DNA of 31,824 bases from a virus: the IMG/VR virus record IMGVR_UViG_3300006737_000101, positions 1 to 31,824 of that record. One strand, written 5' to 3'. Every line of letters begins with the position of its first letter. Position 1 is the first letter of the stretch. Shown here piece after piece: positions 1 through 31,824 of this stretch. Made by a program: the position numbers and the translations under genes. Below the pieces are notes generated by a model. That model did not search any database and was not told the DNA's origin. It saw nothing but the letters and a program-made list of their open reading frames with translations.

Positions 1-186
1 AAAGAAAAACAACACGACGAAAAAGATCAACAGCAAATGTTTTACAATGATCTCGAAGGTTTGATAGGCCGTTACTATAACGAATTTGATTTATCATACG
101 AGAGTATTATAGGTGTACTAACTCGCCGTGTTGTTACTACAGTGTTGGAAGACATTGAAGTTGAGGAAGAAGACGAAGAGTTATAA
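1..186 (+). CDS. C-terminal fragment of a plus-strand phage gene
   Basis: Frame 1 is open from the window edge to a TAA at 184-186, giving 61 codons with no start; the gene begins outside the window. The visible part is acidic and helical, ending in a run of Glu and Asp (EVEEEDEEL). It is on the same strand as the late genes at the right of the window, so it may be the end of the late region of a circular or permuted genome (inference). It converges with the next gene, and the palindrome TTATAA at 181-186 supplies the stop codon of both. I do not recognise the product. Confidence 0.6.
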   Translation, partial: KEKQHDEKDQQQMFYNDLEGLIGRYYNEFDLSYESIIGVLTRRVVTTVLEDIEVEEEDEEL

Positions 187-501
187 CTTCTCTAGCCAAC
201 GTACCTTCATTGCACAATCTACTATAGACGTTTCGCAATCCTTCTCTTCACCGCTACGTGATGTACCTACCAGCAATCCGTTACCTGCTATAGGTGATGG
301 ATAATCAGCAAACATAAAGAAGTCATGTTCCTTACCATCTATCAAGGACATATCATCTACAAACAACGTGTCACCATTTTCTAGGCTACATGCCGTTGTG
401 AATAATTCGCATCCAATCTTTTCTTGAATGTCTTTGTATCCGTCAACCTCCACCTGTGAAACAAGTTTAGTTGTGCTATCTATAAGGTATGCCTGTGTCA
501 T
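181..501 (-). CDS. DUF3846-like small phage protein
   Basis: A 106-aa protein starting MTQAYLIDSTTKLVSQVEV. The layout (short beta N-terminus, YKDI..KIGC segment, TLFVDDMSLI, FFMFADYPSPIAGNGLLVG, then a helical end) resembles the DUF3846 family of small phage and plasmid proteins, whose function is unknown; this is from memory of the family pattern. AAGGGA lies about 9 nt before the ATG, one of the few clear Shine-Dalgarno sites in this window. It is the last gene of the leftward operon, two bases after its upstream neighbour, and its stop overlaps that of the convergent plus-strand gene. Confidence 0.7.
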   Translation of the reverse strand: MTQAYLIDSTTKLVSQVEVDGYKDIQEKIGCELFTTACSLENGDTLFVDDMSLIDGKEHDFFMFADYPSPIAGNGLLVGTSRSGEEKDCETSIVDCAMKVRWLEKL

Positions 502-503
502 GT

Positions 504-824
504 TTAATCCCTTTCGTCATAGCGATCTTCCCACGCACAATCGTGTGCGTGGTCTTCTGTTATACAGTACGCTAAGTCTTCTGCTTTTTTATATTCTTCT
601 TCGGTGAGTTCTACGGTGTTGCCATGTTCATCTACAAACATTAAGTCAGTATGGGCTGGGCTAACCTGTGTACGATAACCGCCTGTCTCAGGCTCACCAT
701 CAATGTAAGCCTCGTATATCGCAGTGCTTTCTTCGCTAAAGTATATAGCACGGTCATGTATGAAATCTAACTTCTCGGCTCTTATTACATTAACCGTAGT
801 TTCGTATGTGTTTTTTCTAAACAT
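504..824 (-). CDS. acidic hypothetical protein
   Basis: 106 aa, strongly acidic (IYFSEESTAIYEAYIDGEPETGG; C-terminal ...CAWEDRYDERD), with no motif I recognise. It starts one base after the stop of the DUF3987 ATPase gene and ends two bases before the start of the DUF3846-like gene, so it is almost certainly co-transcribed and translationally linked with them. No clear ribosome binding site is seen. Acidity and size would fit a small regulatory or DNA-mimic protein, but nothing in the sequence proves this. Confidence 0.65.
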   Translation of the reverse strand: MFRKNTYETTVNVIRAEKLDFIHDRAIYFSEESTAIYEAYIDGEPETGGYRTQVSPAHTDLMFVDEHGNTVELTEEEYKKAEDLAYCITEDHAHDCAWEDRYDERD

Positions 825-825
825 G

Positions 826-2076
826 TTATAAATATTCTGTAGGGTCAGCGGGTTTAGTTACAAGTGCATTGTATGTGTGACTATCAAAACTCACTTGTTC
901 TGTCATAAGTAAAAACTCTAGGCAAGTTCTTAATTCTTCTTGGCTCAGATCATCTACGAAAACGATAAGCAGCTTCTTAAATGACGCACCTTCTGCGCCC
1001 TTATCTATAATATACTGGCAGATGCGGCGTTGAATTTCGGCTAACACGTTACGACCAGCTACGGTGTAAGCTTCGTGCATACGAATCTCTGTATGTGCCA
1101 ACAAGCGCAGTGCGCGTTCCATTGTATCGCGCTCGATTGTCATTGATGCTGTGCCATCGGCGAAGTGCATTATCATAGACAGCTTTAGCCAATGTACATT
1201 CTTGCGTCCGTAATATGTTTCAAGCCTGTGATCCTTGTTTAGTGTCTTCTGTGTAAGCTGACCGCTCTCGTAAACTTCTTTGTGATAGTCAGCAGCTTCC
1301 TCACTTAACGTCAACGGCCCACCTATGGATGCTAACTTTTTAAGGTGTGCCAGCACCTCTGACTTACATGCTTTCTGCTGTTCAGTAACACCGGGAAACT
1401 GTCGTAGGAATCTTGGCTTGTCTCCATACACCATGATAACACGTGACGTAAATCCTTGTGATATAATCTGATCGTTGAAAGCTGTGCGTATAAATGATGG
1501 TGTTGTGCCGCCTAGTATGTTGACGCATACGTTCTTGATAATGTCTGTGCCTTGGTGTTTAGTTTTGTATGTGTAGTCACGGCTATCGTAAAACTGGTTA
1601 AGCATATTCACTATGCTGTCAGTGTTCTTGCGTAACAACACTCCCAACTCCTCTATCATAAAACCCACAGAGAAATGTGAGGAACGCATCTTCTGGTTGT
1701 TCTCATCCATGTAATGAAAATCTCGTGCGCACTCCTTCACTATGTATTGTACAAGCGCTTCCTGTGTGATGGTATCAGCACTCAGTGGATAGAATGGTTT
1801 GATGTCTACCTTGTTAGCTTTCTTGTTTGGTTTGCGATCTATTAGCACAGGATTTTTAATATGCTCACTTACCTGTGATATAACACGCGACTTGCCAGCA
1901 GCAGGTGGCCCAACTAACAGCACAAACAAGTTAGGGTATAGTGTGAATGTGTCGGGAAACAACCACACCCTACGTTGTAATGCTGTTGATATCATACTGT
2001 AAAATCCCCAGTCAATAAACAGGTCAGGTGATTCTAAGTCTTTTAAGAAGTATCTCCATTTTTCTATGTTCGTCAT
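826..2076 (-). CDS. DUF3987-type P-loop ATPase, probable replicative helicase
   Basis: 416 aa. A Walker A motif, GPPAAGKS, lies at residues 56-63 and an acidic Walker B-like strand, FMIEELG, near 139-145. A sensor-like segment (NILGGTTPSFI, about 187-196) is followed by SRVIMVYG with a candidate arginine finger. This order and the spacing around the GG(T)TP motif are typical of DUF3987 proteins, which sit beside primases or Pol A genes in phages and prophages and are thought to be helicase-like. The gene starts directly after the polymerase stop codon with zero spacing, so replication is the natural role: an ATPase working with Pol A at the fork. No primase domain is seen. The exact biochemical activity is inferred. 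Confidence 0.8.
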   Translation of the reverse strand: MTNIEKWRYFLKDLESPDLFIDWGFYSMISTALQRRVWLFPDTFTLYPNLFVLLVGPPAAGKSRVISQVSEHIKNPVLIDRKPNKKANKVDIKPFYPLSADTITQEALVQYIVKECARDFHYMDENNQKMRSSHFSVGFMIEELGVLLRKNTDSIVNMLNQFYDSRDYTYKTKHQGTDIIKNVCVNILGGTTPSFIRTAFNDQIISQGFTSRVIMVYGDKPRFLRQFPGVTEQQKACKSEVLAHLKKLASIGGPLTLSEEAADYHKEVYESGQLTQKTLNKDHRLETYYGRKNVHWLKLSMIMHFADGTASMTIERDTMERALRLLAHTEIRMHEAYTVAGRNVLAEIQRRICQYIIDKGAEGASFKKLLIVFVDDLSQEELRTCLEFLLMTEQVSFDSHTYNALVTKPADPTEYL

Positions 2077-4485
2077 TTATATGTCTGTCATCTCTCCCCA
2101 ATTTTCGCCTATCATAGCCTCTGATTTCATGTGAAAGACTTCGCCAAAAGGTGAAATCATTTCTCTGTTCAATGCTATGCAAGCTAGTTTAGCTACTTCG
2201 GTTGCAACGTCGGGAGCGCATTGCAACAAAACACTGTCGTGGTTATTCTGTAGCACGTCTGCATTTAGTTCTTGTATCCGTGGATGGTTATATAAATCTG
2301 TGAATGCCATGTTAGTTATGCAGCCTACGGTTGATTGTGGTACAAAAGCGTAAGCTTCCTTATACATGGACGGCTCTATTGGTTGTGTAAACATCCGAGG
2401 ATAACCAAACAAGTTACGTAAAACTCTACCACGATTTAGTTCTGCGATAGTTTCTCTATGCCATAACCGAATCTCTGGAAACAGTTTGTGATAAGTTTCG
2501 AGAAAGAACGTGGCACGTTTGTTGGTTAGGTTTACTGCACCGCCTGACTTCTGTAATACATTGACACGGAACGTAGGTGCTTTCATTCCATAGTTACTGG
2601 CATGACATACCATCTTCGCCATGAAGTAATAACGTTTGTCTGCTGACCAGTTGTCACTGGAAGATATAAGTGTCTTGAGTTCTTGCCAACGTGGTAACTT
2701 AACTAAGTCGGCAGCGGAAGCTTCGCAATAGTCTTTTATACTTTCACCTAACTCAGCAGCCCATACATCTTCAAACAATCTGAGTGCAACGTAGACGTGT
2801 GACTTAACTCCGTTGGCAAACAATCGTCTAAAGTTTCCTTCACGACATAGATAGCTAACGACGAGTGCTTCTGCACCAGCTTGGTCAGCTTGTACAAGTA
2901 CGTTACCGGGATCAGCAACGAACAGCTTCCTAAGTTTCTTGGGAAAGTTTTGTATGTTCGTACCCCACTGACCTAACAAGCGCCGTGACGCTAATCTATA
3001 TGAGGTTGTACCAGCCAGATTGTACGCAGTCGTGATACGCTTGTGGTCTAATGGTTTTGTACCTACCCACTCTGGAAACTTTAACTGCCCACTCTCTTTA
3101 GCAAGTGAACGATAGCGTAGGATAAGACTAATAACAGGATTGTCAGGATTCGACAACCTCAGTTGTAACAAAGCCTTTTCACTTGTGATATCTTTCGACG
3201 GACGTTTGTAACCTAACTTGTTATATAAATAGTTAGCGACTTGTTTGGGACTGTTAGGGTTAAGGTCGTTGCCTATAAGTAATCGTAGGAATCTCAGCAA
3301 CACGTTCTGATGTCTGTCGTTGTTAGCTATGATGTCATCTAACTTGTCGTCCTTGTAACGTATGCCCTGCAACATGGCAGTCAGGTATGGTACAACGCTA
3401 TCATTAACCTGTTGTATGCTTTCAGTTGCCTTGAAGTTTGCTGCAGTAGCATCTATCTGCGGCTGCAGTAGTGCCATGCTTATAACATCCTTGGCATTGT
3501 ACTCATACAACTGTGTCTGCTGCTCAAGCCCACGTGCATCGAACACGCCCTCGTTCTTGTGGTAGGGCTGGTCAGTGTACAACGATAGGCAGTGACCTAA
3601 CGACTTTTCTACTTCTGGAAATAATCTGTGATGTGCAAGCATGGTATCGTACACACGTCGAGGTGCTGGGATACCGTACTTGTATGCCATAACAAACAAA
3701 TCAAACAGAGAGTTGTGTATGACAGTTATGTTGTCACGCATTGCCACGGCAAGCGCAGCTAAAATCTTATGAGTGTCACTGTAGTAGTAACCTTCTCTCG
3801 GTGATACCACCATAGGTACACACCACGCAGTCGCGTCATCAAACGAAAATCCAAAACACGTAAGCTCAAGGTTACGATTAGTTTCAATGTCAAAGTACAT
3901 GTGCTTGCCCTTTGTGTTGGTAAGCACCTTGATAACTTCAGCAGCGCGAGGCCATAAGATATGTTTCGCCTTGGTTACTACAGCTTCCTGTGTCAGGTAG
4001 CCGACAGCTTTCTTTATGTCACGGGTGAGCCAGAACTTACGATTCGGTCTACGGGTTTTTCCATGCCGTCCCTTATCATCACCGCCCTTGCTATCATCTG
4101 TGTCGTTAGGGTTGAAGTATGCCTGTCTATCGACCGCTTCCTGCGGCTCGTACGATGGAACGTATGTGATACCGTCTTTGATGATAGGACATCCACGTTG
4201 TTCATCTATGCTGACACCTTGTGCTACCATGTCTAAAGCCTTCTGCCCTAGCAGTAGAACAACTTTCGTACCCTCTTGGTACTTAACCTCACCGTTGACC
4301 ACAGCATCAGCGAGAAACACGTCTACGCTCTGCCTCGGTATGGGCGATAGCGCATTGTAAAACATCTGCCCTCCATAACCGCTAAGCAATTGCGCACGAT
4401 CAAAGCGTGAAGGCTTCCCTAAAACTACAGTCAACCCTTTATACGGAAGGGTTGACTTCTTATATCTAATAGTTTCTACAGCCAT
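2077..4485 (-). CDS. polA: DNA polymerase family A with 3'-5' exonuclease
   Basis: Replicative phage DNA polymerase, 802 aa from the ATG chosen here. The frame stays open upstream and a TTG at 4602 would add 39 residues; I prefer the ATG because the recognisable homology begins just after it. Residue numbers below count from that TTG. A degenerate uracil-DNA-glycosylase-like domain spans about 58-165 (VVLGKPSRFD, VVLLLGQKAL, VPSYEP in place of the catalytic motifs). The 3'-5' exonuclease follows: Exo I FDIET 238-241, Exo II NSLFD 297-301, Exo III YNAKD 368-372. Polymerase motif A is ADQAGAEA 572-579, motif B centres on AKMVCHASNYGM about 662-673, and motif C is NNHDSVLL about 786-793, with HDS instead of the usual HDE. 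There is no 5'-nuclease domain. The gene is followed without a gap by the DUF3987 ATPase. Confidence 0.92.
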   Translation of the reverse strand: MAVETIRYKKSTLPYKGLTVVLGKPSRFDRAQLLSGYGGQMFYNALSPIPRQSVDVFLADAVVNGEVKYQEGTKVVLLLGQKALDMVAQGVSIDEQRGCPIIKDGITYVPSYEPQEAVDRQAYFNPNDTDDSKGGDDKGRHGKTRRPNRKFWLTRDIKKAVGYLTQEAVVTKAKHILWPRAAEVIKVLTNTKGKHMYFDIETNRNLELTCFGFSFDDATAWCVPMVVSPREGYYYSDTHKILAALAVAMRDNITVIHNSLFDLFVMAYKYGIPAPRRVYDTMLAHHRLFPEVEKSLGHCLSLYTDQPYHKNEGVFDARGLEQQTQLYEYNAKDVISMALLQPQIDATAANFKATESIQQVNDSVVPYLTAMLQGIRYKDDKLDDIIANNDRHQNVLLRFLRLLIGNDLNPNSPKQVANYLYNKLGYKRPSKDITSEKALLQLRLSNPDNPVISLILRYRSLAKESGQLKFPEWVGTKPLDHKRITTAYNLAGTTSYRLASRRLLGQWGTNIQNFPKKLRKLFVADPGNVLVQADQAGAEALVVSYLCREGNFRRLFANGVKSHVYVALRLFEDVWAAELGESIKDYCEASAADLVKLPRWQELKTLISSSDNWSADKRYYFMAKMVCHASNYGMKAPTFRVNVLQKSGGAVNLTNKRATFFLETYHKLFPEIRLWHRETIAELNRGRVLRNLFGYPRMFTQPIEPSMYKEAYAFVPQSTVGCITNMAFTDLYNHPRIQELNADVLQNNHDSVLLQCAPDVATEVAKLACIALNREMISPFGEVFHMKSEAMIGENWGEMTDI

Positions 4486-4489
4486 ATAA

Positions 4490-4515
4490 CCAATCGCTAC
4501 ATTATTGTTACCAGT
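4490..4515 (-). repeat. tail-fibre-repeat-like segment in the polA leader
   Basis: Just before the polymerase ATG, the open frame encodes TTGNNNVAIGYMAVET, the exact pattern of the fibre head repeats over 20 kb away (for example GNYNVAIG and NTAVGY). At DNA level 4515-4490 (minus strand) and 27627-27652 (plus strand) agree at 23 of 26 positions by my count. This suggests a recombination scar or a captured fragment rather than chance. It could also be a coincidental low-complexity match. Confidence 0.5.
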
Positions 4516-4666
4516 GGTAAAAGAATAAACGCATAGGCGATCAACATAGGTAATGAATAACTGTGTACGCTTACCAAGCTCCCTTGCGTAAGGTCTACAC
4601 AACCCAAACCAGACACCTTGCCACGTCTTAATAGTAAGTCTGTACCCATGCGTTTTTAAATTAAAT

Positions 4667-4700
4667 GTTATGGTCTTAGCGATTAAACTAAGACCATAAC
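4667..4700 (-). terminator. 13-bp perfect inverted repeat between the SSB-like gene and polA
   Basis: GTTATGGTCTTAG (4667-4679) and its exact complement (4688-4700) flank an 8-nt loop. On the minus strand the stem is followed by ATTTAATTTAAAAAC, which is T/A-rich but not a clean U-tract, so termination may be partial. It lies 7 bp after the SSB-like stop codon and before polA. It could be an attenuator lowering polymerase expression or a protein-binding hairpin. Confidence 0.6.
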
Positions 4701-4707
4701 GTGACCC

Positions 4708-5193
4708 TTAGTTTATCGTGTGGTCAGCGTTCTTACGAAGAACACGTTTCAACCGATAGTTGTTGTTCATGATTGGATTGCCGTCGTCATCTAAGACAGG
4801 GCTACCATCATCAGTTTTTTGAGCGGTCTGCTCAGTTTCTAATGTAACGTCAGCAGCTAAGCCAGCGTACTGATCTACATTAGGATTATCCGTATCGAAC
4901 TCAGCGGATAGTTCAAGCGCACGATGAAGTGTCTTGACTCTCTTTAGAGTTATCTCCATAGCTTTCTCACTGAACGAGAGATAGTCACGGAACTGTAAGC
5001 CAGCGATACGAACAGTTTTACCTTCGAGGTCTTCAGTAGCATCAGGTGCTACAACCTCCCATTGCATAACGATCATAGGCGCTCCGGCCTTACTCGTTGT
5101 GAACTCAGCTTCTATGATACGTGCTGAGTATGTGTCTTTTTTCAGATAAGGTCTTACGTTATCTGCGATTTCATCTAGGTTGATGACTGCCAT
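4708..5193 (-). CDS. DUF669-like single-stranded DNA-binding protein (SSB candidate)
   Basis: 161 aa. The N-terminal part (DTYSARIIEAEFTTSKAGAP, then MIVMQWEVVAPD) followed by GKTVRIAGLQFRDYL matches the general OB-fold layout of the phage DUF669/SSB-like family, where a beta strand, a K-[AT]-G-x-P turn and a second strand begin the fold. The C-terminal third is acidic and probably flexible (TDDGSPVLDDDGNP). It sits in the same leftward run as the Sak4-like ATPase and the RecB-like nuclease, the usual company of a phage SSB, and one base after its neighbour. It probably coats single-stranded DNA during replication and annealing. There is no classical C-terminal DDDIPF-type tip. Assignment is by pattern only. 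Confidence 0.65.
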   Translation of the reverse strand: MAVINLDEIADNVRPYLKKDTYSARIIEAEFTTSKAGAPMIVMQWEVVAPDATEDLEGKTVRIAGLQFRDYLSFSEKAMEITLKRVKTLHRALELSAEFDTDNPNVDQYAGLAADVTLETEQTAQKTDDGSPVLDDDGNPIMNNNYRLKRVLRKNADHTIN

Positions 5194-5194
5194 T

Positions 5195-5443
5195 TTATTT
5201 AGTTTTGTTATTATTGGGAGCGTCTTTGTTTATAAGTTCTTCATTGACCGCACTCCTATTGTCAGGTGAAGAAAGCGTTTGTGCTAATCCGTAGGTTAGC
5301 TTATCAACTGTGATAGTCTGCAGTAAGCTAAGCGCTTCTACGTATGTGATATCAAGTTCACTTGCAAATTCTTTAGCCTGTGCATGCGCTGCTCGCGCTA
5401 CAGCTAAAGCCACTTCTTTATATTCTGATACTTCTTGTTGCAT
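5195..5443 (-). CDS. small helical hypothetical protein
   Basis: 82 aa, predicted mostly alpha-helical from its Ala/Glu/Leu-rich composition (EVALAVARAAHAQAKEFASEL) with a polar tail rich in Asn and Lys. AGGAG lies about 8 nt before the ATG, a good ribosome binding site that is unusual in this window. It lies two bases after the preceding gene and one base before the SSB-like gene, within the replication operon. No known family recognised. Confidence 0.6.
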   Translation of the reverse strand: MQQEVSEYKEVALAVARAAHAQAKEFASELDITYVEALSLLQTITVDKLTYGLAQTLSSPDNRSAVNEELINKDAPNNNKTK

Positions 5444-5445
5444 AG

Positions 5446-5760
5446 TTATTCTCCTAAAATTAGTTTATCAATAAGATCGTCTACGGTATCTATATTCTTT
5501 GAGGCCAAAACATTCATCAACTCATTTAGTTTACGTTGCTGATTGCTATTGTAATCAGTGTCTGGCTTACCGTAAGCCAACATAAGATCATCAAACAATT
5601 GCTTTAAGAACATATTGCTAGGCCACTCAACAGGATTAGCGTCTGTAATCTCAGGCAGTTGTCTAACAGCTTCTTTTAGATCACGCTGTGCATACTTTAA
5701 AATATCCTCAACGTTCTCAACAGTTCGTACCAAGTCGGCTACGTTATCTTTGTTGCTCAT
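5446..5760 (-). CDS. hypothetical protein in the recombination operon
   Basis: 104 aa, helical and polar (DLVRTVENVEDILKYAQRDL at the start, VLASKNIDTVDDLIDKLIL at the end). Its start overlaps the stop of the Sak4-like ATPase gene by 4 bp, so the two are translationally coupled. No motif is recognised. The conserved coupling makes a partner or accessory role with the ATPase possible but unproven. Confidence 0.6.
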   Translation of the reverse strand: MSNKDNVADLVRTVENVEDILKYAQRDLKEAVRQLPEITDANPVEWPSNMFLKQLFDDLMLAYGKPDTDYNSNQQRKLNELMNVLASKNIDTVDDLIDKLILGE

Positions 5761-6413
5761 GCTGCGTAGTATTTCTTTGCTGCTTCAATAACTACAGCAA
5801 TGTCATTGTCTATGTACGCATCCTTGAACATACCCATAGGAGTCTTGGCAGATGTAATGCCGTCACTGTTTGTTTGAAACACGTAACGTACATTGCCTTC
5901 CTTGTCTCGCTTGACTTCAGTAAAGAGTACCATAAGGAACTCCTTTTCTATGCAGCCTTCATGCTGCTTACCTTGCACCTTGATGCGGCGTACGTTGTAT
6001 GTGTCACCACTAGGCTGTGCAATCTGTACGATCTCATCAATGCCTGTGAATATTACAACGGCTCTATCATTCTTAACCTTCTCAAGCGTGGCACGTATCA
6101 TACGATTATAGTATGACCATACATCGTAGCCTTTGAATGATGACTGTGCCAAAGCGATAAGTGTTTCTGTATACTTTGTGAAAGATTCTATCACAATAAC
6201 TTCACACTTCTCATCGGCAAGCGCCTTGTCTAAGGCTTGGTCGAACTCTTTTATGTTAGCGCATGACGCAACGTTGAACTTCCCTGCATTAGGGAACGGC
6301 AGACCTTTACGTTCAAGGTCTATGATATGGGTTTTATCGGGAGATAAGTTGCGCAGGGATGTTGATTTACCCGTACCGCTACTACCCACAACTCCTATTA
6401 TGGCTTTACTCAT
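5757..6413 (-). CDS. Sak4-like RecA-fold ATPase / phage nucleotide-binding protein (AAA_24)
   Basis: 218 aa. Walker A GSSGTGKST is at residues 10-18 and a Walker B strand EVIVIES at 71-77; the rest (VVIFTGIDEIVQ, FLMVLFTEVKRDKEG.VRYVFQTN) follows the pattern of the AAA_24 family that includes the Sak4 single-strand annealing recombinases. Those are small RecA-core ATPases that promote annealing and usually work with a phage SSB. Both an SSB-like gene and an exonuclease gene are within 2 kb here, so this is probably the recombinase of the replication-recombination module. It overlaps the upstream gene by 8 bp and the downstream gene by 4 bp. Confidence 0.8.
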   Translation of the reverse strand: MSKAIIGVVGSSGTGKSTSLRNLSPDKTHIIDLERKGLPFPNAGKFNVASCANIKEFDQALDKALADEKCEVIVIESFTKYTETLIALAQSSFKGYDVWSYYNRMIRATLEKVKNDRAVVIFTGIDEIVQIAQPSGDTYNVRRIKVQGKQHEGCIEKEFLMVLFTEVKRDKEGNVRYVFQTNSDGITSAKTPMGMFKDAYIDNDIAVVIEAAKKYYAA

Positions 6414-6696
6414 GTGTCTTGTTGTCTTTTAATTTTTCCTCAAGGGAAATTATACGACTGCGCAGTTGTCGGTTCTCACTTAGCAGATCATAGAACTTCT
6501 GTCTAATAGATTCTATGTAATGCCATTGATCTATCACCTCTTCAGCTATGCTATCGACAAGCTGTAAAGGTTCCATACGCATCAAACCTTTTGTACCGTC
6601 AGGGTTATGTTCTTGCATACCCTTTGTAAATTTTGCTGGCGCTTCTTCTGTAAAACGCTTCAGCGCTATATCTCTTATTTGTGGATCAGTTAACAT
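6406..6696 (-). CDS. coiled-coil hypothetical protein
   Basis: 96 aa. The last 45 residues (IESIRQKFYDLLSENRQL, then RSRIISLEEKLKD) have heptad spacing expected of a coiled coil; the first half contains no known motif. It overlaps the RecB-like nuclease gene by one base and the Sak4-like gene by 8 bp. The tight coupling suggests an accessory factor of the recombination pair, but the function is unknown. Confidence 0.6.
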   Translation of the reverse strand: MLTDPQIRDIALKRFTEEAPAKFTKGMQEHNPDGTKGLMRMEPLQLVDSIAEEVIDQWHYIESIRQKFYDLLSENRQLRSRIISLEEKLKDNKTHE

Positions 6697-7628
6697 TATG
6701 CTTGGAATAATAGTGGGTCATAGGTGTTAGTGGTAGAGAACAGAGACTCTATGATAGTCTCACGATCTTCTTGCCTCGGTGTTGTACACACAGGTGAGAA
6801 GTTACACTTACCAAATTTAGTTTCACAGCAGGTGAAGTTAGGAGAGAACGTCTCTTCTGGATCTTCGCCATCTCGAATAACCTTGAGTAGGTTTGCTACA
6901 TACGTTTCTATCGTCAGCTTTAAATGTTGCTCAAACTCTTTGAGTACGTGAGGGCTGAACGTTATGAACGCTGAGCGTTGGAACTTATTCCTACCACTAC
7001 GGTTAAGAAAGATACCGTTGATGATAACACTGCGAGGTACATCAGGAAACATACGCTTCCATATCATAGTGTAGAACATCATCTGAGGTGAGTTCTGATA
7101 GCTGTCTAAATACTTTTCAACTTGGTTGAGTGATGTTGTCTTGTGATCTATGAGCGCAGGTAGTCCGTTGTAGTTACCTATCATATCAACAGTACCACAT
7201 AGCACGACATCAATAAGCTCGCCGTCAGTCCAGTACGGTACAGCAAAGCGCTGCTCTAGTAGTGGGCCTTCATCACCTGTGTCAGCTTTCAATCCGTCAA
7301 ACTTTTCATACGTGTTAAAGTATTGTGTGAGTGTGGCTACGAGATGGCCCATGTCACGGAAGTCATTGTCAGGTACATGTATGTCATCTTGTTCAAAGTG
7401 TTCTATCGCAGTGGCGATGGATGCCTTCGTGTTACCTGTCGTGTAGTATTCTTGCAACGCTTTATGAAACGCTGTGCCATACTCCATCTTGTGTGACTTC
7501 GCTTCATAGGTTAGGCCACGCGCTCCCATGTACCATAAGCGCCGAGGGCATGCTGTCTGGCTGTAGAGGGATGCGTCTAGCTTAACTATATAGCGACCGT
7601 CGCTGGTTCTTTTTAAAGTTAAATTCAT
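6696..7628 (-). CDS. Cas4/RecB-like PD-(D/E)XK exonuclease with Fe-S cysteines
   Basis: 310 aa. The sequence shows the Cas4/RecB nuclease layout: C27 in ACPRRLWY, GTAFHKAL with H55, GTVDMIG with D148, ALIDHKTT with D161 and K163, and a Q-x-x-x-Y motif at 182-186. A C-terminal cysteine cluster lies at C267/C268, C275 and C281 (CCETKFGKCNFSPVC). With C27 this is the set that holds a 4Fe-4S cluster in Cas4 and AddB-type nucleases. It probably resects DNA ends for the Sak4-like annealase. No CRISPR array or other cas gene is in the window, so a CRISPR role is unlikely. It overlaps both neighbours by one base. Confidence 0.82.
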   Translation of the reverse strand: MNLTLKRTSDGRYIVKLDASLYSQTACPRRLWYMGARGLTYEAKSHKMEYGTAFHKALQEYYTTGNTKASIATAIEHFEQDDIHVPDNDFRDMGHLVATLTQYFNTYEKFDGLKADTGDEGPLLEQRFAVPYWTDGELIDVVLCGTVDMIGNYNGLPALIDHKTTSLNQVEKYLDSYQNSPQMMFYTMIWKRMFPDVPRSVIINGIFLNRSGRNKFQRSAFITFSPHVLKEFEQHLKLTIETYVANLLKVIRDGEDPEETFSPNFTCCETKFGKCNFSPVCTTPRQEDRETIIESLFSTTNTYDPLLFQA

Positions 7629-7897
7629 TATCGTAAGTTTGCTGGTAAAATATCTTTAGCTGGTTTCTCTAAGTTAACTCCATGAAGTTCTGCAAGTTCT
7701 TTCATCTGTTCTTCAAGGGTTTGTTTTTTCTTCTTCGATATAACCGAAGCTTTCTTCTTACGCTTCGGTTTAACTATAGCTACGTTTGGGTCTGGCTGTG
7801 TTACAGATAGGTATGGCTTGAAGTGTTCTTTCAACTCTTCGTCAGACATATTCTCTAACTCTGCTATGTTACAGTTAAGTAGTTCTTCAATTGTCAT
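7628..7897 (-). CDS. basic/acidic small hypothetical protein
   Basis: 89 aa in three parts: an acidic helical N-terminus (MTIEELLNCNIAELENMSDE), a lysine-rich centre (KPKRKKKASVISKKKKQ) and a helical end. The basic patch could contact nucleic acid. Its ATG overlaps the stop of the 24-aa membrane peptide gene (ATGA) and its stop overlaps the nuclease start by one base, so it belongs firmly to this operon. No family recognised. Confidence 0.6.
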   Translation of the reverse strand: MTIEELLNCNIAELENMSDEELKEHFKPYLSVTQPDPNVAIVKPKRKKKASVISKKKKQTLEEQMKELAELHGVNLEKPAKDILPANLR

Positions 7898-7968
7898 TCT
7901 TTATAATAGTTGTATGTTACAAAACTTAAAAACGCTATAAGGTATACAACGCCAATGTAATCGCTCAT
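7894..7968 (-). CDS. 24-aa single-pass membrane peptide
   Basis: A short gene running ATG (7968-7966) to TGA (7896-7894). The peptide begins MSDYIGVVYLIAFLSFVTYN and ends YYKE: almost wholly hydrophobic with a charged C-terminal tip, one transmembrane helix. It overlaps the stop of the upstream 200-aa gene by 4 bp and the start of the downstream gene by 4 bp (ATGA at both junctions). This exactly fills what would otherwise be a 67-bp gap in a tightly packed operon, which is why I believe it is real. Small phage membrane peptides can act in superinfection exclusion, lysis timing or membrane anchoring; which applies here is not visible. Confidence 0.6.
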   Translation of the reverse strand: MSDYIGVVYLIAFLSFVTYNYYKE

Positions 7969-8567
7969 CGTATGATGCGGAAACTTTTCTCTTTAACAAC
8001 AGACTCAGCGTCGGGTGCTATGCCAGCTAACGTCTGCAATATCCATGCTTCATCTTGTTCTGTTAAGAACTCTTCAAGCGTACCGCTCTCAAACATATCG
8101 CCGTCCTTGGCATTCTTCAACCAACGTATGACATCATGTCTCCACTTACCTGAGTCAGTTGTAGCAAACTCTAACGAACGTCCGTCACCAGACTTCTGCC
8201 GTAGCTTACGCATACCCTCTTTAAAATATATTAAAACGCCAGAGTTATCTGGATCTTCTATCGCACGTATAGAAATTTGTGATCGTAGCAAACAGTACTC
8301 TGACCTCTCAGGATCATCTGTGTTTTGCATAAGCCATTTGAGCGCATCATTTATTTTACAATATAGTGTACGATAAGTGTAACCAGAACCCTTTGATGGT
8401 ACAAAAACATCTGTAGGATCATTCATTAATTTATCTAAGATAGGTTTGACAGACTCTGCGCTAATCTCTGTGTATGTTGAACGATTCACCTTTAATGGTG
8501 AGCCTGTTTTACGTTCTGGTTTTTGTAATTTACCTATTACAATATCTATTGTGTTGTCATCTTCCAT
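7965..8567 (-). CDS. hypothetical protein, 200 aa
   Basis: 200 aa with no recognised motif. The sequence includes FVPSKGSGYTYRTLYCKIND, a polar helical middle, and an acidic stretch (KDGDMFESGTLEEFLTEQDE). The start has only an AT-rich leader (TTTAAGTTGATATATTAAT) and no Shine-Dalgarno. It is the first gene after the strong terminator at 8592-8628, so it opens the replication/recombination run. No promoter was seen in the short gap, hence it depends on read-through or on a promoter inside the preceding gene. Confidence 0.6.
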   Translation of the reverse strand: MEDDNTIDIVIGKLQKPERKTGSPLKVNRSTYTEISAESVKPILDKLMNDPTDVFVPSKGSGYTYRTLYCKINDALKWLMQNTDDPERSEYCLLRSQISIRAIEDPDNSGVLIYFKEGMRKLRQKSGDGRSLEFATTDSGKWRHDVIRWLKNAKDGDMFESGTLEEFLTEQDEAWILQTLAGIAPDAESVVKEKSFRIIR

Positions 8568-8591
8568 ATTAATATATCAACTTAAATTATT

Positions 8592-8628
8592 AAAAAGATA
8601 GGAGAGAGTATTAACACTCTCCCCTATC
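8592..8628 (-). terminator. strong intrinsic terminator after the sigma-54-driven 135-aa gene
   Basis: On the minus strand GATAGGGGAGAGT (8628-8616), a 6-nt loop (8615-8610) and ACTCTCTCCTATC (8609-8597) form a 13-bp stem with one G-U pair, followed directly by TTTTT (8596-8592) and more T/A. This is a textbook rho-independent terminator, 13 bp after the stop of the 135-aa gene. The gene, its promoter and this terminator form a monocistronic unit. Confidence 0.85.
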
Positions 8629-8640
8629 ATGAGTAATTAC

Positions 8641-9048
8641 TTACACTTCTTCCATCATGGAAGCCATCTGTTTCAGAAGTTCGTTACCTTCCTCTGCCTT
8701 ACCAGAGTTGAAAGCAGCTTGCGCTAACTTAAACAGTGCGGTAGGTGTAAGCTCACGTTGGTCAGGTTTCCATTTGTCTGCGTCATCTGATGTAAAGAGT
8801 ACACCATCATGGTGCTTCTCTTGTAAACGTGATTGCTGTGTTTTAAGATCATCTTCGTTAAGACCTTTCGGTAACGAGTTTTTGACCTTCGCTCGTATAC
8901 GACTAGCGACTTGCTGGTTTAGCAATGCTAGTACGTTGCTTTCTCCGATAGCTTCTACAGCTTCCGCTGTGGTATCGAATTGTTTCACGGTGAATTTGAA
9001 ACCTTTCCAATCACCGTCCTTGTACTCTTGTACGTTATACTGTGCCAT
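8641..9048 (-). CDS. lone sigma-54-driven hypothetical protein, 135 aa
   Basis: 135 aa, hydrophilic and helical: TTAEAVEAIGESNVLALLNQ, then VASRIRAKVKNSLPKGLNEDD, a Q/K/H-rich middle and a C-terminal helical pair ending LLKQMASMMEEV. No known domain is recognised. It has its own near-perfect sigma-54 promoter about 51 nt upstream of the ATG (predicted transcription start near 9099) and a strong terminator just downstream, so it is likely transcribed alone and abundantly, at the same time as capsid and late genes. It stands immediately downstream of the sigma-54 activator gene. An abundant late protein (minor structural, DNA-binding or takeover factor) is plausible. The leader has no Shine-Dalgarno (AACATAACATAT before ATG). 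Confidence 0.7.
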   Translation of the reverse strand: MAQYNVQEYKDGDWKGFKFTVKQFDTTAEAVEAIGESNVLALLNQQVASRIRAKVKNSLPKGLNEDDLKTQQSRLQEKHHDGVLFTSDDADKWKPDQRELTPTALFKLAQAAFNSGKAEEGNELLKQMASMMEEV

Positions 9049-9088
9049 ATATGTTATGTTCTTGTTTATCTGCTAACGCTTTACACGA

Positions 9089-9101
9089 GGTATCAGATAC
9101 C
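9089..9101. promoter_or_regulatory. 6-bp dyad over the predicted transcription start of P1
   Basis: GGTATC-A-GATACC is a perfect 6+1+6 dyad covering about -2 to +11 of the transcript predicted from the sigma-54 promoter at 9110-9125. It may be an operator or a 5'-end hairpin. Part of the sequence (AATA..GGTAT) is also found right after the second sigma-54 site at 15447-15462. Confidence 0.4.
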
Positions 9102-9109
9102 TATTATAA

Positions 9110-9125
9110 AGCAAGATTCGTGCCA
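9110..9125 (-). promoter_or_regulatory. sigma-54 (-24/-12) promoter P1
   Basis: The minus strand reads TGGCACGAATCTTGCT, which matches the RpoN consensus TGGCACG-N4-TTGCW at every fixed position, with the -24 GG and -12 GC correctly spaced. Counting from the -12 C at 9111, transcription would begin near 9099, 51 nt before the ATG of the 135-aa gene. It lies in the 102-bp gap directly downstream of the sigma-54 activator gene. A TATAAT hexamer just downstream has no -35 partner at 16-18 bp, so sigma-70 use is less likely. Confidence 0.85.
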
Positions 9126-9150
9126 AAGTGCTTGACTTTTAAAACTATTT

Positions 9151-9903
9151 TTAGTACCTTTTAACATTTTCGGGTAGTTCTTTTAAGACTTCATACCGTA
9201 ACATTAACTGCTCTAGCTCACGATAGTTACCCGCTAACTTATCTACTGATAAATGTTTCATAAGAGATTGTATTTCTTTCTTAGACATCTTCTCGTATGC
9301 TGGATGATTCTCTATGTACAGCACAGCATCACCAACTCTTTGCATTAAAGACGTTAGGTGTATGTTGAACGTTGATAGTCTGTAGTATAAGTCTTCTCTA
9401 AATTCTTGCATCTTTATTCGTAAGGGTAGCGATGCACACGTGGCAGCTACGATGCGGCAGTTGGATATACGTGTCTCGTTGTCTCCCACCCTACGGTATG
9501 TACCAAACTGTATGAAACGTAGCAACTTTGCTTGCAAGCCTAGCGGCATGTCACCTATCTCATCGAGGAACAGCGTACCATTCTTGGCATACTCTACGAG
9601 TCCGTCTCGATCTCTGAAAGCGCCTGTGTAACTACCCTTTAAATGACCGAACAACTCACTCTCGAATAACGTATCGGTTACTGCTGTGGTATTGACTGTG
9701 ACAAACTCACCTACACGTGTACCGTGTAGTATGTGCTCTATCAATTCTTTCCCTGTACCAGTAGATCCTGTGATTAAGACAGGCTCTGGACGGTAGCTTA
9801 ACGTGAGCGCATTGGCTAACTGTTTCTGTATGTAGCTATCGTTGGTATTGTAACGCTTGACTCGCGCTGCTAAATCTATTGTGCGTTCTTTTTCTGTGGC
9901 CAT
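9151..9903 (-). CDS. phage-encoded sigma-54 activator (AAA+ enhancer-binding-protein core)
   Basis: 250 aa, essentially only the sigma-54 interaction AAA+ domain. Walker A GSTGTGKE is at 46-53, then FESELFGHLKG leads into the sigma-54-contacting L1 loop GSYTGA at 90-95 (canonical GAFTGA). Walker B is TLFLDE at 110-115, RIVAAT at 150-155, the arginine-finger segment FREDLYYRL at 168-176, and a sensor-II-like GNYRELEQ near 224-231. In this family ATP hydrolysis remodels the closed RpoN-RNA polymerase complex so that it melts the promoter. Typical members are 330-500 aa with a receiver, PAS or GAF domain and a C-terminal Fis-type helix-turn-helix. Here the N-terminus is only about 20 residues and the protein ends about 20 residues after the sensor II region, so both are missing. 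HTH-less members such as FlgR and CtcC act from solution. It is the last gene of the operon from the 11445-11473 promoter, overlaps its upstream neighbour by 28 bp, and sits beside a consensus sigma-54 promoter. Confidence 0.9.
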   Translation of the reverse strand: MATEKERTIDLAARVKRYNTNDSYIQKQLANALTLSYRPEPVLITGSTGTGKELIEHILHGTRVGEFVTVNTTAVTDTLFESELFGHLKGSYTGAFRDRDGLVEYAKNGTLFLDEIGDMPLGLQAKLLRFIQFGTYRRVGDNETRISNCRIVAATCASLPLRIKMQEFREDLYYRLSTFNIHLTSLMQRVGDAVLYIENHPAYEKMSKKEIQSLMKHLSVDKLAGNYRELEQLMLRYEVLKELPENVKRY

Positions 9904-10223
9904 TGTATTTCTTTACGTCCTAGTTCTGGGTGGTATACGTGATCTGTTATGCCTCGTAGATAGCTATGATCCTCTGGCACATAGTTATCTAACTCTAACC
10001 TGTCGTAGTAATGATACGCTAACATAACATCCCAACCTTCAGCTAAACGTTCTTTGATAAGTTTTTGATCTGTACCGTCTACGCATAGAGTCTCACGCTT
10101 ATCATAAGTCTCATCATCTTTCTTAGGTGCTAGTAGTATTAGTGGAGTGTTATCGTTGAGATCACCTAGTGTACCGAACTTTTTATCCGACGATCTAAAG
10201 TTTATTATCTTTTCTTTAATCAT
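9876..10223 (-). CDS. hypothetical protein, 115 aa
   Basis: 115 aa. Begins MIKEKIINFRSSDKKFGTLG, contains a hydrophobic strand (TPLILLAPKKDDE) and an aromatic-rich C-terminus (YHYYDRLELDNYVPEDHSYL). Not recognised. It overlaps the gene before it by 4 bp and runs 28 bp into the sigma-54 activator gene, so translation of the activator is probably coupled to it. A role in controlling the activator is conceivable from position only. Confidence 0.6.
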   Translation of the reverse strand: MIKEKIINFRSSDKKFGTLGDLNDNTPLILLAPKKDDETYDKRETLCVDGTDQKLIKERLAEGWDVMLAYHYYDRLELDNYVPEDHSYLRGITDHVYHPELGRKEIQWPQKKNAQ

Positions 10224-10573
10224 TTCTGCACTTCTTCACCTGTGTTTAGGTCAATGCTTATGATTTCACTCTCACCTATCTTACGTCCCTTTGTTGCGGT
10301 GCGTATGTATTGCTCATACTTATGCTGAGTAAAGTGTATAGGTAGGTCGAGCGTTGTCATCAATCCGCAAAGGCGCTCACGTGTAGTGTTCGTACCCCAA
10401 CCTGCTAACGTAACTGTCAGTATGTTTGTACCGATTACGTGTTCAGCTATCTTGTTACGATGTAAGTATAGTCTAACTTCTGAGTCATTAGTTAGCGTAA
10501 CTTCATCGTTGCCTGATCGCTTCGCTTGTTTGTTAGCGAATGCTTCTGTTATTTGTCTGGTTATTTTTCTCAT
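10220..10573 (-). CDS. conserved-looking phage hypothetical protein, 117 aa
   Basis: 117 aa. The middle reads TVTLAGWGTNTTRERLCGLM, followed by a basic, aromatic stretch ending KYEQYIRTATKGRKIG. This pattern (LAGWGTxTTRERLxG) is one I associate with unnamed conserved phage proteins, with no known function. It overlaps both neighbours by 4 bp, in the operon leading to the sigma-54 activator. Confidence 0.65.
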   Translation of the reverse strand: MRKITRQITEAFANKQAKRSGNDEVTLTNDSEVRLYLHRNKIAEHVIGTNILTVTLAGWGTNTTRERLCGLMTTLDLPIHFTQHKYEQYIRTATKGRKIGESEIISIDLNTGEEVQK

Positions 10574-10845
10574 TTTTCTTGTATGTTAGAAACTGCTGTA
10601 AGTATCTTAGTAAGTTCTTCAGGTGATACATGTTCCATAACAGTGTCACACTTTTGCACGACACTTAAATCCATAAACTCTTTGTACTCGTACCACTTAT
10701 TATCTTTATCCCATATAGCTACCTCTGCTGTAGACTTGCCACTATCGCAGTGGTTGCCAGTTCTCCAGTGTACGCTGACTGTAAATTTGTTAGACGGAAA
10801 CGTTATGTAAAAGCCGTCAGTCGTAGAATCATAGGCGTTTGTCAT
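10570..10845 (-). CDS. hypothetical protein, 91 aa
   Basis: Starting at the ATG at 10845, which overlaps the TGA of the upstream gene (ATGA) and has GGGAGGG about 6 nt upstream, gives a 91-aa protein beginning MTNAYDSTTDGFYITFPSNK. A longer frame reaching 10929 exists, but its first 28 residues lie inside the upstream gene and are basic and unlike the rest, so I reject that start. The protein looks beta-rich (FTVSVHWRTGNHC, EVAIWDKDNKWYEYKEF) and has no recognised family. Confidence 0.65.
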   Translation of the reverse strand: MTNAYDSTTDGFYITFPSNKFTVSVHWRTGNHCDSGKSTAEVAIWDKDNKWYEYKEFMDLSVVQKCDTVMEHVSPEELTKILTAVSNIQEK

Positions 10846-11378
10846 AGCTGTCCCTCCCTTAACATAACATCTACATTTTCTGTGAACCAGTAAGGCGCAC
10901 CGTAACCTAGACGTTCTGAGTGTGACCACTTGGCAAAGCGTTTCTTAGCTGTACGATAGTAACGACGATAGCCCATGACAGGATTGTCCAGTACGAAACA
11001 GCGATCATGGAAATCACCGAAGCATTGTGGATGTTCTGTTAGCTCAGTGTGTTTAAATGTTAGAGTACTCTTCCAAGTATCACACCACTTTATAACACTC
11101 TCACTTGCATGTTGTACGATATCACAGCCGTAACGTTTAGTGTACTCTGCGCATAACTCGTTGGCATGTTCGATAAGCCACTTGTAGTTGGCTAAGCTAT
11201 GCCTAGCCCATTGCGTACATGGATGGTTGTAATGGACACGCTTGTATGGTGGGTTGTCCATAGGATCGTAGGCTGCGCATAACATCTGCGCTGATTCGAG
11301 AGGCATCTTAACGATATGCTTATCGCATAGCATACGTGCTGCTACCTTGGGGCTTGGGTGAACTACGAATATATTCAT
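10842..11378 (-). CDS. conserved phage protein of unknown function (MNIF...DKHIVKM...ESAQ type)
   Basis: 178 aa, beginning MNIFVVHPSPKVAARMLCDK and continuing HIVKMPLESAQMLCAAYDP. Conserved-looking His, Cys, Trp and Arg residues follow (NHPCTQWARHSLANYKWL; GYRRYYRTAKKRFAKW). I recognise this as a widespread, uncharacterised protein type of marine and freshwater phages; no enzyme activity is established to my knowledge. It is the first gene after the sigma-70 promoter at 11445-11473, with a roughly 55-nt A-rich leader and no Shine-Dalgarno, so it heads the operon that ends in the sigma-54 activator. Confidence 0.7.
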   Translation of the reverse strand: MNIFVVHPSPKVAARMLCDKHIVKMPLESAQMLCAAYDPMDNPPYKRVHYNHPCTQWARHSLANYKWLIEHANELCAEYTKRYGCDIVQHASESVIKWCDTWKSTLTFKHTELTEHPQCFGDFHDRCFVLDNPVMGYRRYYRTAKKRFAKWSHSERLGYGAPYWFTENVDVMLREGQL

Positions 11379-11444
11379 TTTGTATGTTGTTGTTTTGTCT
11401 ACGTTAGCTATGTGGTATAAAACTGGTAGCCAACTGACTATGAT

Positions 11445-11473
11445 AGTATACCACAGTTGATCTACGATGTCAA
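11445..11473 (-). promoter_or_regulatory. strong sigma-70 promoter for the activator operon
   Basis: The minus strand has TTGACA (11473-11468), a 17-bp spacer and TATACT (11450-11445), essentially an ideal host sigma-70 promoter. It overlaps the end of the 98-aa gene. It is followed by TAGTCAGTTGGCTACCAGTT, and an inverted pair TGTGGTATA/TATACCACA brackets the start region. It would drive genes 11378 to 9151, ending with the sigma-54 activator. The promoter at 14245-14273 shares the extended TTGACWTYGTAGA core. Confidence 0.85.
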
Positions 11474-11758
11474 GCTTTTTCTTTTCCCGTATATAAAATC
11501 TTTCATATCATAGCTGATACCTCTGTCTTCGCAAAACTTTCTATAACTTGGGTTGAATACTTCACGTACCCACTCAACTGACACAAGCTTGTAATAGTCT
11601 CCGCTAAGATCATCGTCAATGTTAAGTAATTTATCAGGCAGCCTAGCACTATGCGGTTCTTTACCTATACCATAAGACCCTTTGCCACACGTTACTTGTA
11701 GCCTAAACTCTGACTCTATGTTAGTAGGGCCGTTAGCTGCAACGCTTCGCGATTTCAT
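11462..11758 (-). CDS. hypothetical protein, 98 aa
   Basis: 98 aa, beginning MKSRSVAANGPTNIESEFRL, with SVEWVREVFNPSYRKFCEDR and a basic end (YGKRKSLTS). No motif recognised. It overlaps the helicase stop by 4 bp (ATGA) and is the last gene of the operon that starts near 14.2 kb. The next operon's promoter lies over its final codons. Confidence 0.6.
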   Translation of the reverse strand: MKSRSVAANGPTNIESEFRLQVTCGKGSYGIGKEPHSARLPDKLLNIDDDLSGDYYKLVSVEWVREVFNPSYRKFCEDRGISYDMKDFIYGKRKSLTS

Positions 11759-13254
11759 TCTAGTAACCCTTCATCTATACCGTAGTCAACATCGTCATCT
11801 ATATCAGTGTCTACGCTGCCAAGTTCATCGTCTAGGTTAGGAGCGAATAGCGAAGCCCACTGTTCTTTAGCAGATACAGCTTTATTAATACACTTAACCT
11901 TATTCTCTACCACAGCAGCTACTCGTTCCTCAATAGTATTCCTATACCATAAGACTTCTTGCAGTGTGTTAGATTGTGAGGTGATACGATGGCTACGGCC
12001 AAGGCATTGGATCAAGTCTATCGCTGACCACGTTGGGGGTAGTATGATATGTCGAGGTCGTGCGCTATCCTGCTCATGGTGTAGAGATATACCTACACCG
12101 CCAGCTTGTAACGTAAGTAACATGACATCACGCTTGCCCTCTTGAAACTCATCAACATGACGTTGCCTCTGTTCGGATGACTGACCTCCGGTAACAAATC
12201 CAATACGGTCACTGTCATATCCGTAGCGTTCGGTCAGTGCTAACCAAGCGCCTCGTAACATGTTCTTGAAGTTGCTGGCTATGATAACCTGCGAGCCTTC
12301 TTGAACTGCGTTGTGCGCTCTGCCAGCAATCAACGGCGAACGTATCTCTTCAGCTTTTTGCCTGAACTTTTGCATGGCTACGAGACGAGCGGCGAGTATA
12401 CCGTGACCCGTTTGACCACGCAACTTGTAAAGCTTTTCAAGATACTCGTTGTATGCGTTGTTATAAATATCACGTTCTTTCTGGTTACGAAAGTCAATGA
12501 GTACACATTCTGTACGTGCCTTGTGTTTGAAACGTACGCCCTTAACGTTAACGGTGTACGGTTCCATGACATCTTTGACACGTTCCATAGCCTTCGGACT
12601 GTACGCTGCAGTGTTACCGTATGTGGCAAGCGAGCGCATGACAGAGGGCGCAGTGTTCTGTGATAGTGGGAGTACGTTGTACTTAGAGCGCATGCCTACA
12701 CCAACCATTACAGTACGCGCTTCACATACACGTTGATAGGGTGTAGCGCTGATGAATATACGTTTAACGTTCTCAGGCAATCCACGTGCAATATTTGTAC
12801 GTGTGCTGTCCTCATTCTTTAACGCTTGGCATTCATCAAACACCACTAGCTTGGGTAACATAATGTCACTCCAATCGTAGACGATGTTCTCTTGACCATA
12901 GGTCACTACTGTACGTGCTTTGTAATACATAGCGCCGCCAGTTTTAGGAGACGTGAGCGCCGAGTACGATAATACTAGCACCTTGCCAGCGATACCGTAC
13001 GCTTTAAGCACACGTTTGGTTTGTATGATAGTAGCTGCAGGTGCAATCCACAGCACGGGTATGGCAGCGTTAGCGCCTATACTTGGATCAGCTTGTAGCT
13101 CATCAACAACTTGTTTGATAGCTTGGGCTGTGATGTAGGTCTTGCCTACGCCTGTGCCAGCTTGTAGCAAAGCGCCTCGCTCATTACGTACACGTGTAGC
13201 GAGTTCGTTAGCTGCTTTTGTCTGGAATGGTATTTCTTTTGTGTTTGTTGTCAT
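11755..13254 (-). CDS. SF2 DNA/RNA helicase
   Basis: 499 aa. Motif I (Walker A) AGTGVGKT is at residues 32-39, the DExH-type motif II DECQ at 140-143, motif III SATPY at 169-173, and helicase C-terminal motifs IASNF about 325-329, LQAGGVGISL 382-391 and QCLGRSHR 416-423. This is a complete two-lobed superfamily 2 core; the DECQ box and the SHR ending recall Strawberry-notch/SNF2-like phage helicases. The N-terminal Q-like stretch (IPFQTKAANEL) fits the adenine-binding Q motif region. It probably remodels DNA or branched intermediates during replication. A terminal acidic tail (DTDIDDDVDYGIDEG) is present. It overlaps the upstream gene by 4 bp with AGGA 4 nt before the ATG. Confidence 0.85.
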   Translation of the reverse strand: MTTNTKEIPFQTKAANELATRVRNERGALLQAGTGVGKTYITAQAIKQVVDELQADPSIGANAAIPVLWIAPAATIIQTKRVLKAYGIAGKVLVLSYSALTSPKTGGAMYYKARTVVTYGQENIVYDWSDIMLPKLVVFDECQALKNEDSTRTNIARGLPENVKRIFISATPYQRVCEARTVMVGVGMRSKYNVLPLSQNTAPSVMRSLATYGNTAAYSPKAMERVKDVMEPYTVNVKGVRFKHKARTECVLIDFRNQKERDIYNNAYNEYLEKLYKLRGQTGHGILAARLVAMQKFRQKAEEIRSPLIAGRAHNAVQEGSQVIIASNFKNMLRGAWLALTERYGYDSDRIGFVTGGQSSEQRQRHVDEFQEGKRDVMLLTLQAGGVGISLHHEQDSARPRHIILPPTWSAIDLIQCLGRSHRITSQSNTLQEVLWYRNTIEERVAAVVENKVKCINKAVSAKEQWASLFAPNLDDELGSVDTDIDDDVDYGIDEGLLE

Positions 13255-13685
13255 AGTCCTAACATGTTACGAATTTCTTCTTGTTTCATAGTGCTAAGCA
13301 GTTTCTCTATTAGCTCATCCTTAACACCTAGATCACTCATGTGTGATTTCAAATCTTCTAACGCATCAAGCTTAGCTTTCTCGACTGCTGCGCACTTACG
13401 ATCACGTTCCTCTCTACGTTGGCGTGCTGTGTTACCTACCATAGTCCACTCGCTACGCCTCCATAGTCTGTACAGTTGCTTGCCATCCTTCGTTTTACCA
13501 GCGGCTACGATGTTACCTATAGTAGCACCGCTCCAACCTACAGCGTCGGGATCACACTCGCATACGAGGTGTTCGTTACCGTAGTCACTGTTATCTATCG
13601 CAGCTTTGACAATCTCGTCTACGATAATGTATGACTTGTGTCCTAGCACAAGGTCAGCGAATAGCCTTTCATCTAGTGTTATCAT
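13251..13685 (-). CDS. hypothetical protein with charged coiled-coil middle, 144 aa
   Basis: I start this gene at the ATG at 13685 (MITLDERLF), which overlaps the stop of the 39-aa membrane peptide as ATGA and has AGGA 8 nt upstream. The open frame extends to a TTG at 13706, but that would overlap the peptide gene needlessly. The 144-aa product has a globular first half (GWSGATIGNIVAAGKTKDGK) and a charged helical second half (ARQRREERDRKCAAVEKAKL) likely to form a coiled coil. Not recognised. It is directly upstream of the helicase. Confidence 0.65.
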   Translation of the reverse strand: MITLDERLFADLVLGHKSYIIVDEIVKAAIDNSDYGNEHLVCECDPDAVGWSGATIGNIVAAGKTKDGKQLYRLWRRSEWTMVGNTARQRREERDRKCAAVEKAKLDALEDLKSHMSDLGVKDELIEKLLSTMKQEEIRNMLGL

Positions 13686-13801
13686 ATATCGTATCCTATA
13701 ATGCAAATGATAATTACAAAAATCCAGAGCGCCATGAACAACCCAAAGCTAAACACAGCCTCTTTCCTATGTTTGTCTAATATTTTTTCTATGTCTTTCA
13801 T
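13682..13801 (-). CDS. 39-aa single-pass membrane peptide
   Basis: ATG at 13801-13799, TGA at 13684-13682. The peptide has a charged amphipathic N-terminus (MKDIEKILDKHRKEAVFSFG) and a membrane helix (LFMALWIFVIIICIIGYDI). The start is one base after the stop of the 130-aa gene, with AGG about 10 nt upstream, and the stop overlaps the next ATG by 4 bp. This fills the gap exactly, which is strong evidence for a real gene. The topology predicts a cytoplasmic N-terminus. Function unknown; exclusion or membrane-anchoring roles are possible. Confidence 0.65.
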   Translation of the reverse strand: MKDIEKILDKHRKEAVFSFGLFMALWIFVIIICIIGYDI

Positions 13802-13802
13802 A

Positions 13803-14195
13803 TTACTTAACCTGTTTAAAAGCTACCTTAGTGTCTCTTATACCTACCGCACTGTTGACTGCTGTCATCAGACCATTACAAGCGTAGCGTAGCTTTGTTG
13901 TTAAATTCATATCATTTTCTGGCGTATAATCACAGTAGCGACAACCTGCTAATGTACCATCCTGTGCTTGCTGTGTTACATGGCTGAGAGCGTCTATGCT
14001 ATCCTTTACTTTAACATAAACTTTTCTTTGCACTCTGCTTTCAGCTATCTTAGTACAAGTGTCTATGTGCGCATAGTTCAACAACTCTGCGTCATCTTCT
14101 GCCTTACCTAGTAATACTGTTAGCATATAACTAGCCTTTGACTTATCACTTATGATATCTTCATAAGTCCACTTCAATATATCTGCGTTATTCAT
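13803..14195 (-). CDS. hypothetical protein, first gene of the leftward region
   Basis: 130 aa, helical, with three cysteines in GCRYCDYTPENDMN and THIDTC-like context, no recognised family. It is the first minus-strand gene after the divergent intergenic region and has a roughly 45-nt A-rich leader without Shine-Dalgarno behind the promoter at 14245-14273. Position suggests a very early gene, the usual place for host-takeover or regulatory factors; the sequence itself does not show which. Confidence 0.6.
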   Translation of the reverse strand: MNNADILKWTYEDIISDKSKASYMLTVLLGKAEDDAELLNYAHIDTCTKIAESRVQRKVYVKVKDSIDALSHVTQQAQDGTLAGCRYCDYTPENDMNLTTKLRYACNGLMTAVNSAVGIRDTKVAFKQVK

Positions 14196-14244
14196 TTTGT
14201 ATCGTAGCTTAGTAACAATATCATACTGCTACCAAACGGCTAAT

Positions 14245-14273
14245 ACAGTATCATAAATCTTCTACAAAGTCAA
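14245..14273 (-). promoter_or_regulatory. sigma-70 promoter for the leftward early operon
   Basis: The minus strand has TTGACT (14273-14268), a 17-bp spacer and TACTGT (14250-14245) with an extended -10 TGA before it. It shares TTGACWTYGTAGA with the promoter at 11445-11473, and both are followed by similar TAGYC..TTGG..CAGT sequence, suggesting a common operator or a duplicated promoter. It would drive 14195 to 11462. Confidence 0.7.
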
Positions 14274-14370
14274 GTACTATCTTCTAGCGTACATCACTGT
14301 ATAACGTAGGGGTAGGTTATTTTAGAAGCGACGTTGATAATAGACATAATCATGTTATTTTGTCAACTCA

Positions 14371-14395
14371 GGGTATTATACGGGTATATGGGTAT
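14371..14395 (+). repeat. three GGGTAT boxes
   Basis: GGGTAT occurs at 14371-14376, 14382-14387 and 14390-14395, with 11- and 8-bp steps. They could be iteron-like binding sites in the candidate origin or a protein-binding cluster for early control. Confidence 0.45.
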
Positions 14396-14458
14396 GATGT
14401 TTAATTTTATACAGTATGTATAAATATATACATATATATAATTCAAGTAATAACTACT

Positions 14459-14485
14459 AACCCTACATCAATATCAACCCTACAT
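14459..14485 (-). repeat. two AACCCTACAT boxes
   Basis: Exact 10-bp repeats at 14459-14468 and 14476-14485, 17 bp apart. A related GTAGGG core on the other strand occurs near 14307. They follow the most AT-rich stretch in the region, as iterons often flank a melting element. Confidence 0.45.
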
Positions 14486-14561
14486 AAGTGTGGAGGATCC
14501 CAAGTTAACAAAATTACATGATCATGTCTATTGTCAACGATGGTTCTAAAATCACCGCTAC

Positions 14562-14616
14562 GTTATGCTATCTACGTGAAACATAGAGCTGCGCTGTTAT
14601 GCTATCTACGTGAAAC
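14562..14616 (+). repeat. 21-bp exact direct repeat pair
   Basis: The 21 bp at 14562-14582 recur exactly at 14596-14616; the core is CTATCTACGTGAAAC. Start-to-start distance is 34 bp, close to three helical turns, so two proteins could bind on the same face of DNA. In one frame each copy would encode LCYLRET, which may be incidental. Confidence 0.7.
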
Positions 14617-14717
14617 TTTTGCTACAAAAATTTAAAAGCTATGATAGTTATAAAAATCTTTTAGTTTTATAATTATTTATAACGTAGAAAAAAGATTAAA
14701 AAACTTTTAAAAAGTGC

Positions 14718-14746
14718 TTGCGTTAGAAGATAAACTAACCTACTCT
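14718..14746 (+). promoter_or_regulatory. candidate sigma-70 promoter for the rightward 158-aa gene
   Basis: TTGCGT (14718-14723), a 17-bp spacer and TACTCT (14741-14746) give an acceptable but weak promoter; GAAGA after the -35 recalls the two leftward promoters. A dyad GCTTCA-AA-TGAAGC (14755-14768) lies at the expected start of transcription and could be an operator. No sigma-54 motif is present here. Confidence 0.45.
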
Positions 14747-14785
14747 CTTTTCGTGCTTCAAATGAAGCCATAACACATAATAAAA

Positions 14786-15262
14786 ATGAGCAATAAAACA
14801 GACAAAAAACCAGAAGATAAAGAAACTCAGTTAGTGAATGAACTATGCGCAAGCTTAGTTCTAACTGAAACGAAAGCAAAAGGAGGCAAAACTCCTATTG
14901 CTTACTATAGTATCCCTTCAAAGGATATTGAGCTTGTCGGCGACCTAGCAGACGAACGCGGCAAACATGAAGAGTATCAAGAGCGCGTCGCAATGGCCTA
15001 CAATGTGCTACTAAAGACAGCACAGACAGTCCAAAGTGATGAGGGGCGCGGTGATACGCTAAGTGAAGAGGAGAAGCTAAAACGAGCAAAAGCGCTTATC
15101 ACTGAGCGCTGGTTCCTTGTAGCAGAAAGCGAAGCTACAAAAACCAAACGTCAAATGACGGACGTGAAGGCTATCGTAGAGAAGCTTGCTACTGCTACCA
15201 AGGCCGGCAACGCTGAAGATATCGCAAGCCTAAACGCGCAGCTTGTAACGTTAATGGGGTAA
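14786..15262 (+). CDS. early-type hypothetical protein, 158 aa
   Basis: 158 aa, charged and helical: a lysine/glutamate-rich N-terminus (MSNKTDKKPEDKETQLVNEL), a central KTPIAYYSIPSKDIELVGDL, and a long C-terminal helical section (KALITERWFLVAESEATKTK; IASLNAQLVTLMG). No family recognised. It is transcribed rightward by itself: candidate sigma-70 promoter upstream, strong terminator just downstream, and only then the sigma-54-type late promoter. This separates it from the structural genes, so it is more likely early. The leader (CACATAATAAAA) lacks a Shine-Dalgarno. Confidence 0.65.
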   Translation: MSNKTDKKPEDKETQLVNELCASLVLTETKAKGGKTPIAYYSIPSKDIELVGDLADERGKHEEYQERVAMAYNVLLKTAQTVQSDEGRGDTLSEEEKLKRAKALITERWFLVAESEATKTKRQMTDVKAIVEKLATATKAGNAEDIASLNAQLVTLMG

Positions 15263-15269
15263 CATACAG

Positions 15270-15296
15270 GGGGAGGTGTAATAACCTCCCCTTTTT
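15270..15296 (+). terminator. intrinsic terminator after the 158-aa gene
   Basis: GGGGAGGT (15270-15277), 6-nt loop GTAATA, ACCTCCCC (15284-15291), then TTTTT (15292-15296): a GC-rich 8-bp stem with a U-tract, 7 bp past the stop codon. Confidence 0.9.
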
Positions 15297-15331
15297 CTAT
15301 CGTAGCAAAAAATTTCTCAACCACAATCTAG

Positions 15332-15347
15332 TCGGGGTACACCCCGA
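15332..15347. promoter_or_regulatory. 16-bp GC-rich dyad upstream of late promoter P2
   Basis: TCGGGGT-AC-ACCCCGA forms a 7+2+7 dyad centred about 133 bp upstream of the transcription start predicted for P2. That is the usual distance of an enhancer (UAS) for a sigma-54 activator. The local sequence is otherwise AT-richer. The phage activator lacks a DNA-binding domain, so a host protein or another phage protein would have to bind. It could also be a hairpin without this role. Confidence 0.45.
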
Positions 15348-15446
15348 ATGATGCACGACTACGAACTATAACCCTCTCTGAAAAAATGACCTCTCAAACT
15401 TTTTGCTTAGAAGATGCAAAGCGCCCTGTGCAAAACACTCAGTATA

Positions 15447-15462
15447 TGGCATGATTATTGCT
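15447..15462 (+). promoter_or_regulatory. sigma-54-type (-24/-12) promoter P2 for the late operon
   Basis: TGGCATGATTATTGCT matches TGGCAYG-N4-TTGCW with exact GG/GC spacing. Transcription would start near 15473, in the gap before the 904-aa gene and the packaging and head operon. The bases after it (TTGTAATATAGGTAT) resemble those after P1 (TTTATAATAGGTAT), which argues that both are used by the same machinery. Confidence 0.78.
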
Positions 15463-15474
15463 TGTAATATAGGT

Positions 15475-15564
15475 ATGGAACATGATAATAAGTTCTCCAA
15501 GGATACTATTGCGATGTGCGAAGCTACACCATTACTCCGTTACTGGGCTACCCAAAACCCGTAG
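15475..15564 (+). CDS. possible 29-aa leader peptide gene at the late promoter
   Basis: ATG at 15475 to TAG at 15562-15564; the peptide begins MEHDNKFSKDTIAMCEATPL and ends LRYWATQNP. It ends three bases before the ATG of the 904-aa gene, which suggests coupling. The predicted P2 transcript would start only two bases before this ATG, so it would be a leaderless start, or the true start lies elsewhere. Moderately likely at best. Confidence 0.35.
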   Translation: MEHDNKFSKDTIAMCEATPLLRYWATQNP

Positions 15565-15567
15565 GTC

Positions 15568-18282
15568 ATGTCTGATCCATTCACCAATCAAACCACATCT
15601 CCGTTAGTTAATGTCCCTGAGTTAGACTTAGAGCGCATTGATCCTAACCAAGCATTGCGTGAAGTTTATCAGGCATACCCGTCACTTGCTGACCAACGTT
15701 TACCACAATTAACCAACAACATCGTTAACCCAGCGTTAACATCCACTGTTAACACTGTAGCAAATGAATACCTACCAGCAGGTGGAGGTTTTAATTACGA
15801 TGGGCCGTTCGGTTACGCAGACACTCGTCAAAAGCTTTTAGGCACAGCACCAAACATTTCACTAGGCCCAGAGGTTACATGGTCAAGAGCGCAGCCACGC
15901 GATACGGGTGGAGGCATTCAGCCATTTAAGTCTAACGTATACTTTGACGCAGGTGGTTCAGCCGCTGGCATGGATATAGAAGATATCGTAGCTGGTATAC
16001 AAGACGCTATTAAAAACACAAATGTAGCAGGAGGCACACAAATTCCAGAAGGTTATCCAGAAGGCACTGTAAAAATTGAAGGTGGTTACGGACTTCCAGA
16101 CGGCACTGCTGTACCAGATGCAGAAACGAAAGCAGAGATTGATGCTTTAAAAAGACAAGCTGATGCTGATTTAGATGCTGCAGGTCAAGGTGTTGATATA
16201 GGAGATATTGGTGGCGTACAAAACGTTGATGTTAATGCTATTGACCCTGCTGGACAATCCACAGGCGGTGGAGGCGTTGAAGAAACGGGCAGAGCGCCCG
16301 GTGTAGAGATCGTTGATAATACTGGCGCTACACCTACAACGTCTACTGTAGAGGATTGGTTAGGTATGCGTTACACAAACAACCGCGTACCCACAGGTGC
16401 TGAAGGTTTACAGTATAACGAAGCTACTGATAACCCTCTAAAGCCTACTTATATGTTAAAACCGTCTGTGCTTGCAAAACTTAGTGCATCTTCTGAAGAT
16501 ATTTTAAAGAACATAAGCAAGATTTTTGACATAACCACAGGAAAGCAACGCTCTCAGTATGGGCCACGTCCAGAAAATGAAAGCGTATTTGCACAACAAT
16601 TAAAACGTGCTAATGATTTAATAAAGGGTAGGATAGATGAAGGTATAAAACCTTTTGAAACAAGAGGTACTTATACACAGTTAGGCGATAGAACTCCTTA
16701 TGGTATAGATATTGTTAGCACACTAGCAAACTTAGAAGAGGTTATAAAAAACCCTGAAAATATAAAGACACAAGAGTATGGTGCTTGGCAGTTTAGGGCT
16801 TTAGTTACTTGGGCCGGACTATACAGTCAGTTTGGTTCTCAGATAGGTTTACCATTTGCGGTAGTTTCTTTGGGTGATGATATACTAAGCGCGTTTAGCA
16901 ATCTTTTAGGAGATAACTGGGAAGATCGAGGTAATCCTGTGCAAGATGTTGTACACTACAGTATTTGGAAAACTGGTGATATATTTAAAAAATCTTACAA
17001 TAAATCTTTTGGACGTGCGTTAGGTAAAATAAAACCGGGATCACTTAAAAATAAACTTGGTAAGTTAACACATAACTTTGATTTTGATTTTGGCCCTAAC
17101 AAACAGCCGCAGCCTAAGATACGTATAACGTTTAACAAAAAGCCTCAAGAAGCGCCTGAGTTCAAAGGTACTCTTGGAGGTCGTAATACTTTAAATGTAC
17201 CGCCATCAACAACTGAAAGAGGTGTAGGTGGTGGTAGTTTTACAAACAGACCTACGTTGCCTCCTCCACCACCTAGAACAACTATTGCAATGGGGCCAGC
17301 AGAAGGTCGTGGAACATTTCCAAAGCCTCCACCACAAGTTGTAGACGCAGAAACTTTAACAACAACGCCAGTAGAACCTACTGTAAGCGATCCTGATTAT
17401 GTAACACCGTTACCAGAAGATCCGAAAGATCCTTTAGAAGGTACAGAAGGTGTAGATTATAAGTATATATGGTTGCCTTATACAAACAATGAAGTCTTTA
17501 GAGGCTATAACGAAGTAGCTGAGTTAGATACTGTAGACCCAAGTCAAATCGACTTTTGGGAAAGAACACTTGTTACACGAAACTCTGCAACAGATACTTT
17601 AGGTGATAGAGTAGGTGGGGCTGTAGAAGCAGGAGGTGGTGTAGATTATGGTGGCGGTTCTTTAGATCAATTAGAACGTGATTACTTTAATGCTAAACAG
17701 TTATGGGATGCTAAATCAGAGGACACGTCAGACATTACTGGGCCGGGAGGTATATCTGATGGTATGGGTGGCGGTGGTGGTGTTGCTGGTGGTGGTAGTG
17801 GAGGTATGGGAGGCGCTTCTGGCGGTGGTCTTGGTTTAGTTGATTCACAAAACCCTAACGGTTGGCGTGATCCACAAAACCCTAGAGATGGTTTAGATCC
17901 AAACGCATCTTATGATCCAAACGCACGTTGGGAATCTGACTTGCCTGATGACGTTAGGCGAGATTTGCCTAGAGATCATCCACAACATGAAAACAATAGA
18001 CCTGAGTGGGATAAACCTTTAGATGGTGGCTTTATTGGTACTGACTTACCAAAACCAGACCCAGCAGTAGGCTGGGATTCAGCGTTACCTCCAACTAAAA
18101 TAGTTCGAGCTTTTGGCCCAGACGGTGACGTAGACGAAGTACATACTATAAGAACAGAAACTATATGGAATCCTGCCACAAATTCATGGGAATACTATAA
18201 ATGGTATCAAGCACCTAATGAAGTTTCTCCTCCCGGCTTTATTCCGTTTGATGCTGAGAGGGTTTATCCTCCCGGCGGTTAA
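15568..18282 (+). CDS. large Gly/Pro/Asp-rich virion-associated protein of unknown function
   Basis: 904 aa, the first long gene of the late operon, directly before the terminase genes. It has an ordered-looking N-terminus (about 1-115), several glycine-rich acidic linkers, a helical part about 290-400 and one hydrophobic stretch near 408-450 (WAGLYSQFGSQIGLPFAVVS). Proline-rich linkers (LPPPPPRTT) follow, then a very glycine-rich run near 730-755. The C-terminus is rich in Asp, Pro, Asn and Trp (DLPDDVRRDLPRDHPQHENN). There is no signal peptide and no enzyme motif that I can see. Such low-complexity, multi-linker proteins in late operons are often internal or ejected virion proteins or tail components, which is only an inference. 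RBS is weak (GTAGG). Confidence 0.7.
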   Translation: MSDPFTNQTTSPLVNVPELDLERIDPNQALREVYQAYPSLADQRLPQLTNNIVNPALTSTVNTVANEYLPAGGGFNYDGPFGYADTRQKLLGTAPNISLGPEVTWSRAQPRDTGGGIQPFKSNVYFDAGGSAAGMDIEDIVAGIQDAIKNTNVAGGTQIPEGYPEGTVKIEGGYGLPDGTAVPDAETKAEIDALKRQADADLDAAGQGVDIGDIGGVQNVDVNAIDPAGQSTGGGGVEETGRAPGVEIVDNTGATPTTSTVEDWLGMRYTNNRVPTGAEGLQYNEATDNPLKPTYMLKPSVLAKLSASSEDILKNISKIFDITTGKQRSQYGPRPENESVFAQQLKRANDLIKGRIDEGIKPFETRGTYTQLGDRTPYGIDIVSTLANLEEVIKNPENIKTQEYGAWQFRALVTWAGLYSQFGSQIGLPFAVVSLGDDILSAFSNLLGDNWEDRGNPVQDVVHYSIWKTGDIFKKSYNKSFGRALGKIKPGSLKNKLGKLTHNFDFDFGPNKQPQPKIRITFNKKPQEAPEFKGTLGGRNTLNVPPSTTERGVGGGSFTNRPTLPPPPPRTTIAMGPAEGRGTFPKPPPQVVDAETLTTTPVEPTVSDPDYVTPLPEDPKDPLEGTEGVDYKYIWLPYTNNEVFRGYNEVAELDTVDPSQIDFWERTLVTRNSATDTLGDRVGGAVEAGGGVDYGGGSLDQLERDYFNAKQLWDAKSEDTSDITGPGGISDGMGGGGGVAGGGSGGMGGASGGGLGLVDSQNPNGWRDPQNPRDGLDPNASYDPNARWESDLPDDVRRDLPRDHPQHENNRPEWDKPLDGGFIGTDLPKPDPAVGWDSALPPTKIVRAFGPDGDVDEVHTIRTETIWNPATNSWEYYKWYQAPNEVSPPGFIPFDAERVYPPGG

Positions 18283-18285
18283 GTT

Positions 18286-18642
18286 ATGAGTGCAGCTAAC
18301 GAACAGATACATCAATTAAAGCGCATGGGATTCTCTAACGAAGAGATATCCCGTGATTTGCGTTATGATAAGGAAGTCGTAGATATTGTAGCACCTGAGA
18401 CTGCATCAGCCCAACAAGCTGTTGCACGACTAGACGACTTAGGTGATGCAGCCATCAAAGTTTTAGAAGAACTTATGCACTACGGTGAGAATGACCGTGT
18501 ACGTGCTGATGCTGCAAAGTTTATTGTAGATAAGCAGTATGATAAGGAAAAATCCAAGGCTACTATGGAGTTTTCACAATTCACTGAGCGTTTGCAAAGA
18601 GCGCAAGATCGTATAAAAGAGCTTCATGTGGTTGAAGGATGA
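18286..18642 (+). CDS. terS: terminase small subunit
   Basis: 118 aa. The N-terminus (EQIHQLKRMGFSNEEISRDL, then RYDKEVVDIV) reads as a helix-turn-helix of the kind that recognises the packaging site, followed by helices (AVARLDDLGDAAIKVLEELM) for oligomerisation and a charged tail. Size and position immediately upstream of the large terminase, with a 4-bp ATGA overlap, fit a TerS that recruits viral DNA to the TerL motor. No family search was possible; assignment rests on context plus the HTH-like pattern. Confidence 0.75.
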   Translation: MSAANEQIHQLKRMGFSNEEISRDLRYDKEVVDIVAPETASAQQAVARLDDLGDAAIKVLEELMHYGENDRVRADAAKFIVDKQYDKEKSKATMEFSQFTERLQRAQDRIKELHVVEG

Positions 18643-20189
18643 AGTACGAGAACAATGTTATTAAGTTTGCTAACCCGCATGAGATGCTTCTTGTGTGTGA
18701 TGACAACTTACTTGATGGACATATAAAACTACACCCTTGGCAGGACAAAATTCTCAGAGATTTTGCTGAGCCATCTACCTCAGACGAACCTTATAAGGCT
18801 GTTGTCAGGGCTGCTAACGGTAGTGGTAAGGATAATTTTATTATAGCGCCTTGTGCTGTGTGGCTTTCTCTACGCTATGAAAACTCGCTTACAGTTATTA
18901 CATCTGCCTCTGGTAATCAGTTGGATCGACAGACAGACAAGTACATTAAGCAGCTTACTAACGCACAAAACAAACTATTCGGTACACAAATATGGAAACA
19001 AAACTATCGGCGCTATGAGAACCTAGTAAATGGTTCAACGATAGAAATGTTTGTGACTGATGAGGCTGGTCGAGCAGAAGGTTGGCATCCACCAGTACCC
19101 GGAGGGCAAATGGCCATACTTGTTAGTGAGGCTAAGTCAATACATGACGATATATTTACTGCGTTAGCGCGTTGCACAGGCTTTACCAAGCGCATAGACG
19201 TTAGCAGTCCCGGTATACCGTCAGGACACTTTTATAATGCGTGTGTTGGTGGTAGATGGAAGCAGCATCATGTCACAGCTTTTGATTGTCCACACCTGAG
19301 TGAGGACTATATAAGCGATATACGTAATACGTATGGCGAAAATTCTGCGCTTTACCGCTCTATGGTATTGGCAGACTTCGGAGGCTTGGAAGAGCAGGTT
19401 GTTATTAACTTTTCTGCTATAGCTGAATTAGATAGCCTTGATATAGAACATGTACCTGAAGGTTATAACATAGCTGGACTTGATTTATCCGCAGGTGGTG
19501 ACGAACAGGTTGTTGTTGTACGTAATGGTAATAAGGTAATTGGTGTAGAAGCCTTTAAGTTTGCAGATACAACCGTATTGTTAGACAAGCTATCAGAGGT
19601 TTTTTATAAATATGACCTCGATAATTCAGAAAGTATTATTTATGGCGATGCTGGTGGTTTGGGTAAGCCTATACTCGATCAGCTTAATCGTGATGGTTGG
19701 AATGTTCGCTATGTTCTCAATCAAGCAGCGCCTTACAACAAACTAGCATACCTTAATCGTGGTGCAGAACTTTGGTTTAGTTTAGGGAGACATTTAGAGA
19801 ATGCCGAGATCATACTTCCACAAGACACTACGCTACGTAAACAACTCGCTTCGCGTTATTATACGGTCACGCCGCAAAACAAGATACAACTGGAAAGCAA
19901 ACGTCAGGCCAAAGCTAAAGGCCACTCATCTCCTGATCGTGCTGATGCTTTTGTACTTGCTTTTGCAGATTACCGAGGTGTAATGCCGCAACGTTATGCA
20001 GCGCGAGACACTGTTCGGTATGAGCTTAATGATATAAATGAGCCAGTACCAGAACAGCACTCGTCGCTACGTGCGCGGCTTAATCGTCCGAGAGATCAGC
20101 ATAAAAGCTTTAAGTCTACGGGTTGGAGTGACGAAATAATTTATGAAGTGGAACAGTTAAACGAAAGACTTTTAGAAAATGCAAAGTGA
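18639..20189 (+). CDS. terL: terminase large subunit
   Basis: 516 aa. The packaging motor: an N-terminal ATPase with Walker A variant AANGSGKD (58-65) and Walker B strand MAILVSEAKS (158-167), then coupling segment DVSSPGIPSG (187-196). The C-terminal RNase H-fold nuclease has GLDLSAGGDE with D282, YGDAGG with D337, and SPDRADAF with D433/D436. These are the three acidic clusters that hold the metal ions cutting concatemeric DNA. Motifs and length are typical of full-length TerL. It overlaps both terS and the portal gene (by 4 and 11 bp). AAGG sits right before the ATG. Confidence 0.93.
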   Translation: MKYENNVIKFANPHEMLLVCDDNLLDGHIKLHPWQDKILRDFAEPSTSDEPYKAVVRAANGSGKDNFIIAPCAVWLSLRYENSLTVITSASGNQLDRQTDKYIKQLTNAQNKLFGTQIWKQNYRRYENLVNGSTIEMFVTDEAGRAEGWHPPVPGGQMAILVSEAKSIHDDIFTALARCTGFTKRIDVSSPGIPSGHFYNACVGGRWKQHHVTAFDCPHLSEDYISDIRNTYGENSALYRSMVLADFGGLEEQVVINFSAIAELDSLDIEHVPEGYNIAGLDLSAGGDEQVVVVRNGNKVIGVEAFKFADTTVLLDKLSEVFYKYDLDNSESIIYGDAGGLGKPILDQLNRDGWNVRYVLNQAAPYNKLAYLNRGAELWFSLGRHLENAEIILPQDTTLRKQLASRYYTVTPQNKIQLESKRQAKAKGHSSPDRADAFVLAFADYRGVMPQRYAARDTVRYELNDINEPVPEQHSSLRARLNRPRDQHKSFKSTGWSDEIIYEVEQLNERLLENAK

Positions 20190-21870
20190 TTTTACAGATT
20201 ACACGGACGCAACAACAAAAATAAGGGAACTGCTTGATGTTGTTAGCGATTTAGAAACAGTTGCCGACGAGAATAGAAACTCACGCAAACTTGATGTTAA
20301 TATAGAAGCAGAGAGGGTAGATGGATACCTAGAAGAGGATGAGTTTCTTGTACCTGCACACATTATAGATAGCAATATACGGAGAGAACAGTCGAAATAT
20401 GTAGCGTATGTTACGGGTAGTAGACGGTCAGCTATATTTACTTCTATCACAGAACCAACTACAGCAACTGGCGCACTTGAGCGAGACTTTACTGATAAGA
20501 CTAGGTACGCAGGATGGCAGATACCGTTGTTTAAGGTTATTGATGGTATGCAATTGCATGGCTATAGCATAGCTGAAGTGCAGTTTGATACAGATAAGCC
20601 GGGACATTTTAGTGTTGATGCCGTGAACTTTGAGGACTTTGGCTTTCCTGCTGATACACGTGACATACAAGCGTGTGAGATGATTGTACATCGTCATTAC
20701 TTCACTGCACTGCAGTTACGTGAGACAGATGACTTTAATGAGGAGGTTGTTGACATTCTGTTAGGTGGAAATCCTGACGATGATTCAGGCATTGCATCAT
20801 ACAATGAATCACTTTATCAGATTGAAAAGATTATGTTTAAGCAAGACGGTAAAGTTTTTGTTGCATGGTCTTGCTGTGATAAGTGTGATGATTGGTTACG
20901 AGAACCTCGTCCGTTATACCTTGGACGACGTTCTGGAGAAACTTTTGAAACTGAAACAGAGTACCCTTACATTATATTTCCTTACAATATACAAGAGGAT
21001 AGCGCCATACAAAGTGCATCTGGTCGAGCATTCTTGGATCGTACAGCGCAGGAAACTATTACGTCACTAATGTCTTCGTTTGTTACAGCACATCGACGCG
21101 CTTCTAACTTTTACTTTGCGAAGGACAATGAAGATCCGAACAATACTAACATACAGACGAGTGTTAAGTTTCAGCCGGGAGCGTTGATTGATTCAAATAT
21201 AAAACAGTTTCAGTTATCGCCGCCAGATTCTTCTATGTTAGGCGCGATTCAATCGCTTGTGAGCCAAAACTCTCAAGAACAGTCGCAAGTAAACTATGCT
21301 GCTATGAATCGTAAGGATAGTCGTAAGACTGCTACTGAAATTCAAGCAGCTTCAAGTGAAGCTCAGATGCTATCATCAACACAGGTATCTTTGTTTAGCA
21401 TAGCACTTAAAGATGTCTACGATATTTGTTTTAGGATTTATCAATCAAGGGTGATTGTAGGCGCGTTGAGGCCGTCTGCACCTCTTGATTTATTCCTTAA
21501 CCACGTATACAACATTAAACCTGCAGGTGATGTAGATGTTATAGAACGTGCTGAGAAATCGCAGAAGATGATGCAAGCGTGGCCAGTGGTTGCGCAAACA
21601 GCATTGGCATCTACGTTTTTACAGAACATGATGCGCTTGATGTTTCCTGATGAAGGGGAGTCTTATGCAGAAATGCTGCAGACAGGCGATCAAAAGAACG
21701 CGCTACTACAACAGCTTATGCAAATTGTAAACGCGCTTGTAGTAGATCAAGAAACAGGGCAGCTTAACGAAGACGCACAGCCATTTGCAGATAAACTGCA
21801 GATGATACAGTCACAAGTTCAAGATGTCTTAGGTACAGATGACAAAGGAACTCCTACGCCAACAGGTTGA
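20179..21870 (+). CDS. portal protein
   Basis: 563 aa, following TerL with an 11-bp overlap. The first third contains an acidic helical N-terminus and a globular wing region (SKYVAYVTGSRRSAIFTSIT; IPLFKVIDGMQLHGYSIAEV). The middle carries YPYIIFPYNIQEDSAIQSAS and a long helix (RKDSRKTATEIQAASSEAQM) typical of the portal stem and crown, and the C-terminus is helical and Gln-rich. It forms the dodecameric ring at the head vertex through which DNA enters. Length and position between TerL and scaffold support it strongly; individual motifs are weakly conserved in this family. Confidence 0.85.
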   Translation: MQSDFTDYTDATTKIRELLDVVSDLETVADENRNSRKLDVNIEAERVDGYLEEDEFLVPAHIIDSNIRREQSKYVAYVTGSRRSAIFTSITEPTTATGALERDFTDKTRYAGWQIPLFKVIDGMQLHGYSIAEVQFDTDKPGHFSVDAVNFEDFGFPADTRDIQACEMIVHRHYFTALQLRETDDFNEEVVDILLGGNPDDDSGIASYNESLYQIEKIMFKQDGKVFVAWSCCDKCDDWLREPRPLYLGRRSGETFETETEYPYIIFPYNIQEDSAIQSASGRAFLDRTAQETITSLMSSFVTAHRRASNFYFAKDNEDPNNTNIQTSVKFQPGALIDSNIKQFQLSPPDSSMLGAIQSLVSQNSQEQSQVNYAAMNRKDSRKTATEIQAASSEAQMLSSTQVSLFSIALKDVYDICFRIYQSRVIVGALRPSAPLDLFLNHVYNIKPAGDVDVIERAEKSQKMMQAWPVVAQTALASTFLQNMMRLMFPDEGESYAEMLQTGDQKNALLQQLMQIVNALVVDQETGQLNEDAQPFADKLQMIQSQVQDVLGTDDKGTPTPTG

Positions 21871-22102
21871 TATATGGTGTGATAGCCACACCACAAGAAT
21901 TTTTAGAGAATTGCTTAACGATAAACGTGAGCGATTACTTAAAGAAATAAAATTTGCTATGCAGAAGCACGATAATCCTGAGATTACTGTGCGTCTTGTA
22001 GCGAAGTTAGCAGAGTTAGATGAAGTTATAGCACACACGAAAGATGCAAACACAATTACAGAACACGGAAGTAGAGGAGTCGTTAGCACAGGAAATGGCT
22101 AA
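21839..22102 (+). CDS. small helical head-operon protein, 87 aa
   Basis: 87 aa, highly charged and helical (LLNDKRERLLKEIKFAMQKH; VRLVAKLAELDEVIAHTKD). Its ATG overlaps the portal end by 32 bp, with AGG 6 nt upstream, and its tail overlaps the next gene. Dense helical proteins here may help portal or scaffold assembly; no family recognised. The overlap with both neighbours and the regular codon pattern make a real gene likely. Confidence 0.6.
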   Translation: MTKELLRQQVDIWCDSHTTRIFRELLNDKRERLLKEIKFAMQKHDNPEITVRLVAKLAELDEVIAHTKDANTITEHGSRGVVSTGNG

Positions 22103-23174
22103 TGACGACTCGAACACAGAGTCTATTTCCTTCGACGGAGAGCTTATCGAAGATGACGAAGGAAACGAGGGAGACGTACAAGAAGATGTACAAGAGGCGG
22201 TTGAAGCATCATCAGATGGATCTACTGACACTGAAGATGATGATGGAACTGTCAGTGATGGAGGAGGAGATGATGAAGATAATGAAGAAGTGTCAGAAGG
22301 AACTGCTGACGAAGACGAAGAGACTTCAGAACTCTCTAAATCGCTTGGAAAGTTAAATACTCCTAAAGGTCGAGACTACAGCAAGTTTAGCGAAGAAGAT
22401 GCTAAATATCTTAAACAAATGTCTAATGATGCGTTTGAGCATTTTAGTAAACGCGCTGAAGAAAACAAAAATTTACAAGAGTCTTTAGAAAAAGCTAAAG
22501 ACTCTAGTCAAAGTATTGCCGATCATCCAGAAGCTTACTTGTTAAGTGATGAGTATAAAGACCATGCTGCAAATTTAACAAAAGCGCAGCAGGAACAAGC
22601 TCACTGGAGAGCGCAGCTTATTAAAATACGTAACGGAGAAAACTGGCAAAACATAGAAGGCTACAATGAATCTGGTCAATTGATTATGAGTAAGGATGGT
22701 TACAAACCTACACAACAATCAGAAGTTGACGTTGAAATGGCGATGCAAGAAGCTGCTGGCCTTAGTCGTAAGTTCTCAGACAAGCTTGAAAATGTAAGTA
22801 CATCATACAGTAAATCATATAAAGATGCTGTACAATTGCTTGATAGCGAACAAAAAGCTAACTTTGCATGGACAACTGATGAAGATGTAGCAAAGCAAGA
22901 ACTTGTAATACCTAACATGGGTAACACCACAATTCAGCAGATAAAAACTGGATTCTCTAGTGCATTACCTAAGACATTTCAGAAGCATCCTCTTGCTGAA
23001 CTTGCTTCTAACTTGTTTGTTACGTTACAGTTACAGTCAGCACATGCAGCATCTGAGAAAGCTGCTGTTAAAGAATCTAAACGCAAGGAACCAAAAGCTA
23101 AGCGTAAGTCTAGCGCAGGGGCGACTCCATCTTCTAAAGATGATCTTACGTTACCTGACTGGATGGACATTTAA
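22044..23174 (+). CDS. scaffolding protein
   Basis: 376 aa, directly before the capsid gene. An extremely acidic N-terminal third (residues about 18-95, long runs of Asp/Glu/Gly/Ser) is followed by helical, coiled-coil-rich sequence (FEHFSKRAEENKNLQESLEK; LTKAQQEQAHWRAQLIKIRN). A basic Lys-rich tail (KRKEPKAKRKSSAG) could bind the capsid inner face. This acidic-coiled-coil-basic layout is typical of phage scaffolds. Start is uncertain: the ATG at 22044 gives a 59-bp overlap with the previous gene, while an internal ATG at 22095 would give an 8-bp overlap. Confidence 0.78.
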   Translation: MQTQLQNTEVEESLAQEMANDDSNTESISFDGELIEDDEGNEGDVQEDVQEAVEASSDGSTDTEDDDGTVSDGGGDDEDNEEVSEGTADEDEETSELSKSLGKLNTPKGRDYSKFSEEDAKYLKQMSNDAFEHFSKRAEENKNLQESLEKAKDSSQSIADHPEAYLLSDEYKDHAANLTKAQQEQAHWRAQLIKIRNGENWQNIEGYNESGQLIMSKDGYKPTQQSEVDVEMAMQEAAGLSRKFSDKLENVSTSYSKSYKDAVQLLDSEQKANFAWTTDEDVAKQELVIPNMGNTTIQQIKTGFSSALPKTFQKHPLAELASNLFVTLQLQSAHAASEKAAVKESKRKEPKAKRKSSAGATPSSKDDLTLPDWMDI

Positions 23175-23188
23175 AAGGCTTGTTATAT

Positions 23189-23204
23189 TGGCATAGTTCT
23201 TGCT
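23189..23204 (+). promoter_or_regulatory. sigma-54-type (-24/-12) promoter P3 for the capsid gene
   Basis: TGGCATAGTTCTTGCT has the -24 GG and -12 GC with the same spacing as P1 and P2, deviating from TGGCACG-N4-TTGCW only in the C-to-T and G-to-A bases between them. It lies 15 bp after the scaffold stop codon, with start predicted near 23215. It gives the capsid gene a private promoter, matching the private terminator at 24854-24893. Confidence 0.75.
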
Positions 23205-23214
23205 ATACTATAAA

Positions 23215-23346
23215 CGTGCTTCGATATGGGTAAGGGCATACCCCTTTGTTAGGGAAACTTAACATTGCTGAAATAATGCTTCTATTGGCGAAGGGCATCG
23301 CAGCGTAAGGAGGAACGCGCTGAGATGTTCTTCGCTTTTGTTTTTT
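23215..23346 (+). ncRNA. structured leader RNA or small RNA before the capsid gene
   Basis: From the predicted P3 start the RNA holds a small hairpin (GGGTA-6 nt-TACCC, 23228-23243) and then a long hairpin at 23288-23335 with 17 pairs, two of them G-U, and one mismatch. A 12-nt loop (UAAGGAGGAACG) follows the left arm, and TTTTGTTTTTT comes after the stem. AAGGGCAT occurs at both 23232-23239 and 23291-23298, and either copy can pair with the right-arm ATGTTCTT (23325-23332), so two structures compete. Two mini-frames exist: MGKGIPLC (23226-23252) and MFFAFVF (23325-23348, after the AGGAGG in the loop). It may be an attenuated leader of the capsid mRNA or an abundant small RNA. Confidence 0.6.
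23288..23346 (+). terminator. terminator-like hairpin in the capsid leader
   Basis: GCGAAGGGCATCGCAGCG (23288-23305) pairs with CGCTGAGATGTTCTTCGC (23318-23335), followed by TTTT, G and TTTTTT. It lies between the P3 start and the capsid ATG, so if it worked fully the P3 transcript would be only about 130 nt long. The SD-like AAGGAGG is in its loop. Confidence 0.6.
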
Positions 23347-23374
23347 AAACACGATAAAATAATTATAAAATATT

Positions 23375-24838
23375 ATGCCTAGTTCAGTAACAGCAGCATC
23401 GGTAGCTAATGCCGCTGCTGATGCCGCCAGTCCAACTGGTGGTAATTTTAAGAAGCTAGATTTTTACCTAGCTAAAAACGAGGTTGCCCTTTATCCGAAG
23501 TGGAATGTGTATGATACACTTTTTGGTTCTATTAAATGGCAACCTAATATGGGAAATACCCTAACGGGTACAACTCCAACGCCGTCTCCGATACTTCGTA
23601 CGACCTTTATGCCAGAAGTTCTTACAGCGTATCCGAAGAAAGATCAGTTCACAGTTGGTGAGCGCACGGAAGACGCTTCTCTCGGTATGCACCGATTTGA
23701 GTCTAACCGTTTCCGCTTCCTAAATAACTTTGAAGCTTTCTGGAGAGATCATTTAAGCTACGCTCAAGCTGACATTGTACGTCAGATTCAGTGCGCTAAT
23801 AACGTTTTCATCCGTACGCTAATGTACTACCAAGCACCAGATTCTTATGTTGCTGGTCAAGGTCTTAGCTCACAAATTGCTCATACATCTACTATGAATA
23901 AGCAATCACTGAGCCAAGCTCAGATGCGTTTGATTGAAAACGGTTCTGATGACATTACTGGTACTGACATTACTGGTAAAGCTATGTCTATCAGTCATGG
24001 TACTGGTCAAAATCATCGTAAAGATTGTACTGTCGGTGGTGCTGGGGATGGTGACGTTCCTGCAGGTGCTTTAACTTTGAAAGAAATTTTCAAAGCTATG
24101 CTTGTACTGCAAGAAGATATTCAAGCGCCTACATTTGATCGCGTTTACAATGTACCAAAAACTTCTGAAATGGTTAAGGGCAAATACGTTCTTATCTGTT
24201 CTACAGAAGCTTGGGCTTCGTTGTTGTGGGATAGCAACTTACGTACTGATAGCACTTCACTATCAGCCGCAGGTACTACTCAACTCGCTCCAGCTAACAT
24301 GAACCTTCTGCAAGATGGTTTTGCTGGTGACTTGTTTGGTAAGGTGACTGCTAAGTTTGATCCGTATCCATTACGTTTCGATCATAACGGTGACTTTGTT
24401 GTACCGCAAAAGATTGATAGTACAACTGGTAAAATCATCCCAAACCCATCATACACAGCTATAGGCCTCGGTAGCGGTACTGATGCTAATGATGGTTCCA
24501 CGAATGATAAAGGTAACGCCTCTTACGAGATTGCGTTCTTGGTAGGTGCTGATGCGTTTAAGACTCTACAAGTTGGCCCACCGCCAAAAGAGTTTGCGTC
24601 TAAAAACATGAGTGCTAAGAAGTTCTATGATATGAAATGGAATGGTGAGGTTCACCTTACTGACCAATTCTTGATACCAACTGGTAGCGGATCAGCACCA
24701 TTGTCTGATGCTGCTGGTAGTGAACTTAATACTTATGGTGACTACTTGAAGTTTATCTCACAGGCTATTATCGGCGGTATCGCTGGTGATGCACGTTACT
24801 GTTTGCCTATATACTTTAAGCGTCGTCGTACGTCATAA
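23375..24838 (+). CDS. major capsid protein
   Basis: 487 aa. Located between scaffold and a strong terminator, preceded by its own sigma-54-type promoter; the layout of the most abundant virion protein. The N-terminus is Ala/Ser-rich (SSVTAASVANAAADAASPTG) and followed by KLDFYLAKNEVALYPKWNVY. Mid-protein FNNFEAFWRDHLSYAQADIVRQ-type helical and beta segments agree with an HK97-like fold, and the C-terminus contains GEVHLTDQFLIPTGSG. I could not assign a named capsid family with certainty; the N4-like type is one possibility. The leader is A/T-rich with no Shine-Dalgarno at the ATG. Confidence 0.82.
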   Translation: MPSSVTAASVANAAADAASPTGGNFKKLDFYLAKNEVALYPKWNVYDTLFGSIKWQPNMGNTLTGTTPTPSPILRTTFMPEVLTAYPKKDQFTVGERTEDASLGMHRFESNRFRFLNNFEAFWRDHLSYAQADIVRQIQCANNVFIRTLMYYQAPDSYVAGQGLSSQIAHTSTMNKQSLSQAQMRLIENGSDDITGTDITGKAMSISHGTGQNHRKDCTVGGAGDGDVPAGALTLKEIFKAMLVLQEDIQAPTFDRVYNVPKTSEMVKGKYVLICSTEAWASLLWDSNLRTDSTSLSAAGTTQLAPANMNLLQDGFAGDLFGKVTAKFDPYPLRFDHNGDFVVPQKIDSTTGKIIPNPSYTAIGLGSGTDANDGSTNDKGNASYEIAFLVGADAFKTLQVGPPPKEFASKNMSAKKFYDMKWNGEVHLTDQFLIPTGSGSAPLSDAAGSELNTYGDYLKFISQAIIGGIAGDARYCLPIYFKRRRTS

Positions 24839-24853
24839 TTGTGTGTTGTTGTC

Positions 24854-24893
24854 GTGGAGTAGAGAGTTGTGGTAGCTCTCTACTCCACTTTTT
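24854..24893 (+). terminator. intrinsic terminator after the capsid gene
   Basis: GTGGAGTAGAGAG (24854-24866), 9-nt loop, exact complement CTCTCTACTCCAC (24876-24888), then TTTTT. A 13-bp perfect stem with U-tract, 16 bp past the stop. It isolates the capsid mRNA; the fibre genes after it need read-through or an unseen promoter. Confidence 0.92.
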
Positions 24894-24916
24894 AAAAATT
24901 TTTATCTATTATATTT

Positions 24917-25267
24917 ATGTCTACAGTTAAATTACCTTTAGGTCTTACAGAAAACGGTATAGTTAATACACCTTCTGTACTTACCGTACCCGCAACTGGC
25001 TCATCAGTTACTTTGTTAGATGGCCGTTATAGGTATGGTTCAGCGTTGGTTCAAAACGTTGGCAGTGAAAATATGTATGTCCGTGTTGGAGATACAGCTA
25101 CTGCAACAGTTTACCATCTTAAACTTTCTCCAATGTCTCAAGCAGACTTTAGTGATGTTTCTTATACAACTGTTACAGCATGTGCTGATAGTGGAAAAAC
25201 TTCAAACGCAGTTGTGTTTAGTGTACAAACAAACGACTCAGTGAGTCAGGGTGCGACTTCTTATTAA
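24917..25267 (+). CDS. small beta-rich virion-type protein, 116 aa
   Basis: 116 aa, beginning MSTVKLPLGLTENGIVNTPS, with alternating beta-prone stretches rich in Val, Thr and Ser (VLTVPATGSSVTLLDGRY; NAVVFSVQTNDSVSQGATSY). No charged catalytic residues stand out. Between the capsid and the fibre, it could be a head decoration protein or a fibre-attachment adaptor. Not recognised as a family. The 5' leader is T-rich without an RBS. Confidence 0.65.
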   Translation: MSTVKLPLGLTENGIVNTPSVLTVPATGSSVTLLDGRYRYGSALVQNVGSENMYVRVGDTATATVYHLKLSPMSQADFSDVSYTTVTACADSGKTSNAVVFSVQTNDSVSQGATSY

Positions 25268-25283
25268 AATACAAGGTTAAGTT

Positions 25284-28200
25284 ATGGCAAGAATTATTCA
25301 GCAGGGTTCAATTCGTACAACAGGTGTCTCTATCGAGAACGAACCCATTATCAAATCTGATGGTGCTGGCGAGATGATGCAATGGCAACCATCTGACGGT
25401 GGTGCTGATGGTATCTATATTACAGAAGGTGGTTCTGCTGGAGATCCAGCACGATTAGGTATCGGCGTTTCGCCTACAGTACCTTTGGATGTATCTGGTA
25501 ATGTTAAGATTTCATCTATGGATACAAGCGATATGCTTGTTATCACTAACGCAGACGGTGGAACAGCAAACGCGCCAGACTTAGTTTTGTATCGTAACTC
25601 TCCATCACCTGCTGATAACGATAAGCTTGGCTTGATTCAATTTCGTGGCGAGAACAGTGCTGACAGTTTAATTAACTATGCAAATATTGAAGCTGTCGTA
25701 ACTGATGTAACTGACGGTACTGAAGATTCTAAATTAGTATTTAAAACTTACGTTGCTGGTGCAGAGACAACAGCACTTACACTTGACGGTACTAGCGTAG
25801 ATTTTGGTGCGGGAGATTTTTCAGTAGGTGGTGCTATAACAGTTTCCGCTAACGATCCGCAATTGATTCTATCTGATTCTGCTGGCACAAATAAAATTTT
25901 AGAAATTCGCAGCAACAATGGTAATGCTGAGTTTTCTAGTAGAAACAACGCTTCCAACGGCACATTTAAATTTATAGGTAATGCAGGAGGTACTGAAACT
26001 ACTCACTTAGAAATTTCTGCTGCTGGTGACACTACGCTTTTAAGAAAAACTGCTGGTGGGGGAACTGGTGCTAGTACTGTTTTAACTCTTGGTGTTAACG
26101 ATCATCCTGTTGGCACAAATATGGATGCTGGAGACGGCACTCGCTTGTTGTTCAAAGTTCCTGCTGCTGACACAAATAAAGTTGGCGCATCTATTGATGC
26201 AATTCGTGAACATTCAACCGATGCCAACTCTGACACTAGCTTGCGGTTTATGGTGTCGCAGAATGATGAAATTTTAGACACTGCAATGACGATTTCATCG
26301 GCAGGTTTAACAACAATCACTAAATCATCGGCGGGAACAGCGTTGTTATTAGAATCTGGGGGAACGAATACTTATTTGGGTATAAAAGAATCTGGAGGCA
26401 CATTTAATTACATTGCAAACGATGCTGGCAATATGGTGTTTCAAACACCGGGTAGTAGTTATTCTACTAAATTGCAAATTAGTTCTGCGGGTGTAGTAAG
26501 TATTCCAAGCGGATCATTAACACTTGGTTCACTAGACATCGGACACGGTGCTGGTGGTGAACCAACTAACACAGCAGTTGGAACAGACGCACTAGATGCG
26601 AGTCACGCTGGTGCAGCACATAACACTGCTGTCGGTAGTAACGCATTGGGTGCATTAAATCACGCAACTACTGCTGTAGAAAATACTGCTGTAGGAAGTG
26701 GTGCTGGTGATGCGATTTTATCAGGTGCTAGAAATACCACCGTAGGTCAAGGGTCATTAAGTGCAGCTTGTGCAAATGATAATACCGCTGTGGGTAAGTC
26801 AGCATTAAATGTATACACAGGATCAGACGCAACTGCCGTAGGTGCTTATGCGGCTGACGCTGCAACTACTGCGACTAACTTAACTGCCATAGGTGATCAC
26901 GCTTTAGGTGCTTTAATTGATGGGGGTAACAACACTGCTTTAGGTCATAACTCGTTAGCTTCTTGCACAACAGGTAGCGCAAACACTTCAGTGGGTTCAT
27001 TAACTTTAGATGGTTGTATTGACGGTGCTAACAACACTGCCGTGGGACACGCTGCATTATCAGTAGATTGTGAGTCAAACAACACAATGGTAGGTTACAA
27101 AGCTGGTATGGTTTTTACTGGTGGTGATACGACTGCTGTCGGTAGTGGTGCATTAGACGCTTGCACCACTGGGGCACAAAACGTTGCTGTAGGTAGTGCG
27201 GCTTTAGGTGCTGTTATTGACGGACATTACAACACTGCTGTCGGAACGTCTGCGTTAGCTGCCGATTGTGGTAGTTCAAATGTTGCTGTTGGTCGTAATG
27301 CATTAGTTTCTTTTACTGGAGATGAAGCAACAGCAATAGGAACATCAGCAGCAGATGCTGCAACTACAGCAGCAAACTTAACTGCCGTTGGTAGAAATGC
27401 AGCAGGATCGGTCACAGACAGCGACGACCACACTGCCGTGGGTGACAACGCATTAGCTAGTTGCACAACTGGGGCGCAGAACACAGCAGTTGGATCAAAC
27501 GCAGCTTTCGCGTTAACAGGTAATTCAAACGTAGCTGTTGGAATGAATGCAGCTTATTACGGCACAACTACAGACGATTGTATCGCTATTGGACGCAACG
27601 CTTTGCTTGGTGCTAGTGGAAACACTACTGGTAACTACAACGTAGCGATTGGGTCATACTCTTTAGACGCAGCAACAACTGCAAATGCGAATGTTGCACT
27701 TGGATATAGCACTTTGTCCGATAGCACTGACGGTGCTAGTAACACAGCAATTGGACATCAAGCTGGTAAAAGCTGCACAGCAAGTGACAGCACATTTATT
27801 GGACGTAATGCGGGTTATTATGCAACGAGTGCAACTGACACTATAGCAATCGGTAGAAACGCATTTCAAGGTGACGGGTCTACTGCACCGACAGGTAATC
27901 ATAATGTTGCTATTGGAAACTATTCATTAGATGCCGCAACAACAGCAACTAACAATATTGCAATTGGCTACAATTCAGGTAGTGCAATAACTTCAGGTGC
28001 GTCTAACGTTTCAATTGGATTTCACTCTTTAAGACTAGAAGACGCAGGATCAGGTAACGTAGCTATCGGACTTTCTGCATTAGAAGATCAGAACGTTAAC
28101 GGAGCGCAAAACACTGCTGTGGGTTATCAGGCAGGATCAAACTTAACAACAGGAAAGTATCTCTGTGCGTTTGGTTATAATGCTGCGGGTGCAGGAGTTG

Positions 28201-31200
28201 CAACTGGCGATCACAATATTGCCATAGGTCATCAAGCTGGCTACGACCTGACAAGTGGACATTCTAACACACTTGTGGGAGGTAATGCAGGAGGTAATCT
28301 CACTACTTCACAAGATAACGTAGCTATAGGACGAAACGCACTTATCACCGCACAAGCAGGTGTAAATAGTAATGTTGCGATTGGTGCATACGCATTACAG
28401 ACTGAAAACTCAGGTGCAGATGGTTGTGTAGCTATTGGCTACAAAGCGTTACAAGATCAAGACGGCACTGGTAGTAACGTGGCTATTGGACACTCAGCAG
28501 CACTTAATTTAACAACTGCTGGTCACTCAGTTTTTGTTGGCGATCAAGCAGGTGGTCTTGGTGTAACAACTGGCAGCTTTACCGTAGCGATCGGTAAACG
28601 TGCTGGTTACGATTTAACTAGTGGTCAGTTTAACGTGTGCTTGGGTGGATACGCAGGACAAAATTTTACAAATAATACTTCTAATGTTGCTATTGGTTAT
28701 GCTGCTTTGAACCGCGCTAATGGTGGAGAGAACCAGAACATAGCAATAGGTGAATTTGCATTAGGAGGTTTGGATCAATCACAAGGTGATGGTTGTGTAG
28801 CTGTTGGATTTGAAGCGTTAAAGCACACGAACGTAGCTAATCCTAAAAGCGTTGCGATTGGTAACGAAGCTGGAACGTCTTCGATGGAAACCGATAATAC
28901 ATTTGTTGGATTTCAAGCTGGTAGATTTGTTGCACACGGATTTGCAAACACAATGATCGGTTCAGAAGCTGCTGAAGGTGTATCATTCGACAACAACACT
29001 TGTGACACGACCAATGGAAGCACAACGGTAACTTGTGATTCTAATACTGATATTAAAGTTGGTCAGACTGTAACAAGTGTCCATACAGAATCTGGAACAT
29101 ATGTGACGGCAGTTAATGACGAAACTGGAGTAACAAGTTTTACACTTAACCAAGCTGCTGCAAATACTGCTACAAACGCAACACTGACGTTTGCGATGGG
29201 AACCGGAGATAGTAATACTATTATCGGTAAAAAAGCAGCACACGATTTAAGCACTGGGTCTAGAAACATAGTCGTTGGAGCGGATGCGGGTCAGGTGATG
29301 ACTAATAATAACGACAACGTTATTATAGGAACAGACGCTTTTGAATCTGCTAATGGCGGTGAAGAAGGTAACATCGCAATAGGCACCGAAGCTTTACAAA
29401 GCTTAAACGCTGGATCAGGTGATGGAAATGTAGCGATTGGATACCAAGCTTCAAAAGCATTAACAGTAGCAAATCCGAGAAATGTAGCTATCGGTTATCA
29501 AGCCGGACTTAACGCTGTAACACCAAATAGTTGTGTGTATTTAGGTTACACAGCAGTTGGTAGTGGTGCTGCTACTGGAGACGATAATGTAATGGTTGGT
29601 AAATCTGCTGGCTACGCATTAACCAGCGGTCACTCATCAGTATTTATCGGTAGAGATGCAGGTGCTGCTGCAACTGACAACACAGATAATATTGTAATAG
29701 GACATCAAGCGTTTGATGCAGCAGATGGCGGTGAACATTACAATATAGCGATAGGAACCGATGCACTTGGTTCAGAAGCTTCTGGTGCTGGTTCTTGTAT
29801 TGCTATTGGTTATGAAGCGTTAAAACTTCAGAACGCAAATGTCATTAATACTATTGTTGGTTTTCAAGCTGGTGACGCAATTACAGGTGGTAACCGTAAC
29901 ACTGGATTAGGTTATGCAGCGTGTAGCACACTTGTTACTGCCGACGATTGCACCGCTGTAGGTCATAGTGCTTTACAAGGGACAACTGGCGCTAAAAACA
30001 CAGCCATTGGTTCTCAAGCAATGGGTGCCGCAGATTGTTCTGGCACAGGTAACGTTGCGGTAGGTGCATACGCACTTTATTCTGTTACAGATAGTGAATC
30101 AAACAACGTAGCTATCGGTGAAGGTGCATTATACGGATTAAACCACGGTTCTGCTGACGGTAATATTGCGATTGGTAAAGAAGCAGGTCGTTATTACGAA
30201 ACAAATCCTGCTGCTGCACCTACACCTGATGGTGCTATGACTCAAGCACTCAACAGTATTTATATTGGACAAGAAAGTGCAGGTAAACACGTAAGCAATG
30301 CAGATAACGAAATTGTTATTGGCTACAAAGCTGTTGGTAATGGGCCAGACTCATTTACGTTAGGTAACGCATCAACAGCATCTTTGCATTGTGCGGTTAG
30401 TTCGTTTTCTTCTTTATCAGATCGTCGTGTAAAACGTGACGTTGTTGATAATAATATCGGTTTAGATTTTATTGAGAAGTTAACAACTATTAACTACAAG
30501 AAGTTGAATCCAGCCGATTGGCCCGAAGAAATTTCATTAAGTCGCTATAGAGATACAGAACGGAGACAACTCGTAACACCTGCTGTTGAAGCACAACCCG
30601 AAGTATGGGAAGAAGCACAAGAAGAAGTTACTGAGACTATAGAACATCCAGCGATTGAAGAGATTACTGAAGAACAAGTAATACCAGCGGTTGAGGAGGT
30701 TGTTGAAACAACAGTCATACCGGCAGTCGAAGAAGTTACTGAAACAATTACAATACCCGCTGTTGAGGAAGTAACAGAGACAATCACAATTCCTGCTGTT
30801 GAGGAGGTAACAAAAACAATCGTTCATCCTGCAACTGAAGCGGTTTATGAAGACGTTATAATTCCAGCGGTAGAAGAGATTGTCGGGCAGCGTCAGAAAT
30901 ATACTGAAGAAGATGTCACTGAAGATGTTACTCGCACAGAGATCGTTGAAGAAGACGGCAAGTGGGTTCGCAAAGAAATTACTGAATCAGTAACTCGTAC
31001 TGAACGCACACCAATTTACGAAGACTGCGACTTGTATCACGAAGACGGAACACTCTGCACCGTATGTGTGACTCCAACTAAAGAAGCTGTAACAGAAGAA
31101 CAACAAGTTCTTGATGAAAACGGTGAAGGTGTAGTTGGCGAAGACGGTAATCCAGTAATGGAGACAGTTGTTATTGAAGAAGCTGTTGCCGAAGTTCGTA

Positions 31201-31808
31201 CTCCAGAGATTCACCGTGTTCCAGTAATGGAAGAGTATGTTGTTCAAGCAGCAGAACCAGAAAGAATAGAACAAAGACTAATTACACCTGCACAAGAAGA
31301 ACGAACAGAAGTTCGTGTGGTAACTCCAGCGGAAGCTGAAAGAACAGAGACTCGCATTGTAACACCTGCTGAACCTGAACGAACCGAGACAAGAGTCATT
31401 CAAGAAGCTGAACCAGAACGCACAGAAACATTTATAGTTCAGCCAGCTAGACCAGAACGAACTGTTGTTAATGTTATTCAACATTCAAAAGCAGCTTGGA
31501 CTGAAACTAAAGTAATCACTCCAGCGAGTGAACGCAGGTTAGTATCACCAGCGGTTGAAGCCAAAGAAGCAGTTTATGAAACTGTGACTGTTCCAGCCGA
31601 TGAACGACCAGAAGACAATGACACCAACTATGTTGGACTGATCGCACAAGACGTGCAGACAGCAATGACAGAAGCTGGTGTAGATTTTGATTTGGTAGAC
31701 GAAGGTGTTAACGGGAAGTTGGCGGTTAAGTATTCTAACCTTGTCATTCCACTACTAAAAGCAGTACAAGAACTGAGTGCAGAAGTTAAAGCACTGAAGA
31801 ATGGATAA
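25284..31808 (+). CDS. giant tail fibre with YadA-head-like repeats and S74 chaperone domain
   Basis: 2,174 aa receptor-binding fibre candidate. Residues 1-428 form a beta-rich stalk/attachment part with phage-type modules (LILSDSAGTNKILEIRSNNG; TTLTLGVND-like). Residues about 429-1692 are several dozen tandem repeats of the form NTAVGxxAL or NVAIGYxA, the left-handed beta-roll pattern of trimeric autotransporter heads and phage fibres, interrupted near 1235-1310 by a separate beta domain with Cys (STTVTCDSNTDIKVGQTVTS). The C-terminal intramolecular chaperone of endosialidase (peptidase S74) begins SDRRVKRDVV (S1712 is the expected self-cleavage serine) and ends NYVGLIAQDV...KYSNLVIPLLKAVQEL. 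Between them, about 1745-2110, lies a long Glu/Pro/Val-rich repeat insert. Folding of such trimers requires the S74 domain, which then cuts itself off. It is weakly preceded by AAGG. Confidence 0.88.
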   Translation: MARIIQQGSIRTTGVSIENEPIIKSDGAGEMMQWQPSDGGADGIYITEGGSAGDPARLGIGVSPTVPLDVSGNVKISSMDTSDMLVITNADGGTANAPDLVLYRNSPSPADNDKLGLIQFRGENSADSLINYANIEAVVTDVTDGTEDSKLVFKTYVAGAETTALTLDGTSVDFGAGDFSVGGAITVSANDPQLILSDSAGTNKILEIRSNNGNAEFSSRNNASNGTFKFIGNAGGTETTHLEISAAGDTTLLRKTAGGGTGASTVLTLGVNDHPVGTNMDAGDGTRLLFKVPAADTNKVGASIDAIREHSTDANSDTSLRFMVSQNDEILDTAMTISSAGLTTITKSSAGTALLLESGGTNTYLGIKESGGTFNYIANDAGNMVFQTPGSSYSTKLQISSAGVVSIPSGSLTLGSLDIGHGAGGEPTNTAVGTDALDASHAGAAHNTAVGSNALGALNHATTAVENTAVGSGAGDAILSGARNTTVGQGSLSAACANDNTAVGKSALNVYTGSDATAVGAYAADAATTATNLTAIGDHALGALIDGGNNTALGHNSLASCTTGSANTSVGSLTLDGCIDGANNTAVGHAALSVDCESNNTMVGYKAGMVFTGGDTTAVGSGALDACTTGAQNVAVGSAALGAVIDGHYNTAVGTSALAADCGSSNVAVGRNALVSFTGDEATAIGTSAADAATTAANLTAVGRNAAGSVTDSDDHTAVGDNALASCTTGAQNTAVGSNAAFALTGNSNVAVGMNAAYYGTTTDDCIAIGRNALLGASGNTTGNYNVAIGSYSLDAATTANANVALGYSTLSDSTDGASNTAIGHQAGKSCTASDSTFIGRNAGYYATSATDTIAIGRNAFQGDGSTAPTGNHNVAIGNYSLDAATTATNNIAIGYNSGSAITSGASNVSIGFHSLRLEDAGSGNVAIGLSALEDQNVNGAQNTAVGYQAGSNLTTGKYLCAFGYNAAGAGVATGDHNIAIGHQAGYDLTSGHSNTLVGGNAGGNLTTSQDNVAIGRNALITAQAGVNSNVAIGAYALQTENSGADGCVAIGYKALQDQDGTGSNVAIGHSAALNLTTAGHSVFVGDQAGGLGVTTGSFTVAIGKRAGYDLTSGQFNVCLGGYAGQNFTNNTSNVAIGYAALNRANGGENQNIAIGEFALGGLDQSQGDGCVAVGFEALKHTNVANPKSVAIGNEAGTSSMETDNTFVGFQAGRFVAHGFANTMIGSEAAEGVSFDNNTCDTTNGSTTVTCDSNTDIKVGQTVTSVHTESGTYVTAVNDETGVTSFTLNQAAANTATNATLTFAMGTGDSNTIIGKKAAHDLSTGSRNIVVGADAGQVMTNNNDNVIIGTDAFESANGGEEGNIAIGTEALQSLNAGSGDGNVAIGYQASKALTVANPRNVAIGYQAGLNAVTPNSCVYLGYTAVGSGAATGDDNVMVGKSAGYALTSGHSSVFIGRDAGAAATDNTDNIVIGHQAFDAADGGEHYNIAIGTDALGSEASGAGSCIAIGYEALKLQNANVINTIVGFQAGDAITGGNRNTGLGYAACSTLVTADDCTAVGHSALQGTTGAKNTAIGSQAMGAADCSGTGNVAVGAYALYSVTDSESNNVAIGEGALYGLNHGSADGNIAIGKEAGRYYETNPAAAPTPDGAMTQALNSIYIGQESAGKHVSNADNEIVIGYKAVGNGPDSFTLGNASTASLHCAVSSFSSLSDRRVKRDVVDNNIGLDFIEKLTTINYKKLNPADWPEEISLSRYRDTERRQLVTPAVEAQPEVWEEAQEEVTETIEHPAIEEITEEQVIPAVEEVVETTVIPAVEEVTETITIPAVEEVTETITIPAVEEVTKTIVHPATEAVYEDVIIPAVEEIVGQRQKYTEEDVTEDVTRTEIVEEDGKWVRKEITESVTRTERTPIYEDCDLYHEDGTLCTVCVTPTKEAVTEEQQVLDENGEGVVGEDGNPVMETVVIEEAVAEVRTPEIHRVPVMEEYVVQAAEPERIEQRLITPAQEERTEVRVVTPAEAERTETRIVTPAEPERTETRVIQEAEPERTETFIVQPARPERTVVNVIQHSKAAWTETKVITPASERRLVSPAVEAKEAVYETVTVPADERPEDNDTNYVGLIAQDVQTAMTEAGVDFDLVDEGVNGKLAVKYSNLVIPLLKAVQELSAEVKALKNG
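26568..30359 (+). repeat. tandem fibre repeat block encoding NTAVG/NVAIG units
   Basis: Coding repeat array of about 14-30 residue units (core N-[TV]-A-[VI]-G-x-x-A-L). Longer blocks also recur, for example ACTTGAQN-type segments and DAATTATN/DAATTAAN segments, so the array grew by both short-unit and multi-unit duplication. DNA copies are diverged, not identical, so the expansion is old enough to have drifted. Such arrays promote recombination and length change of the fibre. Confidence 0.8.
30570..31590 (+). repeat. PAVEEVTET / PERTETR repeat insert inside the S74 domain
   Basis: Two families of short repeats: IPAVEEVTETIT-type units (about 30660-30880) and TPAEPERTETRIV-type units (about 31255-31480), both with a period near 12-13 residues. 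Between them is a charged stretch with a Cys-rich motif, CDLYHEDGTLCTVC. The DNA is Glu-codon rich and nearly periodic. It splits the S74 chaperone domain. Confidence 0.8.
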
Positions 31809-31824
31809 GGTAACAGACGTATTC

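Follow-up and report, generated by a model that had tools for sequence, protein, structure and literature searches.

A conserved twin-hairpin leader between a sigma-54-type promoter and the probable capsid gene of uncultured bacterial viruses

In the virus record IMGVR_UViG_3300006737_000101, a structured leader lies between a promoter, P3, and the gene for the probable major capsid protein, which raises the question of what such an RNA does for the gene behind it. We address this question in the window, meaning the whole stretch of 31,824 nucleotides that was analyzed, and in its relatives. A preliminary description of the locus proposed either an attenuated capsid mRNA or an abundant small RNA that titrates the anti-Shine-Dalgarno (anti-SD) sequence, and contained neither the sigma-54-type character of the promoter nor the phage-encoded activator. 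The coordinates and features that it named are all present in the sequence as placed, including AAGGGCAT at 23232-23239 and 23291-23298, each of which can form 8 pairs, two of them G-U, with ATGTTCTT (23325-23332). Its interpretation is partly supported: a regulated capsid leader holds up, with hairpins that exclude each other and a plausible intrinsic terminator, but the conserved feature is a tandem unit and not the part that it stressed. The features of the window are collected in Table 1.

Table 1. Features of the window that bear on the capsid leader
Feature	Position	Strand	Basis or conservation
Sigma-54-type promoter P1, 3' of activator gene and before the 8641-9048 gene	9110..9126	-	position kept in L461/L462
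AAA+-only sigma-54 activator (GSYTGA), without receiver or HTH	9151..9903	-	PF00158, E 2.9e-52; PDB relatives NtrC/FleQ
Sigma-54-type promoter P2 (ATGGCATGATTATTGCT), ahead of structural operon	15446..15462	+	sequence match
Capsid promoter P3, sigma-54 -24/-12 type, TTGGCATAGTTCTTGCT	23188..23204	+	exact consensus match
Box 1, GCTTCG (family consensus GCYNCU)	23218..23223	+	box before each loop in relatives
Hairpin H1, GGGT-AAGGGCAT-ACCC	23228..23243	+	loop nearly invariant, stem co-varies
Box 2, GCTTCT	23278..23283	+	box before each loop in relatives
Hairpin H2, GCG-AAGGGCAT-CGC	23288..23301	+	loop nearly invariant, stem co-varies
Clade-specific putative intrinsic terminator: GCGAAGGGCATC (23288-23299) and GATGTTCTTCGC (23324-23335), then TTTTGTTTTTT	23288..23346	+	fold energy
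Purine-loop element: GCGT/ACGC stem, GAGGAAC in loop complementary to GTTCTTC (23327-23333)	23303..23333	+	by inspection
Probable major capsid protein gene, 487 aa, no SD	23375..24838	+	homologs in 59 viral loci
Strong terminator just 3' of capsid, 16 pairs and T run	24854..24888	+	similar in marine clades

Each copy of AAGGGCAT forms the loop of its own local hairpin (as RNA, GGGU-AAGGGCAU-ACCC and GCG-AAGGGCAU-CGC), with a GCUUC box 5' of each. Six IMG/VR contigs whose capsid homologs are 67-78% identical share this leader, and there GGGTAAGGGCATACCC and GGCGAAGGGCATCGC appear as two hairpins with an identical loop. A wider capsid search combined with a motif-pattern search brought in many further phages, with capsids at least as distant as about 30% identity among the matches listed. 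Structurally, the unit is made up of the box GCYNCU, a spacer and a stem of 3-5 pairs around the loop AAGGGCAU, and is present in two copies in nearly all leaders, spaced roughly 16 to 50 nt apart; one lineage (L394) has a single copy. The loop rarely reads AAGAGCAU, while AGUGGGCAU, AAUGGGCAU and similar variants occur in L414, L448 and L466. In compact clades the predicted 5' end of the transcript is only a few nucleotides from the first unit, and several clades have a further hairpin 5' of it.

Compensatory base changes in relatives, the check attached to the original proposal, turned out strongly positive for the AAGGGCAU hairpins. In an alignment of 22 leaders, whose loci were picked by capsid or activator similarity only and not by the motif, 132 of 132 stem cells are paired (20-47% in slid controls), and 48 two-sided compensatory changes are spread over all 6 inner pairs. 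The covariation score is 1.08 versus 0.22 for shuffles and at most 0.12 for slid controls, and all four Watson-Crick pairs occur at the stem positions of the 63 distinct units. Model R1 also recovers leaders outside its training set, at 53 bits in L392, 46 bits in L393 and 31 bits in the single hairpin of L394; these are activator-bearing phages collected by activator similarity alone, and their leaders precede capsid homologs. At 28 bits or more, R1 finds the motif in 28 of the 31 capsid loci searched. Box and loop possibly form a 3-bp GCY:RGC pseudoknot, for which informative changes are few (U-G 71, C-G 9, U-A 2 and C-A 0, with about 0.2 C-A expected by chance). Stem and spacer lengths are weakly linked (rho 0.33, p 0.008, uncorrected for relatedness).

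Several other accounts of these repeats and matches were rejected. The arms vary around a fixed centre, the opposite of what is expected of a palindromic binding site at the DNA level, and pairing between loop and capsid start codon (GGCAU:AUGCC) does not hold in clades whose capsid gene begins AUGGC and is explained by Met-Pro/Met-Ala starts. Genome matches in Halomonas and the like, among the matches listed, have no stems and are consistent with coding sequence; those in L395-L399 (about 14 bits) are antisense to an AAA_24-like gene, and the tandem matches in L061/L102 and L128/L167 are repeats without box or promoter. A search of the window against Rfam 15 gave no gathering hit, and a permissive E value gave three weak matches, all below the gathering score. 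The leader RNA is a strongly supported structured RNA and, with no match in Rfam 15 or the open-access papers searched, apparently a new one.

The promoter reads TTGGCA-N7-TGC, with the GG at -24 and the GC at -12 of TGGCAYR-N4-TTGCW. Among 48 distinct leaders of phages identified via capsid similarity, 43 carry TGGCA-N7-TGC upstream of the capsid gene (0.05% in shuffles), 38-100 nt 5' of loop 1; in L447 the sigma-54 site is further upstream. Across 39 records there are 59 exact sigma-54 sites and none for the reversed pattern, and sigma-70-like matches near P3, one of which overlaps it, do not exceed the number expected by chance. We class P3 as a probable sigma-54-type promoter whose dependence on RpoN and an AAA+ activator in vivo is predicted. 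The predicted P1 and P2 transcripts both start with a similar AATA(TA)GGTAT stretch. The gene right behind P1 (8641-9048, minus strand) encodes a 135-aa protein that has no PHROG or Pfam match and is similar to the one encoded behind the corresponding promoter of L461/L462.

A candidate for that activator is encoded in the window itself, as a PF00158 protein of 250 aa (P0002) that carries the bEBP motifs GSTGTGKE, FLDEIG, GSYTGA and REDLYYRL, corresponding to Walker A and B, a GAFTGA-like loop and the arginine finger. The protein stops after the AAA+ lid, Pfam gave no HTH match in it, and its distant phage homologs share this minimal architecture and end at about the same place; we file it, by its sequence, as a likely HTH-less bEBP member, a type already known. 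The activator is found in 26 of 39 motif-bearing records, and all 13 records that lack it are fragments of less than 25 kb, virus records being fragments in general. It is present in every tested motif-bearing record of at least 25 kb, plus one of 23 kb. Conversely, 17 activator-bearing records have no strong motif match; 15 of these lack this capsid, and the 2 with a diverged capsid have diverged leaders. A tblastn search of the named-phage collection gave no convincing phage-encoded sigma-54 activator, many matches looking, by their names, like host or bacterial records. Many activator-matching "phage" records (H42-H80) look like mislabelled bacterial chromosome contigs, such as Acinetobacter phage MD-2021a and Salmonella assemblies.

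The capsid assignment is probable and is based on position after terminase, portal-like and scaffold-like genes; the protein itself has no PHROG or Pfam hit. Because a strong terminator lies directly 3' of the capsid gene in the window and in marine clades, P3, leader and capsid gene make up a single-gene unit. No hairpin motif is found downstream of P1 or P2. In the L020 clade, the sigma-54 site after the activator gene is kept and there is none before the capsid gene; both hairpins are nevertheless retained without P3, the first of them overlapping the end of the upstream gene. The RNA thus serves the capsid gene and not the promoter. Taken together, a large group of uncultured bacterial viruses appears to use the host sigma-54 machinery and an activator of its own to turn on the capsid gene. 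As to the host, the best terminase matches are Akkermansia phages at about 31%, which is a hint only. Elsewhere in the window (10842-11378, minus strand) the phage encodes a pyrimidine dimer DNA glycosylase-like protein (PF03013).

The terminator ahead of the capsid gene has a narrower distribution. The long hairpin with a U-rich tail that had been proposed is no chance fold (-29.8 kcal/mol, z = -5.9, none of 200 shuffles as good; z = -3.1 for the whole leader fold). At minimum free energy this GC-rich hairpin, flush with a U tract, has 13+6 pairs around the purine loop and is followed by UUUUGUUUUUU. Positions 23288-23299 serve both H2, as its 5' side, and the terminator, as its 5' arm, which makes the two mutually exclusive. 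Of the leaders scanned, only those of the window and L001-L006 have a terminator with a proper T run ahead of the capsid gene and 3' of the motif; the hairpins of L031/L033 are weaker. Attenuation is therefore plausible within the window clade, where the terminator excludes H2, but the twin hairpins are family-wide and the terminator is not. The idea of a loop that displays an SD sequence fared less well, as the six nearest relatives do not keep AGGAGG (GGAGA, GGAAAG, AGAGG). Its SD-like look is accounted for by pairing of the purine strand with the terminator 3' arm, which can alternatively pair with GAGGAAC (23310-23316). By inspection, the strand changes together with its partner (GAGGAAC/GUUCUUC; GAAAGAC/GUCUUUC), and the pairing is kept across L001-L005 and the L020 clade, which has GAGAG/CUCUC, GGGAGU/ACUCCC and GGAGAU/AUCUCC. 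The 8-codon frame at 23226-23252 does exist (ATG...TAG), but no equivalent short frame is seen at H1 in relatives on inspection.

One full twin-hairpin copy lies in an apparently bacterial contig, CAIWJG010000468.1, from a Verrucomicrobia subdivision 3 MAG (L370:8087-8143, minus strand), and scores 55.8 bits with a model that excludes L370. By inspection it stands behind a sigma-70-like TTGCAC-17-TATTCT, downstream of a Schlafen/AlbA_2 gene; no capsid gene is nearby, and the genes of the contig are ordinary bacterial ones. The copy is the only one in 320 genomes from its order and, above noise, in 289 from its phylum, and so is no conserved host gene; acquisition and a chimaeric contig are both possible. 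Other Verrucomicrobia matches, at 20-26 bits, were rejected as noise, and a capsid profile search of 388 Verrucomicrobiota genomes found none. The same contig carries two Acido-Lenti-1 RNA elements (RF01687) close together on opposite strands, at L370:5361-5406 (minus) and 5507-5552 (plus).

The anatomy and covariation of the units, their occurrence together with promoter and activator and the persistence of the RNA in a clade without P3 point to the leader of a phage sigma-54 capsid unit whose twin recognition units are bound in cis and control the capsid mRNA, a reading that we hold to be about evenly balanced between right and wrong. The phage AAA+-only activator would open the sigma-54 RNA polymerase of the host at P1, P2 and P3, the last of which would be reserved for the capsid gene. 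Transcription is predicted to start near 23215, and the two recognition units would be made almost at once. Each would then be bound in cis by a dedicated factor, perhaps a phage or host RNA-binding protein or, less likely, a small molecule; this factor, like the direction and timing of control, we infer. Binding would decide the fate of the capsid mRNA, either its stability or its translation from a start without an SD. In the window clade, a folded H2 would let polymerase read into the capsid gene, and loss of H2 would lead to a stop at about 130 nt.

Among the alternatives, a processive antitermination element similar to put or nut would work through binding of the hairpins, as they emerge, to RNA polymerase or Nus factors, so that polymerase ignores the terminators in the leader and after the capsid gene. 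Two stem-loops just after a promoter do resemble HK022 putL, the window has terminators in both places, and box plus hairpin recalls the boxA-boxB arrangement. However, the motif is absent after P1 and P2, where long operons start, its position in the L020 clade tracks the capsid start and not a promoter, in many clades no terminator was detected either in the leader or 3' of the capsid gene, and the variable spacing of the units differs from the one compact RNA formed by the two put stems. We consider this unlikely. Protection of the mRNA 5' end, in which the hairpins, being compact and possibly pseudoknotted, act as a block to 5'-to-3' decay or 5'-end-dependent cleavage and give a long-lived capsid mRNA, is in our view also unlikely; it may be a special case of the preferred explanation. 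It suits the closeness of the units to the predicted 5' end in compact clades and their duplication, as of a barrier; in the L020 clade a longer mRNA would be trimmed back to the internal copy, and nucleases would suffice as factors. Yet a nearly invariant 8-nt loop exceeds what a plain stability hairpin needs, and the extra hairpin before the first unit in several clades does not fit.

The reading first proposed, that sigma-54 transcripts end at 23346 and yield an RNA of about 130 nt acting in trans, for example by binding the anti-SD, draws on the strong window-clade terminator and on the free-standing copy with its sigma-70-like promoter in the Verrucomicrobia contig. Since most relatives have no terminator between motif and capsid gene, no separate small RNA is predicted in them; the SD-like loop that would titrate the anti-SD varies, and the conserved motif also occurs in a polycistronic context (L020), which makes this explanation improbable. 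Least probable of all, and by our estimate very much so, is a tandem riboswitch in which each unit binds a small molecule. A nearly invariant loop and box, variable stems, tandem arrangement and 5' position are all what one would look for, but the units always precede a capsid gene without metabolic context, are confined to phages except for one bacterial contig and have no Rfam similarity.

The leader RNA has a tie to the most abundant virion protein and so should expose either an RNA-binding factor or a route of capsid tuning not known before. A phage family with an AAA+-only activator and sigma-54 promoters of its own would be an unfamiliar viral gene-expression switch. More tentatively, and with doubt outweighing belief, the tandem module of GCYNCU box and AAGGGCAU hairpin may mark a phage family that captured host sigma-54, with a dedicated factor gating the capsid gene and a bacterium having acquired a copy that stands alone, perhaps to act as a decoy. 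Nothing on phage-encoded sigma-54 activators or such a capsid leader was found in the open-access literature searched. Cis-acting leader RNAs and HTH-less sigma-54 activators are kinds already known, whereas for this RNA module and its phage setting we found no match.

The closest known counterparts to the activator are bacterial or engineered. The isolated AAA+ domain DctD250 activates sigma-54 promoters without an enhancer (PMC3844500), and FlgR, CtcC and FleT are natural sigma-54 activators that lack receiver and/or HTH (PMC3162934). The activators described here share with these a sigma-54 interaction domain without receiver and/or HTH, but are phage genes. For the leader, the nearest phage parallel is putL of HK022, about 70 nt with two stem-loops; put RNA adopts one compact two-stem fold after early promoters and binds the zinc-binding domain of the RNA polymerase beta' subunit (PMC9378689). 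Both RNAs are phage-encoded, have two stem-loops right after a promoter and presumably act in cis on nascent RNA, but the units described here are separable, have identical loops and variable spacing and occur before the capsid gene only. Gene 10 of phage T7, its capsid gene, likewise forms a strong unit by itself, with a promoter of its own, a special leader in front and a terminator behind. It is transcribed by the phage's single-subunit polymerase and lacks AAGGGCAU units. Qrr and GlmY/GlmZ are sigma-54-dependent regulatory RNAs and, like this leader, structured RNAs directly behind a sigma-54 promoter, in the window clade with a terminator too; they differ in their loops, and the RNA described here is followed by a capsid gene and has no Rfam match. 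Finally, the guanidine-II (mini-ykkC) RNA is made up of two short 5'-leader hairpins with identical conserved ACGR loops. The capsid leader shares this plan, but its loop is AAGGGCAU instead of ACGR, each hairpin comes with an extra GCYNCU box, and the genes that it precedes encode capsids.
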